In this document: in pieces, positions 1 to 64,000 of the stretch | Layout: every line of letters begins with the position of its first letter | Numbering within the stretch: position 1 is the first letter of the stretch | Assembly: GCA_018660825.1 (NCBI GenBank) | Contig: JABJJO010000089.1 | Coordinates: forward strand, 1 to 64,000 | Direction of reading: 5' to 3' | Source of the DNA: Planctomycetaceae bacterium | Lineage (GTDB): Bacteria > Planctomycetota > Planctomycetia > Pirellulales > Pirellulaceae | DNA: 64,000 nt | Program-made: the position numbers and the translations under genes | Notes under the pieces: model-generated | What the model saw: only the letters and a program-made list of their open reading frames with translations | The model's database searches: none | What the model was told of the DNA's origin: nothing

Positions 1-569
1 ATAACCAATGGGTGGTCGTGACACTTAGCACAGCTAATATTAACCCCGAAAAACAAACTGCTTGTCTCGTTGGTAAGTTTGTCGAGATCTTTCACTCGCA
101 GCTTCACGAACTTCATCGCTTGGCGTTCTAATTCATCCTCATAGTCGCCCAATAACATCGCGCTAAACATCTGGTCCCAACCGCGACGCTGCGTGACCGC
201 CTGTTCTAAGTAACTTTGCAATTCAGTGTTGCCTGTTGGTGATAGCAGCAAATTCAAATCATAGGCCAAGTGTTTTTGATACGCCGGAGATTGTAACAAT
301 TGATCAACCATCTGCTCCCGCTTGTTACTGTCCTGGGACGTAACATATCGATCCACTTCAGCTGATGTTGGTATGCGGCCAATTAAATCTAATGTGGTCC
401 GCCTCAGTATGTTGTAATCATCTGCCAGCGGAGCGGCTGTAATATTCACTTGCTGCATCTTCGCATCTAACATCGAATCCACGACATCTTGAATCAAAGT
501 TTCAGCCTGAACCATCGATAATGGTACAAATCCAAGTGCGAGCAAAATAATTGATTGAGACAATCTCAT
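1..569 (-). CDS. DUF1549-type (PSD1-like) secreted protein, 5' part, runs off left edge
   Basis: Translating the minus strand from an ATG at 569 gives an open frame of about 189 codons to the window edge. Residues 1-22 form a signal peptide (MRLSQSIILLALGF start, VQA/E cleavage). The RRTTLDLIGRIPTSAEVD segment is the typical DUF1549 opening (R.TLDL.G..PT..E), and the visible part ends in SCAKCHDHPLV, the CxxCHDHP heme-like motif of DUF1549 proteins. The DUF1553 half should lie to the left of the window. Proteins of this family are abundant in Planctomycetes, usually secreted and often paired with DUF1501 genes; their exact biochemical role is not established. No DUF1501 partner is visible on this side. 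Confidence 0.85.
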   Translation of the reverse strand, partial: MRLSQSIILLALGFVPLSMVQAETLIQDVVDSMLDAKMQQVNITAAPLADDYNILRRTTLDLIGRIPTSAEVDRYVTSQDSNKREQMVDQLLQSPAYQKHLAYDLNLLLSPTGNTELQSYLEQAVTQRRGWDQMFSAMLLGDYEDELERQAMKFVKLRVKDLDKLTNETSSLFFGVNISCAKCHDHPLV

Positions 570-596
570 AAGAATTCTCAGTCGCTGCAATCGAAA

Positions 597-800
597 TCAC
601 AATTCAGAAACAAGTCTAGTGGTTCCGCATTGATTGATTGAGTTTTGTAAAGGAAGGTTTTCTTGAGGTAGGACAATTTGATTGGTTGCCAGTAAAAAAT
701 ACCAACAGCACGTCATCTTGCTTGATACTATTATCACAAAAAACGCAGCTATAGCAAAGACCACAGTAATATTTACCCAGATTCTCCTATTTTGCGACAT
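597..800 (-). CDS. possible small one-TM protein (67 aa), doubtful
   Basis: This short minus-strand frame sits in the 399-nt gap between the DUF1549 gene and rpsD. It has a basic N-terminus (MSQNRR) followed by a hydrophobic stretch at about residues 9-26 that could span a membrane, then an unremarkable tail. An AGGGG-like sequence lies a few bases upstream of the ATG. I recognise no family. It could equally be a chance frame; the rest of the gap (801-968) shows only the rpsD leader. Confidence 0.25.
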   Translation of the reverse strand: MSQNRRIWVNITVVFAIAAFFVIIVSSKMTCCWYFLLATNQIVLPQENLPLQNSINQCGTTRLVSEL

Positions 801-954
801 TCAGCCCCTTGAGGATGTCTGAAATCGCCGTCATGATGGGGTCTTAACAATTTACTAAAGACCTCCATGGATGAACCATTTCCCAGATTAACGATGCGGG
901 AATCATCCAGCAGATACCAGACAATTGACTGGCTTCTGTTTTTATTAAAATTTT

Positions 955-960
955 AAGGAG
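955..960 (+). promoter_or_regulatory. strong ribosome binding site of rpsD
   Basis: AAGGAG lies 8 nt before the rpsD ATG. It is one of the few clear Shine-Dalgarno sequences in this window, most genes here having weak or no recognisable site, which is common in planctomycetes. It fixes the S4 start at 969. Confidence 0.7.
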
Positions 961-968
961 ACATCGTC

Positions 969-1577
969 ATGGCACACTATACAGGTGCAAAAGCTAGAGT
1001 TAACCGTCGTTTAGGAACTTTGGTGTATGAAAGCAGCGGAGCTGTCCGCGCATTTGACCGGCGACCTACCCCTCCGGGTATGCACACTCGCCCCCGCCGT
1101 CTTTCCAACTATGGATTGGCACTGCAAGAAAAACAAAAGATCAAGCATTATTACGGACTTGGTGAACGCCAACTACGCCGTTACTTTGTAGGCGTTAGCC
1201 GTAAATCAGGCAACACCGGTGAACTACTGCTACAAATGTGCGAACGTCGTTTGGACAATGTAGTACGTCGCGCTGGCTTTGCTCAAACTCGACCGCAAGC
1301 ACGACAAGGAGTCGTCCACGGACACTTCCTAGTCAACGGTGTTCGTACCAACAAGCCATCTTACCAAGTTCGCCCTGGTGACATTGTCACCGTGCGACGT
1401 CGCAATAACATCTTGAAACTCTACCAAGGTGTAACATCCTTGGCTGAAGGCGAACCTGTTGAATGGCTCGCATCAGATACAGAAACGTTGCGAATTACGG
1501 TTCAAGGCAACCCCGGACCGGCGGACATTAGCTTGCCCGTTGACGGAAACATGGTTGTTGAATTTATGTCGCGTTAA
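969..1577 (+). CDS. rpsD: 30S ribosomal protein S4
   Basis: The 202-residue product is ribosomal protein S4, which binds the 5' domain of 16S rRNA early in 30S assembly. The N-terminal domain (about 1-90) carries the basic, Arg-rich segment and the YYGLGERQLRRYF helix; the S4 RNA-binding domain follows at about 93-155 (ERRLDNVVRRAGFAQTR then VNGVRTNKPSYQVRPGD). The zinc-binding Cys cluster seen in some bacterial S4 proteins is absent, so this is the Cys-free form. The gene stands apart from the usual S13-S11-S4-rpoA cluster, with lpd 9 nt downstream. Length matches the family (about 200 aa). Confidence 0.97.
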   Translation: MAHYTGAKARVNRRLGTLVYESSGAVRAFDRRPTPPGMHTRPRRLSNYGLALQEKQKIKHYYGLGERQLRRYFVGVSRKSGNTGELLLQMCERRLDNVVRRAGFAQTRPQARQGVVHGHFLVNGVRTNKPSYQVRPGDIVTVRRRNNILKLYQGVTSLAEGEPVEWLASDTETLRITVQGNPGPADISLPVDGNMVVEFMSR

Positions 1578-1586
1578 GGTTAATCG

Positions 1587-3047
1587 ATGCATTCTCGAGT
1601 CGTCATACTTGGGGGAGGTCCCGGTGGCTATGCTGCTGCATTTTTGGCGGCTGATCAGGGTCTCGACGTAACACTTGTAGAAGCACATCCACATCTTGGT
1701 GGTACTTGCTTACTGCGGGGGTGTATTCCGTCCAAAGCGCTACTACACGTGGCTCACGTTATTGCACAAGTGGACGATCTAGCCACGAATTGGGGCGTTC
1801 AATATGACGCACCAGTAATCGATCTTGTTGCAATACGCCAACGCAAGGAAAGCTTAATCGCTGCGCTCGCCGGTGGCCTTGCGCAACTCGCAAGTCGCCG
1901 CCAGATCCGAGTGATCCAAGCGCGGGGGTCCTTTGTGAATTCCACCACCCTGCAACTCCAAGGGGATGATGAAGCCATTGCCGATGATCACACTTTGACG
2001 TTTGAGCATTGCATTGTGGCCACCGGTTCTTCGGTTGCTGTGCCCACAGTCTGGCAAACAGACTCCCCGCACGTCATGACCTCTGACGAAGCATTACAGT
2101 TGTCAAAGATACCGTCATCACTGCTAGTTATTGGCGGTGGCTACATCGGGCTGGAACTCGGCAGCGTCTATGCACAACTCGGAGCACAAGTCTCTATTGT
2201 GGAAATGGCCGATCGCTTGCTACCCGAAGCGGATAAAGACCTAGTCAAACCGCTGCACAAAAAACTATCGCAACTTCTGAGCGGGCGAATTCATCTGAGC
2301 ACTAAAGTTGGCGAGCTAACGCCCGGGCCAACTAGCGTTGCTGTGCAACTTGAAGGCCCAAATGGTGCGACGAGTGAAAGCTACGAACAAGTGTTGATTG
2401 CTGTGGGGCGAAAACCTAATTCACAAAACTTGGGATTAGAGAATACGGCAGCGACAACTGACGACGCTGGTTTTATCTGTTGCAACGAACATCAGTTTAC
2501 TAACGATTCTCACATTCTTGCTATTGGCGATGTCTGTGGAAATCCGATGCTCGCTCACAAAGCAACCGCTGATGCCCGTCAAGCGGTCGCAGCTGTGCTC
2601 GCTGAATCACAAGAAACAGCTACTGGACATGATGCTATCGCGACAGGTGCAACAGGCAATCCATGCATCCCCAATGTCATCTTTACCGACCCAGAAATTG
2701 CCTGGGCTGGCCTTACGGAAACAGCTGCCAAGCGAGAAGACATTGATTATCAACTCGCAATCTATCCGTGGGCGGCGAGTGGTCGAGCACAAGCAATCGG
2801 CCGCGTTGCTGGTCGAACCAAATGGTTAATCGAGCCAGATACACAACGGGTGCTAGGATGTGGTATCGTTGGTCCTGACGCCGGTGAACTCATCGCAGCA
2901 GCCGTGACGGCCATCGATCAACAATGGACTGCCCAGCAACTCACCACATCAATCGCACCACATCCGACTCTCAGTGAAACATTGTCGGGAGCTGCAGAAG
3001 TCTTCCTCGGCAAAGCAATCGAGATCTATAAACCTAAACGTGCTTAG
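1587..3047 (+). CDS. lpd: dihydrolipoyl dehydrogenase (E3)
   Basis: This is a 486-residue flavoprotein that reoxidises dihydrolipoamide of 2-oxoacid dehydrogenase complexes using NAD+. It shows the FAD-binding GGGPGG at residues 9-14, the redox disulfide Cys41-Cys46 in GGTCLLRGCIPSK, the NAD-binding GGGYIGLELGSVYAQLG segment near 190, the AIGDVCGNPMLAHKA FAD motif near 312, and a C-terminal HPTLSET with the active-site His/Glu pair. It starts 9 nt after rpsD and may be cotranscribed with it, an unusual pairing; the E1 and E2 genes are not in the window. The class I disulfide oxidoreductase family is certain; that the substrate is lipoamide rests on overall resemblance. Confidence 0.93.
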   Translation: MHSRVVILGGGPGGYAAAFLAADQGLDVTLVEAHPHLGGTCLLRGCIPSKALLHVAHVIAQVDDLATNWGVQYDAPVIDLVAIRQRKESLIAALAGGLAQLASRRQIRVIQARGSFVNSTTLQLQGDDEAIADDHTLTFEHCIVATGSSVAVPTVWQTDSPHVMTSDEALQLSKIPSSLLVIGGGYIGLELGSVYAQLGAQVSIVEMADRLLPEADKDLVKPLHKKLSQLLSGRIHLSTKVGELTPGPTSVAVQLEGPNGATSESYEQVLIAVGRKPNSQNLGLENTAATTDDAGFICCNEHQFTNDSHILAIGDVCGNPMLAHKATADARQAVAAVLAESQETATGHDAIATGATGNPCIPNVIFTDPEIAWAGLTETAAKREDIDYQLAIYPWAASGRAQAIGRVAGRTKWLIEPDTQRVLGCGIVGPDAGELIAAAVTAIDQQWTAQQLTTSIAPHPTLSETLSGAAEVFLGKAIEIYKPKRA

Positions 3048-3114
3048 TCGGTGTGCAAAACACTAACGCACCTCTCGTATACATCTAATGCCTTGCACTC
3101 ATGACTTTTCGCCA

Positions 3115-4509
3115 CTATTCGCCGGCAGTGGTATGACGAGCCAAATCAACGACACGAGTAATTGTTACGTGTTGAGTTTTTAAGCGGTAAAGGTACCCGC
3201 GACGACCAAATACGCCAATGTGCTTTGTTAAATAGTGTGCCAGATTCAAGCCAGGCACCGGAGTCACAAATACTTTGACATCACCCTGCTCATCAACCAA
3301 AGCATATTCTGGTGCGCCGCGCCGCGATGAATGGACTTCCATCAAATAGCCCGTTTCTTCATAAGCCGTTCGTTGGGCTTCCGCGGATAGTTCTCCCTGC
3401 GTGGAGGGGTCCACCAAGCTCTTGGCGAGGTCCGAGGTTCGTAACGGCAAGGTATCTCCATTGATATTCAGTAAACGCCGCGGCACCGTCCCAAAGGATG
3501 TCTTCTCCAAACGTAATCGCTGTTGGTGAATATCTTGAAATTGCTGTATTTTGGCCAATAAATTCTCCCATTGAGAGCGCTGTTGTGCCGGCGATTTATT
3601 CAACATTTGCAACACCTGATCGCGGATAGGACCCAATTTCCAATCCGACGTTTCGCGAGCTACCATTTGCGACAAGTAGTTTTCGAGGCCGCCAAGGTCG
3701 CGTGGCAAGGATGCGGTGGTAGTAGTCGCCGCATCGCTAGTGTTATCCAACACGGTAAAAGATGCAGGCTGGGCATTGAACGATTGGCTTGATTGAGCAC
3801 CACGATTACGCGGGCTACGAGTCGGGTTTAACCACCGCGGTACAAATCGATTACTAACCTGACCTGTCGTGCCAGTCGTGGCCCTAACAGGTTGCTCAAA
3901 TTGCACTGGTTGTACGCGATTGAATTGGCCAGTACTTGAATTGGATTCAATAGATAAAGTTGCGGTCGAATCAACAATTGGATCCGAATTGCTCTGTAGT
4001 TGGAGATCACGTTTAAACATCCATCTGAATTCACCATGTGGAGGAGCAATTTTCGTCAACTGTAATTTCCGACCGCCGTTGGACAAAGCCATTTCACGAC
4101 TTCCCAGAATTTCCACAATCTCACCACGGTCTAACTGCACCATCCGTAAATGAGAACGCATCGACTGCTCGCGTTGACCGATCCACGACGGCACACCTGC
4201 TATTTTTACTGTCGCTTTTACCCCGTCAGGATTAATAAAAAGAAATCGCGATTCGACCCAACTAAAGCACCTAAGAGTTGGGCGGATGGCTACATAACCG
4301 TCAGACGTCTCCATGTATATGTGCACGACAGTCCCGACAGGCAATTCATCGCAAACAGATTGATCAGAGGTGGGGGAAGTATAGACATTGGCACGACGAA
4401 CCTTTACTTGAGCACGATGAAAAGATGATCCATCCTGAGCCTGTAACGATAAACTACCCAGCACAATCGCAAACGCTATTACAAGCAAAGCTGAAAACAC
4501 TCGATTCAT
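3115..4509 (-). CDS. secreted protein with two bacterial SH3-like domains
   Basis: The 464-residue product begins with a signal peptide (residues 1-24, LSLQA/Q). Residues about 30-90 look like a bacterial SH3 domain (VRRANVYTSPTSDQ, LPVGTVVHIY, GYVAI, FSWVESRFL), and about 97-170 like a second, degenerate one. A low-complexity Ser/Thr/Gln linker follows (about 175-265), then a helical region (280-340) and a small C-terminal domain of unknown kind with YALVDEQGDVKVFVTPVPG. SH3 domains in exported bacterial proteins commonly bind peptidoglycan or other proteins. The gene is convergent with lpd. No catalytic motif is visible; a structural or envelope-associated role is inference. Confidence 0.7.
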   Translation of the reverse strand: MNRVFSALLVIAFAIVLGSLSLQAQDGSSFHRAQVKVRRANVYTSPTSDQSVCDELPVGTVVHIYMETSDGYVAIRPTLRCFSWVESRFLFINPDGVKATVKIAGVPSWIGQREQSMRSHLRMVQLDRGEIVEILGSREMALSNGGRKLQLTKIAPPHGEFRWMFKRDLQLQSNSDPIVDSTATLSIESNSSTGQFNRVQPVQFEQPVRATTGTTGQVSNRFVPRWLNPTRSPRNRGAQSSQSFNAQPASFTVLDNTSDAATTTTASLPRDLGGLENYLSQMVARETSDWKLGPIRDQVLQMLNKSPAQQRSQWENLLAKIQQFQDIHQQRLRLEKTSFGTVPRRLLNINGDTLPLRTSDLAKSLVDPSTQGELSAEAQRTAYEETGYLMEVHSSRRGAPEYALVDEQGDVKVFVTPVPGLNLAHYLTKHIGVFGRRGYLYRLKTQHVTITRVVDLARHTTAGE

Positions 4510-4786
4510 AGAACCTGCTACCTCTAAAAACTATTTTTCCACAACGGTTAATTACAGTTTTTACCGTCTCCAAGCAATGGCAGAATTGGAAACGCCTTAT
4601 TCAACTGATTCATAGACATTTGTACTAATTCACGGTGAAGTTTACCCGTTCCACGCTAATTACCAAGCTTTCCAAATGCCGAAGAAATCGTTCTTTTCGC
4701 GCACTCTACTCGATTCGGACAAGGATAAATCCCGATGAAGTTTACGTCTGACAACAACTCTCAATCCATTATTCATCCAATCGCGT

Positions 4787-5665
4787 ATGCCCAATTTACG
4801 TTGCCATCGCAGAGCCTCCATTTACGCCATATTAAAGTTTGGCGTAGGTCTGATTATTGCTGGATGCCTTCTGAGCACCAGCACACTCCAAGCACAAGTT
4901 TTACCGAACGAGCCGCTGCAACCATCCGCTCAAGAACAAGCGGAGCATAGTATTCCTTGGGATAAGCTAACCGCTACGGCAAAAACAAAGCTGCGTTCTG
5001 TCATCTCCGACACCACCGTTTTTCACCGACTTAAGAAACAACAATTCAAATGCGATCCGAGCGTATATATTCACCTAGTGCGTCATCCGGAAATCCTCAC
5101 AAACATATGGGAGTTGATGGGAGTTACACAGCTACGTATCGAAAGAACTGCTCCTTTTAGCATTCGCATACACGACGGACAATATACAAAAACCAAACTC
5201 GAATTAGTGTATGGAACACCAAATCTACATGTATTCCACTGTGAGGGCAGTTATAAAGGAACAATCATACCGACCGTTTCCACTGGTCGAGCGATCATCA
5301 TTATCCGCAGTAAATATGACACCGCAGAAGCAGCACTCCCAGCGACTCAAGTTCTCACAGTCAAACATCAAATGGATATTTTCTTGCAAATTGACAATGC
5401 TGCCGATCAACTACTCGTAAAGACTCTTAGTTATTTTTTCATGAAAACAGCAGATGCAAATTTTTCCGAGACAACTCAGTTTATCGGTCAAATCGATAAG
5501 ATCGTACGCGACAATCCCGCTGGGATGGCGCGGCTGGCCGATCGATTAACACGCGTTCAACCAGCGATTCGCCAACAATTCGGAGTCTTAGTCCGCAACG
5601 CGAACGCAAATCAAGTGCGTCTAGCAACCACCATTCAAGGCGAACCCAGTACGACTCGCAAGTAA
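4787..5665 (+). CDS. secreted planctomycete protein of unknown function
   Basis: The 292-residue product has a basic N-terminus followed by a hydrophobic stretch (about 14-32) ending near LQAQ, so it is predicted to be exported. The remainder is a soluble alpha/beta-looking domain with CDPSVYIHLVRHPEILTNIWELMGVTQLRIERT near the start and a helical C-terminus (about 210-290). I recognise no characterised family and see no catalytic or metal-binding signature. It reads toward leuS on the opposite strand, with 25 nt between the two stop codons. An alternative reading frame starting at 4735 is shorter and lacks these features. Confidence 0.65.
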   Translation: MPNLRCHRRASIYAILKFGVGLIIAGCLLSTSTLQAQVLPNEPLQPSAQEQAEHSIPWDKLTATAKTKLRSVISDTTVFHRLKKQQFKCDPSVYIHLVRHPEILTNIWELMGVTQLRIERTAPFSIRIHDGQYTKTKLELVYGTPNLHVFHCEGSYKGTIIPTVSTGRAIIIIRSKYDTAEAALPATQVLTVKHQMDIFLQIDNAADQLLVKTLSYFFMKTADANFSETTQFIGQIDKIVRDNPAGMARLADRLTRVQPAIRQQFGVLVRNANANQVRLATTIQGEPSTTRK

Positions 5666-5690
5666 GTTGTATGCCCGCTAAGCATGTTGG

Positions 5691-8525
5691 CTATTTGGTC
5701 ACAAAGTTTACCAAGCGTCCTGGCACAACAATCACTTTGATGATTTCAGCACCAGACAACAACTCTGCCACGCGTTCATCCTCTCTTGCCGCCTGCTCTA
5801 GATCCGTTTGATTTATATCCGCTGGCACACTGATTCGTGTTTTCACTTTGCCCCGAATTTGTACTGGGACTTCGATTGTATTTTCCACCAGCAACGATTC
5901 ATCACAAACAGGCCATGGCTCATACGCCAACGTCTTGTCATTGCCTAACAACTCCCACAATTCCTCAGCAATATGTGGCGCATATGGAGACAACAGCAAC
6001 AAAAACGATTGCATGATCGACTGCGGTCGTGACGACTGTCCAGTAAAGAAATTGACGAACTCCATCATCCGCGCAATGGCCGTATTGAAATCCAGATTCT
6101 CTGTGTCCACAGAAACCGAATGAATCGTTTGGTGCAGCATTTTCAACTGTTCCGCTGTTGGAGCCTCGTCACTCAAGGCCGCGTTGACTGCTAAATTGTC
6201 GGCGCGGTCATCGACAATCATCCGCCACACGCGATCTAAGAAACCACGAACACCATTCACGCCTGACATATTCCAAGGCTTAGTCGCGACGAGTGGTCCC
6301 ATGAACATTTCATACAATCGCAATGAATCCGCCCCATAATCGGAAACAATGACATCTGGATTGACGACATTGCCACGACTCTTTGACATTTTAAAGCAGC
6401 GTCCATCAACGCCAATATGTTCATCCTCGACCAATACCCAACTATCGCCCTTACGAGTAACCTGTTGTTCATCCAACTGAATTTTTCGCAATTCATTACC
6501 ATTTTCGCGATGTTGATAGTCACCCGTGTCACTGCGAACCGCTGCTGCAAAACTAACCCAATTTTCATCCGAATCTTGAAACACGGAATATTCCATTTCC
6601 CCCAAAATCATGCCTTGATTGACAAGCCGTTGAAACGGCTCAGGTGTACTCACATGTCCACGGTCAAATAATACTTTATGCCAAAATCGTGCATACAACA
6701 GATGTAGTACGGCATGTTCCGCTCCGCCAATATAAAGGTCTACTGGCATCCAGGCCTTTTCCTTTTCAGGGTCGACGAAGATTTCTCCATTTTTTGAATC
6801 AATAAATCGCAGGAAATACCAACACGATCCAGCCCATTGAGGCATTGTATTAATTTCTCGGCGATATCGTTTACCATCGATTTCACAATACAGCCAATCA
6901 TCATCGGCTTTCCCTAGTGGTGGTTCTGGTCGTCCGTGCGGCTTGTAATCCTCTAAATACGGTAAATCCACAGGCAAATCAGCAATATCCACACTACGAA
7001 TCAATCCATTGGGTTCTCCATCATCCCCCAGCTCGTGTAAAATTGGAAACGGTTCGCCCCAAAATCGTTGCCGCGAGAATAGCCAATCCCGCAGCTTATA
7101 ATTCACAGCCGCCCGCCCCCAGCCTTGCTCAGTCAGCACGCTCTGTATTTTTTCCTTAAAAACTGCCGTCTCCAATCCGTCATATTCGCCGGAATGGATT
7201 GCTCTGCCTTGTACGATCGAGCATACATTTCCCGCAAGCACCTCATCACGGTCTTCGCTATCCGCACCAGGGTCCACCACAGCAACTACGGGAATATCAT
7301 ACGTCTTAGCAAATTCAAAGTCGCGTTGATCATGCGCCGGCACTGCCATAATCGCTCCAGTTCCGTAACTGATTAACACATAATCAGCGACCCACACTGG
7401 GACTAACTCATCATTGATCGGATTCACTGCAAACCCTCCAGTGAACACTCCTGTCTTGGTGCTTGTATCCTCAGTACGATCTCGGTCACTTCGGAGCGAT
7501 GCCTGATGGCAATAATTATCTACTGCTTCACGACAATCATCTGTGGTCAACCGTTCTACCAACGGGTGCTCGGGAGCGATCACCATATACGTCGCACCAA
7601 ATAAGGTATCTGGCCTCGTCGTATAGATCCTCAGGACATCATTGTCAGGCTTGCGCGGGAACCCACCTGCTAGCCGTGCCGCCTTCCATTGTGCTACGCC
7701 GTCCGCTGGACCAATCAAAAAATCTACCTCCGCACCCGTACTGCGACCTATCCAGTCCGCTTGCAGCTTCTTGATTCCACTGGGCCAATCAACATGCTCT
7801 AAGTCATTTTCCAAACGATCGGCATACGCAGTAATTCTAAGGGTCCACTGTCGCAGCGGAATCCGATGCACCGGGTGACTGCCTCGTTCACTGCGACCAT
7901 CGATCACTTCTTCATTTGCCAACACTGTCCCTAGTTCTGGACACCAATTCACCAACGCATCCGCTTGATACGCCAACCGATGATCATCTTGATACAACCG
8001 CACCTCACGCTCGCCGGCCGCGACCACATCCTGCGGAATCGGTAATTCGCTAATCGGTCGTCCTTGCTGTTGTTCCGAATCATACCAAGTATCAAACAGC
8101 TGCAAAAAAATCCATTGCGTCCACTTAAAATACTCGACGTCAGTGGTCGCAAACGAACGATCCCAATCGTAACTGAACCCCAGCATTTTAAGTTGCCGAG
8201 TAAACGTCTTGATGTTGTTTTCCGTTGATTCGCGTGGTGGCGTATTCGTCCGGATCGCGTGTTCTTCAGCGGGCAAGCCAAATGCATCATACCCCATCGG
8301 GTGTAGTACAGATTTACCTCGCATACGTTCAAAACGACAAGTAATATCTGTTGCCGTATAACCTTCCGGATGCCCTACATGCAGACCATTTCCACTAGGA
8401 TAGGGAAACATATCGAGGACATAGAGTTTTTCACCGACAGGTAAATCAGGAGTTGCAAATGTCTTGTTCACATCCCAATAATTCTGCCATTTCGGCTCAA
8501 TCACAGCTGGATTATATCGAGGCAT
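5691..8525 (-). CDS. leuS: leucyl-tRNA synthetase
   Basis: This class I aminoacyl-tRNA synthetase charges tRNA-Leu. The 944-residue protein contains the HIGH-type motif HVGHPEG near residue 48, a CP1 editing domain with [19 protein letters not shown] (about 310-330) and [19 protein letters not shown] (about 405), the KMSKS motif [14 protein letters not shown] at about 705, and a C-terminal anticodon-binding and tail region ending in GRLVNFVTK. It is longer than the E. coli enzyme (about 860 aa); the extra length includes a segment before KMSKS (about 640-700). It is the only gene on this strand between the secreted protein and map, so probably monocistronic. Confidence 0.97.
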
Positions 8526-8765
8526 CGATCGTTCTTCAAAAATAGGACCATTGCTTGTTAGCAGATACTGGTAAGTACGAGATTCTATCGGTTTTAGCCA
8601 GAGCTGGCAAACCTACTGTGGACAGCAATATCTTTGCACGTAAAAATAGACTGCTTATCTTTTTAAGCTACTCGTCGTATGATGAGTAACACACAATCCC
8701 AGCAGCACTAAAAGTATTAACAACATCGAACTCGCTGCATCACATTAGCATTGGCAACAATTTTT

Positions 8766-9563
8766 ATGATCAAATCCACCAAGCATCTACTATTAAACGA
8801 CGAACAACGTGACAAGATGCGATTAGCTGGGCGATTTAACGCCGAGCTCTTAGATCATATCCGTCCACAAATTCAGGCCGGCATTACCACGGCGGAAATC
8901 GATCAGCTTGTTCATGCCTACACTACCGAGCACGGGCACATTCCCGCACCGTTGAACTATCGCGGCTTTCCGAAAAGCTGCTGCACAAGCGTCAATGAAG
9001 TCATCTGCCACGGCATTCCTGACCAATACGCTCTCCAAGACGGCGACATCGTTAACGTCGACATCACCTCAATTGTCGACGGTTGGTTTGGGGACCAATC
9101 TGAGACCTTTCTGATTGGCAATGTCAGCAACGAAGCTCGGCAAGTTACTCAATGTGCATTTGATTGTCTGTATGCAGCTATTGACATTCTTACACCCGGC
9201 TGCAGCATCATTGAAATCGGCGAAGCCATCGTCGAAGTCGCTCGGCCCTACAACTTCGGTGTTGTCCGCGAATATGTTGGACATGGATTAGGCAAATCCT
9301 TTCACCAAGAACCCTCCATTCCACATTATCCAGATTCACGCTTTAATTGTATGCCACTCGATCCTGGACTATGCTTCACCATCGAGCCAATGATCAATGT
9401 CGGGCGTTTCCAAGGCATTATCGATCCACTGGACAATTGGACTGTTCGCACAATTGACAGTAAACCATCGGCGCAATTCGAACATACGATCCTGATGACC
9501 GAAGAGGGCCCCGAACTATTAACGATTACCGAAAAAGGTCCTCGTCCAGGGCATAAATTTTAA
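8766..9563 (+). CDS. map: methionine aminopeptidase, type I
   Basis: This enzyme removes the initiator Met from nascent proteins using a dinuclear metal centre. The expected ligands are visible: Asp in NVDITSIVDGWFGDQSETF (two Asp), His in YVGHGLGKSFHQEPSIPHY, Glu in CFTIEPMI and Glu in AQFEHTILMTEEG. The 265-residue length fits the single-domain type I enzyme without an N-terminal zinc finger. I chose the ATG at 8766; a TTG five codons earlier (8751) keeps the frame but has no better ribosome binding site. The gene is convergent with the large acyltransferase fusion that follows. Confidence 0.95.
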   Translation: MIKSTKHLLLNDEQRDKMRLAGRFNAELLDHIRPQIQAGITTAEIDQLVHAYTTEHGHIPAPLNYRGFPKSCCTSVNEVICHGIPDQYALQDGDIVNVDITSIVDGWFGDQSETFLIGNVSNEARQVTQCAFDCLYAAIDILTPGCSIIEIGEAIVEVARPYNFGVVREYVGHGLGKSFHQEPSIPHYPDSRFNCMPLDPGLCFTIEPMINVGRFQGIIDPLDNWTVRTIDSKPSAQFEHTILMTEEGPELLTITEKGPRPGHKF

Positions 9564-9609
9564 TCAATAAAGAACAGTTCTAGCGGCAATTCAGTAGCAA
9601 TTGCATTGC

Positions 9610-12600
9610 CTAGCCCGCCAGCATCTCTTCAGCAACCGCCTTGATTCCCTTGAGGTCCAACTTGCCCGTACCAAGCAACGGCAATTCGTCCACATATAGG
9701 AAACTATCCGGTGATGGTATAAACAAATTAGGTAACTGAAACTCTCGTGCCAACTTCTGTCGCAATTGCTCAACATCCAAATCTACTATTTTATGTAACA
9801 CGACAATCCGCTCACCCTTTTTAGGATGCGGTACTGCCGTCACAGTAGCTAACATGTCATCGGTGGATCCAAGTGCTTCATTAATGCACTCCTCAATCTT
9901 AATATGAGGCACCATTTCGCCACCGATCTTAGAAAAACGGGTCATGCGACCTGTGATTTTAATAAACCCATCTTTATCAATGAGCGCTACATCACCTGTC
10001 TTGTACCAATCATCCACGATAACTTCATTGGTTAATTCTTCGCGACCATAATAGCCCTTCATAATGTTAGGACCCTTGATCCATAACATCCCAGATTGTT
10101 CCGTTCCCAACTCTTCACCAGTATCAAGATCTGTCACTTTCGCAGCCACTCCAACAATCGGGCGACCAACTGTTCCATCCTTAGCTTCGACATGGTCTGT
10201 TGAAGCTTGACGACTCTTCGGAATATTTACAGACACCAATGGCGATGTTTCTGTCGCGCCATAGCCCTCGTTAGGCCGCACGTCGAATTTCTCTTCAAAC
10301 TGATCAGCCACATCCAATGGTAGTTTTTCGGCGCCGGTAATCACGACATTCAATTTCTGGAATTGTTCGGCCGTTACACGTCTGAGCATTCCACGCAGGA
10401 AGGTCGGCGTCGCAATCATCACGGTTGCATCATACTTCTGCGCTAATTCACCAATTTTCTTGACTTCCAATGGATTCGGATGGAACGCCACGCCCAACTC
10501 GTAACAAACAACCGACCACATCGTCACGGTATATCCCATGGAATGGAACAATGGCAATATGCCTAACAGTACATCCTCATTCTGTAATCGGACCATTGAG
10601 TTGATTGCCGCAGCATTGCTACCCACATTGGCATGCGTCAGCATTACGCCCTTGGGTATTCCAGTTGAACCTGACGTAAAAATCACTGTCAAAATATCGT
10701 TGGGATCAATTTCATCTAAGCCAAGAGATTTAATAATCGCATTTGCCGATGTAATATTCGCAGTCCACCAGCCACCAAGTTTCTCAAACATCGTTGGGGC
10801 AAATTTTGGTTTTCGCAGATCTTCTACATAAAACAACTCGGCATCTAAGTCACTCGCATCAAATTCAAACTTTTTCATTGCTAAACGGCTAGCAAGAATC
10901 GTCTTGATTCCAGCCACTTCGCAACACGCATTTAAAACAGCTGCGCTGACCGTGTAGTTCAAATTGACAGCCACTCGTTTATCAAGTGACAAAGCCATAT
11001 TAGCTACCACTCCAAAAACACTTTGTGGAATCAATAACCCCACAAATTCTTCGTCCTTTGACAAGGCGTGGCGATTCAGCAATCTTCGTACAACCAGAGA
11101 TTTCAAAAGCAGCTCTTTACCACTCAACGTGGCACCACTGGAATCCACAACTTTGTTAGGACGATTACGTTTACATTCGCGAACAAAATCACACGTCACA
11201 CGACTCTCATTTTGAATTCGTTTATTCACTGCTGTTGCTCCTAATTGCGCGACCTCTTGGCGAACCATATGTACATTATGCACGTCGTGCAAAGGTTCAC
11301 CAAAATGAATCCATACAGGATATGGTATTTGCTTGGGAATTTTCCAGAAATATCGTCCGCGAGCAAAACTAAATACACTCCCCCACAAACCATCTAAGTA
11401 TATCGGAATCACTGGAACGTCTGTTTTAGTTCGCTGCAAGACCTTTAATACGCCTGGTTTGAATGCTTGTATTTGACCAGAACGAGTTAACGCTCCTTCG
11501 GGAAAAATACAAACAAGCTCACCGTTATCTAAAGCTTTGGCTGCCGTAGCTAACGACCGTACGACACTGCGGCGACCGGGAGTTATCATAATCACACCAA
11601 ACGTTCGCCCAAACATATTAATGATCTTGCCTGAAAAATTGCCGGCAAAGACCACCATCCGTATTGGACGCTCGCTTGCCAATAACAATAAAATCCCATC
11701 AATCCAAGTTACATGATTGGGTACCAATAATGCGCCACCTGACTCTGGGATATTCTCAATGCCCTCAAGCCGTACTCGGTACAGCGTTTTGCTCAATGTG
11801 AGCACTATAAATTTAATCGTCACTGAAGGAATAAGCCACACGATGTAGACTGCAATTGGAATCGTCAGCGCGCCAATAATCAAAAAGACTGACCGTGCCG
11901 ACAACAACGGATCACCATCAATATCCATCCGCAAACCCATAAATGCGCCGTTGAGAACGAGCATTCCAATAAACGTCATCGAATTCGTTGCCGCCAAAAT
12001 TGCGCCAAGCGATCTTTTAGGGCTACGATGTTGTAAATAGGCTGTGAGCGGTACTTCAAATAACCCCGCACTGAAGCCAACTCCACCTAACAACAGACAC
12101 GCCAAATAGTATTCCCATTTGATCCGTGAACTAGGTTCAACACTTAAATTAAATGTTTTTGTTAGAGGGTTAACCAATCTTAGTCCAGCCTTGGAACGCG
12201 GCTTCTCTGTTTGGCTACGCTGGACAACGACAGCAACCATCTGCCCAGATTTATAACTGGTTAATCGTCGATACGAAGCGATATGATCCTCGAACGTTAT
12301 CTTATTTGTTAACGCTTCGCCTTTCACTGAAACAATTAAATCGTCTTTAATTAAACCCGAGAGCGCTGCGGGCATCCCTGGGACTAATCGCACGACGACA
12401 AACGCCGGCGGCGGTGCCTCGGACTCGTTACCATCATCGACTGAAATCAATGGTATTTCCCTAACCATGATTCCTAATTGAGTTTCATCAAAGATGGTGC
12501 TGTTGATGGTAAACAACATCATGGAACTTATCGCAATTCCAAATGCGCCAATTGGCAGAATCCCTAATTGAACACGATCGCCTGATAGCAAACCAGCGAG

Positions 12601-13491
12601 CACCGATCCGATACACACACCAACCACAACCGCTATTAAAAACGGCGTTTTGTCGACCTCGCGACCCCCACCCGCTTCGACGACAAACTGGTCAATGTTG
12701 TTCTGAGCCACTGCGCTCACAGCCCAAAAGAACATGATGCCCAGCGCAATACGAAACATGGCGGGTTGTTGCCGCAGCACACGGATATCTTCCAACATCG
12801 ATCGTGGGGCGTTTCTAGGAAAAGGTCGCTCGGGATTGGCAACCTTCAGCGGCTCAATCATCAAACTAAAAATCGTGCCCGTAACTGCTAGCCCAATGAC
12901 CACCGAACCAATCATGCTCCAAGTATGTTCTGTCCCTAGGGGCGCGGTCATGTCCGCCAACCAACTTCCAATGAACATCCCAAATAACGTCCCCACGACG
13001 GTCATCATATTATAGAAACCGTTGGCAGGTGATAGCTTATTGGGTTTGACAATTTCTGGCAAAGCGCCCATCTTCGCCGGGAAAAACATCGCGCTCTGAG
13101 CACCCATTAATGTAAGGGAAACAAAAATCATCAGAGGTGATTGACACCAAATAGACAACGTACCGAGGAGCATGACGAGTATTTCAGCGATCTTACAACC
13201 GACGATCACCGAGCGTTTGCTGAAACGGTCCGAGACGTAACCAGCATAGGTGCTCAGCAGGATATAAGGAGACACAAAACACGCTAAGCCCAGACCCAAT
13301 ACCGCACTTTCGCTCAAACCCCACAGATTATCAAAATCAACGTAACCTTTAGCAATTCCGATGACGAGCCAACGGAAGGTATTGTCATTAATACCCGTGA
13401 ACAATTGGGTCAAACAGATTGCAATAAAGCTACGCGAAAAGAGATTACTCTTTCCCTCGGCTAGACTGCTTTCTATTTTTTGTTCGCTCAT
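9610..13491 (-). CDS. MFS transporter - acyltransferase - acyl-ACP synthetase fusion (LplT/Aas-like) with PDZ-like insert
   Basis: This 1293-residue membrane protein combines the two proteins of the LplT-Aas lysophospholipid recycling route. Residues about 15-340 and 450-560 form an MFS transporter of LplT type (QLFTGINDNTFRWLVIGIAKGY start). The PlsC acyltransferase domain follows with NHVTWID at about 590 (HxxxxD) and FPEGALTR at about 667. The AMP-dependent acyl ligase domain has FTSGSTGIPKGVMLTH at about 940 and YGATETSPL near 1080. Inferred role: import of lysophospholipid, activation of fatty acid, and re-acylation at the inner membrane. Residues about 345-435, between MFS helices, look like a PDZ domain (VRLVPGMPAALSGLIKDD). 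The gene is monocistronic and convergent with map. Confidence 0.88.
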   Translation of the reverse strand: MSEQKIESSLAEGKSNLFSRSFIAICLTQLFTGINDNTFRWLVIGIAKGYVDFDNLWGLSESAVLGLGLACFVSPYILLSTYAGYVSDRFSKRSVIVGCKIAEILVMLLGTLSIWCQSPLMIFVSLTLMGAQSAMFFPAKMGALPEIVKPNKLSPANGFYNMMTVVGTLFGMFIGSWLADMTAPLGTEHTWSMIGSVVIGLAVTGTIFSLMIEPLKVANPERPFPRNAPRSMLEDIRVLRQQPAMFRIALGIMFFWAVSAVAQNNIDQFVVEAGGGREVDKTPFLIAVVVGVCIGSVLAGLLSGDRVQLGILPIGAFGIAISSMMLFTINSTIFDETQLGIMVREIPLISVDDGNESEAPPPAFVVVRLVPGMPAALSGLIKDDLIVSVKGEALTNKITFEDHIASYRRLTSYKSGQMVAVVVQRSQTEKPRSKAGLRLVNPLTKTFNLSVEPSSRIKWEYYLACLLLGGVGFSAGLFEVPLTAYLQHRSPKRSLGAILAATNSMTFIGMLVLNGAFMGLRMDIDGDPLLSARSVFLIIGALTIPIAVYIVWLIPSVTIKFIVLTLSKTLYRVRLEGIENIPESGGALLVPNHVTWIDGILLLLASERPIRMVVFAGNFSGKIINMFGRTFGVIMITPGRRSVVRSLATAAKALDNGELVCIFPEGALTRSGQIQAFKPGVLKVLQRTKTDVPVIPIYLDGLWGSVFSFARGRYFWKIPKQIPYPVWIHFGEPLHDVHNVHMVRQEVAQLGATAVNKRIQNESRVTCDFVRECKRNRPNKVVDSSGATLSGKELLLKSLVVRRLLNRHALSKDEEFVGLLIPQSVFGVVANMALSLDKRVAVNLNYTVSAAVLNACCEVAGIKTILASRLAMKKFEFDASDLDAELFYVEDLRKPKFAPTMFEKLGGWWTANITSANAIIKSLGLDEIDPNDILTVIFTSGSTGIPKGVMLTHANVGSNAAAINSMVRLQNEDVLLGILPLFHSMGYTVTMWSVVCYELGVAFHPNPLEVKKIGELAQKYDATVMIATPTFLRGMLRRVTAEQFQKLNVVITGAEKLPLDVADQFEEKFDVRPNEGYGATETSPLVSVNIPKSRQASTDHVEAKDGTVGRPIVGVAAKVTDLDTGEELGTEQSGMLWIKGPNIMKGYYGREELTNEVIVDDWYKTGDVALIDKDGFIKITGRMTRFSKIGGEMVPHIKIEECINEALGSTDDMLATVTAVPHPKKGERIVVLHKIVDLDVEQLRQKLAREFQLPNLFIPSPDSFLYVDELPLLGTGKLDLKGIKAVAEEMLAG

Positions 13492-13686
13492 ATCAAATTC
13501 AATTTAGTTAAAATCTATCACAGCCAAAAACCACCTATTTTTCGTTAAATCGGGTCTACAATCGTTTTAATCCAACCGTTTCTGAAGAACCCAAACAATT
13601 AAATCGACATCTACTTATAGGTGTTCATCTAAATCTCATTGCCTCTATTTTGACCATGCTAACAAGAATAGCAGAATAGTACGAAT

Positions 13687-13941
13687 ATGAAAATCCAACC
13701 CCCTCAATACTTAATGGCCGGCATTATCTTGTTGGTTTTCGGATTGCAATTCTTATTAGTCGACTCCTACATACTCAGCGCGCAAGCTAGCGAGATTGCC
13801 AAATCGCAACTCGATATCTCCGCCCTAGGATCGTCAAACCAATATACAGTTCAGCTCCCCCAATGGTTTTCATGGAGCCTGCTTGTCGCCGCTAGCCTCT
13901 GTTTCGTTTGGACCATCCGCAGTACTCGGCGCGAACCTTAG
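13687..13941 (+). CDS. small membrane protein, two TM segments, unknown function
   Basis: The 84-residue product starts MKIQPPQYL, then has a hydrophobic helix (about 9-30), a short exported or cytoplasmic loop of about 35 residues, and a second helix (about 60-77) followed by a basic tail (RSTRREP). The layout, two helices flanking a polar loop with positively charged C-terminus, is consistent with an inner-membrane hairpin. I recall similar short proteins in other planctomycetes but know no function. It is divergent from the acyltransferase fusion (195-nt gap with no recognisable feature) and lies 103 nt before the LRR lipoprotein. Confidence 0.6.
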   Translation: MKIQPPQYLMAGIILLVFGLQFLLVDSYILSAQASEIAKSQLDISALGSSNQYTVQLPQWFSWSLLVAASLCFVWTIRSTRREP

Positions 13942-14044
13942 GGCGCCAGATCTATGTGGTTCGTTGACGGACCCATTGTATGGTATATTGGTTTTTCTGT
14001 AATACTAATAATTACATCACCATATAATCGAAAGCCGCTCTCAG

Positions 14045-15163
14045 ATGAAATCTCTGGTCATTACCATTCTTTCCCTATCGCTCTTTGCTCTGACGGGCTG
14101 CGACAACGACTCCGATGATCCTCCCGCACCAAGCAATACAGCACGTGTACCACACGGAATCAGTGAACCACCAGTCGTTGAACCCGATGATTCACTCACC
14201 ATCGACGCGTTGAAAGCACTCGGTGCTAAGTTTAAGGCGAATAGCGATGGCCAAATTACAGAAGTCTCACTGATCGGTTGTCCCGCCACAGACGACGACC
14301 TCCAGCAACTCTCTAAACTATCGAAACTGACTTCTGTCCGCCTCAATGAAACACAAATCACTGACGCTGGACTGGAAACCATTGGTCTACTCAGCAATCT
14401 AACCAACTTAGATTTACGCGGATGCGGCGTTAGCAACACGGGGATAAAACATCTCGTTGGTTTAAGTAAATTACGAGCACTTCGGCTTTCCGGTGAAAGT
14501 GGTGTAACAACTGTCGATGATGGTGCGTTGGCCGATATTGGTAAACTCACCAACCTCAAAGCACTCTTGCTAGACCACCTCTGGGTTGGCGAAAATCTAC
14601 CGGACCTTGCACCTTTACAAAACCTAGAAGAATTATATCTCGCCAAAACACTAATTGACGACACCTCACTCGCAGCACTCAAACAACATCCTAAGCTCAA
14701 AAAAATTCGCATCTCGCAAACGCAAATTACCGATGCTGGACTTGAACAACTCACTACGCTCATGAATCTCACAGAACTTGATCTCAGTGAGAACAGTGTC
14801 ATTTCAGATGTCGGCATGAGCCATTTGTCCAAGATCACAACACTTACCAAGCTCAACCTATGGCGAGTCGCTCTTTCTGACTCAGGAATCGAACAACTCG
14901 CTGGCCTCGTAAACATGCAATGGCTCAATCTAGACAACACGTCGCTCTCAGACCGCGGCCTCATACACCTCCAAGGCATGAAAGAGATTCAATTTTTGCA
15001 CCTCGGTTCAACCACTATCACAGATGCTGGACTACCACACCTCGCAGGCTTGACGACACTCAAGGATCTCAAAGTGACACGAACGGCTGTCACCGCAGAG
15101 GGAGTCGCCGCGTTAAAAGAAAAACTGCCCACTACCGAGATACAATTGAAGTATCTCCCGTAA
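14045..15163 (+). CDS. leucine-rich repeat lipoprotein
   Basis: The 372-residue product has a lipoprotein signal peptide with lipobox LTGC (Cys19), a short acidic linker, and then about ten leucine-rich repeats of about 24 residues (consensus L..L..L.L..T.ITDAGL..L) from about 55 to 365. The ITDAGL-type repeats are the form common in planctomycete secreted LRR proteins and resemble the eukaryotic-like cysteine-free RI/GALA type. LRR solenoids bind proteins or glycans; the ligand is unknown. The repeats are all intact and no enzymatic domain is attached. The antisense strand is open for 312 codons, which I treat as a shadow. Confidence 0.88.
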   Translation: MKSLVITILSLSLFALTGCDNDSDDPPAPSNTARVPHGISEPPVVEPDDSLTIDALKALGAKFKANSDGQITEVSLIGCPATDDDLQQLSKLSKLTSVRLNETQITDAGLETIGLLSNLTNLDLRGCGVSNTGIKHLVGLSKLRALRLSGESGVTTVDDGALADIGKLTNLKALLLDHLWVGENLPDLAPLQNLEELYLAKTLIDDTSLAALKQHPKLKKIRISQTQITDAGLEQLTTLMNLTELDLSENSVISDVGMSHLSKITTLTKLNLWRVALSDSGIEQLAGLVNMQWLNLDNTSLSDRGLIHLQGMKEIQFLHLGSTTITDAGLPHLAGLTTLKDLKVTRTAVTAEGVAALKEKLPTTEIQLKYLP

Positions 15164-15225
15164 TGGACAGTGTTTTTGCGGAACAGATTTGATGCTGCTA
15201 TTCGCTAGCAAACGCAAATCATCCT

Positions 15226-16545
15226 TTACAGAATTTCAAATCCCTTGCGGTACTCTTTCGTTATGTACTGAGCGGCCGCAGGGCAATTGGTTGCCGTTAA
15301 TGATTTAGCATCCCATTCCAACATTTCGCCGGTACGGTAAGCAACGTTCCCGAGTAATACGGTCTCCGTCAACGCACCAGAGTAATCAAAGTTACACGTG
15401 GTCGGTGACCCATCTTTACATGCTTTAATCCACTCTGCATGGTGACCAATCGACTTGGCAATCGTTTGTGCCGGTGGAGCCCAGCCCGAGAACTTATCGG
15501 TGGGGAACAAACGATAGCTGCCATAATTTGCAAACATCATTCCCTCTTCACCAATAAACATCACTCCAGAACCCGGTACGCGTTGGCCTGCGATTTCTTT
15601 AGGAATCATATTACCATCGTACCAAGTGAAATTAAGTTGGTCATGTTTATCCGTCTGCGGGAATACATACTCGACTTTTAAGCCCAATGGGCATGTTTCT
15701 GGGTGTACTTCAGGTCCCGTCGCTTTACACGATATTGGATGCCGCAAACCTAGGGCCCAAAATGGCAAATCCATGTAATGGCAAGCCATGTCTCCTAGTG
15801 TCCCTTGGCCAAATGCCCACCAGCGACGCCAGTTAGCAGGATGGTAGCGTCCGGGAGCGTAGGGCCGTTCTTCAGCGGGTCCCAACCATAAATCCCAATT
15901 TAGGTTGTCCGGTGCTGCCGTAATTTGATCTTTAGTTGGTAAGTCGCCTCCGCCCCAACCTTTTCCAACCCATACATGTACATCTGTAATTTTCCCTAGT
16001 ACTCCCGAGCCAATCGCTTCTACAACTCGGCGATAATTATCCTGCGCATGAATCTGCGTACCCAATTGAGTAGCCACTCCGTACTTGGCAGCCTCTGATG
16101 CAATCAACCGAGCTTCGAAAACTGTATGGCTTAATGGCTTCTCGGTGTATGTGTGCTTGCCAGCTCGAATAGCTCGCAATGCTGCCGGAGCGTGTGAATG
16201 GTCTGCGGTCGCGACAACCACTGCATCAATTCGATCACCTTCTTGGTCGATCAGTTCTCGATAGTCTTCATATTTTCGCGCATCTGGGAACTGACCTGCA
16301 GCTCGATTAAGGTAATTGGAATCAATATCGCAAATCGCAACAATATTCTCACCCTTCACACCAGCGATATCCGCCGCCGCTCGATTGGCAGTCCCCACAC
16401 AGGCAATGTTAATTTTTTCACTGGGTGCCGTCGATGCTTTGGCGGCAACGCCTGAGAACACTCCCGTGGAAAGCCCTGTCAACACGGTTGCACCAGCACC
16501 GGTAGTTTTGAGAAAGTTACGACGATTTTGTTTCTTGATATTCAT
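15226..16545 (-). CDS. Gfo/Idh/MocA family oxidoreductase, Tat-exported
   Basis: The 439-residue protein starts with a twin-arginine signal (NRRNFLKTTGAGATVL). The Rossmann domain (about 40-170) carries INIACVGTANRAAADIAGVK, VAICDID and the family motif YTEKPLSHT near residue 130; the C-terminal alpha/beta domain ends KEYRKGFEIL, as in many planctomycete members. Family enzymes use NAD(P) to oxidise or reduce sugars and cyclitols; export through Tat suggests the folded protein with its cofactor acts in the periplasm. A second, related protein lies at 50596-51966. No neighbour on the same strand shares an operon with it. Confidence 0.88.
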   Translation of the reverse strand: MNIKKQNRRNFLKTTGAGATVLTGLSTGVFSGVAAKASTAPSEKINIACVGTANRAAADIAGVKGENIVAICDIDSNYLNRAAGQFPDARKYEDYRELIDQEGDRIDAVVVATADHSHAPAALRAIRAGKHTYTEKPLSHTVFEARLIASEAAKYGVATQLGTQIHAQDNYRRVVEAIGSGVLGKITDVHVWVGKGWGGGDLPTKDQITAAPDNLNWDLWLGPAEERPYAPGRYHPANWRRWWAFGQGTLGDMACHYMDLPFWALGLRHPISCKATGPEVHPETCPLGLKVEYVFPQTDKHDQLNFTWYDGNMIPKEIAGQRVPGSGVMFIGEEGMMFANYGSYRLFPTDKFSGWAPPAQTIAKSIGHHAEWIKACKDGSPTTCNFDYSGALTETVLLGNVAYRTGEMLEWDAKSLTATNCPAAAQYITKEYRKGFEIL

Positions 16546-16795
16546 ACTTTTCCGTCCATTAAATCAATTAAATGCGAATTATTCATTAGGTAGTATTTTA
16601 TTATACACACAATAAACAAGCGACTGTTAATGTTGCTGATGATAATTTAAGCAACACCATAATGCAACGACGAAGATAACACATCATGTCCATTACCTAG
16701 TTGGTGACAACAAGTTCCATCATTGCCCGTTGCGTGTTAAAATCATGGTTCACAAACGTACAACAAACTTAGACCTCCAGAATTGAAAGACAATA

Positions 16796-17233
16796 ATGGG
16801 CGCACAACAAAAAGCTGAAGAACTCGGTATTGAATTCACTCCCTCGGAACCCGGCTACTTAAACCTCTGTATTCGTAGCGGTAACCAACTCATCACCTCT
16901 GGTCACACCAGTACTGCCAAAGGCATCCTTGGTACCAATGTCAGTGTTGACGAAGGGTACGAAGCCGCGCAGGATTGTGCTATCAAAATCCTACAATCGG
17001 TGCACAACACTCATGGCACACTCGATGGACTAAAGGTCATTAAAGTACTTGGATGTGTGTATTCCGCCGGAGATTTTACCGATCAGCATCTAGTCATTAA
17101 TGGCTGCTCAGATCTATTACACAAAATTTTTGGCAAAGATGGCGATGGTTATCATGCTCGTAGTGCCTTAGGTTTTGCTGCGTTGCCGACCGGCGCTGCT
17201 GTTGAAGTTGAAGCCATTTTTGAAATTCGATAA
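16796..17233 (+). CDS. RidA/YjgF-YER057c-UK114 family protein
   Basis: The 145-residue protein belongs to the Rid superfamily: LCIRSGNQLITSGHTS at the N-terminal strand pair and the C-terminal HARSALGFAALPTGAAVEVEAI-type ending. Archetypal RidA hydrolyses reactive enamines and imines formed by PLP enzymes using a conserved arginine; here the Arg in ARSALGF occupies a similar place, but the sequence belongs to the longer Rid subgroups whose substrates are less clear. It opens a three-gene run with trhO (27-nt gap) and the PhyH gene. GAAAGA precedes the ATG. Confidence 0.88.
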   Translation: MGAQQKAEELGIEFTPSEPGYLNLCIRSGNQLITSGHTSTAKGILGTNVSVDEGYEAAQDCAIKILQSVHNTHGTLDGLKVIKVLGCVYSAGDFTDQHLVINGCSDLLHKIFGKDGDGYHARSALGFAALPTGAAVEVEAIFEIR

Positions 17234-17260
17234 TCCAAATATTCCACAGGCTGTAGCTCG

Positions 17261-18145
17261 ATGCCAGATACCTATACTATTACCGCCTTCTATAAATTCA
17301 TCGCCATTGAAGAATCTGATTTAGCGAACGGCCGTAGCGAACTGCAACGTGCGGGTTTTAAATTCAGACTCTTCGGACTGACGCTGATCTCGACCGAAGG
17401 AGTAAATGGTACGATTGCGGGTTCAGCTGAAGGAATACGTGAATTCAAAGAATATTTGCAACAAGAGTATGGTGAATTCGTTTTCAAAGATAGTTACTCG
17501 CAAGATCGCCCCTTTAAGCGTTGGCTAGTTCAAATCCGTGATGAAATTGTTGCCATTAAAGACAAGTCGATTCTGCCAGATGGAGATCGCAATCACATTT
17601 CACCCAAACAATGGCATGACACTCTCAGCAATGAAGAAGATGTTGTCGTCATCGATACTCGCAATATCTGTGAAACGGAAATCGGAATGTTTAAAGATGC
17701 GATTGACCCAAGATTAAACAGCTTTGGAGAGTTCACTGAATGGGTTCGCAATAGTGACATCGATAAAGATCAAAAAGTCCTCATGTACTGTACTGGCGGT
17801 ATTCGCTGTGAAAAGGCACTGATTGCAATGCAACGCGAAGGGTACAACGAAGTGTATCAACTTAAGGGCGGCATCCTCAATTACCTCAAAGACTATCCGG
17901 AAGGCCATTGGGACGGTGAGTGCTTTGTGTTTGATAACCGAGTGTCGGTAGACGCCAATTTAAATCCATCAGAGCGTTATTCGTTTTGTCCACACTGCGG
18001 AGACCCTGGAGATCTCACGATCGATTGCTCTTCTTGCGAAAAACAAACCGTCATCTGCAAGACCTGCTCACAAGAAAATGACCGCAATACCTGTTCAAAA
18101 CATTGCGCCGAAGTCTACCGTCGAGCACAAGTACCAGCAAAGTAA
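17261..18145 (+). CDS. trhO: tRNA uridine(34) hydroxylase, rhodanese-like (YceA/TrhO)
   Basis: TrhO uses molecular oxygen to hydroxylate U34 of some tRNAs, a step toward 5-methoxy or 5-carboxymethoxyuridine. The 294-residue protein has the N-terminal ferredoxin-like domain (about 1-110) and a rhodanese domain (about 120-220) with the diagnostic loop CTGGIRCEK, Cys177 and Cys183, in place of the plain rhodanese CxxxxR. The C-terminal tail (about 235-285) holds several paired cysteines (CPHCGD, CSSCEK, CKTC, CSKHC), probably a zinc-binding region. The length and tail fit the family. The oxygen-dependent reaction fits an aerobic organism. Confidence 0.92.
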   Translation: MPDTYTITAFYKFIAIEESDLANGRSELQRAGFKFRLFGLTLISTEGVNGTIAGSAEGIREFKEYLQQEYGEFVFKDSYSQDRPFKRWLVQIRDEIVAIKDKSILPDGDRNHISPKQWHDTLSNEEDVVVIDTRNICETEIGMFKDAIDPRLNSFGEFTEWVRNSDIDKDQKVLMYCTGGIRCEKALIAMQREGYNEVYQLKGGILNYLKDYPEGHWDGECFVFDNRVSVDANLNPSERYSFCPHCGDPGDLTIDCSSCEKQTVICKTCSQENDRNTCSKHCAEVYRRAQVPAK

Positions 18146-18185
18146 TCAAACGCAGTCCGCTTTTGCTCCGTTTTGAAAACCACCA

Positions 18186-18923
18186 ATGCTAACCGCCCAA
18201 CAACTCGAACAGTTCCAGCAAGACGGCCATTTGACGGTTGACGAGTTCTTTTCAACCGACCAAATCAAATCGGCGTTGAAAGATATTGACGTTTGGGGCC
18301 AGGAAACTCGTGACAACCTTAGCGTTGTAGAAAAAAGTTGGTATCTGGAAAAGGACGCTGGTGAAGACGCGCCGTTGAGAAAGCTCGATGACCCCGTTTT
18401 CCAGCGACCTGTGTTTCAACAACTAGCGCAAGTTCCTCCAGTAAAACAAGTTATTGAACAGCTAATTGGACCTGATGTGTGTATCTTCTTTAGCCAAGTC
18501 TTTATGAAACCCGCACACCACGGTGGCCCCAAACCCATTCACCAAGACAATTATTATTTTGACCCGACAGACCACCAACGACAAGTCACGTTATGGATCG
18601 CTTTGGATGCGGCTACCACTGAAAATGGTTGCCTATTTTTTGCCAATGGCAGTCACCGCGCGGGAGTTGTTGAGCATGTCGCGCCAGTTGATGAACCATT
18701 TAATCTCCAAGTTCCAAGTAGCTTAGCACAACAGTATGAAATGACCGCCGCGCCAGTACCACAGGGTGGTATTTCAATTCACCATGGCAACGTGTTCCAT
18801 CAATCCTCTGCCAATCGCAGCGACTTCCCCCGCCGCGCCGTTGCGATGCACTTTATCCCGCAAGGCATGCAACTGCTTAAGCCCACACTAGCCTATGATG
18901 ACGATGTCAGATTCAACTTATAA
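18186..18923 (+). CDS. phytanoyl-CoA dioxygenase (PhyH) family protein
   Basis: The 245-residue protein is an Fe(II)/2-oxoglutarate-dependent dioxygenase-like protein. The metal-binding HxD is seen in KPIHQDNYYFDP (about 117-120) and the distal His in SIHHGNVFHQSS near residue 200, followed by the 2-oxoglutarate-binding Arg in FPRRAVAMHF. The N-terminal segment (QLEQFQQDGHLTVDEFFS) is typical of PhyH proteins. Members hydroxylate varied small molecules, so the substrate cannot be stated. It lies 40 nt after trhO and is probably the last gene of the RidA-trhO-PhyH run, convergent with the methyltransferase gene. Confidence 0.87.
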   Translation: MLTAQQLEQFQQDGHLTVDEFFSTDQIKSALKDIDVWGQETRDNLSVVEKSWYLEKDAGEDAPLRKLDDPVFQRPVFQQLAQVPPVKQVIEQLIGPDVCIFFSQVFMKPAHHGGPKPIHQDNYYFDPTDHQRQVTLWIALDAATTENGCLFFANGSHRAGVVEHVAPVDEPFNLQVPSSLAQQYEMTAAPVPQGGISIHHGNVFHQSSANRSDFPRRAVAMHFIPQGMQLLKPTLAYDDDVRFNL

Positions 18924-18943
18924 CTTCCGTCAACGATCGCTAA

Positions 18944-19753
18944 TTACGGCCGAGTAATTCTCAGCAACATGCCCGGCAAAAAGAGATCCTCTAAATCATC
19001 TAACTCACGCTCGTCAAGCTTCTCGACTTGCAAACCATGCCGCTCCGCGCGGCGATAGATTTCTCGAATCGCAGTCACACATCCGTACGCCAAATAGGTT
19101 TCGCCGTTCGCCGTCAAATGTTGATCCAAGCCTGCCATAATAGATTCGAGTAGTTCAAACTGCGTATCGATAAACGCATAGTCCGCAACCTTTTGAACTT
19201 CACCATCTTCCCACGGTGGATTGGAAATAATGATGTCAAATTGTTCCTGGCTGGCGATCACCGCAAATGCCCCCGAATTGTCAGCAGCTACCAATCGCAC
19301 ATCGAATTTTTCAGTCGTACTCGGCATATCTAACTGAAAACAATTGTATTGCGCATTGGCAACAGCCTGAGGATTGATATCGGTTGCTACGACTGCGCGA
19401 GCACCTGCCTGCAGGCAACATAAGGAAATCAAACCTGTTCCTGTGCCAATCTCAAGGACCCGTTTGCCTTGCACAAGATTCGTCTCTCGAATCAATTTCC
19501 GTAAACTAACGGAATCTTCTGCTTCCCAAAACACCGTTTCAAATTGCACAATATCTTTATCAAAATCTTCGATTTGCCACCGATCAATTACCGCGACGCT
19601 CGTCCCCACTGGCAACGATTGCTTGACTGTTTGTGCCGAGGAAGTATCCAATGAATCGACCGTTATTACCGGTTCATTGCACGCTGGAACTAGTCCGAGA
19701 AGGCTTGTAACCACCACCAATGGCCAATTTTTCATCCGGCTTTTTATTATCAT
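18944..19753 (-). CDS. SAM-dependent methyltransferase with export/lipoprotein-like N-terminus
   Basis: The 269-residue product has a class I methyltransferase fold: motif I VLEIGTGTGLISL near residue 97, acidic motif ATDINPQA, and IISNPPWEDG near 180, an NPPW motif typical of enzymes that methylate amide or exocyclic nitrogens. Unusually, residues about 7-26 (MKNWPLVVVTSLLGLVPACN) form a hydrophobic signal ending in a lipobox-like sequence with Cys25. It overlaps the upstream sulfatase by 4 nt (ATGA at 19750-19753), so the two are translationally coupled. Substrate unknown. The Met at residue 7 is an alternative start that keeps the signal. Confidence 0.75.
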   Translation of the reverse strand: MIIKSRMKNWPLVVVTSLLGLVPACNEPVITVDSLDTSSAQTVKQSLPVGTSVAVIDRWQIEDFDKDIVQFETVFWEAEDSVSLRKLIRETNLVQGKRVLEIGTGTGLISLCCLQAGARAVVATDINPQAVANAQYNCFQLDMPSTTEKFDVRLVAADNSGAFAVIASQEQFDIIISNPPWEDGEVQKVADYAFIDTQFELLESIMAGLDQHLTANGETYLAYGCVTAIREIYRRAERHGLQVEKLDERELDDLEDLFLPGMLLRITRP

Positions 19754-21567
19754 TCGGTTTGTAATATTCTCTGAAACATCAATAATCTGAATTCAATTCC
19801 TTCGTCGCCAGGCATTTCCGGAACGGTCAATGTCAGCTCACCTGCTCCAGCTTTCAAGTCCATTTCACCAAGTTCGATCTGCTTGAAGAATTTTACATAA
19901 GATTCGGCACGTACCACTCGATCTTCTTTCGCTCCGACTTCCGGTGGATCATGAGCTTCAGTGATCTTTCGTGAAATGGTCGATTGATTGAATTGCAATT
20001 GAACCCGACAGCCTACATTTTCTTCTTTGCATGTGTAATGCAAGAAGACACGGTATCGTCCTGAATGTTGAACCTGAGCCGGCCATGTAATCTTGTCGTC
20101 AGCACTGATCCAGTTCAGAAAGTACGAACAGTTAGGGAATTTATTGGAGCGGGTGATATTCCCGTGAGCGATACCATCGCGAGCTGGAACCTGAGTCCAA
20201 CGATAGTCTTTATGGCATATTACAAACGGACGTCCATCATTAGTGGTGTTGTAATCCTGTAATGCGTCTGTTTTGAAGTTGGCAACAGCCTGGTTCAGTA
20301 GTTTCGCGATTTCAGGTTGTTGGTCAATGATATTCTTGTCCTGCCGCGGGTCCTTTGTGATGTCGTAGAGACGACCCACATTGTCCAGACGATACTGTTG
20401 ATTACGAGCACTGATTTTGCCTTTCCAGGCGTTAATGATAATTCGGTTGTTATGTTCCTTTTGTGGGTCAGCAATCCATGAGGATACATCCATACCATCG
20501 AGCGGCTTTTCACCGATCAGATTAATGCCAGCCATATTAGTTAGCGTAGGGAGGAGGTCGGTGACGGAAGCAATTTGAGTCACAAACGTATCAGGCTTGA
20601 TCTTTCCGGGCCAACTGATGAACAGTGGTGAGCGACAGCCTCCTTCGTCCGTGGAGCCTTTTCGACCTCGCATCTCATCATTCCAGCGACTCCCGTTGGG
20701 ACCGTTGTCATGGAAAAAGACGACAATCGTGTTATCAGCGACTCCCAGCTTCCGAAGTTTCTTCATCAAACGTCCAACGTTCCAGTCGACGTTTTCGCAC
20801 ATGGCGAGAGCTGCTCGAGTGTGTTGGACGTTTTCCTTTTTGGGATCACGATTTCTCAGTCCAAGTTCTGCACCATCAAACTTCTTCCAAAAACGATCGG
20901 GCACTTGCATTGGCGAATGCGGAGTGTTGTACGGCAGGTAAGCAAAGAACGGCTTGTCCTGTTTGACACTGTCTTCGATGAATTCCATCGCTTTGTTGGT
21001 GAAGTCATCAACACAAAAACCACTGCCGCGCACCAAAGCACCGTTGTGTTCCAGTACCGGGTCAAAGTAATGACCCCAGTGGCCAGACGTGAATCCATAG
21101 TATTCCTCAAACCCACGGCCATTGGGGTGATAAGGATATTGCATTCCGTTATGCCACTTACCGAAGGCTCCGGTTACGTATCCTGCTGCTTTAAAGGTAT
21201 CGGCAATCGTTACTTCGTCCAGATCAAGTCGTTCCCCGCCGGCGCTGGTGCTGAAGACTCCACCACGCGGATGGTAGCGGCCTGTCAAAAACTCAGCACG
21301 AGTTGGTGAGCAGACTGGGCATACGAAAAACCGATCAAACTGAGCCCCCGTTGCTGCCAGCGCATCTATGTGCGGCGTCTCTAAGTTCTTATTCCCGTTG
21401 AGACTTAAATCCCCCCAACCTTGGTCGTCGGTCAGGACAATCAAAATGTTTGGGCGGTCCAACACAGTCGCTGCCGCAACCGACTCAGCTCCCTGCGTTC
21501 GGTGTCCAAACCCTATCAAACCAACAACAAATAATAGATAATAGACGTGTCGGTACATGTAATTCAC
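19750..21567 (-). CDS. secreted sulfatase with C-terminal beta-sandwich domain
   Basis: This 605-residue type I sulfatase has a signal peptide (1-27) and the metal-binding start NILIVLTDDQGWGDLS. The formylglycine motif is Cys86-Ser-Pro-Thr-Arg in VCSPTRAEFLTGRY, canonical CxPxR. Other conserved elements are GKWHNG, FFAYLPYNTPHSPMQVP and VFFHDNGPNG. Residues about 450-605 form an added domain with WPAQVQHSGRYRVFLHYTC, which looks like the carbohydrate-binding-type beta-sandwich often fused to planctomycete arylsulfatases. It probably desulfates a sulfated sugar in the periplasm or outside. It is cotranscribed with the downstream methyltransferase and divergent from the LamG-like lipoprotein at 21609. 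Confidence 0.92.
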   Translation of the reverse strand: MNYMYRHVYYLLFVVGLIGFGHRTQGAESVAAATVLDRPNILIVLTDDQGWGDLSLNGNKNLETPHIDALAATGAQFDRFFVCPVCSPTRAEFLTGRYHPRGGVFSTSAGGERLDLDEVTIADTFKAAGYVTGAFGKWHNGMQYPYHPNGRGFEEYYGFTSGHWGHYFDPVLEHNGALVRGSGFCVDDFTNKAMEFIEDSVKQDKPFFAYLPYNTPHSPMQVPDRFWKKFDGAELGLRNRDPKKENVQHTRAALAMCENVDWNVGRLMKKLRKLGVADNTIVVFFHDNGPNGSRWNDEMRGRKGSTDEGGCRSPLFISWPGKIKPDTFVTQIASVTDLLPTLTNMAGINLIGEKPLDGMDVSSWIADPQKEHNNRIIINAWKGKISARNQQYRLDNVGRLYDITKDPRQDKNIIDQQPEIAKLLNQAVANFKTDALQDYNTTNDGRPFVICHKDYRWTQVPARDGIAHGNITRSNKFPNCSYFLNWISADDKITWPAQVQHSGRYRVFLHYTCKEENVGCRVQLQFNQSTISRKITEAHDPPEVGAKEDRVVRAESYVKFFKQIELGEMDLKAGAGELTLTVPEMPGDEGIEFRLLMFQRILQTE

Positions 21568-21608
21568 TTTTTGACTTTATAGATAGATTTATTGGGAAAA
21601 TACAGATC

Positions 21609-22370
21609 ATGAGCTTTTTCTCACGACGGCTGCTTGCCAGCGCTACATTACTAAACTTATTGCTCGGCAGCTGTATGAATAATGCCCTCATTGCAGTTGA
21701 CAACAATGATAGCAAAGATACTGCGAACCAACCAGAAGATCGGCGTGTTGGTAAAATATTCAAAGATATCGTTAAGACGATTAGCCCAGTGAATCTCCTT
21801 AGAGAAGATTTTGACAACGACGCCTCACGCTGGCAACCAACGGATGACACGGCTTGGAAAGTCGTTAAGGAAAACGGTAGTTCCTTTTACTCGATGTTTA
21901 AAGACAGCCAATACAAACCACCGGTGCGTTCACCAGTTAACTTTGCCCTACTCAAAGAGATTTCTGTCGCTAGTTTTCAACTCGATGTACAAATGCGTTC
22001 AACACAAGAAGTCTATGGTCATCAAGATCTATGTCTGTTCTTTGGCTATCAGGACCCCTCACATTTTTATTATGTCCACCTAGGCCGCGAAGCAGACGAC
22101 CACGCTAACTCAATATTTCTTGTGAATGGTAAACCTCGCGTAAGTATTGCCACCAAACGCACCGACGGTACCGACTGGAGCAAAGATTGGCATCACGTCC
22201 GAATTAAACGAGACATTAGGCTTGGTACAATCAAGGTGTTCTTTGATGATATGAAAAAACCGATCATGACTACTAAAGATAAGACCTTTGTCTTTGGCCA
22301 AATTGGAATCGGCAGTTTTGACGACACCGGCGATTTTGATCAAATCCGCTTGCTTGGCACCAAACACTAA
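21609..22370 (+). CDS. lipoprotein with LamG/3-keto-disaccharide-hydrolase-like fold
   Basis: I start this at the ATG at 21609 (253 aa); an earlier in-frame start at 21450 would overlap the divergent sulfatase start and gives no signal peptide. From 21609 there is an export signal with a lipobox-like LLGSC (residues about 14-18). The mature part (about 60-250) reads like a concanavalin-like beta-sandwich: LREDFDNDASRWQPTDD, ASFQLDVQMRS, FFGYQDPSHFYYVHLGRE, WHHVRIKRD and a final IRLLGTKH. Such domains occur alone or fused to sulfatases and glycan-binding proteins in planctomycetes. It may act with the neighbouring sulfatase; that is inference. Confidence 0.72.
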   Translation: MSFFSRRLLASATLLNLLLGSCMNNALIAVDNNDSKDTANQPEDRRVGKIFKDIVKTISPVNLLREDFDNDASRWQPTDDTAWKVVKENGSSFYSMFKDSQYKPPVRSPVNFALLKEISVASFQLDVQMRSTQEVYGHQDLCLFFGYQDPSHFYYVHLGREADDHANSIFLVNGKPRVSIATKRTDGTDWSKDWHHVRIKRDIRLGTIKVFFDDMKKPIMTTKDKTFVFGQIGIGSFDDTGDFDQIRLLGTKH

Positions 22371-22417
22371 CGCCCAGCACATGGCCATCGGATGTGTAAA
22401 GAAGTTATGCGGCGCGA

Positions 22418-23077
22418 CTAATTTGAGCGATTCTTTAAGTAGTCGCGAATGTTTGGGTAAGTCTTCTGCTGCGCAGCCTTACGCGACCGCTGAGATGGTG
22501 TGCGACTTTCTTGTCGCTGCATCGTTTCACCACGATACCCGTAATACGCCATGTATTCTTCTATAATAGCTGGACTTCGTTTAAGCTCAACTCGCTCGGC
22601 AATGACAGGATCCTCCTTGGGCATATCCCGAATCATCATTTCGAAGTCCTCGCCAAAAACGAGTGGTGTTATTCCCCGATCACCACCGTATACCTCTTCT
22701 TCTGCTGCCATGCTATTGAGTTTATCGATCTCAGCAACATACTCGGCCATATCTAAAGAATCCATCTCTTCCTCTAGATCATCGACAACCATCATTGCAC
22801 CATATTCGCTATCAATATCCACTTGGATGAACCCCTCAGGTTTCAATGCAGCAGCAGTACCTACGACGGATGGTGATGATTGATTTGATACAACAACTGC
22901 CGCGTCTGAATTCGATGTCTGAGAAACAGCCGAAGTAATAATGAGAGGATCCTCGTTTGCAGGCAACATCTGAGCAATTGGTTCGCCCAAGCGACTACAC
23001 CCAGAAAGGCTAATGAATGCGAGCATCAAAAGCGAGGAGAGGCGAGTTATAGATTTTATTCGTTGCATTAGCTTCAT
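22418..23077 (-). CDS. lipoprotein of unknown function
   Basis: The 219-residue product has a signal peptide with lipobox LSGC (residues about 24-27), a Ser/Thr/Ala-rich stretch, then an acidic region (VDDLEEEMDSLDMAEYVAEIDKL, split by hydrophobics, about 95-125) and a basic Arg/Gln-rich C-terminus (about 185-219). I recognise no domain. The charge segregation suggests a disordered, protein- or surface-interacting lipoprotein. It is convergent with the LamG-like lipoprotein and lies 116 nt after the sulfatase at 23194 on the same strand. Confidence 0.6.
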   Translation of the reverse strand: MKLMQRIKSITRLSSLLMLAFISLSGCSRLGEPIAQMLPANEDPLIITSAVSQTSNSDAAVVVSNQSSPSVVGTAAALKPEGFIQVDIDSEYGAMMVVDDLEEEMDSLDMAEYVAEIDKLNSMAAEEEVYGGDRGITPLVFGEDFEMMIRDMPKEDPVIAERVELKRSPAIIEEYMAYYGYRGETMQRQESRTPSQRSRKAAQQKTYPNIRDYLKNRSN

Positions 23078-23193
23078 GTTAGGCCAGATAATTACAACCG
23101 TGTGCTCCTGAAGTCGACTAATTCTCCATTATATGTTTCGGAATCACCGTCGTGGCGACTTAATTGAAATTTATTCTAAAATTGACCCATTTT

Positions 23194-24726
23194 TCACTTC
23201 CATGGAATATCGCGGTCAAAAATTGGTCCATATTCCGAGTACCCATGTTTGTGAAATGCCTTTGTTTTCCAGTCGCCGACTGCTGCTGCATAAATTTCCC
23301 GCATTTGATTCAGGGCTGGGATTTTTGCCTCTCTCAGCGGTGATTCAGCAATATTTACTAATTCCAATGGGTCGTTTGGAATATCGTACATCTCCTCAGT
23401 TGGTTTAAAATCATCTTCTTCCCAAGGCCAATAAATATATTTATGTTGTTTCGTTACAACGGCAAAACTATGACACGCTGCTGGCCCCCAGACATTGATG
23501 AGCTGTAGCGACTCGTGAATTGGCTTTTGGGGTTGGTCATATAAAGGTAGCAAGCTACGGCCGTCAATATTCCGCGGGATCCGTACTCCAGCTAAATCCA
23601 AAATTGTCGGCGCAAAGTCGGTGCTCCCTGTTATTTCTTGACAACGAATATTCCTGCCCGAATTGGCGTGCCGCGGATCCACGATGATCAGTGGTACGCG
23701 CGACCCCTCTTCATAGGGCAACACTTTAGAACCGTAACCATGCGAACCACAAAAGTAACCGTTGTCCGAAGTAAAAATTATGACCGTATTATCTGCCACT
23801 GCAGCCCGTTGCACTGCTTCCATGATCATCCCCACCGCAACATCGACACCGTACACCAACTGGTGATACTTCGCCATGACTTCGTCATATTGGTCGCGGT
23901 AACCCCAACTATCAAACCGTTCATATTGTCGACCTTGGCGACTTTGCCTGGAAAAATGCTGTCCAAACTCGCGGCCATAATTCGCAGGTTTCAAAAATGT
24001 TGCCCCTTGGTATACACCGTCAAACATAGGGTCAGGCTGAACTGGTCGATGCGGAGCCTTAAAACTGACGGACAAACAAAATGGTTTATCTCCAGCGGCC
24101 GCGGCCTTAATGAAATCCGCTCCAAATGCACCATAGGCTCTGCTCGCGTGAGGATACGCCTTGGCATATTTCGTCATGCTTGGATTTTTCGCTGTCTTAA
24201 AATCTGTCTGCCCTGGACCACCACCCCAAACATCAAAATCATAGCTGGGTAAAACCGTTTTCGACTCACCTTCCATTTCCACTTCAAAACCAAACTTGCC
24301 TGCAAAAGCGGTCACGTATCCAGCTCGCCGTAATAAATTTGGATAGGATTGCTGCCAAAATTCTTCGGCTAGCGGGCCGCGATCAAAATTACAACCATGT
24401 CGGTACTCATACAAACCGGTCATGACAGTCGCGCGCGAGCCCATGCAAATGGCTGTTGTGGTGTAATGCCGATCAAACATCATTCCCTGTCGAGCCAACT
24501 GATCAATGTTAGGCGTCTTCACATCGGGATTGCCGTAACAACCTAGAGAATAGCTAGCTTGGTCGTCCGTCATTAAGAAAATTATATTCACAGGTTTCTT
24601 AGCTTCGGCACGACAGTCTTGTGACAGCAACGCAATAGTCGATAGGACAATACCGATAAACCAACAGGCAGCTGTGAATCGTCGCCCAACTTCACTCTTA
24701 CTTCGTAAATTTTGCAACGTAAACAT
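23194..24726 (-). CDS. secreted sulfatase with variant CMGSR active site
   Basis: The 510-residue protein has an N-terminal hydrophobic signal (about 18-40) and the sulfatase opening NIIFLMTDDQASYSLGCYG. The catalytic motif is Cys94-Met-Gly-Ser-Arg in TAICMGSRATVMTGLYEYRHG; position +2 is Gly instead of the Pro or Ala of the canonical motif. GKFGFE, CLSVSFKAPHRPVQPDP, TVIIFTSDNGYFCGSHGYGSK and the C-terminal EMYDIPNDPLELVNIA are all as in planctomycete sulfatases of the iduronate-2-sulfatase/choline-sulfatase-like type. It is likely exported and acts on sulfated glycans. It is divergent from the cytochrome giant at 24889 (162 nt). Confidence 0.9.
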   Translation of the reverse strand: MFTLQNLRSKSEVGRRFTAACWFIGIVLSTIALLSQDCRAEAKKPVNIIFLMTDDQASYSLGCYGNPDVKTPNIDQLARQGMMFDRHYTTTAICMGSRATVMTGLYEYRHGCNFDRGPLAEEFWQQSYPNLLRRAGYVTAFAGKFGFEVEMEGESKTVLPSYDFDVWGGGPGQTDFKTAKNPSMTKYAKAYPHASRAYGAFGADFIKAAAAGDKPFCLSVSFKAPHRPVQPDPMFDGVYQGATFLKPANYGREFGQHFSRQSRQGRQYERFDSWGYRDQYDEVMAKYHQLVYGVDVAVGMIMEAVQRAAVADNTVIIFTSDNGYFCGSHGYGSKVLPYEEGSRVPLIIVDPRHANSGRNIRCQEITGSTDFAPTILDLAGVRIPRNIDGRSLLPLYDQPQKPIHESLQLINVWGPAACHSFAVVTKQHKYIYWPWEEDDFKPTEEMYDIPNDPLELVNIAESPLREAKIPALNQMREIYAAAVGDWKTKAFHKHGYSEYGPIFDRDIPWK

Positions 24727-24888
24727 ACATGGGTCTTTCGGAAACTAGTGGTTTCTCGCGAGCGATAAATCGATAGGTAGGTGATTTATTTGCCGGATAG
24801 CAAACGCTATCATAACACTTACTGATCACTCCTCAAATAACCGAGCGGGTGATCTTTTCTGACCAAGCTCTTTTAAAGGACTTTCAGC

Positions 24889-27800
24889 GTGCACAACCGA
24901 TCACGTTTATTCGCAATTACCGTCGCCATGTTTGTCATTACTGTCATGGTAATTGCGATGAACCACAAATCTCTTTTCGGAGGTAATCTAACCACTACAG
25001 ACGTACCGAAAACGGACACGGTCGCTACGCTTAGTCCAGTGACCCTGAAAGCGCTCCAAGAACCCACACAACCAGCTGACACCGACTATCGCCAGTATGG
25101 CATCTATCGTCAATCCGCTCCACGCGCTCCCCAAAAGACGACCACGACAACCAAACTCCCACTGACGCTAAACAAAGCAACACACATCTCGCTGATCGGA
25201 AACAACTTACTAGACCGATCACAGCATTTTGGTTATTTCGAATCATACGTCCAACAAGCACACCCAGAGCAGCAGTTAACCATTAGTAACCTCGCCTGGT
25301 CCGCTGATACCGCTGACCTACAGCCTCGACCAGATAACTTCGCTGACACGATACAGCATTTGACTCACGAAAAAGCGGACGTGATTATTGCGTCCTTTGG
25401 ATTCAACGAATCATTTCAAGGAAACGCTGGTTTAGTGAAATTCAAAGAGTCTCTAAAAGCCTACATCAGCGACCTGCAAACGAGACAATTCAATGGGACT
25501 TCTGGGCCGCAAATTGTCTTACTCAGCCCAACAGCCAATGAAAACACAGCCCACGTTTTGGCAGCTACTCTCAACAACGATCAGTTGCGGAAATATAGCC
25601 AAGCGATCCAAAAAATCGCCGTTGAACTAAACGTTGGCTTTGTGGACCTTTTCACACCAACAGAAAAGGCCATGGGTAATACCACGACCGACTTGACCAT
25701 CAATGGCTGTCACCTCAACGCTGTTGGTTATAAACTTGTCGGGCAGCTCATGTTCGAATCGCTATGTGAAATGCCGCTGCCCAAACTCAACGAAGCTGTG
25801 CGACTAACCGTTGTTGACAAGAACAAACAGTTCTTCAGGCGGTTCAGACCATTAAACACTTTCTATTACACTGGCGGTCGCAGCAAGACATACGGCTATC
25901 TTGACTTCCTGCCCGCCATGCGCAATTTTGATTTACTCGTCGCCAACCGTAACCAACGCATTTGGGATTTAACACAAGGCAAAAATGTAGCAAAAATCAT
26001 TGACGATTCGAACCTTCCACCGCTGCCGGACACAACACAAAGTCGCGGCGCAAATCGTTGGATGTCGGCTGAAGATGAATTAAAATCCTTCATTGTCGAC
26101 CCACGTTTTGATGTAAACCTATTCGCCGGTGAAGAAGAATTCCCCGATATCGCCGCTCCCATTCAAATGCGTTGGGACTCCCAAGGTCGACTCTGGGTTA
26201 GCTGTTCCAAAACCTATCCACACGTATACCCAGGCAATGAACCGAATGACAAACTCGTCATCTTAGAAGATACCGACGGTGACGGAAAAGCTGATAAGTC
26301 GACAGTTTTTGCGGACGATTTACATATTCCACTTTCATTCGAATTCGGAGATGGTGGTGTCTACGTTTCAGAAATGCCAAATCTAACATTCCTCAAAGAC
26401 ACCGATGGTGACGGAAAAGCCGATCTGCGGCGGATTGTTCTCTCTGGATTTGGTACCGAAGATTCGCATCATGCCTTGCACGACTTCGCCTGGACACCAG
26501 ATGGCGATCTTATTTTTCGTGAATCAATATTTCATCATTCTCAAGTCGAAACACCCTATGGCCCAATCAGACAACAAAACAGTGGCTGGTTTCGATTCCA
26601 ACCGCGCGACCAAAAACTCCTCAGCTTTGGGACTTACCCTAGCACCAACCCTTGGGGCGTGACCTTTGATGACTGGGGACAACACCAAGCAAGTCATCCG
26701 GTGTTCGCCGCGGCCTTTCATGCATTAGATCCTCCTTATCCACAACAAAACCCAAGACCTGCTGGCTTGCGAGCTTATTCAGGCGTATGTGGTGCTGAAT
26801 TTGTGGATTTCAACACGTTTCCGGACGAACTTCAAGGAGGGTTTATTAAGGTACGTTATAAGCCAACGAATCGAGTCGAAATTCACAAATGGAATGAAAC
26901 CGCCTTCGGCTACGATGAGCAGTATGTTGGTGATCTGATCTTCTCAAAAAACCTAAGCTTTATTCCTGTTGACTTGCGATATGGTCCGCGGGGAGCGATG
27001 TATCTTTGCGATTGGTACAATCCGGTCAAGGGGCATGCACAGTATTCACTAAGAGACGAACGACGCGATCGGCATTCCGGAAGAATCTGGCGAATCACTA
27101 CTAAAGGTAAGCCGCTACAGGATCCACCTAAAATCGCAGACGCTTCAATCGAGCAACTTTTGGATATCCATAAACGCCCTGAATATCGATACCGTTATTG
27201 GGCAAAACGTGAACTGCGAATGCATGATTCAAATGCCGTCAAAAAATCTCTCGACAAGTGGGTGAATGCCCTCGATCCGGCGGACCCTCGTTTTCGACAC
27301 CACCAAATCGAAGCCATCTGGATTTATCGCAACATCGGTCAAACAAATCCCGATCTGTTACGAGCATTGCTAAAATGCGAAGACCATCATGCTCGTGCGG
27401 CCGCAGTGGAACAACTTCGATATTGGCACCCAATCATTTCTGATAGCATTGAACTGCTAAACCAAGCTGCCAACGATTCCAATAGCATCGTACGCATGCA
27501 AGCCGCGATTGCTGCTTCGTATATTGGTTCCCAAGAAGCATTGACTGCAATGCTCGGAGTGGCCGATCATCCGCTCGGTGGTCATCTTGCTTATGCGGTT
27601 GCCTCCTCGCTTAATTCACACACCATGCGGCAACACTGGGAAGACTCGGATAATACCTTTGTACAACAACTGTTGCGGCGTGCCTCACAAGCTCAAAATC
27701 TCCAAGAGCCTAGCGTCGGTGCCAAGCAAGCACAGTTTGACTCACAGAAGAACTTACAAAGCGTTAAGATCCGTTGCTTACCAGAGAGGATGCGATTTTC

Positions 27801-28704
27801 CGTGGAACAAATCACGGCGACTGTTGGCCAGCCACTAAAAATACTGTTCACCAATGAAGACGCTACAGATCACAATATGGTTTTTGTACAGCCAGACGCA
27901 CTGGCCGAAGTTGGATTAGCAGCTAATGAAATGGCACGCGATCCGAAAAATGCGAATTCAGATTTCGTCCCTACGTCCAAAAAACACCTGATTATAGAAG
28001 CTTCACCGATGATCGGACCGACTCGTAAGACAAGAATTCATGTTTTTCGGTTTCAGGCACCTGACAAACCAGGTGTTTACCCATACGTCTGCACATTTCC
28101 CGGACACTGGGTGATCATGAAAGGAATCTTAGTCGTTGGCAAAACAACTGCGGAGGCTGAGGAACTACTAGCCGCGCAAAAACCTACAATTGTTCAACAA
28201 TGGAAAATGACGGATTTTGAAACGGTTGTCACAAATCAGGATGAGGCAACCATCATGCGTGGCATGGACGCGTTTATGAAAGCACGCTGCCATCAATGCC
28301 ATAAAGTAGGCGGTCACGGCATTAACCTCGGTCCAGAACTCGCTGATGTTTCCAAACGATTCAAAGGCCTAAAACTGCTGGAACAAATCATCGAACCATC
28401 CAAAGACGTCAATGAAAAATATCGTGTCCAGCAGTTGATTATGCGTGATGGTCGAGTCCTCTCGGGAGTGATCGTGAAGACAACCGCCGACCAATATCAC
28501 ATCGTGGCAAATCTTTTACTGCCAACAGTCATTCAAAAACTACCAAAAAAATCTGTCGATGAGATCATTCCCGCGCGATTATCTCCGATGCCACAGGGTT
28601 TATTGGATACGTTGACCGCCGATGAAATCATCGACCTCGTGAACTTTTTAGAAGCTGGTGGATTCAAGCTACCTGAGCATCTAAAAAAAGAGCACAACCA
28701 TTAA
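24889..28704 (+). CDS. PVC-type multidomain protein: SGNH-like, dehydrogenase propeller, HEAT, cupredoxin, cytochrome c
   Basis: The 1271-residue protein starts at GTG with AAAGGA 8 nt upstream. Order of parts: signal anchor (about 5-25); an SGNH-hydrolase-like domain (about 95-305) with ISLIGNNLLDRSQ where the GDS nucleophile block is expected and INGCHLNAVGYK at the His block; a PVC-type membrane-bound dehydrogenase beta-propeller (about 395-740; two DTDGDGKAD segments); HEAT-like repeats (about 755-930); a cupredoxin domain with His at about 994 and CTFPGHWVIMKG near 1067, a full Cys-His-Met copper site; and a cytochrome c domain with CHQCH near 1133. It is probably a periplasmic oxidase or dehydrogenase passing electrons through copper to heme. 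Followed at 49 nt by a sulfatase. Confidence 0.88.
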   Translation: MHNRSRLFAITVAMFVITVMVIAMNHKSLFGGNLTTTDVPKTDTVATLSPVTLKALQEPTQPADTDYRQYGIYRQSAPRAPQKTTTTTKLPLTLNKATHISLIGNNLLDRSQHFGYFESYVQQAHPEQQLTISNLAWSADTADLQPRPDNFADTIQHLTHEKADVIIASFGFNESFQGNAGLVKFKESLKAYISDLQTRQFNGTSGPQIVLLSPTANENTAHVLAATLNNDQLRKYSQAIQKIAVELNVGFVDLFTPTEKAMGNTTTDLTINGCHLNAVGYKLVGQLMFESLCEMPLPKLNEAVRLTVVDKNKQFFRRFRPLNTFYYTGGRSKTYGYLDFLPAMRNFDLLVANRNQRIWDLTQGKNVAKIIDDSNLPPLPDTTQSRGANRWMSAEDELKSFIVDPRFDVNLFAGEEEFPDIAAPIQMRWDSQGRLWVSCSKTYPHVYPGNEPNDKLVILEDTDGDGKADKSTVFADDLHIPLSFEFGDGGVYVSEMPNLTFLKDTDGDGKADLRRIVLSGFGTEDSHHALHDFAWTPDGDLIFRESIFHHSQVETPYGPIRQQNSGWFRFQPRDQKLLSFGTYPSTNPWGVTFDDWGQHQASHPVFAAAFHALDPPYPQQNPRPAGLRAYSGVCGAEFVDFNTFPDELQGGFIKVRYKPTNRVEIHKWNETAFGYDEQYVGDLIFSKNLSFIPVDLRYGPRGAMYLCDWYNPVKGHAQYSLRDERRDRHSGRIWRITTKGKPLQDPPKIADASIEQLLDIHKRPEYRYRYWAKRELRMHDSNAVKKSLDKWVNALDPADPRFRHHQIEAIWIYRNIGQTNPDLLRALLKCEDHHARAAAVEQLRYWHPIISDSIELLNQAANDSNSIVRMQAAIAASYIGSQEALTAMLGVADHPLGGHLAYAVASSLNSHTMRQHWEDSDNTFVQQLLRRASQAQNLQEPSVGAKQAQFDSQKNLQSVKIRCLPERMRFSVEQITATVGQPLKILFTNEDATDHNMVFVQPDALAEVGLAANEMARDPKNANSDFVPTSKKHLIIEASPMIGPTRKTRIHVFRFQAPDKPGVYPYVCTFPGHWVIMKGILVVGKTTAEAEELLAAQKPTIVQQWKMTDFETVVTNQDEATIMRGMDAFMKARCHQCHKVGGHGINLGPELADVSKRFKGLKLLEQIIEPSKDVNEKYRVQQLIMRDGRVLSGVIVKTTADQYHIVANLLLPTVIQKLPKKSVDEIIPARLSPMPQGLLDTLTADEIIDLVNFLEAGGFKLPEHLKKEHNH

Positions 28705-28752
28705 GCACAGAATTGAATCTTTTCTGCCGCCTCAAATAGAAAGAACCTTCGA

Positions 28753-30303
28753 ATGCCCAAACCAGCATGTTGCTTAACCATAGGATTACTGATTAGCTTC
28801 ATCTTTCCAATTGGCCACATTGACCAGCAATTATCCGCTGCCGAGCAGGCGCCACCGCAGCGACCCAACATCCTCTTTATTTTGGCCGATGATCAGTCTC
28901 CCTGGGATTTACAAATCTATAACAAACAATCGGTGCTCGACACACCTATCTTGGATCAATTAGCCAAGAGTGGAATGGTCTTTGACGGTGCCTATCACAT
29001 GGGTGCTTGGGCTGGCGGAGTGTGCACACCCTCGCGGCATATGATTATGTCTGGTCGCAGCGTTTGGCACATTCCTGACCAAGGCAAAAATCGTAGAAAC
29101 CCACATGTTGGAAATCCCCAATTAGTGCCGCCAAATATGGCGGAATTTACCATGGGTGCTGTATTTAACAGAGCAGGCTACGCCACGATGCGGACTTGTA
29201 AAGTAGGCAACAGTTTTAGAGCAGCCAATGAGCAGTTTACTGTCAGAAAAGAACGCACCAATCGTGGAGCAACCGACGAGAATGGTAGTGCCTGGCACGC
29301 GCAACAAGTGCTCGATTATCTGAGTGACCGAGAAGCACAAACAGACAGTAAGCCGTTCTTAATTTACCTTGGCTTTTCTCACCCCCATGACCCACGGATG
29401 GGAAACAACGAACTGTTGAAAAAATATGGAGCGGTTAACCATACGGACAAAATCAATGTTCCTGCGATTCAACAGCGGACGCCAGCATTACCACTGAACT
29501 ACCTCGCAGCGCACCCGTTTCCGCATGGACACCCTGGACTGCGAGACGAAGTGAAGGTTTCAGGTGTGTGGGAGAAACGAGACCCAAATACGATGCGGAA
29601 TGAACTTGGCCGTGAGTTTGCCTGTAGCGAAAATATTGACAGACAAGTAGGACGTGTTTTAGACAAGCTCAAGCAAACGGGGGAACTCGACAATACTTAT
29701 GTCATCTACACAGCAGACCATGGCATGGCCATTGGACGCCATGGACTGCAAGGAAAACAAAACCTGTACGAGCATACGTGGCGAGTGCCTTTCATCGTGT
29801 CGGGCCCTGGAATTAAACCAGGCACGCGGACCCAAGGAAATATCTATCTGCTCGACATCTTGGCAACCCTCTGCGACCTCGCCGATATCACGCCACCCAA
29901 GATGAATGAGGGCACAAGTTTCTTACCGGTGCTAACTGGCAAGCAGCAAACGATACGAGATGTTCTGTATGGTGTTTATTGTGGTGGTACCAAACCTGGA
30001 ATGAGATGTGTTCGTCAGGGTGACTGGAAGTTGATCAAGTACGACGTACTCGACGGCACTGTACAAAAAACGCAATTGTTCAACTTAGCAGATAATCCGC
30101 TAGAACTGCTGGCGGAACATCATGCTCAAGATTTGATTGCTCTCGTGGGCAACAAACCTGATGCCCAGCAGCGTAATCTAGTTGACGATCCCCGTTATGC
30201 CGACCAGCTCAAAGAAATGGAGTCGTTGCTATTACAAGAACAACAGCGTCTCGATGATCCCTATCGGTTGTGGAATCAGCCCCCAATCGATACATCCAAG
30301 TAA
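28753..30303 (+). CDS. secreted sulfatase
   Basis: The 516-residue protein has a signal peptide (about 1-30), the NILFILADDQSPWDL metal-binding start, and the canonical formylglycine motif Cys91-Thr-Pro-Ser-Arg in GGVCTPSRHMIMSGRS. Further conserved parts are FLIYLGFSHPHDPR, NTYVIYTADHGMAIGRHGLQGKQNLYEH and the C-terminal ADNPLELL. The TADHGMA.GRHGL.GKQ..YEH pattern places it with iduronate-2-sulfatase/choline-sulfatase-like enzymes. It lies 49 nt after the cytochrome giant, with no terminator between, so the two are probably one operon: desulfation next to an oxidative enzyme. Confidence 0.92.
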   Translation: MPKPACCLTIGLLISFIFPIGHIDQQLSAAEQAPPQRPNILFILADDQSPWDLQIYNKQSVLDTPILDQLAKSGMVFDGAYHMGAWAGGVCTPSRHMIMSGRSVWHIPDQGKNRRNPHVGNPQLVPPNMAEFTMGAVFNRAGYATMRTCKVGNSFRAANEQFTVRKERTNRGATDENGSAWHAQQVLDYLSDREAQTDSKPFLIYLGFSHPHDPRMGNNELLKKYGAVNHTDKINVPAIQQRTPALPLNYLAAHPFPHGHPGLRDEVKVSGVWEKRDPNTMRNELGREFACSENIDRQVGRVLDKLKQTGELDNTYVIYTADHGMAIGRHGLQGKQNLYEHTWRVPFIVSGPGIKPGTRTQGNIYLLDILATLCDLADITPPKMNEGTSFLPVLTGKQQTIRDVLYGVYCGGTKPGMRCVRQGDWKLIKYDVLDGTVQKTQLFNLADNPLELLAEHHAQDLIALVGNKPDAQQRNLVDDPRYADQLKEMESLLLQEQQRLDDPYRLWNQPPIDTSK

Positions 30304-30312
30304 GCTCTGCCA

Positions 30313-30783
30313 TCACTCAACAGTATCAGCAGCAGTTACTTTGTAAGCTTTCTTAAATGCTTCGTTTGAGAACACAAGCTGCAGTTGTTCTTTTTCTTTG
30401 AGACTAGCGGCTTTGCCTTTGCAGTTGTTACAACAGAACCGTACTTTGATGCCCTTGATGGTAACGGTGTTCGCTGCACTCGCTTTTTTGCCCGTCAATG
30501 GACAAGTAATTTGTTTTGCTTGGCGAGTAGCAATCAGTTGTATATTGGCCAGCGGAGCGTAAGATTTTTTGTCACCCGCAAACGACGCTTTACAATTTGG
30601 GCATGCCAAATAAACTTTTCCGCCGTTCCAATCCACTGCAAAATCTGACAACGCTGGCTTGCCACAAACCATGCATTTCAGGTCTTCGGGAATATCAGCA
30701 GCAAATGCTGTGCCCAGTGCAGTGAACACCAAAGCGGCAAATACAAAGATTCCACGGCGACTGACTTTTCGTAATTTTCTCAT
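30313..30783 (-). CDS. exported Cys-rich protein, probable metal or zinc-ribbon type
   Basis: The 156-residue product has a basic N-terminus and signal peptide (to about residue 29, AFA/A). The mature part carries regularly placed cysteines: CMVCGKP, CPNCK, CPLTGKK and FCCNNCKGK, resembling two YHS/TRASH-like metal-binding ribbons (about 35-75 and 90-130). Such domains bind transition metals or zinc. A role in metal trafficking in the periplasm is inference; the CusCBA-like operon 3.6 kb downstream on the other strand is at least compatible. It is convergent with the sulfatase at 28753 (10 nt apart). Confidence 0.7.
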   Translation of the reverse strand: MRKLRKVSRRGIFVFAALVFTALGTAFAADIPEDLKCMVCGKPALSDFAVDWNGGKVYLACPNCKASFAGDKKSYAPLANIQLIATRQAKQITCPLTGKKASAANTVTIKGIKVRFCCNNCKGKAASLKEKEQLQLVFSNEAFKKAYKVTAADTVE

Positions 30784-30927
30784 GCTGTAGATTCATCCTT
30801 TTTTTATAAAATTAGAGTGTGGCAAAGTATACGCTGTAATACGAGGAGCACAACCTGTGGTTCAGGCAAAAACAAAATATCTATCAGAAAACAGCGCTAC
30901 GAACCTAACTCCAATTATCATCGCCCA

Positions 30928-31638
30928 TTAGCATTTAGCCGCTGCACGTTTGCGGCCAATGCGACCCATTTTCTCGTTTTTCTCGATATATGCTAGGGCA
31001 ACTGGAATTTTACACGCCGTATCACCCATATCTGCAGTCACTTTTCCAATTTTCTTAGCCGTCGTTTTGGCTTGCTTAGTCAACGGCGCGACAAATGTAC
31101 CAACCGCAATCACAAACCGATTCATCCCGACTCGTACTCGATCTGGTTGCGAATGAACATCCGTGGCAACTGTCTTTAGAAGCATTCGAATTTCTGCAAA
31201 ATCTAGTTCTTCGTCAGCAATCGTCGAAACAATGGACGAATACGTCGCCCACCCCGAGGATGCTATGGATTCTTTTTTCGCTTTCATCCACTTGAGCGCT
31301 AAGTCCGTGCCAGCAACGTTTTCTGACGCCACCCAAGCAACCGTCCAATCCGAGACCATCGTCCAATCAGCATCTCGTGCCCATTGATTTAATCGACTGC
31401 GTGTCATCAACGAACCATCTGCGACTAATCCGGCAAGATAGCGGGCATCACAATTGCCGGTATCAAACAATTCGTAGGCCAGATCTTGATTGCCTTTGAT
31501 CTGCTTGGCGATCACTTTCATGTCGGCCACTTTCACGCCAAACATCTTTTCTGGAGCACCGTGGCGCGCATATGTTTTGCGTGTCTGAGCGTCACCCTTT
31601 TTCTTTAAAGCTACCATGACTTGTTTGACTGTCTTCAC
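30928..31638 (-). CDS. DNA alkylation repair protein (AlkD-like)
   Basis: The 236-residue all-helical protein matches the AlkD/DNA alkylation repair family: opening VMVALKKKGDAQTRKTYARHGAP with FGVKVADMKVIAKQIK, then ELFDTGNCDARYLAGLVAD, and WARDADWTMVSDWTVAWVASEN with several Trp and Asp residues like those that line the AlkD substrate cleft. HEAT-like repeats in AlkD glycosylases excise cationic alkyl purines. The close C-terminal match is less certain because this family includes members without proven activity. It is monocistronic; 260 nt separate its start from the polyferredoxin start at 31899, with nothing else recognised there. Confidence 0.83.
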   Translation of the reverse strand: MKTVKQVMVALKKKGDAQTRKTYARHGAPEKMFGVKVADMKVIAKQIKGNQDLAYELFDTGNCDARYLAGLVADGSLMTRSRLNQWARDADWTMVSDWTVAWVASENVAGTDLALKWMKAKKESIASSGWATYSSIVSTIADEELDFAEIRMLLKTVATDVHSQPDRVRVGMNRFVIAVGTFVAPLTKQAKTTAKKIGKVTADMGDTACKIPVALAYIEKNEKMGRIGRKRAAAKC

Positions 31639-31898
31639 AAGAGCTCTCCTTCACGTTGACTGCGGAATTAGGTAATTGGATTATACTGCTAGCATACTAT
31701 CCAAGTCGTTTTCGCAGGGCGGTCATCGGGTGTCGTTCATTATTGGCGTGCCAGATGTTGGGCTTAGCGTGAGAATCCCATCATAGACGGATACGGATCT
31801 TCTCAACAGTGTGTAGAATTAGAAATGACCTCCCCGAAATAGCCGCTTTTATTGACTTCGGTGATTTGCAAACAACGTCAACTGCTAATAAAACACAT

Positions 31899-34217
31899 AT
31901 GATCACCAATCGATTCGATCACTACAAAAAGAAACCCAAACGCCTTGCCTTGATTCTAGCGTTCGTAGCCACAGTAATCCTTGCTTTGTTGCTAACCGAA
32001 CCCGCAGCGTTACCGCAACTATCGGTGGCAACTGCTGGACTTCTACTGACGACGGCGATTGTTCTCGGCGGCGCTTCGCTACTCATTTTTCTCAATGCGT
32101 TCGATCAAGGCCGTACTAAATCATTGTTGCGATTTGACTGGTTTGCACCGGTCTTACGCAAACAAACATCCGCATCTCAAGTTTCACATTCACTCACCGG
32201 GCGACTGCTACGACGCATCGTTCCCGCAAAATATCAATCCAATCGAGAGACCAAAAAACGCGGTCTTATCCGTCGAGGGCTGAGGAAACTCGGCATCTCA
32301 TGGCTTGCTTCACCCTTGCGACGAATCGTACAAGGTATCTGTCTCGCGACATTCTTGGGATTATTTTTCTATGTCTGTTGGCCCTATTCCGCCAAACCGA
32401 TTCCTGTAAAACCGATTTCTACGGGTTGGGTTTTTCACACGATTGAAAATGAATCAGGCGAGTTTGTGTTGAGTACGACAATCCCGGCAAACAATACATC
32501 CACCGCCGGGGATAAACTGGTCCTTATCGATGAGGGCCTAAAATTGACAGCAACCGCTATGGTGGGCGAGTTTAATGTTAGCCGAGTTGATGATGCAAAT
32601 ATCTATCTGCTGCCTGTCGGTGAATTGACACCTGAACTGTTGGATGCATTTTTTACGAGTACAGGACCGTGGAGTTTTTACCAAGCCGACCCTACCGCGT
32701 GGCCGTCGCATTACGCGGACGACCTAGCGACAAAAGAAGTGATACCGGCAGAGTCATTTTTGGTGATTGACCCTTTAGTAAGTCTTTCAACAGCTATCGC
32801 AGCCCGCAGTTGGGTTTGGTCACTGGCTTGCGCCGCTGGAATTTTGCTGGTCTGCATTTTGATTCCTCGTGGATTTTGTGGATATTTGTGCCCACTGGGA
32901 ACAACGATCGATCTTTTCGATTGGGCGATTACAACACGAACAAAACGATTTCAAGTTCCTGCAGATGGTTGGTGGGTTCACATTAAATATTACCTGTTGG
33001 TAGGAACCTTGATCGCATCAGTGTGTGGTGTCTTAATCTCAGGTTTCGTTGCCGCAATCCCCGTTATCACTCGCGGACTCTTATTCTTGTTTGAACCGTT
33101 ACAGAACGGATTGCTTCGCAACTGGCATCAAGTCCCAGCGATTCATGTTGGTAATTGGATTTCATTGGGTTTGTTTTTGGCGGTACTTTGTCTGGGATTT
33201 TTGCGCCCTCGGTTTTGGTGCAAGTATGTTTGCCCTAGCGGTGCCATGTTCTCGATCAGCAACTTATTCCGAGCGACAGAGCGAAAGGTCGAAGATACTT
33301 GCATCAACTGCAATAAGTGCATTGAAATCTGTCCCTTTGATGCAATCAAACCTGACTTCTCAACGCGGGGCACTGATTGCACTATGTGTCAGTCGTGTGG
33401 CGGAGTCTGTCCAACCCATGCAATTAAGTTTGTGGAACGGGGCAATGTGGTGGAATTAAAAGTGTTAAATGATCCACCGACAGGCGAAACCTCACTGGGG
33501 CGGCGTGGGTTTATGTCATGGGCTGCTGGCGGCGCTGCGGCCGTTGCCGGTGGACTTGGCCTGACTGGGGTCACCAAATCATGGGGCGCTAACCTAGACG
33601 ACCCTGATGCTTTTTTACCTGTTCGACCACCTGGTAGTGTGCCGGAACGCGAGTTTCTGCAGATGTGTATCCGTTGTGGCGAGTGCTTCAAGGCTTGTCC
33701 AAATAACGTGCTACAACCAGAAGGATTCCAACAGGGGCTCGAAGGCCTCTGGACACCGCTGGTCGTCGCTGATTGGGCAGGCTGCGAATCGAGTTGTAAT
33801 GCCTGTGGTCAAGTTTGCCCAACGGGTGCGATTCGACCCTTACCGCTCGAGGAAAAAAAGGAAGCTCGCATGGGCTTAGCAATCGTTAATCAATCGACGT
33901 GTCTGCCGTTTGCCGAAAAGGAAGCGTGTGATTTGTGTGTCCAAGAATGTACTGCTGCCGGCTATGACGCAATTGAATACATGCAAGTTGGTACTCAGGT
34001 TGATGACGATGGGAACCCAGTAAGTGATTCCGGTTTTCTAGCGCCGGTTGTATTAACTGACAAATGCGTCGGCTGTGGATTGTGCCAAACTCGTTGTTAC
34101 CATATCAACGTTAAACAAAAAGAACTGCTTTCAGAGTCCGCTATCATTATCGAAACCGGTGAAGACTATGAAGACCGTCTCATGACGGGTTCCTACATCG
34201 AACTGCATAACGGTTGA
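31899..34217 (+). CDS. NapH-NapG-like polyferredoxin fusion, membrane-bound
   Basis: I start this at the ATG at 31899 (772 aa); a GTG at 31809 adds 30 residues without clear signal. The N-terminal half has about six or seven TM helices and the NapH-like motifs RGFCGYLCPLGTTIDL and RFWCKYVCPSGAMF, with a periplasmic domain (about 165-290). Two 4Fe-4S sites follow (CINCNKCIEICP and CTMCQSCGGVCP). Near residue 535 lies a Tat-like RRGFMSWAAGGAAA segment, then four more Cys clusters (CIRCGECFKACP, CESSCNACGQVCP, CDLCVQECTAAGYD, CVGCGLCQTRC), as in NapG/MauM. It probably moves electrons from the quinol pool across the membrane; the terminal acceptor is unknown because no reductase gene is adjacent. 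Confidence 0.87.
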   Translation: MITNRFDHYKKKPKRLALILAFVATVILALLLTEPAALPQLSVATAGLLLTTAIVLGGASLLIFLNAFDQGRTKSLLRFDWFAPVLRKQTSASQVSHSLTGRLLRRIVPAKYQSNRETKKRGLIRRGLRKLGISWLASPLRRIVQGICLATFLGLFFYVCWPYSAKPIPVKPISTGWVFHTIENESGEFVLSTTIPANNTSTAGDKLVLIDEGLKLTATAMVGEFNVSRVDDANIYLLPVGELTPELLDAFFTSTGPWSFYQADPTAWPSHYADDLATKEVIPAESFLVIDPLVSLSTAIAARSWVWSLACAAGILLVCILIPRGFCGYLCPLGTTIDLFDWAITTRTKRFQVPADGWWVHIKYYLLVGTLIASVCGVLISGFVAAIPVITRGLLFLFEPLQNGLLRNWHQVPAIHVGNWISLGLFLAVLCLGFLRPRFWCKYVCPSGAMFSISNLFRATERKVEDTCINCNKCIEICPFDAIKPDFSTRGTDCTMCQSCGGVCPTHAIKFVERGNVVELKVLNDPPTGETSLGRRGFMSWAAGGAAAVAGGLGLTGVTKSWGANLDDPDAFLPVRPPGSVPEREFLQMCIRCGECFKACPNNVLQPEGFQQGLEGLWTPLVVADWAGCESSCNACGQVCPTGAIRPLPLEEKKEARMGLAIVNQSTCLPFAEKEACDLCVQECTAAGYDAIEYMQVGTQVDDDGNPVSDSGFLAPVVLTDKCVGCGLCQTRCYHINVKQKELLSESAIIIETGEDYEDRLMTGSYIELHNG

Positions 34218-34362
34218 TAAAACGACCTTTTCCAGCAGAAAATCTAATTTAGCTAGAAAAATAAGCTAAAAGCCTCTGTAGCTCCTCTAATTTTTGTCCG
34301 ATTTATCCAGATACGAATACCAACGCGCAAGGACTGCGCACATTTTGCCCTGGAAAACCGTG

Positions 34363-35742
34363 ATGGATCGGAATCTTCCTTTATATCTACTAACCGCCGC
34401 CACGCTACTGCTCTCAGCATGTACGCCGCTGCGCCCACGGGCAAGTACCAAATCACACGCAATTGGCTGGCCTCGGTTAACTTCAGACGAATCGGCGATC
34501 AGCTTACCCGCATTGCCTTCCAAATCAGACCCTCCATCCGCTGACCAATCGCTTCTCGAGAAACCTCTAACGCTGGCTGCCCTAAAAAAATACGCAGTCC
34601 AAAAGAATCCCAGTATTACCGCAGCCATGGCCCATGTCCGCGCTGCCCAAAGTCACGCCGCTCAAGTCGGTATGCGACCCAACACACGCATTGGCTTCTC
34701 CGCTCAACAAATCGGCAGCAGCGCAGATATTGAACAAGTCGGAATCGCCGTCGGGCAGGAAATCTTGCGCGGCAACAAACGTCAACTTGACCAGGCAATC
34801 AGTGAACATGATATCAACCGTGCTCGCCAAATACTGCAGAGCCAACAACAGCGAGTGCAAACTGATGTGGCCATCGGCTACTTCAACGTTCTCTGCACGC
34901 AAAAGAGAGTAGAGCTACTTACCAACATCGCTCATATCAATAAAGAAGCGACTGAGGCGGTAGAAGCACTATTTGAAAGTAAAGAAGTAAGTAAGCGAGA
35001 TCTGCTGCAAGCGAGAATCGAAAGTAACACTAGTAAAAGTTTATTACAGCTAGCACAAAGTGAGCATGCTGCTGCTTGGCAAGTGCTCGCTGCAGTTGTC
35101 GGGTCTACAGAAATTATCGACCAACCATTAGTTGGTGACCTCGATAATGCCGTCGACCAAATCGTGTGGGAATCCTCCCTCGAACATCTACTAGCAAATA
35201 GCCCGGAAATTGCCACTCGACAAGCTAGCGTACAACAAGCGAAAGTGGCTGTCCGACGCGCTCAAGCCGAATCTGTCCCGGATATCAATATCCAAGCAAT
35301 CCTGCAACACGATAATTCCATTGGAGCGGCCAATGGAAACTTGATGGTCTCCATTCCAGTTCCGCTGAAAAACAAGACTCGAGCACGTGTACGAGAAGCG
35401 GAACATAAGTTGATCGCAGCCCAGCAATTAGTCTCTGCTCTGCGACTACAATTGCAACAACGCTTAGCGCCCGTGTTTCAAACTTACACCAGTAGCCAAC
35501 AACAAATTACAACATACCGCGAAAGCATTTTGGTCGATGCCCAGGAAAGCCTCGATCTTACTAAGCTCGGATATGAAGGTGGTGAGTTTAGTTATCTCGA
35601 GCTATTAACCGCTCAGCGCACATACTCGCAAGCCAACCTCGACTATCTAGCAGCACTCCAAAAACTCTCAGTCGCCCGCGCCAAAATCGACGGACTCCTA
35701 CTGACCGATAGTTTGCAAATGCAACTTGAGGCGGGTCACTAA
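34363..35742 (+). CDS. TolC-family outer membrane efflux lipoprotein (CusC/CzcC-like)
   Basis: From the ATG at 34363 the product has 459 residues, a signal peptide and lipobox LLSAC (Cys about 20); the GTG one codon earlier is equally possible, and a TTG at 34294 is unlikely because it buries the signal. The rest is the long helical TolC/OEP fold with two repeats: ALKKYAVQKNPSITAAMAHV, VGIAVGQEILRG, SPEIATRQASVQQAKVAV, LGYEGGEFSYLELLTAQRTY. It forms the outer-membrane duct of the RND pump encoded by the next two genes; its stop overlaps the adaptor start by one base (TAATG). Confidence 0.9.
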   Translation: MDRNLPLYLLTAATLLLSACTPLRPRASTKSHAIGWPRLTSDESAISLPALPSKSDPPSADQSLLEKPLTLAALKKYAVQKNPSITAAMAHVRAAQSHAAQVGMRPNTRIGFSAQQIGSSADIEQVGIAVGQEILRGNKRQLDQAISEHDINRARQILQSQQQRVQTDVAIGYFNVLCTQKRVELLTNIAHINKEATEAVEALFESKEVSKRDLLQARIESNTSKSLLQLAQSEHAAAWQVLAAVVGSTEIIDQPLVGDLDNAVDQIVWESSLEHLLANSPEIATRQASVQQAKVAVRRAQAESVPDINIQAILQHDNSIGAANGNLMVSIPVPLKNKTRARVREAEHKLIAAQQLVSALRLQLQQRLAPVFQTYTSSQQQITTYRESILVDAQESLDLTKLGYEGGEFSYLELLTAQRTYSQANLDYLAALQKLSVARAKIDGLLLTDSLQMQLEAGH

Positions 35743-37121
35743 TGGATAAGCCAAAAATTAGAATTCGCAATGTATTTATCGGCGCTATTATCACAACTGC
35801 CCTCATCGTAGCCTATGCCAAACGCGACTCCATCCAAGCGATGTTAAATAGTCAAACGACATCAGCAGAAATTAACGAACAAGATGACCACGATCATACA
35901 GATCACGATGACCACACCGCCGGTGCTGTGCAAGTCCTAGAATTGTCAACGCAAGCGCGTAAGAACCTCTCGTTGGTTTCAAAATTGGCCGAGCCACAAG
36001 ACTATTGGAAGACCACTGAAATGCCCGGAGTTATTATTGATCGGCCCGGCTTGTCCGACCATGGTATTAGCGCACCAGCGGTGGGAGTGGTCACTCAAGT
36101 GCACGCATACGCAGGCGACACAGTGAAATCTGGCGACAAACTATTCACCCTGAAACTGTTTAGCGAATACCTGCATAACACACAATCAAACCTGTTCCAG
36201 GTCACTCGTGAAACGATACTACTAAATGAAGAACGTCAGCGACTGAACCAACTTGCTCAATCCGGTACCATCGCGACCGCTCGTATTATTGAATTTGACC
36301 AACACATTCGACGTCAACAAGCACTCATTGACTCCTATAAACAAGACCTGCAAATGCGTGGCCTCAACGACGAACAAATACAAGAAGTTGCTACGGGAAA
36401 ATTTATCTCGACCATTACAGTCACCGTCCCAACGACTGCAACAGAAGAACCAAGCTTTGAAGTTCAAGAACTACAGGTAAATTTAGGTTACCAAGTTAAG
36501 GCAGGGCAGTTGCTGGCCGTCATTTCCGATCATCGATCACTGTACATTGAAGGACATGCATTTAAACAAGAAGCTCCGAGTCTGGAACAAGCAGCGAAAA
36601 GCGGCTGGCCGTTGGAAGTAGAATTTGCCGAAGATGACAGTGAACATTGGCCAGCCCTGGACCAAGCGTACAAGATTCGCCACCTATCAAGCACCATCGA
36701 TTCCTCGAGCCGCACATTTGATTTTTTCGTACCACTAATCAATCAATCACGATCGTACGAGCATGCTGGTCAATCCTTTATGGCATGGCGGTTTCGTCCT
36801 GGACAGCGTGTGCGAGTACGAGTACCGGTCGAGCAATTTCATGATGTGATTGTCCTACCAGCCGCAGCGATCGTGCGAGAAGGCCCTGAAGCATATGTCT
36901 TTCGACAAAACGGAGATTTATTTCAGCGTCTACCAGTACACGTGATTCATGAAGATCGCTTGTTTGTCGTATTAGCCAATGACGGTAGTGTGCAAACTGG
37001 AGCATATATTGCTCAAGGTTCAGCCGCGTCACTTAACCGAGTCCTGAAAGCCCAGTCAGCTAGTGGCCAACAGGCCAATGTCCATGTTCACGCCGACGGG
37101 TCCGTTCATACGGACCACTAA
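35742..37121 (+). CDS. RND efflux periplasmic adaptor (CusB/CzcB-like) with His-rich tails
   Basis: The 459-residue protein has one N-terminal membrane anchor (VFIGAIITTALIVAYA), a barrel-sandwich/lipoyl part (VGVVTQVHAYAGDTVKSGDKLFTL near 110-130), a helical hairpin (about 140-215) and a beta-barrel domain (about 260-370). Two metal-binding-like His clusters flank it: DDHDHTDHDDH at about 47-57 and HVHADGSVHTDH at the C-terminus. This matches heavy-metal RND adaptors that sense or hand over Cu, Ag, Zn, Co or Cd. It is translationally coupled to the TolC gene and 20 nt from the pump gene. Confidence 0.9.
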   Translation: MDKPKIRIRNVFIGAIITTALIVAYAKRDSIQAMLNSQTTSAEINEQDDHDHTDHDDHTAGAVQVLELSTQARKNLSLVSKLAEPQDYWKTTEMPGVIIDRPGLSDHGISAPAVGVVTQVHAYAGDTVKSGDKLFTLKLFSEYLHNTQSNLFQVTRETILLNEERQRLNQLAQSGTIATARIIEFDQHIRRQQALIDSYKQDLQMRGLNDEQIQEVATGKFISTITVTVPTTATEEPSFEVQELQVNLGYQVKAGQLLAVISDHRSLYIEGHAFKQEAPSLEQAAKSGWPLEVEFAEDDSEHWPALDQAYKIRHLSSTIDSSSRTFDFFVPLINQSRSYEHAGQSFMAWRFRPGQRVRVRVPVEQFHDVIVLPAAAIVREGPEAYVFRQNGDLFQRLPVHVIHEDRLFVVLANDGSVQTGAYIAQGSAASLNRVLKAQSASGQQANVHVHADGSVHTDH

Positions 37122-37141
37122 CCGCAGAGAGAACTTTAAAC

Positions 37142-40100
37142 GTGCTCAATGCCATCATCCGATTTTCGCTTCGCTACCGTATGCTGGTTGTCCTCACCAG
37201 TGTCGTGATGCTGATCTACGGTTCCTACTTGGCAACCACAATGCCAATCGACGTCTTTCCTGACCTCGATCGCCCTCGAGTAATTATCATCACCGAATGC
37301 GAGGGACTTGCCACTGAGGAAGTCGAATCACTCGTCACTCAGCCCATCGAACTGACGCTACTCGGAGCCACAGGTGTCCAAGATGTACGTAGCCAAACAA
37401 CTGCCGGATTAACCGTCATTTATGTTGAATTCAGCTGGGAAACTGATATTCGCACGGCACGGCAAACCGTTCAAGAAAGATTATCGACTCTCGAAAACGT
37501 ATTGCCCGAGGGAATCAATCCGCAGATGACACCGCCATCTTCGATTATGGGCCAGGTGGTCATTGCTGGGATCTATCGACAACTGGGTCCAAATGGTGGT
37601 GAACTAACCGTCATTGAAAAGACCGATTACGTCGTTGAAGTTATCACACACCAACAAACACGCGACGTTGAATTAAAGGTCTGGCAGGTTAGAGACCGTC
37701 ATGACCAAAGCACATGGAAATCGGTCGCTTTTGATAATTTCAAATGGGCCGCAGGTACTGTAAATCTCGAGCAACCCAAAACCAATATCAACAGCGGATC
37801 CACCCAAGCAACCATTAACATCGGTGGCAACTCACATGTAGTTCAGTTCCAAACAACGACGCAGCGCAATATGGCATTACGCACCCTCTCGGATTGGGTG
37901 ATTCGCCCACGAATCAAAATCGTGCAAGGCGTTGCCGAAGTCTTCCAAATGGGTGCGGATCGCAAACAATATCAAATACTCGTCGATCCCAGTGCCTTAA
38001 TTGAATATGGAGTGACACTGCAGGACGTTGAACAAGCACTTGATGAAAGCAACATCAATACCAGCGGAAGTTTCGCTATTACGGGCGAAACTGAACGCCC
38101 CATCAGAATTATTGGTCGACTCGGACCTTCTACTAGTGTTGTCTTAGATGACCTGAGAAAAGTACCCGTCAAAGTTCATGAGCGGCGGACGGTATTGTTA
38201 AGTCAGGTTGCTCGAGTCACTGAAGGCCCCCAGTTTAAACGGGGCGACGGTAGCATTAATGGTCGAACCGGCGTGGTTTTTACTATTGTCAAACAACCGC
38301 ATGTGGACACTCGCGAATTAACAGACAACGTCGCAGTAGCATTAGCAGAAGTTGAAGCATCTTTGCCGTTAGACATGGTGATCAACTCCGAACTCTTTCG
38401 CCTGAAGAACTTTATCGATCGCGGAATCTACAATGTCGGTGAGGCATTGGTCGTCGGTGCTCTGTTGGTCATCATTATCCTGTTTCTATTCTTGTTGAAT
38501 TTCCGAACTACCTTTATCACACTCACAGCCATTCCATTATCACTGGTTATTACCACACTAGTATTTCGGCTCATTGGTTATCTTTCTGGAACCGAGTTGT
38601 CTATTAACGTGATGACGCTGGGCGGGTTGGCCGTTGCGATGGGCGAATTAGTCGATGATGCAATTGTCGATGTCGAAAATATCTTCCGTCGGTTAAGAGA
38701 AAATAATTCAGCAGATCGACCTAAATCTGCAATCCAAGTTGTTTATGAGGCGAGCAAGGAAATTCGTAGTGCCATCGTCTTTGGAACGGTAGTCGTCATC
38801 CTTGTGTTTTTACCATTGTTCGCTCTGTCCGGCGTAGAAGGGCGCCTGTTTACACCACTGGGCGTCGCCTATATCGTCTCAATCCTCGCTTCACTGCTCG
38901 TGTCATTAACGGTAACGCCAGTTTTGTCGCTCTATTTATTACCAAACTCTCAGGCGGCACATCGTGAAAAAGAGGGTATCTTGCTACGGATACTCAAAAA
39001 AATTGCAGCACAGTTAATCCGATTCAGTATGGCTTGGCCACGAACATTGTTATTCATAACTTGGATTGGCGTCGTATTCGCCGGGTGGCAATTCATGCAA
39101 TTAGGACGCGATTTTCTACCGCAGTTTGATGAAGGTAGTGTCCAAGTGAACATCAATATGCCGCCTGGGTCGTCACTCGATGCATCCAATCGCACCTCAG
39201 CCATTATTGATGCTAAGTTTCAAAGCATGCAAAAGTCAGCGACCAATCCCGAGGGGCAAGTGTTGAATTTTGTTCGTCGTACGGGGCGAGCAGAAATGGA
39301 TGAACATGCGAATCCGGTCCACATGGGTGAATACATCCTGAGCATGAATCCCGCCGCCCACCAACAACGCGAAGAGATGATTGGTAATTTACTCCAGGAA
39401 TTGCGGGCGGAAGTGCCGGGTGTCGACATTGAAGTCGAACAACCACTGGCGCATCTGATTAGCCACATGGTGTCTGGTGTCTATGCGCAAATCGCGATCA
39501 AAATATATGGTGACGACCTCGACAAGCTTAAACAACTTGGTGAGCAGGTGCGTACGGCTATCGAAACAGTTCCGGGCGTCACGCCACCAGTAGTCGAACC
39601 GATCCAAAAAACCGAAGAACTACACATTCACCTAAGATCAGATGACCTTGCTTATTATGGAGTTACCCGAACCTACGTTGCACAGATATTGCAGACTGCG
39701 TTGCAAGGTGAAGTAGTTTCGCAAGTGCTCGAGGGCCAGCGTCGGTTCGATCTATTTATTCGCTTAGAAGAGCGATACCGCACGGATTATGCAAATCTGG
39801 GACGACTAAGGATTGACCTACCGGATCAACGCGGACAGATAGAACTACGCGCAGTAGCAAATGTGGGGCCCGGTACAGGTCCTAATGCGATCAATCGTGA
39901 AAACTCTCGACGTCGAATCGTGATTCGTTGTAATACACAGGGTCGTGATCTTGCCAGCACCGTCGCCGAAATTGAGCAACGCATAAGCGAGCACGTGGTC
40001 ATGCCAACCGGATATTTTGTGGAGTACGGAGGGCAGTTTGAAAGTCAACAACGAGCGACAAGGTTGATATTCATCTTGGCCGGAGTGTCAGTGGTAGGCA

Positions 40101-40606
40101 TGTTTATTGTCTTGTTAATCCTCTTTCCATCGGTACGCATTGTATTGCAGATTCTCAATGCACTACCGACTGCATTTATTGGCGGTGTGATCGCACTGGT
40201 TTTAACACAACAAAATTTAACGGTGGCCAGTCTCGTAGGCTTTATTTCCCTCGGTGGGATCTCGGTTCGCAACGGGATTCTGCTAGTCACGCATTATGTA
40301 CATCTCGTGAAGGAAGAAGGCGAAACGTTTACTAAGAAGATGATATTGCGTGGCAGTTTAGAGCGGTTAGCACCCGTGTTGATGACTGCCTTGACTGCGG
40401 GAATCGGCTTGATCCCCTTGGTGTTAGGAGGTCAAGAACCTGGTCGAGAGATTCTTTACCCGGTGGCTACTGTGATCTTAGGCGGCTTAATCACATCCAC
40501 CTTCTGTGAATTTTTGATTCACCCTGGTATCTTCTGGGAATTCAGTGGCAAAGACGCTGTGAGCATGGCCCAAAAAGACCATCTCGAAGAAATCGTGGAC
40601 GCATAA
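37142..40606 (+). CDS. heavy-metal efflux RND pump (CusA/CzcA family) with extra porter-domain insert
   Basis: The 1154-residue inner-membrane pump begins at GTG (GAGAGAA upstream). It has the 12-TM RND layout, the IDVFPDLDRPRVIIITECEG opening, and the HME-type helix-4 motif GGLAVAMGELVDDAIVDVENI with the paired acidic residues of the proton relay. The C-terminal half repeats the fold (FISLGGISVRNGILLVTHYV). Compared with CusA, about 90 residues (about 150-238, before LRTLSDWVIRPRI) are inserted into the first porter subdomain, with TDYVVEVITHQQTRDVELKVWQ and a Gly/Thr/Asn-rich strand-like part. The metal specificity cannot be told from the sequence. Third gene of the CusCBA-like operon. Confidence 0.92.
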   Translation: MLNAIIRFSLRYRMLVVLTSVVMLIYGSYLATTMPIDVFPDLDRPRVIIITECEGLATEEVESLVTQPIELTLLGATGVQDVRSQTTAGLTVIYVEFSWETDIRTARQTVQERLSTLENVLPEGINPQMTPPSSIMGQVVIAGIYRQLGPNGGELTVIEKTDYVVEVITHQQTRDVELKVWQVRDRHDQSTWKSVAFDNFKWAAGTVNLEQPKTNINSGSTQATINIGGNSHVVQFQTTTQRNMALRTLSDWVIRPRIKIVQGVAEVFQMGADRKQYQILVDPSALIEYGVTLQDVEQALDESNINTSGSFAITGETERPIRIIGRLGPSTSVVLDDLRKVPVKVHERRTVLLSQVARVTEGPQFKRGDGSINGRTGVVFTIVKQPHVDTRELTDNVAVALAEVEASLPLDMVINSELFRLKNFIDRGIYNVGEALVVGALLVIIILFLFLLNFRTTFITLTAIPLSLVITTLVFRLIGYLSGTELSINVMTLGGLAVAMGELVDDAIVDVENIFRRLRENNSADRPKSAIQVVYEASKEIRSAIVFGTVVVILVFLPLFALSGVEGRLFTPLGVAYIVSILASLLVSLTVTPVLSLYLLPNSQAAHREKEGILLRILKKIAAQLIRFSMAWPRTLLFITWIGVVFAGWQFMQLGRDFLPQFDEGSVQVNINMPPGSSLDASNRTSAIIDAKFQSMQKSATNPEGQVLNFVRRTGRAEMDEHANPVHMGEYILSMNPAAHQQREEMIGNLLQELRAEVPGVDIEVEQPLAHLISHMVSGVYAQIAIKIYGDDLDKLKQLGEQVRTAIETVPGVTPPVVEPIQKTEELHIHLRSDDLAYYGVTRTYVAQILQTALQGEVVSQVLEGQRRFDLFIRLEERYRTDYANLGRLRIDLPDQRGQIELRAVANVGPGTGPNAINRENSRRRIVIRCNTQGRDLASTVAEIEQRISEHVVMPTGYFVEYGGQFESQQRATRLIFILAGVSVVGMFIVLLILFPSVRIVLQILNALPTAFIGGVIALVLTQQNLTVASLVGFISLGGISVRNGILLVTHYVHLVKEEGETFTKKMILRGSLERLAPVLMTALTAGIGLIPLVLGGQEPGREILYPVATVILGGLITSTFCEFLIHPGIFWEFSGKDAVSMAQKDHLEEIVDA

Positions 40607-40741
40607 CTACACTCACGCTATTTCCCGTTCATTGAGTTGCGAGAGTCAATTAAATTTCATGTGCGTCGTTAATCAATAACAATGTATGCATTCACCCATT
40701 GCCAAAAATATACGGATAAAATAGACTGGACAATTCAATTA

Positions 40742-40814
40742 TCCCCTGTAGCTCAGTTGGTAGAGCAGTCGGCTGTTAACCGACTTGTCGCAAGTTCGAG
40801 TCTTGCCGGGGGAG
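40742..40814 (+). tRNA. tRNA-Asn (anticodon GTT)
   Basis: A complete 73-nt cloverleaf: acceptor TCCCCTG pairs with CGGGGGA (one T-G wobble), D arm around GCTCAGTTGGTAGAGC, anticodon stem GTCGG/CCGAC with loop CTGTTAA giving anticodon GTT, T arm GCAAG/CTTGC with TTCGAGT loop, discriminator G as is usual for Asn. CCA is not encoded. It is followed 7 nt later by a very strong terminator. Confidence 0.96.
40788..40811 (+). repeat. direct repeat copy 1, 3' half of tRNA-Asn
   Basis: These 24 nt, covering the variable-region end, T arm and part of the acceptor 3' strand, recur exactly at 41165-41188, 377 nt away. They begin TCGCAAGTTCGAG and end GCCGGGG. A repeat covering the tRNA 3' half is the usual form of an attachment site for tRNA-targeting elements. 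Confidence 0.85.
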
Positions 40815-40820
40815 CTTCCA

Positions 40821-40856
40821 AAGGCCCCCATACATTTATGTATGGGGGCCTTTTTT
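40821..40856 (+). terminator. Rho-independent terminator of tRNA-Asn
   Basis: A perfect 14-bp stem (AAGGCCCCCATACA with its complement), loop TTTA, followed by six T residues counting from the stem end. It separates the tRNA transcript from the GIY-YIG gene and rules out the long reading frame that runs through the tRNA. Confidence 0.93.
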
Positions 40857-40870
40857 ATTGGATATGTCAC

Positions 40871-41137
40871 ATGTCTGACGTCTTTTATGTATACGTTTTG
40901 CGTAGCAAAACAACGGGAAAGCACTACACCGGACAAACGTCCAATCTCCAGAGGCGGATGATACAACATAACAACAGCCATTTCCCAACGAGCTTTACCG
41001 CTCGTAACCCAGGGCCCTGGATATTAATACATTTCGAACAATTCGCTACGCGTAAGGAAGCAATACGACGCGAGCGATGGCTTAAATCTGGCGTCGGTCG
41101 ACAGTGGCTGGCCGTTTCCATCTCACGCGGATCGTAG
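40871..41137 (+). CDS. GIY-YIG nuclease family protein (88 aa)
   Basis: The 88-residue product is a single GIY-YIG domain: FYVYVLRSKTTGKHYTGQTSN holds the first signature (YVY then YTG, with Thr in place of the usual Ile), NLQRRMIQHN the conserved Arg, and KEAIRRERWLKSG the conserved Glu. This is the minimal YhbQ-like form. Longer family members are homing endonucleases or UvrC; for the stand-alone form cleavage is plausible but unproven. I start at the ATG at 40871; an in-frame start at 40682 would translate the tRNA and its terminator. The gene lies exactly between tRNA-Asn and a partial copy of that tRNA, which suggests a tRNA-associated mini-element. Confidence 0.88.
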   Translation: MSDVFYVYVLRSKTTGKHYTGQTSNLQRRMIQHNNSHFPTSFTARNPGPWILIHFEQFATRKEAIRRERWLKSGVGRQWLAVSISRGS

Positions 41138-41149
41138 GAGGGTTAACCG

Positions 41150-41164
41150 TCCGCCGCAGGCGGA
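41150..41164 (+). repeat. 15-nt hairpin inserted in the tRNA-Asn duplicate
   Basis: TCCGCC-GCA-GGCGGA is a perfect 6-bp inverted repeat with a 3-nt loop. It replaces the variable region of the duplicated tRNA. It looks like a small REP/palindromic element; I see no second copy elsewhere in the window. Confidence 0.7.
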
Positions 41165-41188
41165 TCGCAAGTTCGAGTCTTGCCGGGG
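41165..41188 (+). repeat. direct repeat copy 2 of tRNA-Asn 3' half
   Basis: Exact 24-nt copy of 40788-40811. Together the copies bracket the terminator and the GIY-YIG gene, as attL/attR sites would. Confidence 0.85.
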
Positions 41189-41253
41189 TAGATATGGCCG
41201 TACCGATACCACTGTCCTCGCTGAACTAGCCCAGCGACCTTCGGCGGGAACAT

Positions 41254-43524
41254 TCAGCGTTGGAATAGGAGCGTCGGTCCGATGGGCATTCGATAACGCG
41301 AGTAGGAATGATGTAGGTCTTCGAAAGCTGGCAGGCCTGCAGCACTGGTCACATTTTTGTTTCGAACCAGCAGACTGCGCCGCACAACGATGTCCGGATG
41401 GACTAGCGGTGAAAGGCCGTCAAAGCTGGCCGGGTCGCGAAAACGATCTCCGTCGGCAACCGCTGTCGACATCAGTAGAACGTAAGTGGCATTCTGCTGA
41501 AGGCGAACAGGCTTGTTCAAACGAATGTAGCGAAATGAGTCGCGATACTCTCCGGCGTCTTCTGGCGATACCTGACAGCGGGCGATCTCAATCTGTCCGT
41601 CTGTTTCGACGCGGAGAAGTCGCAGAACGTGATTCGCAGCAATCCGGCGTTTTTTATTCTGACCCAGCTGGGTGGAAGGTTGGTCGCGATCCCGCTCAGT
41701 CGGGACCGATCGGGCACCGCGGATGGATGCGTCTTTGTCAGGGGCGTCGAACATGCCAAGGTGAGTGACTAGCTTTTCACCGCTCCCCTTTTGCAGTTGG
41801 AATTCAAACCCAATTTCTCCAGTAACGTCGTTTCGCAGGTTATGCCAACCTGGATGAACGATCATTTCTGGACCGGCCGGTAGATTCAATTCTCGGGCGT
41901 AGCCACGGTTGTGGATTTGCTGAAGTGTTGCTGCCAATTCACGGACAACGTGATTAGAGGGGTCGTTGGAAGTGTTACCATCTTCATAAAGGTTCTCCTT
42001 CAGGTCATAGAAGACAGTCGGAGTGGAATCACCGCGTGATCCCCCTGACGCCCAAGGCATTGCCAGTCCGCCGTCCACGATGAGCTTGTGCGATCCCTGC
42101 CGGATTGCCAACGTGTCGTTGAGGTAGGGTGGTCCCAGATGGCAGAAGAAAACTCGCGGGCGTGTGTCGGGTACTTCGGGAGTTCCCCTCCAGTACGCGA
42201 ATACGTCGTAACTGTCCTGCGCTTCCTCGGGTGCAAGTGAGTGTCCGACAACATGGGCGAGCGTCGCATAGAGATCGGTCAACGATACAATCGAGTGGTT
42301 CAGTTTTCCGCCCTCAAGCACTGCGGGCCATGAAACCATGAAGGGAACTCGAATGCCGCCTTCCCAGAGTTTTGCTTTCTTGCCGCGTAGACCGCCGCTT
42401 TCCTGATTGCGGCCCAAGTTGTCGCCGGTGTTCGGCCCGTTGTCGCTGGTGAAGATGACGAGCGTATTTTCAATCAACTTATGACCGCTCCAGCGAGGAT
42501 CGTCGGTTGCTGTGAGCTTCTCCAAAAGCTTGCCAAAAACTACGTCGTTTTCCAGAACCATGTCCTCTCTATCACCCGCCACCACGTTATCAGAGTAACG
42601 GCTCTGCCCTTTAATCGGCGTTTCCGCAATCTCATCAGGAACTGCATAGTCTCCGTCTGGATGCCGTTGAAAGTGATTCGCGTTGGGCACGTAGTACAGA
42701 AAGAACGGTTCGTCAGACTTCGCTGACTGGCGATCGATAAACGCCTCAGCTTCACGTAGGTAAAGCGGGCCCAGGTTGCGCTGGTCCCAATCGGGTGCGG
42801 CGAGGATCCGTCCTTCGCGTTTCTTCATGCCGATCAATTGCATGCGACTGCGATCGGTGAAGGTGAACTGGTCGTTGCGAATCAGGACGCGCGGCTCTGT
42901 ATCAAGCGGATCTTCCATGTTTCCCGGCACGCCAAAGTATTCGTCGAATCCGTGATGAGTCGGACCGTCGAGTAACGGTTTCGTGAAATCCACATCGTGA
43001 AAGTGAAAATCGTCGGCAGGATTGCCTTCACCGTCGTCAAATGACAGGCCAACGTGGTATTTGCCAATGCCGGCCGTGCGATAACCGTTCTCCTGCAGCA
43101 TTTCAGGCATCGTTGTTAGCGCCCGCTGAATCATCGGAGTATTGGGGCCGTGAGGCAACCAACCTTGATTCTTCAGGTACGATCGATGAGCAAATCGTCC
43201 AGTCAACAGTGAATAGCGGGTTGAACTGCACATTGATGCCGGCGCATAACCATTCGTGAAAACAATCGAGGAGCGAGCAAAGCTTTCGAGGCTCGGAGTT
43301 CGCAACGTCCTTTCAATTGGCGTTGCATTGTGACCGAGGCGAACTCCAAGATACGCACTTGTGTCTCCCAGTCCCATGTCGTCAGCCATCATGATGATGA
43401 TATTGGGCTTCGCCGGGCGTTCTGCTCCTTTCACCGGCTCGCAGCGATATGACAACAGCACACACACCACGGCAAAAGTGCTCACGATGGACCGGACGGG
43501 TCGGTCAACTAAAAGAATGCTCAT
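41254..43524 (-). CDS. large secreted sulfatase with variant CSSTR motif and C-terminal extension
   Basis: The 756-residue protein has a hydrophobic N-terminus (about 10-35), the metal-binding NIIIMMADDMGLGDTSAYLG, and the active-site motif Cys99-Ser-Ser-Thr-Arg in ASMCSSTRYSLLTGR; Ser replaces the Pro/Ala at +2. GIGKYHVGLSFDD, FFLYYVPNANHFQRHPDG and TLVIFTSDNGPNTGDN follow the family pattern. Residues about 560-756 are an added domain, probably a beta-sandwich (GEIGFEFQLQKG..EKLVTHLGMFD), of a kind seen fused to planctomycete sulfatases. It is the first gene after the tRNA-Asn duplicate and, with its G/C-richer codons, probably part of an acquired block. Substrate unknown. Confidence 0.9.
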   Translation of the reverse strand: MSILLVDRPVRSIVSTFAVVCVLLSYRCEPVKGAERPAKPNIIIMMADDMGLGDTSAYLGVRLGHNATPIERTLRTPSLESFARSSIVFTNGYAPASMCSSTRYSLLTGRFAHRSYLKNQGWLPHGPNTPMIQRALTTMPEMLQENGYRTAGIGKYHVGLSFDDGEGNPADDFHFHDVDFTKPLLDGPTHHGFDEYFGVPGNMEDPLDTEPRVLIRNDQFTFTDRSRMQLIGMKKREGRILAAPDWDQRNLGPLYLREAEAFIDRQSAKSDEPFFLYYVPNANHFQRHPDGDYAVPDEIAETPIKGQSRYSDNVVAGDREDMVLENDVVFGKLLEKLTATDDPRWSGHKLIENTLVIFTSDNGPNTGDNLGRNQESGGLRGKKAKLWEGGIRVPFMVSWPAVLEGGKLNHSIVSLTDLYATLAHVVGHSLAPEEAQDSYDVFAYWRGTPEVPDTRPRVFFCHLGPPYLNDTLAIRQGSHKLIVDGGLAMPWASGGSRGDSTPTVFYDLKENLYEDGNTSNDPSNHVVRELAATLQQIHNRGYARELNLPAGPEMIVHPGWHNLRNDVTGEIGFEFQLQKGSGEKLVTHLGMFDAPDKDASIRGARSVPTERDRDQPSTQLGQNKKRRIAANHVLRLLRVETDGQIEIARCQVSPEDAGEYRDSFRYIRLNKPVRLQQNATYVLLMSTAVADGDRFRDPASFDGLSPLVHPDIVVRRSLLVRNKNVTSAAGLPAFEDLHHSYSRYRMPIGPTLLFQR

Positions 43525-43630
43525 AAAACTGGTAGCTCCCTTTCAACGCTAACCGGCTCAGATTGCGCAAGCGTAGGCTCAAACACAAAGGGTGCAATGA
43601 TACAGAGAAGGGGGGTGTGGTATCGAAGTT

Positions 43631-45013
43631 TCATTTTAGTCCCGATGATTTACGAGAGTCAATGTAAGCCTTGGCTTCAGTTGCAAGTTGGGCAAGGTTG
43701 GGAGCGGTTTTCTGCTCGTAGTCCTTGATGGACTTGCCGGCATCAACGACCGCTCTGTTTCTATCCTGAAAATCAGGATCATCGTTAAGGGATTTGCGGA
43801 TAGCGTTGCGCTTTTCGACGGTTGCGTCAACGCTTTCAAAGACATGGGGATAACGGGTTTCGAGTTTGACTTGTCGCTCGGTTGTTGCAGCGACGAGGAT
43901 TGCCAATTGCTTGTCGCCGGCGGCTTCGAGTTGGGCGCGGATCTGACCAAGTTCTGAAGTGAACCGCTGTTTCGGGACCCCATCCTCCTTGAACCTAGCG
44001 AGTTCGGGACGGGTGGAGAGGACGTAAGCGTCTTCAGCGCGGGAAGCTCTGTGGACCTCGGTTTCCATCGCCTTGAACTCAGGATCGCTGGCCTTGAGTT
44101 GTTGTTTCTTCTTCGCGATGAGTTTGCCGATTTGTTTGTGGGTGATGAAGGCATCCGCGTAGTCCGCGTGAAGATTAGCTTGGAGCTTGTCGTGTTTGGC
44201 TACAAGGTCGCGGTAGGCTTGATCCTCCAGTGTGAGGCGTGATTTAAGATTCATATACTCGAGTTTATAACGTTCTGTGGGGTCGCGTTTGACGGGAGCG
44301 CGGTCAGCCTGAATCACCGCGAGCTTCTTGCGTGTTTCAGTCCAATCTTTGCGCTGCCCAGTGGCTCTCCAAACGCGGACATTGTCGATAGAAGCGCCGG
44401 GCAGGTCAAACTGGAAAGCAAAGTATTGGCGGGTGCGATCAATGATGGGGTGTTTGCCGAGGACAAAATCATTATCACTCAGGTGAGCGATAATTTCGTC
44501 GTTCCAGTATTCAACAGTAATGGTCTGCCACTGACCGCTGCGAGATTTTCGGATGCAATCGCCTAGGTGAGCTGGGACAATCCCAGCGTCACGATCAATC
44601 GGCGTGTTGATCTGGAAGTGACCGGTATGGATCTGAGTGACGCTGTTGTAACCGCCGCCGCTGCCTGTCACGAGGCGCAGGTCTGTCGTTTTTCCGGATA
44701 GCTTGAAATCAAACTGGATGATCGTGTTATGGAAAGAAGGGTCTTTGAGGAAGACTCGTTTGGACTCGGTTGGTTCGACATCAGTGCGTAACAGCGCGCC
44801 GTCACGCAGGGCAAAATCGGCCTTGAAGCCCCAGCGATCATTGACAGTCTCTGGATCGAAGCCTTCGGAGAAGATAAGTTCACCGGGCGTGCACATCAAG
44901 GTACTGGGTGGATCGGGTTTCTCTGCAGTGGTTGTCGCACAAATAGAGATGCAGAATGCAAAGGCGCAAAGCAGAGAGACGGTGAGACGAGAGGTCATTT
45001 TGTGGTTTCGCAT
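43631..45013 (-). CDS. secreted LamG/3-keto-disaccharide-hydrolase-like protein with long coiled-coil region
   Basis: I start this at the ATG at 45013 (460 aa), which places a signal peptide (LTVSLLCAFAFCISICA) at the N-terminus; an earlier start at 45103 would overlap the preceding sulfatase and delay the signal by 30 residues. The first half (about 35-220) is a beta-sandwich of the LamG/DUF1080 sort (LIFSEGFDPETVNDRWGF, WQTITVEYWNDEIIAHL, IDNVRVWRATG). The second half (about 240-460) is strongly helical and charged, rich in Lys, Glu, Ala and Gln, probably a coiled coil. It follows the sulfatase at 45066 on the same strand and is likely cotranscribed. A glycan-binding or scaffolding role is inference. 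Confidence 0.72.
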   Translation of the reverse strand: MRNHKMTSRLTVSLLCAFAFCISICATTTAEKPDPPSTLMCTPGELIFSEGFDPETVNDRWGFKADFALRDGALLRTDVEPTESKRVFLKDPSFHNTIIQFDFKLSGKTTDLRLVTGSGGGYNSVTQIHTGHFQINTPIDRDAGIVPAHLGDCIRKSRSGQWQTITVEYWNDEIIAHLSDNDFVLGKHPIIDRTRQYFAFQFDLPGASIDNVRVWRATGQRKDWTETRKKLAVIQADRAPVKRDPTERYKLEYMNLKSRLTLEDQAYRDLVAKHDKLQANLHADYADAFITHKQIGKLIAKKKQQLKASDPEFKAMETEVHRASRAEDAYVLSTRPELARFKEDGVPKQRFTSELGQIRAQLEAAGDKQLAILVAATTERQVKLETRYPHVFESVDATVEKRNAIRKSLNDDPDFQDRNRAVVDAGKSIKDYEQKTAPNLAQLATEAKAYIDSRKSSGLK

Positions 45014-45065
45014 ATTGGTTTGGTGATTAATTTTACAGGCGGATTGGTCTTTTCCGAAGTAAAAG

Positions 45066-47036
45066 TCAGTTTCCTGTCGGATATTTGAAGGTGAGGTTTT
45101 CAATGGTGCCGGAAAAATGGTTCGGCGTCTTGTAATTTCCGACAGGTTGGATCAGATCTGCGCCAATTTGAATGGAGTCGCCGGGTTCGTGGTGAATGAT
45201 ACCTGCTGTTGACTTCCCGACGAGCTTGCCGTTCATTTTGAGAAACAGCTCTCCCTTGGAATTCCAGTTGGCCTCGAAGCTGGCAGAACCAGTGATCGCG
45301 GATGAGGAACGGACCACCGTCCGTTTATTGTTCACGCACGCGGCAAAGCACAAATGATATTCTTCGAGATAAACACTATAGCCGGCTCGATTGCCACCGT
45401 GAGCGAAGACAACTCCCGCTGGAGAAGTGGGGCGAATGGTGCCCTTAATTTGCAGCGAGCGACCGCCAGCTACCAGCGGTGTCCGAAATGCGGGCAGGTC
45501 GAGCCATGATTTCCCGTCCAGATCAAGTGATTTTGTGTCGCCCTTGACTCCGTGGTTAACAAATCGAAGGAGCTGATTACTGGCAAGAATCGCGATCGTT
45601 GACACGGGTGCGGTGAGAGCAGCCTTGTTATCGAAGGAAAACTCTATGTCATCCGCCCACTCGGAGATTTGGGCGGCCATCGCGGTGGCACGCTCTGGTT
45701 GTTTGCGTAGAAGATTGGCGGTCTCCGCTTCATCCGCTTCCAGATCGTAAAGCTGGGCTTCGCTCCCATCGGGATTGATGAGGAATTTCCAGCGGCCGTT
45801 GCGGATTGCGAAGGTGGGACTCTGATGCTCCGGTTTGCCGCCCTTGAGAATCGCGTGAGGATGGCCATATTGCCAGAACACGGGTTTGTCGCGACGGGAG
45901 GCCTTACCAATGAGAACGTCGCCCCGGTCCAGACCATCAAGTTCAGCCTCAACCGGAACTCCGGCGAATCGACAGATGGTAGGCGACAGATCAATCGCGC
46001 TCACGATGCTGGTCGTGTCTTCAATGCCGGCTGGGATTGTTCCTGTCCACCTGGCGATGAAGGGCATACGGATACCGCCTTCGAACAGTGACCACTTCCG
46101 ACCCCGGTAGGGACCGGTGAATCCGGCCGGTGGACCTGTCTTGTATTTCCTTGGCCAATCGGTGGGACCATTGTCGCTGGTGAAAAGGATCAGGGTGTTC
46201 TTTCCAAGATCCAGTTCATCAATCGTCGCGATGACCCGTCCAATCTGCTGGTCCATATATTCGAGGACAGCGAAGAAATCGCGAACATAAGGATCGTCGG
46301 AAACGGTTTTGAACTTGTCGGCACTTCCGGGGCGAGGCACATGCGCGTCATGTACGTCGTTGGGGAACAGTCGGACGTAGAATGGCTCGTCACGGTGCCG
46401 CCGAATAAAATCAATCGTCCGATCTGTCTGAATCTGCATCCTCTCCCAACGCTCGCACGGAATGATCTCCCCGTGGCCAAGAGCTTTCGCCCTTTCTACG
46501 CCATTCGAGTTGGAAATCAATCGATCGCCTAGGCCTTCGAAAGAAACCAGCGACTCGTCGAATCCGTAAGCCTGTGGTAAGGGAGCATCATCCACATCGC
46601 GCCCGCCTCCCATGTGCCATTTACCGAAATGAGCAGTTGCGTAGCCGGCAGCCTGCAGCTTCTTCGCGGTCGTCGGAGCGGACGGATCGAGGTAGTTAGC
46701 CATGCCACGATTAGCGTTGCCAGCCCGCGAGTTTAGGTACGAATGGATTTTCCAGCGGCCCTGATATTGACCCGTGGTGAGGGCGACTCGCGAGGCGGAA
46801 CAGATCGGCGAGTTGACGTAGAAGTTGGTTAACTTGATACCTTCCGCTGCGAGCTTGTCGATATGAGGTGTCTTAATGAGTGGATTACCAAAACAGCTCG
46901 GATCCGCGAACCCCATATCATCGATGAAGATGACTAGAATGTTCGGCTTTTCACTGATTGAATCTTCCGCGGAACTCGATTCGAGGCCAGTCGAAACAGC
47001 GACAAGAAAAAGGATGGCCAAGGTATAGTTTTTCAT
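45066..47036 (-). CDS. secreted sulfatase with C-terminal LamG-like domain
   Basis: The 656-residue enzyme has a signal peptide (1-23), NILVIFIDDMGFADPSCFG metal-binding start, and formylglycine motif Cys79-Ser-Ala-Ser-Arg in PICSASRVALTTGQ, the accepted CxAxR form. GKWHMGGGRD, FYVRLFPNDVHDAHVPRP and LILFTSDNGPTDWPR agree with N-acetylgalactosamine-6-sulfatase/arylsulfatase-A-like proteins. Residues about 480-656 look like a concanavalin/LamG domain (GVVFAHGGNRAGYSVYLEEYHL, FSGTIENLTF). It overlaps a short upstream frame by 4 nt and is followed by the coiled-coil protein. Lies within the G/C-richer block 41254-49026. Confidence 0.92.
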   Translation of the reverse strand: MKNYTLAILFLVAVSTGLESSSAEDSISEKPNILVIFIDDMGFADPSCFGNPLIKTPHIDKLAAEGIKLTNFYVNSPICSASRVALTTGQYQGRWKIHSYLNSRAGNANRGMANYLDPSAPTTAKKLQAAGYATAHFGKWHMGGGRDVDDAPLPQAYGFDESLVSFEGLGDRLISNSNGVERAKALGHGEIIPCERWERMQIQTDRTIDFIRRHRDEPFYVRLFPNDVHDAHVPRPGSADKFKTVSDDPYVRDFFAVLEYMDQQIGRVIATIDELDLGKNTLILFTSDNGPTDWPRKYKTGPPAGFTGPYRGRKWSLFEGGIRMPFIARWTGTIPAGIEDTTSIVSAIDLSPTICRFAGVPVEAELDGLDRGDVLIGKASRRDKPVFWQYGHPHAILKGGKPEHQSPTFAIRNGRWKFLINPDGSEAQLYDLEADEAETANLLRKQPERATAMAAQISEWADDIEFSFDNKAALTAPVSTIAILASNQLLRFVNHGVKGDTKSLDLDGKSWLDLPAFRTPLVAGGRSLQIKGTIRPTSPAGVVFAHGGNRAGYSVYLEEYHLCFAACVNNKRTVVRSSSAITGSASFEANWNSKGELFLKMNGKLVGKSTAGIIHHEPGDSIQIGADLIQPVGNYKTPNHFSGTIENLTFKYPTGN

Positions 47037-47293
47037 TGTGATTGATTTCGCATTTCTGTGATTGGGCTATTGTCGGCTTCAACAAGTACACGCAGTTGAT
47101 CAATTTTTTGCGGAGCCTCACTCAAATCGAGAATCAACGTACGCTGGTCGGCAGCAAGAATCACACTGTCGAATTCTTTGCACTGGTTGCCATCTGCGGG
47201 AACCTCCTTTTTGCCATTTCCAGCGACGGTTGGACTTAGATTTCTATTCGGCATCCAAGAACTGCCACAGTCATTATGACAGAAGCTGTGCAA
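47033..47293 (-). pseudogene. possible 3' remnant of a larger gene (86 codons)
   Basis: The frame opens just after a TGA and has only a TTG as start, no ribosome binding site, and no signal peptide. The C-terminal part (VILAADQRTLILDLSEAPQ then LRVLVEAD) reads like the last strands of a beta-rich secreted protein. The stop overlaps the sulfatase start by 4 nt (ATGA). I take it as a truncated C-terminal fragment next to the transposase remnant, but a chance frame is possible. Confidence 0.3.
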
Positions 47294-47402
47294 ATCATCA
47301 AATCATAAATTCATCTCAAAATTCGACAGATATTTCCGCAATTTAGAAAACTACTTAGCAAATTAAGATAGGCCTAAGCCACAACTCGTTTGTAGGATTT
47401 GA

Positions 47403-47579
47403 TTACTCCACAAACTCAGTTACCAGATAATCGAGTTGCTTGTGCGCGCTCCACCAAGACTCTATCATTGAATTGGAGAACGTGATCTCTGTTTGGGCCA
47501 GCACGCGATTGAGTAAGCCCAGATTCGACGAGTTCATTGACCGCACCATTGAAATTCTCAACGCGGCTCCATGACGGAG
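47403..47579 (-). pseudogene. decayed DDE/integrase-core transposase fragment
   Basis: Translating the minus strand gives, in two adjoining frames, consecutive parts of an IS transposase: VENFNGAVNELVESGL (from 47562, resembling the GSEN.N..V..L..SG part of the rve domain) and, after a +1 shift, LLNRVLAQTEITFSNSMIESWW, which matches the ..VLAQ.EI.FSNSMIEAWWRSLKH catalytic-Glu region of that transposase family. The end (HKQLDYLVTEFVE then stop) departs from the family. It is thus a frameshifted, truncated remnant; no terminal inverted repeats are recognisable. The remaining sequence from 47294 to 47402 holds nothing I can identify. Confidence 0.7.
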
Positions 47580-47625
47580 AAATATGCCCGCAATTCCTTA
47601 CCCCCCAAAAAAAATTTATCCTCCC

Positions 47626-49026
47626 ATGAAAACTAAAATAAATTATCTCCTGCTGTCGACCGTCGCATTTATCCTATTCGCGACAAACATCGCCCAAGCA
47701 GCCAAACCGAATTTCATCCTCATCTTCATCGATGATCAGGGCTATGGTGACCTGAGTTGTTTCGGGTCGCAGAAGATTCGGACGCCCAACATCGACCGGC
47801 TGTCCACGGAGGGGCGAAAATTCACCAGCTTCATGGTGGCCTCGCCGGTCTGCACGCCCTCGCGGGCGGCCTTGTTGACGGGCTGTTATCCTAAGCGTGT
47901 GGGTATGCACCAGCACGTACTGTTTCCGAGCTCGACCAGAGGGCTTAATCCAAAAGAACACACACTTGGTGATCACCTGAAATCAGAGGGCTATGCCACC
48001 GCCTGCTTCGGTAAGTGGCACCTCGGACATCACCCGGAAGTACTCCCGACCTCCAACGGTTTCGACACCTATTATGGGATTCCCTACTCAAACGACATGA
48101 ACCATCCGGACAATAAGGGAAAACCAAAGGGAGGACCGGATGGCATGGATATTCTCTGGAAGGATCCGGAATCGACGCTGACCAAGTGGAAGACGCCTTT
48201 GTTCGAAGACGAGGCAATCGTCGAGCTACCCGTTGACCAGCGGACAGTCACCCGACGCTACACGCAGAAGGCGATCGATTTCGTGAAGGCAAATCGTGAC
48301 AAACCGTTCTTCGTCTACTTGCCGCATTCAATGCCGCACATTCCCCTTTACGTTCCCGACGACGTACGCGATCCGGACCCGAAAAACGCCTACACAAACA
48401 CCATTGAGCATATCGACTCCGAAGTGGGACGTCTGCTCAATGTCCTCGATGAGTTGAAGCTGTCCGACAACACCTACGTCATCTACACAACGGACAACGG
48501 TCCGTGGTTATCCTTCAAGCATCACGGCGGTTCCGCTGGCCCGCTACGTGACGGCAAAGGAACCACCTTTGAAGGCGGGCAACGTGTGCCTTGTTTGATA
48601 CGTGGTCCGGGAATTCCCGCGGGCACGGTCTGTAATGAATTGATGGGAACGATCGACGTCTTGCCAACCATCGCTGCGATTACTGGCAAGCCCCTGCCTG
48701 AGAAGAATAAAATCGACGGTATGGACATGTTGCGACTGTGGATGGGAAAGGCGAAAAAGTCACCCCGTAAAGAGTTCGTTTACTACACGTCGCGTGGCGA
48801 AATTGAAGGAATTCGCCAAGGGAATTGGAAGTTGCTCGTGAAGAAGCGGCGGGGGCAAACGGCAACTGAGCCACAGATCCTACTGTTTGATCTCAGTAAG
48901 GACGTCGGCGAGAAAAACAACCAAGCCGAGAAAAATCCGCAGATCGTGAACCAGCTCCGTAGTCGCATGGAAGAACTCGATGCGGAGATCACGGCCAATG
49001 CTCGGGCCGCTTGGTTTAAAAAGTGA
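47626..49026 (+). CDS. secreted sulfatase
   Basis: I start at the ATG at 47626 (466 aa), which puts the signal peptide (INYLLLSTVAFILFATNIAQA) at the N-terminus; the earlier in-frame ATG at 47584 adds a Pro/Lys-rich leader. Motifs: NFILIFIDDQGYGDLSCFG, formylglycine Cys76-Thr-Pro-Ser-Arg in PVCTPSRAALLTG, GKWHLGHHPE, FFVYLPHSMPHIPLYVP, TYVIYTTDNGPWLSFKHHGGSAGPLRDGKGTT-type middle part (split here over positions about 290-320). It is an N-acetylgalactosamine-6-sulfatase/arylsulfatase-A-like enzyme without an extra domain. Divergent from the sulfatase operon at 47036; the 589-nt gap between them holds the transposase remnant. Confidence 0.93.
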   Translation: MKTKINYLLLSTVAFILFATNIAQAAKPNFILIFIDDQGYGDLSCFGSQKIRTPNIDRLSTEGRKFTSFMVASPVCTPSRAALLTGCYPKRVGMHQHVLFPSSTRGLNPKEHTLGDHLKSEGYATACFGKWHLGHHPEVLPTSNGFDTYYGIPYSNDMNHPDNKGKPKGGPDGMDILWKDPESTLTKWKTPLFEDEAIVELPVDQRTVTRRYTQKAIDFVKANRDKPFFVYLPHSMPHIPLYVPDDVRDPDPKNAYTNTIEHIDSEVGRLLNVLDELKLSDNTYVIYTTDNGPWLSFKHHGGSAGPLRDGKGTTFEGGQRVPCLIRGPGIPAGTVCNELMGTIDVLPTIAAITGKPLPEKNKIDGMDMLRLWMGKAKKSPRKEFVYYTSRGEIEGIRQGNWKLLVKKRRGQTATEPQILLFDLSKDVGEKNNQAEKNPQIVNQLRSRMEELDAEITANARAAWFKK

Positions 49027-49039
49027 ATTGCTTAGAAAA

Positions 49040-49069
49040 CTAAAAATCAGGCCTGGCGTTGATCGCCAG
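49040..49069 (-). terminator. probable terminator of the GH43-like gene
   Basis: On the minus strand CTGGCG-ATCAA-CGCCAG (49053-49069) forms a 6-bp hairpin followed after 5 nt by TTTTTA. It lies directly downstream of the stop codon at 49075. The stem is short and the T tract offset, so confidence is moderate; it may also help the sulfatase transcript coming from the other side. Confidence 0.45.
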
Positions 49070-49074
49070 CGGTG

Positions 49075-50130
49075 TCATCTCGAAATCCCAGGCAGCGTTA
49101 TGATGTGCAAGTGCTTGGCTGCGAACAGATAAAGCTTGTTGCCCTCACGCCATGGACTGATCAAACCATCCCCGCCACTCCACTGGGCAAATCCTCGCCG
49201 GTCCGGTTGAATATTGATAAAATCACTTGTGTAACCATATCGAACTCGTGGTACATCGGCTCCCTTGCGACTTTCGCTCCAGACGACAAGGTATTGCGGT
49301 TTGCCCGCGGCATTGGTTCCCAGATAACCAATGAATCCAGGACGATAGATGCCCAGTGTTTTATCGGGTCCGGACGTCGGACGAATCATGGGGTTTTGGG
49401 GAAAGAGTTCCCACTTACGTCCATCATCCGATCTGGCAAAGCCAACACTACAGAGGCCCACCTTATCGGTGCCCCGTAGGAATGACATCCATTGGCCGTT
49501 GGGTAACTGCTGCATGGCATGGTAAGACGATGTGCCATACATCCATGATTCCGTCGTGGTCGCTAACACAGGCACAATGTCATGAATACTAACATGACCA
49601 ATTGACTTATCTTCAACAATGGTCCATTGATGCGATGTTAAATCGGGAGTGGTTGCCAGCGCCGTCATCTGATTTCCGCCACCGGGAAATTTTGGATCTC
49701 TTTCCCAAGCGTTGTGGTAATGATTGTAGTAATGAAAATACATAAACCACAGTTGTTCCGCTTCGTTCCAAACAACCGAAGGACTGGAATAGTGCGAAGG
49801 GTCTCCTTCCTTGCCAGGGAAATGAGGGTTCACAAGAACCAAACTGTGCTCCAACGTCGAATCGATTTGTTTTAATTTGCGGTACGGTCCCTCAATTTTA
49901 TCGGCAATCGCACAGGCAATCCCACTGGTAGGATCATGATGGGAAAAATAAAGGTAATACCGGCCATCCGCATTCTTGCCACGGTCGTTGCGGACAACGG
50001 ACGGGTAGCCAACCGTGTCATCCTTTCTGGCTTCCGGTTTCCATGTACTGAATTCCCAGGGTTCACTGCGTCTGAGGATTTGTTTCGTTCGATCCGCGAC
50101 CAGCGGCAACTGGCCCTGCATATCCGACAA
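49075..50130 (-). CDS. GH43-like five-bladed beta-propeller protein
   Basis: The 351-residue frame (TTG start at 50130, no ATG before residue 4) reads as a glycosidase-type beta-propeller of the GH43/GH32-GH68 kind: YPSVVRNDRGKNADGRYYLYFSHHD near the N-terminus, IEGPYRKL, SSPSVVWNEAEQLWFMYFHYYN, TGEE-like acidic sites in the middle and WSGGDGLISPWREGNKLYLFAAKHL at the end. No signal peptide is present in this frame, yet the same frame continues upstream through one TAA (50176-50178) into an exported SHD1 module, so the natural protein may be a fusion (see finding). Substrate unknown; arabinosyl, xylosyl or fructosyl residues are typical for the fold. Confidence 0.7.
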   Translation of the reverse strand: MSDMQGQLPLVADRTKQILRRSEPWEFSTWKPEARKDDTVGYPSVVRNDRGKNADGRYYLYFSHHDPTSGIACAIADKIEGPYRKLKQIDSTLEHSLVLVNPHFPGKEGDPSHYSSPSVVWNEAEQLWFMYFHYYNHYHNAWERDPKFPGGGNQMTALATTPDLTSHQWTIVEDKSIGHVSIHDIVPVLATTTESWMYGTSSYHAMQQLPNGQWMSFLRGTDKVGLCSVGFARSDDGRKWELFPQNPMIRPTSGPDKTLGIYRPGFIGYLGTNAAGKPQYLVVWSESRKGADVPRVRYGYTSDFINIQPDRRGFAQWSGGDGLISPWREGNKLYLFAAKHLHIITLPGISR

Positions 50131-50175
50131 ATCGACACACTTTAGGTTGTTAGGAACACCTGGGTTTATAGCGTA

Positions 50176-50400
50176 TTATTGATCTGCGAGACTTAAGTTT
50201 TTCAACGGAATCGTCATCTCACGATTGTCCTCGTCCAGCAATACAACGTTACCCTCACTAAATGAAGAGTACTTTGCCTGAATGCTGAACTGCCCGCTGC
50301 TGTCCTTCCAAAGTCGCGGGGATTCCGCTTGTTGTGCCGTCACGGAAGAAAGGCCACTGATGACAAATAACATCACTAACGTTGCTGTCCAAAATTTCAT
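50176..50400 (-). CDS. short exported SHD1-domain protein (74 aa), probably truncated
   Basis: ATG at 50400 with GAGAGGGG upstream. Residues 1-22 are a signal peptide; 28-74 match the SHD1 (SLA1 homology 1-like) domain common in planctomycete secreted proteins: RLWKDSSGQFSIQAKY, GNVVLLDEDNREMTIPLKNLSLADQ. The domain normally ends a few residues later (LS..DQ.Y[VI]), but here TAA follows Gln74 and the next in-frame codons read YA. This suggests a nonsense change in a longer gene rather than a natural 74-residue protein. Confidence 0.65.
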   Translation of the reverse strand: MKFWTATLVMLFVISGLSSVTAQQAESPRLWKDSSGQFSIQAKYSSFSEGNVVLLDEDNREMTIPLKNLSLADQ

Positions 50401-50595
50401 GTGTGCCCCTCTCGTTTAAAAAATAAAACCTTCCACAGTTATTGTAGCAAAGGCTGGGCTATGAATTACAAGTTAACTGAAAACTACCAGCCTCAGCCAT
50501 GTGTGGTTATGCGTGGTTGAAATCTACCTTCTCCGCTGGCACAATGAAGCATAAACTAAGCTCGCCTGAAATTACTTTCAAAGGAACTCGTTCCC

Positions 50596-51966
50596 ATGCC
50601 AACTTCACAAGCCACCACTCGACGCCGGTTTCTGCAAACCTCGACCGCTACGGCCGCCGCAGGCTTGCTACTGCCTTCCCCAAGTACCACATTCGCTACT
50701 CAATCCACCAGCGATCGTCCCGTCTTTGCAACGATCGGTCTGCGAAACCAAGGCTGGGCGATCACACAAAAAACACTGAAGTTCGCAGACTTTGCTGCCC
50801 TTGCAGATGTCGACTCCAATGTACTAGGCACCAATGCAGAAAGAATTCAACAACGACAGGGTAAACGCCCAGATACCTATAAAGACTATCGCAAAATCCT
50901 TGAACGCAAAGATATTGACGCTGTGATGATCGCCACACCCGATCACTGGCACACCAAAGTCGCCGTCGAAGCGATGTACGCCGGCAAAGATGTCTATTGT
51001 GAAAAACCACTCACACTGACCATTGCTGAAGGCAAACTGATCGAAAAGGTCGTCAAAGAAACCGGCCGAGTCTTTCAAGTTGGAACGATGCAACGTACTG
51101 AATCTGGACAACGTTTCTTGCAAGCGATTGCTTTAGTCCGTGCAGGTCGCATCGGTACGGTGCGAAGAATTACCTGTGGAATTGGTGGATTTGCACCCTC
51201 GCCGAAAATACCTGTAGTTCCCGTGCCGGAGGAACTCGATTGGGATTTTTGGCTCGGCCCCGCACCCAAGGTTGCTTATCGTGCACTACCGGAAATGAGA
51301 AAAGGGTATGGCGGCGGCGTACCACTTTATAGTAACGCCCATTACGCCTTTCGTAACTGGCACGAGTACTCTGGCGGAAAACTTACCGACTGGGGCGCCC
51401 ACCACGTCGATATCGCCTGCTGGGCTATCGGGGCTAACGATACTGGTCCCAGTAAAGTAACACCACTGAACTATACTTTGCCCGTGGATTACAAAGATGG
51501 ATACCCGCTCGTTGACGACATGTACAATATTGCCACAAAATTTAACGTTCGAGCAGCGATGCCTAACGATGTCGAGTTACTCATTACAAGCGACGGTGAC
51601 AATGGGATTTTGTTTGAAGGTACCAAAGGTCGCTTCTTTGTTAATCGCGGAAAAATTGTCGGTAAACCAGTTGATGATCTCAAAACCAACCCGCTACCAG
51701 ATGGGGCAATCGAAAAAGTATATGGCGGTAAGGTCAGTGAAAATCACTCGGCAAACTTCATCGCCTCCATCAAATCTCGCAAACAACCTATCTCCGATGT
51801 GTGGACTCACAACAGAATGCTTGAAATCTGCCATCTCTCAAATATTGCGATCCGCTTGGATCGTGAACTGAAATGGGATCCCAAAAAACGTGAGATCATC
51901 GGTGACAAACAAGCGAACTCTTTCCTCAGTCGCGAAAACCGCAAAGGTTTTGAAATTGACATGTAG
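50596..51966 (+). CDS. Gfo/Idh/MocA family oxidoreductase, Tat-exported
   Basis: The 456-residue protein has a twin-arginine signal (TRRRFLQTSTATAAAGLLL), a Rossmann domain (VFATIGLRNQGWAITQKTLKF, ALADVDSNVLG) with the VYCEKPLTLT motif near residue 137, and a substrate domain with WLGPAPKVAY, GGKLTDWGAHHVDIACWAIG and a final SRENRKGFEIDM. The HxxD-like GAHHVDIA is the typical catalytic-helix His region of the family. AAGGAA lies 10 nt upstream of the ATG. Like the paralogue at 15226 it should act folded in the periplasm with bound NAD(P), probably on a sugar. Monocistronic. Confidence 0.9.
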   Translation: MPTSQATTRRRFLQTSTATAAAGLLLPSPSTTFATQSTSDRPVFATIGLRNQGWAITQKTLKFADFAALADVDSNVLGTNAERIQQRQGKRPDTYKDYRKILERKDIDAVMIATPDHWHTKVAVEAMYAGKDVYCEKPLTLTIAEGKLIEKVVKETGRVFQVGTMQRTESGQRFLQAIALVRAGRIGTVRRITCGIGGFAPSPKIPVVPVPEELDWDFWLGPAPKVAYRALPEMRKGYGGGVPLYSNAHYAFRNWHEYSGGKLTDWGAHHVDIACWAIGANDTGPSKVTPLNYTLPVDYKDGYPLVDDMYNIATKFNVRAAMPNDVELLITSDGDNGILFEGTKGRFFVNRGKIVGKPVDDLKTNPLPDGAIEKVYGGKVSENHSANFIASIKSRKQPISDVWTHNRMLEICHLSNIAIRLDRELKWDPKKREIIGDKQANSFLSRENRKGFEIDM

Positions 51967-52045
51967 TCAATCGTTCGCAATCACTAACCGGATGCAGAGA
52001 CAATGGTTACTCCCAAGTTAATCGCTTGAACAACGCCAACAGAAA

Positions 52046-52077
52046 TTGATTTTCAGTTTCGCTAATTCATGTATAAT
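52046..52077 (+). promoter_or_regulatory. candidate promoter of the DUF1501 operon
   Basis: A perfect TATAAT (52072-52077) lies 38 nt before the ATG at 52115, with TTGATT 20 nt further upstream (52046-52051), a longer than ideal spacer. The 148-nt gap 51967-52114 holds no other feature. Prediction by consensus only. Confidence 0.35.
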
Positions 52078-52114
52078 GCAATAAACAACCGCAGCGTTAA
52101 TTGAATCCAAAAAC

Positions 52115-53596
52115 ATGAACGAAGCCAATGAATTTCTCAAGCATGTCGTTACCCGGCGACAACTGTTGCGCGCTGGAACTGCCGGAGTCGGCTCACTGGC
52201 GCTGCAGAGTATGCTCGCACCCGATGCACTGGCAAAACAAATTCAATCCTCGGGACTACACTTTGCCCCCAAGGCTAAACGCATCATCTTCTTGTTCATG
52301 AACGGAGCTCCTTCACAACAAGATCTGTTCGATTACAAACCCGAAGTTGATAAACACCATGGCGCCGAGCTCTTTAAAACCTACGACGAAAAAACAGCGA
52401 AGTGGAGTACGGATGGATTCGTCAAAAAAACACAACGGTTAACCGGAATGACCTCCGGTCAAAAAGGCTTTCCCGTCGCCCGCTCCAAATTTAAGTTCAA
52501 ACAACATGGACAAAGCCGAGCATGGATTAGTGAACTGCTGCCTCACACTGCCAAGATTGCCGATGATCTCTGCTTCGTCAAATCCATGCATACCGAAGCC
52601 ATCAATCATGACCCCGGAGTCACCTTCTTTCAAACAGGTCACCAACAACCTGGACGCCCAAGTATGGGTTCCTGGATGAGCTACGGACTCGGAACGGAAA
52701 ACGATAACCTACCGACGTTCTGTGTGCTTATATCTAACGGGACCGGACGACCCGGTAGCCAACCCGTTTACACAAAACTGTGGAGTAACGGATTCTTGCC
52801 CGGCGTCCACCAAGGTGTGCAATTCCGCGGGGGAAAAACTCCCGTGCTCTATCTCAATAGCCAAACCGGTGAAACCGTTGATGCTCGTAAACGAATGATC
52901 TCGCGAATTGAAGCACTTAACCAACTGCAAATCGACACGTTTGGTGATCCTGAAATTGCTACTCGAATCGCCCAATATGAAATGGCGTTCCGTATGCAAA
53001 TGTCGGTCCCCGAAGCAACCGATATCTCGCAAGAGCCTCAACATGTACTCGCTGCCTATGGCCCCCAATGCCAAATGCCCGGGAAATTCGCTGCAAATTG
53101 CCTACTCGCTCGTAGACTCGCCGAACGTGGCGTGCGTTTTATTCAACTTTATCACCGCGGCTGGGATCAACACGGAAGTCTGATTACGGCGTTATCTAAA
53201 CAGTGTAACGATGTGGATCAAGCACAAGCAGCACTCGTTAATGACCTAAAGCAACGAGGTATGCTCGACGATACACTCGTCATCTGGGGGGGTGAATTCG
53301 GACGTACGACGTACAGCCAAGGCAAACTTGGCGACGCTGCCAACGGTCGTGACCATCACCCTCGCTGTTTTACCTACTGGATGGCTGGCGGCGGAATCAA
53401 AGCAGGCTTCACCTACGGAGAAACCGACGATGTGGGATATAACATCGCCGCCGATGGAGTCCATGTACATGATTTCCAAGCAACCGTTATGCACCTGATG
53501 GGCATCGACCACGAACGGCTAACCTTTAAATACCAAGGTCGCCGGTTCCGCCTGACCGATGTCCATGGCAAAATCGTTAAACCAATTCTCGCGTAA
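52115..53596 (+). CDS. DUF1501 protein (copy A)
   Basis: The 493-residue protein has a Tat-like N-terminus (VTRRQLLRAGTAGVGSLALQ) and belongs to DUF1501, which resembles alkaline-phosphatase/sulfatase-type folds: [86 protein letters not shown] and [19 protein letters not shown] with the conserved Asp/His set likely to bind metals. Function is not established; these genes typically pair with DUF1549/DUF1553 genes. It is the first of a four-gene run and ends 19 nt before the PSD1 gene copy A. Confidence 0.92.
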   Translation: MNEANEFLKHVVTRRQLLRAGTAGVGSLALQSMLAPDALAKQIQSSGLHFAPKAKRIIFLFMNGAPSQQDLFDYKPEVDKHHGAELFKTYDEKTAKWSTDGFVKKTQRLTGMTSGQKGFPVARSKFKFKQHGQSRAWISELLPHTAKIADDLCFVKSMHTEAINHDPGVTFFQTGHQQPGRPSMGSWMSYGLGTENDNLPTFCVLISNGTGRPGSQPVYTKLWSNGFLPGVHQGVQFRGGKTPVLYLNSQTGETVDARKRMISRIEALNQLQIDTFGDPEIATRIAQYEMAFRMQMSVPEATDISQEPQHVLAAYGPQCQMPGKFAANCLLARRLAERGVRFIQLYHRGWDQHGSLITALSKQCNDVDQAQAALVNDLKQRGMLDDTLVIWGGEFGRTTYSQGKLGDAANGRDHHPRCFTYWMAGGGIKAGFTYGETDDVGYNIAADGVHVHDFQATVMHLMGIDHERLTFKYQGRRFRLTDVHGKIVKPILA

Positions 53597-53750
53597 TTTG
53601 GATACAAAAAACAACATGCGAATTCTCTCCATTCTACTGATCATGGTTCTGGCCTCCGCGGCAAACGCAATGGAACCCATTTCATTTAACAAACAGATTC
53701 GACCGATTCTGGCTGATCGCTGTTTTGCTTGTCATGGACCGGATTCCGCT
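53521..53750 (+). repeat. duplicated junction, copy A (DUF1501 end to PSD1 start)
   Basis: This stretch aligns without gaps to 58085-58314. In the central 100 nt (53541-53640 against 58105-58204) I count 11 mismatches by eye, including the 19-nt intergenic spacer and the signal peptide codons, which normally diverge fastest. Similarity fades on both sides. Confidence 0.8.
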
Positions 53751-56702
53751 CAGCGCGTATCGGATATGCGGCTCGATCAGCAGGAAACCACTTTCATGGA
53801 ACTTCCCTCGGGAGAATTTCCCGTCGTCAAAGGCAAGCCCAATGAAAGTGAATTAATCCATCGTATTGTTTCCGACGATGAAGAACTAAAAATGCCCCCC
53901 GCCGACTCCGGTAAATCCCTGAACAAACAGGAAATTGAATTAATCAAGCAGTGGATTAGTGAAGGGGCTGAATGGAATCAACACTGGGCGTATGAAGCCC
54001 CTCAACATTCGCCGGTGCCACGGCCGATCAAGAAGTGGCAGCAAAACAACCCCATTGATTTATTTATCCAAGCCCGTCTAAAGCAACTGCGCCTGCGACC
54101 CGAAAATTCGGCAGATAAGGAAACGCTCATTCGGCGATTAACGCTCGACCTGACCGGACTACCCGCCACGGTTGAAGAAATCGATCACTTTCTAAACGAT
54201 GATTCTCCCGAGGCATATGAACAGGTGGTAGATCGGTTACTAAAATCACCGCGCTACGGTGAACATCTCGCTCGCAGCTGGCTGGACGCAGCGCGGTATG
54301 CCGATACGCACGGGCTCCATCTGGACAATGAACGCTCGATCTGGCCCTACCGAGATTGGGTGATTCGGGCATTCAATGACAACATGCCGTTCGACAAATT
54401 CACCATAGAACAATTGGCCGGTGACTTATTGCCCACGCCGTCCTTGAAAAACCGAGTCGCCACAGGATTTAACCGTTGCAATGTAACGACCAGCGAAGGG
54501 GGTTCCATCGATGAGGAATACTATGTGCGGTATGCGGTAGATCGAGTGGAAACTACCGCAACGGTTTGGATGGGCTTAACCGCAGGTTGTGCTGTGTGCC
54601 ACGACCACAAGTTTGATCCGTTAAGCCAAAAAGAGTTTTATCAGTTGTTTTCGTACTTTTTCAGCCTCACGGAACGCGCCATGGATGGCAACGCGCTACT
54701 ACCTCCACCGGTCGTCAAGATTCCATCGGAATCTCAAACAGCCAACCAAAATCGAATCACGGGTGAGATGAAACAACAAGCAGAACTCGTCCGGAAAATA
54801 TTGGCTGAGTCCAAATATACGGATCCATTTTCCGGGGATGACTATCCCGCATTTGAGAAGTCAGATCGTATTTGGTTTGATGATATGTTACCAGCGGGTG
54901 CAAAACCGGCAGGCAACCCGGGACCCTGGACTTTTGTTGAAGGTCCGGACCATCCCGTCTACAGCGGTAAAAACTCATCGACGCGAACCGGCAATGGACT
55001 GATTCAGCATTTCTTTACTGGTGCGACGGATCCTTTTGTCATTGCTGAAAACGATATCCTATTCGCCTACGTCTATCTCGATCCGGACAACCCACCCGAG
55101 ACTGTTCAGCTTCAATTTAACGATGGCAGCTGGGAACACCGGGCCCACTGGGGGGCGGATAAAGCACATGGCGCCGGGCGTAACAACGCGTCCAACAAAC
55201 TACTCGGCCCCCTGCCGGAAGTCGGAAAATGGGTACGCTTAGAAGTACCAGCGGCCACCGTCGGATTAAAACCTGGAGCCAAATTAAATGGCTGGGCCTT
55301 TACCCAATTCGGCGGTACCGTCCACTGGGATCAGGCCGGTGCGATGGGTGCACTACAGCTTTCTCCTCAACAAAAAGAGTCGTATGCGATTTGGGAGTAT
55401 TTTCTAAAAACCGTTTCCACAGCAGCCCTTCCCGACCCCATCAAAAAACTGGTTGCCGTTGAAGCGGATCAACGCAATGAGGCGCAAACGAAACAACTAA
55501 TGACGTACTATCTGGAAAATGTGAATCCGGTCACGATGGCTCTGTTGGCGCCCCCCAATCAAAAGCAAGCGGAACTCAAGAAAGAACTGGATGCCATCCA
55601 AAAGGCGATCCCCTCGACATTAGTGATGGAAGATCGCAAGGAACCGCGCGTCGCCCATATCCTTGAACGAGGTGAATATACGGAAAAAAGAGACGCTGTC
55701 GAATCTGCCGTTCCTGCCTGGCTCGGCGAGTCCCCGGTCGATGCACCTCAGAATCGTATGGGGCTTGCTCAGTGGTTGGTCAGTCCAACCCACCCCCTGA
55801 CAGCACGCGTCACGGTCAATCGATACTGGCAACACTATTTTGGAACCGGACTGGTGAAGACTTCGGAGGATTTTGGCGTTCAGGGTGAACGACCATCACA
55901 CCCTGAATTACTGGATTGGCTCGCGTTATCTTTTATCGAGTCAGGTTGGGATGTGAAGCAATTTCAGAAACTGATCGTCATGTCCTCGACCTATCAACAA
56001 TCATCACGAATAACCCCCTCAAAGCACACTCTGGATCCGCAAAACCGACTAGTCTCCCACGGGCCACGCTTTCGGCTAGATGCGGAAGTCATCCGAGATC
56101 AGGTTCTTGCCATCAGTGGATTAATGATACCGACCATCGGTGGCAAGAGTGTCAAACCGTATCAACCCGCCGGACTCTGGAAACCGGTCGGTTTTGGCGG
56201 TAGTAACACGTCCGTCTTCAAGCAGGACACCGGTGAAAAGCTATATCGGCGCAGCATGTACACTTTCTGGAAACGAACGGTCCCTCCACCCACCATGTCG
56301 ATCTTTGATGCTCCAAATCGCGAGACGTGCCAGGTCCGTCGAACCCGTACCAATACACCTCTGCAGGCACTGGTTCTCATGAATGATGTACAGTTCGTCG
56401 AAGCGGCGCGACGATTTGCCGAACTGGTCGTGACCCACGGAGGCGATCAGGTTGACCAGCGGATCGTATATCTTTATCGCAGTGTATTGGCGCGAAACCC
56501 CAAACCGAACGAACTTCAATTAGTGACTCAGTTATACAACGAACATCTGGCAGAATTCCAAGAACAACCCGAGGCTGCGAAATCGCTGGTATCAACCGGT
56601 GAATCCGTGCGGAATGAATCTCTGGATCAAACCGAACTTGCTGCCTGGACGATGATTGTCCATTTAATCTTTAATCTCAGCGAAACCGTGACCAAGGGCT
56701 AA
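53616..56702 (+). CDS. PSD1-type protein: cytochrome c-like + DUF1549 + DUF1553 (copy A)
   Basis: Started at the ATG at 53616 (1028 aa), which gives a signal peptide (MRILSILLIMVLASAANA); an in-frame ATG at 53559 lies inside the DUF1501 gene. A planctomycete cytochrome c-like domain comes first (ADRCFACHGPDS, CxxCH). DUF1549 follows (RRLTLDLTGLPATVEEI, then GCAVCHDHKFDPLS), and DUF1553 ends the protein (TARVTVNRYWQHYFGTGLVKTSEDF, RRTRTNTPLQALVLMND). Between them, residues about 425-600 form a carbohydrate-binding-like beta-sandwich. It is likely periplasmic and heme-bearing, acting with the DUF1501 partner; substrate unknown. The DUF1501 copy B starts 12 nt later. Confidence 0.92.
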   Translation: MRILSILLIMVLASAANAMEPISFNKQIRPILADRCFACHGPDSAQRVSDMRLDQQETTFMELPSGEFPVVKGKPNESELIHRIVSDDEELKMPPADSGKSLNKQEIELIKQWISEGAEWNQHWAYEAPQHSPVPRPIKKWQQNNPIDLFIQARLKQLRLRPENSADKETLIRRLTLDLTGLPATVEEIDHFLNDDSPEAYEQVVDRLLKSPRYGEHLARSWLDAARYADTHGLHLDNERSIWPYRDWVIRAFNDNMPFDKFTIEQLAGDLLPTPSLKNRVATGFNRCNVTTSEGGSIDEEYYVRYAVDRVETTATVWMGLTAGCAVCHDHKFDPLSQKEFYQLFSYFFSLTERAMDGNALLPPPVVKIPSESQTANQNRITGEMKQQAELVRKILAESKYTDPFSGDDYPAFEKSDRIWFDDMLPAGAKPAGNPGPWTFVEGPDHPVYSGKNSSTRTGNGLIQHFFTGATDPFVIAENDILFAYVYLDPDNPPETVQLQFNDGSWEHRAHWGADKAHGAGRNNASNKLLGPLPEVGKWVRLEVPAATVGLKPGAKLNGWAFTQFGGTVHWDQAGAMGALQLSPQQKESYAIWEYFLKTVSTAALPDPIKKLVAVEADQRNEAQTKQLMTYYLENVNPVTMALLAPPNQKQAELKKELDAIQKAIPSTLVMEDRKEPRVAHILERGEYTEKRDAVESAVPAWLGESPVDAPQNRMGLAQWLVSPTHPLTARVTVNRYWQHYFGTGLVKTSEDFGVQGERPSHPELLDWLALSFIESGWDVKQFQKLIVMSSTYQQSSRITPSKHTLDPQNRLVSHGPRFRLDAEVIRDQVLAISGLMIPTIGGKSVKPYQPAGLWKPVGFGGSNTSVFKQDTGEKLYRRSMYTFWKRTVPPPTMSIFDAPNRETCQVRRTRTNTPLQALVLMNDVQFVEAARRFAELVVTHGGDQVDQRIVYLYRSVLARNPKPNELQLVTQLYNEHLAEFQEQPEAAKSLVSTGESVRNESLDQTELAAWTMIVHLIFNLSETVTKG

Positions 56703-56714
56703 AAGGAAAAACAC

Positions 56715-58160
56715 ATGAATCCCATTCGAGAAGCGGAATTGATTGAAACACGGCGGCATTTTTTCGGCCGCGCAGCGACAGGCCTCGGCGCAGCAGCACT
56801 AACTTCATTGATGAATCCAGGTGCATTTGCCAGTTCAACCGCCAGCGCTTTGGATGCACCACACTTCGCACCGAAAGCAAAACGCGTGATTTACCTGTTC
56901 ATGTCCGGAGCGCCCTCGCAGTTGGATATGTGGGATTACAAACCGAAGATGCAAGAGTGGTACGACAAGGACTTGCCCGATTCGGTACGTAACGGCCAAC
57001 GAATAACCACCATGACTTCTGGGCAAAAACGATTTCCCATCGCACCCTCGACTTTTCAGTTCAAGCAACATGGTCAACACGGCGCATGGATCAGCGAACT
57101 TCTTCCTCATACGGCAGGTGTGATCGACGATTTGGCCGTCATCAGAACCGTCAATACCGAAGCGATTAATCATGACCCGGCCATTACCTACATTCAAACC
57201 GGCAGCCAACTGCCTGGCCGACCCAGTACCGGCGCCTGGCTCTCGTATGGTTTAGGTAGCATGAATGAAAATCTCCCAGCCTTTGTGGTCCTCCACTCAA
57301 CCGTGAATGGTGGGTTTGGCGGTCAGGCACTGTATGCCCGTCTGTGGGGGTCCGGCTGGCTCTCCACCCGACATCAAGGAGTCTCATTAAGGTCAACCGG
57401 CGATCCTGTATTATACCTCTCAAATCCCAACGGAATTTCTAGTAAGATGCGACGGAAAATGCTAGACAGACTGGCGCTACTGAATCAAGATCGTTTCGAC
57501 GATGTGGGTGACCCGGAAATCCAATCGCGTATCGCCCAGTATGAAATGGCCTACCGAATGCAGACATCTGTACCGGAACTGACCGACATCTCCGGTGAGA
57601 CACAGTCCACACTGGACATGTACGGGCCTGATGTCATGAAACCTGGCACATTTGCTGCAAACTGTCTGTTAGCCCGTCGGCTCGCAGAACGAGATGTGCG
57701 ATTCACGCAGGTGTTCATTCGCCAATGGGATCAACATGGGAATCTTCCGAAAGACATCCGCCGTCAATGTGGAATCATTGACCAACCTTGTGCCGCACTG
57801 ATTAACGACCTGAAACAACGGGGAATGCTGGAAGACACGCTCGTCATTTGGGGTGGCGAATTCGGCCGTACGATTTACTGTCAGGGAGGACTAACCAAAA
57901 CAAATTACGGTCGTGACCATCACCCTCGGTGCTATACAAAATGGATGGCCGGAGGAGGTATTCAGGGAGGGGTTGTTTACGGGGAAACGGATGATTTCAG
58001 CTACAACGTGCAGGAAAACCCCGTCCATATTCATGACCTGAACGCCACCATGTTACATTGCCTGGGAGTCAACCACGAACAACTAACCTTTAAACACCAA
58101 GGCCGCCAGTTCCGACTGACCGATGTCCATGGCAAAGTTGTTAAACCAATTCTCGCGTAA
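56715..58160 (+). CDS. DUF1501 protein (copy B)
   Basis: The 481-residue paralogue of copy A has a Tat-type signal ([19 protein letters not shown]) and the same landmarks: [87 protein letters not shown] and [27 protein letters not shown] lies 7 nt before the ATG. The last 25 residues and the following spacer are almost the same at DNA level as copy A, while the rest is clearly more divergent. It sits between PSD1 copies A and B, 19 nt from the latter. Confidence 0.92.
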
Positions 58161-58314
58161 CCTAGATACAGAAAACAACATGCGAATTATCTCAATGCTA
58201 CTGATCATGGTTCTGATTTCCGTGGCAAACGCAACAGAACCCATTTCGTTTAACAAACACATCCGGCCGATTCTCACCGACCGTTGTTTCACTTGCCATG
58301 GTCCCGACGCCGCT
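58085..58314 (+). repeat. duplicated junction, copy B (DUF1501 end to PSD1 start)
   Basis: Partner of 53521-53750 at a constant offset of 4564 nt. The two copies bracket one PSD1-DUF1501 unit, as expected after insertion or duplication by recombination at this junction. Confidence 0.8.
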
Positions 58315-61300
58315 ACTCGCGAAGCAGATCTGCGATTGGACCTCGAACAACACGCGACCTCGGAATTGCCAGACACCGGCAACATAGCAATCGTACCGGG
58401 CAACTTAACCGCTAGTGAACTCATCGCTCGTATTACAGATCCTGACCAACGAATGCCTCCCCCCGAAGCCAACTTAAAACTCACCACTTCAGAAATTGAT
58501 CTGCTCAAGCGTTGGATTCGTGAAGGTGCTAAATGGGAACGACATTGGGCATTCATCGCACCCACGAATCAACCCAAACCTCAAGTCAATCAACAACACT
58601 GGCCCATCAATGAAATCGACACCTTCGTACTACAAGAACTCGAAGCAAACAACCTCCCACCCGCCCCTGCCGCAAGTCGCCAACGTTGGCTACGGCGTGT
58701 CACATTCGACCTTACCGGCCTACCTCCCACTCTCAGTGAAATCGATAGGTTTGAGAATGACCGATCTGAAAATGCCTTCGAGCGCGTTGTTGATCGACTT
58801 TTGAACTCGCCAGCCTACGGAGAACGCCTGGCAACCGAATGGCTCGACGTCGCACGCTATGGCGACACCGATGGTCTCTTCGAAGATCATGCAAGATCTA
58901 TCTACCCTTGGCGCGACTGGGTTGTCGACGCTTTCAATTCCAACTTACCCTATAACGATTTTATCACGTGGCAAATCGCCGGCGATCTATTGCCCGCTGC
59001 CACAGTCGCTCAACAAACAGCCACTGGCTTTCTGCGTAACAACCCTACCTCCAACGAAGGCGGTATCATCCAAGAAGACTACCGCGTGAAGTACCTTATT
59101 GATCGAGTCAATACAACGGCTACAGCAATGCTGGGACTTACACTTAAATGTGCGCAATGCCACGACCACAAATACGATCCGATGACTCAACGCGAGTACT
59201 ATCAATTTTCCGGATTCTTCAACAGCCTCGTCGGTAATGGCAATACTAAAGGTGCCACTGCGCCCATACTACGTAACCTCACACCTAAACAAACCGAACG
59301 CATTGCCGCCATCAATACGGAACTCGAAACACTCAAAACCACACTGCAAACAACACCCCCCGCACTACTTGCCGATTTTCAAAAATGGCTCGACAACGTT
59401 GCCAAACCAATCAATTGGATCGTGCCCACAATTATCGAAAACGAACATTGGACTATGCAAAATCAATGGATCGTTGCTATCAACCAGGCTACTAACGCCG
59501 TTGACCCTCAAACAAAACAACCACCACAGCCCAAATACCAGGGACGCTATGTCCGTATCAGTCATTCTGCTACCCAAACTCAGTTTTTGACGATGGCGGA
59601 AGTCGAAGTCTTTTCAAACGATATCAATATCGCTCCAAGTGGAAAAGCGACTCAGTCAAGTAATTATCCAAACTCGCCGGCTTCTAAAGCTATCGATGGC
59701 AACCACAACGGCAGCTTTACAACCTGCTCATGCACGACGGAACAATCCGGCGCTTGGTGGGAACTTGATCTAGGGAAATCCACCGACATTGACAGTATTG
59801 TCGTTTGGAATCGTACCGACTGTTGCCCGGAACGCCTCGACAACACCTCTATCGAAATCCTCGATGAACAACGCAAAGTCGTTGCCACACGCACTCTAAA
59901 AAAATCTGCCGCTCGTAACACACTACCTGCCGGAGCAGTGCAACCTAGCCCAGAACCATTGGAAACAACTCTGACATTCAATCTGAATGCTGGGGAATTG
60001 ACCGCTCTACAATTCAACAGCAATCAAACAACGCAAATCGAAATTTTGTCCATCAATGTACACGCTGCAGGTAACCCCGAGAAACCAACCCCGCTAAAAC
60101 TCGCGGGCAACACGAAGCTTACATTGAGAAACTCACCGGACACACCACCTGTCACCCTCGCTTTGCAAACACCACATACAATCGCGGAAAAACAGCAACT
60201 GGCCCTAAAAGTTCGCTATAACAAAACACCTGCAAGCGGCAACCCTCTAGAACTTAGAGTTTCTCTCTCGGGCAATCCCTTCGCGGCAATAAAAGCAACG
60301 CTACCCAAAACACCAGCGGAACAACTAAAACAATTCAAAGCAACATGGCCCGGATTCGCCAACGCGCGAAAACAACAAACCGAGCGAACCGCCGAAAAGG
60401 GAATGATCGAAAAAGCGGTCAACGTTACGATGGTTGCCGGAGACATGGCACAGCAACGGATAAATTATATGTTGTTGCGAGGTGAATACGATCAACGAGG
60501 CGAGGAACTAAGCACCGCAGCTCTTGACTCCATTTTGCCCTACGAAGATGATCTACCCAAAAACCGCCTCGGCTTAGCAGCGTGGCTAATCAATCCCAGC
60601 AATCCACTGACCGGCCGAGTCGCAGTAAATCGTTATTGGCAAATGCTCTTTGGCACTGGGATTGTTAAGACATCAGAGGACTTCGGAACCCAAGGCGATC
60701 AACCCAGTCATCAAGCGTTACTTGATCATCTGACCGCCAATTTTATTGCCTCGGGCTGGGACGTTAAAGCTCTACTGCGTAACATCGTTCTCTCAGCAAC
60801 CTATCGCCAAACTAGCAGACGTTCCTCGGACCTGACTCAGATCGATCCTAGCAATAGACTGCTCGCTCACGGTCCCCGTCGACGGTTACCCGCAGAATTT
60901 CTCCGCGATCATGTACTCAGCACCAGCGGATTACTAGTCAATAAGCAGGGTGGTCCAGGCGTACATCCATATCAACCGGCGGAAATGTTCGGCGTCAACG
61001 CGATCGGCTCTTCGACCGCTAAATTCACCGTCAGCACTGGTGATGAATTATATCGACGCAGCCTCTATACCTATTGGAAACGACAAATCCCAGCAGCCAA
61101 TATTCGTATTCTGGGGGCCGACGGTAGAACTGCTTGTCGCACGAGACGTGCAATGACAAACACTCCGCTGCAAGCACTCGTGACACTCAACGATCCACAA
61201 TTTGTCGAAGCAGCTCGAGTACTCGGAGAACGTATCATCCGTGAAGGCGGCGACGTGGCTACCGACCGCATCAAATACGCTTTTCGTCTGGCGACTTCGA

Positions 61301-61509
61301 GACGAGCGACGAATGTGGAAAGTAAAATTCTACTCGCTGAATTCCAAGATCGATTACGTGAATTTGTTGCTGCTCCAGAGTTAGCGAAACAATATCTTGC
61401 CGGTGGCGGCCAACGCCCCGCACCCGCTGACCTCAAACCTAGCGAACTGGCAGCCTATGCCGCGGTCAGTAGCTTAATCTTGAACCTTGATGAAAGCATG
61501 TCAAAATAG
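58180..61509 (+). CDS. PSD1-type protein with F5/8C (discoidin) domain: cytochrome c-like + DUF1549 + DUF1553 (copy B)
   Basis: Started at the ATG at 58180 (1109 aa) with signal peptide MRIISMLLIMVLISVANA. The order is cytochrome c-like (TDRCFTCHGPDA), DUF1549 (RRVTFDLTGLPPTLSEI, KCAQCHDHKYDPMT), a discoidin F5/8C-type domain at about 450-575 (YQGRYVRIS, SKAIDGNHNGSF, WWELDLGKSTDIDSIVVWNRTD) and DUF1553 (GRVAVNRYWQMLFGTGIVKTSEDF, RRAMTNTPLQALVTLNDPQF). The sugar-binding-like insert differs from that of copy A, so the two proteins probably meet different glycans. Codons are more A/C-rich than in copy A. Last gene of the run, ended by a clear terminator. Confidence 0.92.
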   Translation: MRIISMLLIMVLISVANATEPISFNKHIRPILTDRCFTCHGPDAATREADLRLDLEQHATSELPDTGNIAIVPGNLTASELIARITDPDQRMPPPEANLKLTTSEIDLLKRWIREGAKWERHWAFIAPTNQPKPQVNQQHWPINEIDTFVLQELEANNLPPAPAASRQRWLRRVTFDLTGLPPTLSEIDRFENDRSENAFERVVDRLLNSPAYGERLATEWLDVARYGDTDGLFEDHARSIYPWRDWVVDAFNSNLPYNDFITWQIAGDLLPAATVAQQTATGFLRNNPTSNEGGIIQEDYRVKYLIDRVNTTATAMLGLTLKCAQCHDHKYDPMTQREYYQFSGFFNSLVGNGNTKGATAPILRNLTPKQTERIAAINTELETLKTTLQTTPPALLADFQKWLDNVAKPINWIVPTIIENEHWTMQNQWIVAINQATNAVDPQTKQPPQPKYQGRYVRISHSATQTQFLTMAEVEVFSNDINIAPSGKATQSSNYPNSPASKAIDGNHNGSFTTCSCTTEQSGAWWELDLGKSTDIDSIVVWNRTDCCPERLDNTSIEILDEQRKVVATRTLKKSAARNTLPAGAVQPSPEPLETTLTFNLNAGELTALQFNSNQTTQIEILSINVHAAGNPEKPTPLKLAGNTKLTLRNSPDTPPVTLALQTPHTIAEKQQLALKVRYNKTPASGNPLELRVSLSGNPFAAIKATLPKTPAEQLKQFKATWPGFANARKQQTERTAEKGMIEKAVNVTMVAGDMAQQRINYMLLRGEYDQRGEELSTAALDSILPYEDDLPKNRLGLAAWLINPSNPLTGRVAVNRYWQMLFGTGIVKTSEDFGTQGDQPSHQALLDHLTANFIASGWDVKALLRNIVLSATYRQTSRRSSDLTQIDPSNRLLAHGPRRRLPAEFLRDHVLSTSGLLVNKQGGPGVHPYQPAEMFGVNAIGSSTAKFTVSTGDELYRRSLYTYWKRQIPAANIRILGADGRTACRTRRAMTNTPLQALVTLNDPQFVEAARVLGERIIREGGDVATDRIKYAFRLATSRRATNVESKILLAEFQDRLREFVAAPELAKQYLAGGGQRPAPADLKPSELAAYAAVSSLILNLDESMSK

Positions 61510-61539
61510 CCTTTGAGCAACTCAACAGGCTTCTTTTTT
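61508..61539 (+). terminator. Rho-independent terminator of the DUF1501-PSD1 run
   Basis: AGCCTTTGAG-CAA-CTCAA(C)AGGCT forms a 10-bp stem with one bulged C, followed by TCTTTTTT. The hairpin overlaps the PSD1 copy B stop codon (TAG at 61507-61509). Confidence 0.85.
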
Positions 61540-61549
61540 GATATTTCAC

Positions 61550-62326
61550 TTACCGTTTACGGGGTGACCGATTGATAATACGCATCAATTGCCAGCCGAT
61601 TCCCATGCAGCACAACACCAAAACGATAAACATGAACGGTACCACTTTTGCCGTCGTGTCCGGTGCAAACTGGATTCCAAAAATCTGCAACACACGCGGC
61701 ATGTCGAGCCCCAAAATAGCCGTAACCGTGATAATGGGAAAGAAAAATGCGGCTAAAATATTCAAGCGATGGGCGGCCACTGTCATTTTGTGACTCGCCT
61801 TAGCATGCTCTTCAGAGCGGCGAACGACTATCAACTTCATCCAATCTCTAGTGGCTGTCAGTAGCAACTCTGCCGTTCTCTTAATCACATACGCTCGATC
61901 GCGAAAATCGATGATTTCGCGGCACTCCGGACATTCTTTGCGTGCTTCTTGTAGCACCTCATACAGATGTATCGTAGAACGCTCCAAAGGCATCAACCGC
62001 TCAAGTATTTGAAAATATCGATCCGCCGTAGTCGCTGTATCTTCGAGTTGATCTAATTCATCAATAACAGCTTCAAAACTCTCAAGATGTAATTGTATTG
62101 TTTGGATGCCCTCGCTAGATTCACTCGAACTCCACTCGCCTAGCACATCGCGCCAAAACAGGCGCCCTTTTCGCGTTTTGTCATTCGCCTCAGGTGGTGC
62201 ATGCAGAACCAGCAACAATTGTTCGTCCGCAACCATTAATCGTTGTCGACCAATTTCCGTACCTAATCGCTGTCTAAAGCTAGCAGGTACGTCCCAATCG
62301 TTAGGTATCAGTGTTTGTTCAGACAT
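61550..62326 (-). CDS. CorA-like membrane protein lacking the GMN motif
   Basis: The 258-residue product has a cytoplasmic-looking alpha/beta and helical part (about 1-190) and two C-terminal TM helices (about 203-222 and 232-252) with a basic tail. HRLNILAAFFFPIITVTAILGLDMP corresponds to the CorA pore helix region (N.L....LPLT...GI.GMN), but the GMN selectivity motif reads GLDM. It may be a divergent CorA/ZntB-like ion channel or a family member with other function. CPEC (about 131-134) could bind a metal. It lies 14 nt downstream of the nitrilase-type gene on the same strand and may be cotranscribed. Confidence 0.6.
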   Translation of the reverse strand: MSEQTLIPNDWDVPASFRQRLGTEIGRQRLMVADEQLLLVLHAPPEANDKTRKGRLFWRDVLGEWSSSESSEGIQTIQLHLESFEAVIDELDQLEDTATTADRYFQILERLMPLERSTIHLYEVLQEARKECPECREIIDFRDRAYVIKRTAELLLTATRDWMKLIVVRRSEEHAKASHKMTVAAHRLNILAAFFFPIITVTAILGLDMPRVLQIFGIQFAPDTTAKVVPFMFIVLVLCCMGIGWQLMRIINRSPRKR

Positions 62327-62340
62327 TTTCGATCCTAGCG

Positions 62341-63690
62341 TTATCTTCCATTAACGACTGGGCGATGGCTATTTAGCTGAGCCTTAAAGTCACCCAAGCT
62401 TGTCCAATGCAACGGTCGATTTAAATCTACTTCCGTGATGACAACCTCACCGAATTTTTTAGCGCTTGTTAATACTTGACCATCTCGACCATAAACTGCC
62501 GTGATCATCCAATTACGCTCCACATCGGTGTAGGTACTACTAATAACAAATACGTGATTTTCGCAAGCGCGCGCAGCGCCCAGCATTGGATTACAACCCC
62601 AAACTGGCCAACAAATAACCTCGGCACCATTATTGCTTAACTCACGGGCAACCTCAGGAAAAAACCCGTCATAGCAAATCATCATGCCAACTTTGCCAAA
62701 CCTAGTTTCAAACACAGGGTATTCATCTCCGGGAGTAATCCCGCCTTCAATTTCACCTCGAGGCAATGTTACTTTCCGATATTTACCCGTCATTTTACCT
62801 TCAGGACTGATCAATGTTGCCACGTTGTAAATCAGTCGACCATCTCGCTCAAGCAGCCCAGCCACAATATAGAGATCATATTTTTTGGCGAGTGCACCAA
62901 AATAGTCCGTCGACTCACCAGGAATGGATTCAGCACAATCAGCATATTTCAAACCTCTGTGATAGTACGTCAACGTCTCGGGTAACACGATGATGTCTGC
63001 ACCTTGCTTCGCCGCCGAGGCAATCAACGGTTCAAACAATTGACACTTCTCAAGATTCGTCTTACCCTCAATTGGTTTGAAATGCACCGTCGCCAATTTT
63101 ACCGTCCGTGGGTCTGGTGCAGTGCTTGGTTCAAGCAGCACATCGCACCACTCGACTTTGCCTCGTGCTTCCCATCGATAATACAACTCGACAATCCCAT
63201 GGGTCGCCTTATCAGGCACTCGATAGATTCCGGCAACTTCCCTCCAGCCATTTGGCAAATCCCGCACAATGGCAGGGTATTCTGGTTCGGCTGGTGGCAG
63301 AGTTCCGGTGGCATACGAAGCCGGCGTGGGCTCGTTGTGCTGCACCTTATTTCCGTTAGCGTCACGCCATAGGATTCTCACAACAGCCGTGCGACGAGGC
63401 AATTTCACTCCTCGCGTACGCTGTAATACCGAAAATCGATAATACTGCCCACCTTTGATTTCAAATGTTTTTTCAAACCAACCAAATAGCCCCTCTTGGT
63501 TATCAGCAGAAATCGTCAAACTGCCTTGGCCGCTTAGTCCGCCTTTTGCAATATAAGCAAACTCGGGAGCAATCTCTGCTCGAGGTGTTTTGGTTGTCCA
63601 ACCAGCGGGCAAAACTGTTTCAGAAGGTTGCCGAGCGTCCGCTGCACCTACAAACGAGAATGCCATCAAACCCAATAACAGATATTTCAT
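62341..63690 (-). CDS. exported carbon-nitrogen hydrolase (nitrilase superfamily) with N-terminal beta domain
   Basis: The 449-residue protein has a signal peptide (1-19) and a beta-rich N-terminal domain of about 180 residues (GQYYRFSVLQRTRGVKLPRR, GIVELYYRWEARGKVEWCDV), perhaps carbohydrate-binding. The nitrilase domain (about 195-449) shows the Glu-Lys-Cys triad: Glu in IIVLPETLTYYH, Lys in KYRKVTLPRGE and Cys in GMMICYDGFFPE. The family hydrolyses amides, nitriles or N-carbamoyl groups; export of a member fused to such a domain is unusual, and the substrate could be an N-acyl or carbamoyl sugar (inference). It is followed 14 nt later by the CorA-like gene. Confidence 0.88.
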   Translation of the reverse strand: MKYLLLGLMAFSFVGAADARQPSETVLPAGWTTKTPRAEIAPEFAYIAKGGLSGQGSLTISADNQEGLFGWFEKTFEIKGGQYYRFSVLQRTRGVKLPRRTAVVRILWRDANGNKVQHNEPTPASYATGTLPPAEPEYPAIVRDLPNGWREVAGIYRVPDKATHGIVELYYRWEARGKVEWCDVLLEPSTAPDPRTVKLATVHFKPIEGKTNLEKCQLFEPLIASAAKQGADIIVLPETLTYYHRGLKYADCAESIPGESTDYFGALAKKYDLYIVAGLLERDGRLIYNVATLISPEGKMTGKYRKVTLPRGEIEGGITPGDEYPVFETRFGKVGMMICYDGFFPEVARELSNNGAEVICWPVWGCNPMLGAARACENHVFVISSTYTDVERNWMITAVYGRDGQVLTSAKKFGEVVITEVDLNRPLHWTSLGDFKAQLNSHRPVVNGR

Positions 63691-63835
63691 TTTATCACCC
63701 CAAAACAGTTTTCAATTATTGAACGCATCGCATTCAATTCACATCTAGTGTCCCACGTTTTACAGCGAAATACAAATGTTTTCAAACTCAGCCGTGGACA
63801 CTGTTTTTTAGATCGGAGCCATCAAATCTTCACCG

Positions 63836-64000
63836 CTACTTGATCCACAGTCGTGAATCCTGTGTGACACAGGCGGTCCGTCCAGTTGGCAGAGCAATCT
63901 TTGCGAGATAACCAGCATCTGTTTGCTCAATAACCACACCGGCAGCTTTAGCAGAACCAATTCCGAGTTGCTCTAGCGTCGTCCACCACTCACCCGTTTT
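63836..64000 (-). CDS. 3' end of an unidentified gene, runs off right edge
   Basis: Translating the minus strand from the window edge gives 54 codons to a TAG at 63836-63838: EWWTTLEQLGIGSAKAAGVV near the start and TGRTACVTQDSRLWIK at the end. I do not recognise the family. The reading frame has no interruption and codon use like the neighbours, so it is probably a real C-terminus. The gap 63691-63835 holds nothing recognised. Confidence 0.55.
   Translation of the reverse strand, partial: KTGEWWTTLEQLGIGSAKAAGVVIEQTDAGYLAKIALPTGRTACVTQDSRLWIK

Follow-up and report, generated by a model that had tools for sequence, protein, structure and literature searches.

A short GIY-YIG nuclease gene and the broken tRNA copy across it from an intact tRNA gene probably form a minimal mobile element of ~450 bp, which inserts inside tRNA genes and restores one copy of its target, with the broken half serving as a homology arm. 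This reading builds on direct observations of the anatomy of the locus, its recurrence, the clustering of tRNA isotypes on the nuclease tree, a conserved active site and tandem arrays of tRNA halves. It is further supported by the range of isotypes and phyla, the palindromes in the broken copies, a patchy distribution, the position of contig ends and the precedents of the phage enzyme SegB and the fungal mitochondrial mORFs.

In the window, i.e. the whole stretch of 64,000 nucleotides from a Planctomycetaceae bacterium that was analysed, the layout spans positions 40742-41188 and consists of a tRNA-Asn, a terminator, the nuclease gene and a broken tRNA piece. The features are:

40699..40727, + strand: promoter-like site (TTGCCA, 17 nt, TAGACT) upstream of the tRNA-Asn; a consensus match only
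40742..40815, + strand: intact tRNA-Asn(GTT), on which ARAGORN and Rfam agree
40820..40853, + strand: terminator-like hairpin between the tRNA-Asn and the nuclease gene
40871..41137, + strand: gene of a single-domain GIY-YIG nuclease of 88 aa (ORF list, PF01541)
41142..41149, + strand: tRNA-Asn remnant, tRNA positions 34-41 (GTTAACCG), read from the sequence
41150..41164, no strand: 15-nt perfect palindrome TCCGCCGCAGGCGGA, replacing tRNA positions 42-46; the motif is also found in the remnants of other genomes
41165..41188, + strand: tRNA-Asn remnant, tRNA positions 47-70, 24/24 nt identical

The original prediction had placed the 88-aa gene between an intact tRNA-Asn and a partial copy, with no integrase, and this is confirmed: the ORF list contains no integrase in the interval from tRNA to remnant. 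The two pieces of the copy were described correctly, whereas the palindrome between them had been overlooked. The suggested ORF with a translated tRNA in its N-terminal side is also present (151 aa, 40682-41137). At up to 3 mismatches the 24-mer of tRNA positions 47-70 occurs twice in the assembly, in the tRNA and in the copy (E-value of 3e-10 for the copy in a local search), and the copy ends without the final acceptor-end bases. Shuffles gave a mean of 0.14 matches to TCCGCCGCAGGCGGA per window with one mismatch allowed, while 0.8 promoter-like consensus sites and 0.9 terminator-like hairpins were expected and one of each was found. The tRNA-Asn is the only one found in the window's assembly (G000), where the other matches are merely weaker (75-82%) or short. 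On other contigs of this assembly, three copies of a longer repeat (L065, L066, L067) contain TCCGCCTTTGGCGGA, in two cases inside the loop of a larger hairpin with a T-run behind it.

The window protein (87 residues after the start) matches PF01541 with an E-value of 8.7e-15, and its AlphaFold model shows one GIY-YIG domain with a mean pLDDT of 85.9. Among 46 tRNA-linked proteins the residues Y8 (45/46), Y19 (46/46), R29 (46/46) and E68 (44/46) are conserved, which by analogy with GIY-YIG enzymes we take to be those of the active site. The best fold matches in the PDB are UPF0213 (E 7e-4) and Slx1 (E from 1e-3), while I-TevI appears at rank 24 (E 1.2); by sequence, the nearest solved relatives are 1ywl (2e-8) and 1zg2 (8.4e-7), i.e. 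again UPF0213 small GIY-YIG proteins/Slx1. This closer likeness to UPF0213/Slx1 than to I-TevI counts against the element reading, as does the absence of a DNA-binding domain beyond the GIY-YIG fold in the 88-aa model. The domain search of the window protein returned GIY-YIG only and no HUH tyrosine transposase. A group I intron setting was rejected, since an Rfam search of 20 loci at gathering thresholds returned tRNA and one 16S rRNA and no such intron. Carriage by phages was likewise rejected, no relative having been confirmed in viral contigs or phage records.

A nuclease linked to an intact and, in the window's assembly, apparently single-copy essential tRNA could also be an addiction or defence gene that harms cells or invaders, with the tRNA as rescue or protection. 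The toxicity of overexpressed SegB to E. coli, noted in the accessible part of PMC13096335, fits this explanation. It leaves the broken copies and the palindromes unaccounted for, and PADLOC finds no match for the window protein, so that we regard it as very improbable. A weak PADLOC match to a homing endonuclease was obtained for one relative, L262.

To define the recurrence of the layout, 84 loci were examined: 53 from a scan of a genome contig database with three proteins (window, G007 and G059), 29 further loci among 33 matches in 392 genomes of the window's phylum, and the window, G007 and G059 themselves, with L068 set aside as the same record as G007. A locus was regarded as tRNA-linked if a tRNA on the same strand lay within 700 nt upstream or 400 nt downstream, and tRNA calls that overlapped the nuclease gene or contained the TCCGCC palindrome were not accepted as intact tRNAs. 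With L084 left out, 48 of the 84 loci are tRNA-linked. A second fragment of that same tRNA lies across the nuclease gene in 45 of these 48, counting L078, whose tRNA has another palindrome in its D-loop; the three exceptions are L076, L090 and L127. The recurrence in related genomes that the original prediction had proposed to look for was thereby found. Nine isotypes (Met, Asn, Pro, Ser, Val, Gly, Arg, Asp and Ala) and, among named hosts, six phyla (Planctomycetota, Bacteroidota, Ignavibacteriota, Chlorobiota, Verrucomicrobiota and Patescibacteria) are represented. All tRNA calls within 1.2 kb are on the strand of the nuclease gene except at L115. For comparison, a tRNA within 1.5 kb was found at 1 of 19 loci with other GIY-YIG genes of the relatives (L007-L025).

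Not all loci conform. In 36 of the 84 there was no tRNA call; 19 of the 36 are from the genome contig database, and in 12 of these 19 the contig ends less than 400 nt upstream of the gene. The remaining tRNA-less loci are unexplained by contig ends and mostly belong to other branches of the tree that have no tRNA link, which speaks against the element reading. At four loci without a tRNA call (L070, L073, L104 and L110), palindromes and tRNA-like pieces were recognized by eye. Among the 53 scanned loci, contigs end within 400 nt of the gene upstream in 14 cases and downstream in one, as repeats upstream of the gene would cause.

The orientation of the broken copies bears on the nature of the target. 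In 34 of the 45 loci the intact tRNA precedes the gene and a 3' part is displaced; in the other 11 the 5' part is displaced and the intact tRNA follows the gene. A tRNA together with a partial tRNA is a common mark of integrase-borne elements, and the layout could be the relic of one whose attachment site was the tRNA 3' end. As the break is internal and interrupted by a palindrome, the 5' part is displaced in those 11 loci and the window interval holds no integrase, this reading is contradicted by the anatomy across loci and can practically be discounted. The internal break and the displaced 5' parts also contradict the earlier claim that the tRNA 3' end is the target.

The broken copies are marked by palindromes. 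Perfect inverted repeats (6 bp or longer, loop of 2-6 nt) were found in 39 of 45 remnants, compared to 151 of 952 equally long windows from other parts of these loci. At L092, L093, L102, L140 and L147, the best inverted repeat may be a terminator or an adjoining stem. TCCGCC..GGCGGA is the commonest palindrome in the remnants; others occur as well, such as GGTCGCCGCGGCGACC at a Pro locus and CCTGCCTGCCGGCAGGCAGG at an Arg locus. TCCGCC palindromes flank the gene on both sides in G059, L069, L072, L074 and others, and on the downstream side only in the window. At planctomycete Asn loci (e.g. L071, L074, L121 and L122), the palindrome and the TTAA after it provide the last codons and the stop of the nuclease gene. 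Strong hairpins, terminators included, are found beside the gene at tRNA-linked loci upstream in 17 of 47 and downstream in 19 of 48 cases, with a background of 43 in 637.

The TCCGCC palindrome is also dispersed in some of the genomes, with 9 copies in G000, 2 in G007, 0-2 in four genus-mates, 43 in G059, 47 in G344, 178 in G368 and 38 in G388. Only one of the nine copies in G000 adjoins a tRNA, and many of the sampled sites in G344 and G388 share extra flanks by eye, i.e. they are parts of larger repeats. The nuclease was considered as the mover of this planctomycete palindrome and rejected in this role: the support does not go beyond co-occurrence, and G388, with no nuclease in the 4 kb examined, also has 38 copies.

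The isotype of the tRNA follows the nuclease lineage to a large extent. Trees were built on 83 columns and have many open forks; the first nuclease tree was calculated without fourteen short, broken or duplicate proteins, and the split into initiator and elongator Met uses labels assigned from sequence. For the 46 tRNA-linked proteins, the isotype changes 15 times on the tree compared to a mean of 28.8 after shuffling, and none of 200 shuffles was as low. Nine Asn proteins form one clade (100/99), all from one phylum and hence confounded with host descent. A Ser clade (98/95), in which 5' parts are displaced, unites Ignavibacteriota, the window's phylum and an unplaced bacterium, and an initiator-Met clade of eight (95/85) spans Bacteroidota, Ignavibacteriota and Chlorobiota. 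The correspondence is imperfect, with 5 changes needed for initiator Met, 3 for elongator Met and 3 for Pro, which counts against the element reading. Nuclease lineages mostly keep to one isotype, with these exceptions.

Near relatives of the window show filled and possibly scarred sites. In G007, from the same genus, the nuclease protein is 98% identical and both neighbours match those of the window; the two nucleases have 3 differences, for which dN/dS is uninformative. An additional 5' half of tRNA-Asn precedes the intact tRNA in G007 and terminates at the anticodon loop with TCCGCCTTTGGCGGA; a partial palindrome and a tRNA-Asn 3' piece lie downstream. In G059, from another family of the order, the nuclease is 60% identical to the window protein. 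Here, three identical 78-nt units of 5' half and palindrome precede the intact tRNA-Asn and the nuclease gene, and the copy after the gene is nine bases short at its start, with the palindrome in its anticodon loop. Tandem units of this kind occur in G059, L072 and G368.

The distribution in the genus is patchy. The 98% identical gene is present in G000 and G007, and 6 of 7 other genomes of the genus have a tRNA-Asn but, in the sequence available, neither nuclease nor copy, a view limited by contigs that end 133 and 62 nt past the tRNA (G005 and G006) or inside it (G002 and G008); in G004 the match is merely a weaker one to tRNA-Asn. In G003, of the same genus, the sulfatase neighbour is present without a tRNA-Asn beside it. 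In the family of G059, 16 of 19 other genomes searched have a tRNA-Asn match of 89-100%, the flanks of the G059 locus are non-adjacent among the matches listed, and G451 and G462 gave further matches to the copy region of G059. The empty sites expected by the original prediction were therefore found in part: six genus genomes have the tRNA-Asn without gene or copy, but no clean empty site with both flanks conserved was found at G003, at G388 or in the family of G059, nor one for the Val locus in the genus of G071. The tRNA locus moves or rearranges in these lineages, and no insertion event was caught.

G368 and G388, two genomes of one genus with one contig each, have the flank upstream of the tRNA-Asn in common. 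G368 contains the nuclease, a palindrome-bearing 3' copy and, after a fragment of another nuclease copy, tandem units of leader and 5' half. In G388 there is a single tRNA-Asn, preceded by the scar-like piece GCGCAGGCGGATTAACCGCTA, and the 4 kb examined contain no nuclease. The downstream flank of G368 lies elsewhere in G388, which indicates loss or rearrangement instead of a clean empty site. The palindrome followed by TTAACCG (one mismatch allowed) was matched in 9 of the 392 genomes, of which G344 and G368 have the nuclease. In two others, G196 (L245) and G116 (L250), a palindrome-broken tRNA-Asn 5' half lies just upstream of the intact tRNA-Asn, with no nuclease within about 1.5 kb; in the other five no tRNA piece was seen by eye. 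The nuclease-free remnants of G388, G196 and G116 fit the scars of lost elements and equally an origin without the nuclease, and those in G196 and G116 lower the strength of the element reading.

The remnants in G196 and G116 also fit a reading in which nothing inserts into tRNA genes and a resident GIY-YIG gene with its tRNA was duplicated in place by unequal recombination, the extra tRNAs then decaying and gaining palindromes. Arrays of tRNA halves exist, the terminator is repeated too in L082, L096, L079 and L107, and in L071, L079 and L107 a second nuclease copy starts after the remnant. Moreover, the longest remnant fragment equals the intact tRNA letter for letter in 36 of the 45 loci; the restored half is thus not visibly foreign as it is in the mORFs, a point against the element reading. 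Tandem duplication does not readily account for the same layout in nine isotypes with either half displaced, or for an isotype that follows the nuclease lineage across phyla, and we consider it unlikely.

The element reading suggests a sequence of events. The nuclease would cut the interior of a tRNA gene, and the break would be repaired from the element copy, the intact tRNA pairing with one end and the broken half beyond the nuclease gene with the other. Judging from the anatomy, the recipient would end up with a single restored tRNA and the nuclease gene, its native half having been displaced. The palindrome in this half may mark the junction and probably spoils the target, preventing both recutting and function as a tRNA. 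Transcription of the nuclease gene probably starts at the tRNA promoter, since both genes share one strand. Repeated cutting would yield tandem arrays of tRNA halves such as those observed. If this is correct, essential tRNA genes in at least six phyla are colonised by an element of ~450 bp that has one protein of 80-100 aa and no recombinase, and the host does not lose its tRNA. It would explain GIY-YIG genes beside tRNAs and some of the contig breaks at tRNA genes in draft genomes, and provide a source of isotype-specific tRNA-gene nucleases.

A different setting was found for the nearest relatives, proteobacterial and other, on plasmid or chromid records. From sets of 34 and 42 records, many of them redundant, 22 loci were drawn, and none has a tRNA within 4 kb (ARAGORN finds one, farther away). 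A CGTC- or TGTC-tagged palindrome lies within 300 nt on both sides of the gene in 12 of the 22 (10/19 and 2/3), and 7 of 874 control windows for the first 19 loci were positive for CGTC pairs. The 12 positives (L257, L260, L261, L262, L264, L268, L270-L273, L276 and L277) correspond to about nine independent loci and come from Neisseria, where the repeats are dense (12 in 12 kb) and chance is possible, Azospirillum, Novosphingobium, Sphingobium, Rhizobium CIAT894, Shinella, Neorhizobium and S. meliloti. Sphingobium contributes three records of one locus, one of them with a broken gene, and Shinella two loci, one seen twice. Frequently, one CGTC copy precedes the gene by 49-100 nt and a second, inverted one directly follows it, a REPtron-like layout. 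Aeromonas has an imperfect second copy and Photobacterium a downstream copy only, and other repeats flank the gene in Planktothrix and at a second S. meliloti locus. CGTC pairs are absent from R. tumorigenes and Rhizobium K1/93 (one locus), Spirosoma, Sphingomonas, Sinorhizobium C101 and the S. medicae fragment. Repeats on both flanks were also seen at 8 of 28 tRNA-less loci (control 2/158) and at 3 of 19 other GIY-YIG loci (control 0/53).

Some of these genes have particular neighbours or are decayed. In Azospirillum lipoferum 4B (AZO_p3, L268), the REP-flanked gene lies between sufB and sufC of an Fe-S cluster operon. The small GIY-YIG gene of Planktothrix agardhii p1 (L265), with TGTCATTCTGAG repeats on both sides, lies between an MmeI-like restriction gene and drmA of a DISARM-type cluster. 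The copy in Sphingobium TomTYG73 (L277) is broken, and that of Sinorhizobium medicae (L278) is decayed, a short N-terminal fragment being present in nine S. medicae records.

tRNA genes, like REP palindromes, are hairpins by nature, and the nuclease might recognize hairpin or branched DNA instead of tRNA sequence and move or exchange palindromes, with the split tRNA as one outcome. The tagged palindromes around the plasmid-record relatives support this explanation, as does the resemblance, in fold and in sequence, to UPF0213 and the branched-DNA nuclease Slx1. Of 18 short interruptions of the remnants, 17 fall within tRNA loops compared to 12.6 expected (P 0.012), a weak preference since the rows are related. 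CGTC-tagged pairs occur at none of the 48 tRNA-linked loci, window included, so that the tRNA and REP settings are linked by protein similarity and palindromes and not by a shared repeat. Many of the dispersed TCCGCC palindromes of G344 and G388 have shared flanks of their own and no tie to the gene, and the tracking of isotypes suggests sequence recognition. Hairpin recognition as the general explanation thus appears rather improbable.

In a broader form, which we put forward tentatively and regard as unlikely, small single-domain GIY-YIG nucleases could be a palindrome-mobilising class parallel to RAYT/HUH, whose REP-flanked branch in Proteobacteria mobilises CGTC REPs and whose window branch attacks tRNA genes for their hairpin nature, with a restored tRNA and a palindrome in the broken copy as the result. 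The splitting of tRNA genes, the arrays of tRNAs and the dispersal of short palindromes would then all come from a single hairpin-directed chemistry. For CGTC-tagged REPs, the accessible text of PMC3733652 reports no dedicated transposase and none flanked by CGTC repeats, an open question that would gain a named candidate gene for testing. In common with REP/RAYT systems and CGTC REPs as described there, the palindromes are short and dispersed and, in the proteobacterial relatives, flank a DNA-cutting gene. RAYTs, however, are HUH tyrosine enzymes (PMC3733652), while the window protein is a GIY-YIG enzyme.

We found no description of the layout in bacterial chromosomes in the open literature, with most subscription journals and preprints outside this scope. 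The passages of the 2006 GIY-YIG survey on 'tRNA' and 'neighbo' contain no linkage to tRNA genes (PMC1564403). The earlier statement that the mechanism is undescribed is correct only in part, with SegB and the fungal mORFs as close precedents. Homing-like GIY-YIG elements are already known; within the open literature, we found no account of a tRNA that is split and restored, of a palindrome in its broken half or of such a single-domain nuclease.

The nearest solved relatives of the window protein by sequence and fold are UPF0213 and Slx1. SegB-like free-standing GIY-YIG homing endonucleases have a separate DNA-binding region after the catalytic domain, whereas the window protein has one domain of 88 aa and no such region. 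Compared with tRNA-targeting integrative elements, an integrase is missing, and window-type loci have no simple direct repeat of the tRNA 3' end.

In the mORFs of fungal mitochondria (e.g. atp6, cox2 and atp9 of Glomus), an endonuclease gene is inserted within a gene, the carried end restores this gene and the native end is displaced beyond the endonuclease; one of the four mORFs (atp9) has a GIY-YIG enzyme (PMC3630166). A restored target with its native end displaced past the endonuclease gene is likewise found at 45 of 48 tRNA loci. The mORF targets are protein-coding and mitochondrial, the carried end differs from the native one whereas here the longest fragment is mostly identical, and the accessible text describes no palindrome (PMC3630166).

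SegB is a free-standing GIY-YIG homing endonuclease of T-even phages (PMC13096335, PMC2988022), which cuts within tRNA genes and amplifies a tRNA and its own gene in tandem via short homology between the tRNA 5' region and the gene 3' region (PMC13096335). Its motif RAWTSGAAC, at 23 of 83 sites (PMC13096335), is by our own reading the T-arm consensus of tRNAs in reverse complement. SegB is a phage protein, while searches of viral contigs and phage records gave no match to the window protein, and a split and restored tRNA or a palindrome is not described for SegB in the accessible parts of these two papers. As in our loci, its GIY-YIG gene lies outside introns and beside tRNA genes, and SegB is the closest precedent for the proposed mechanism.
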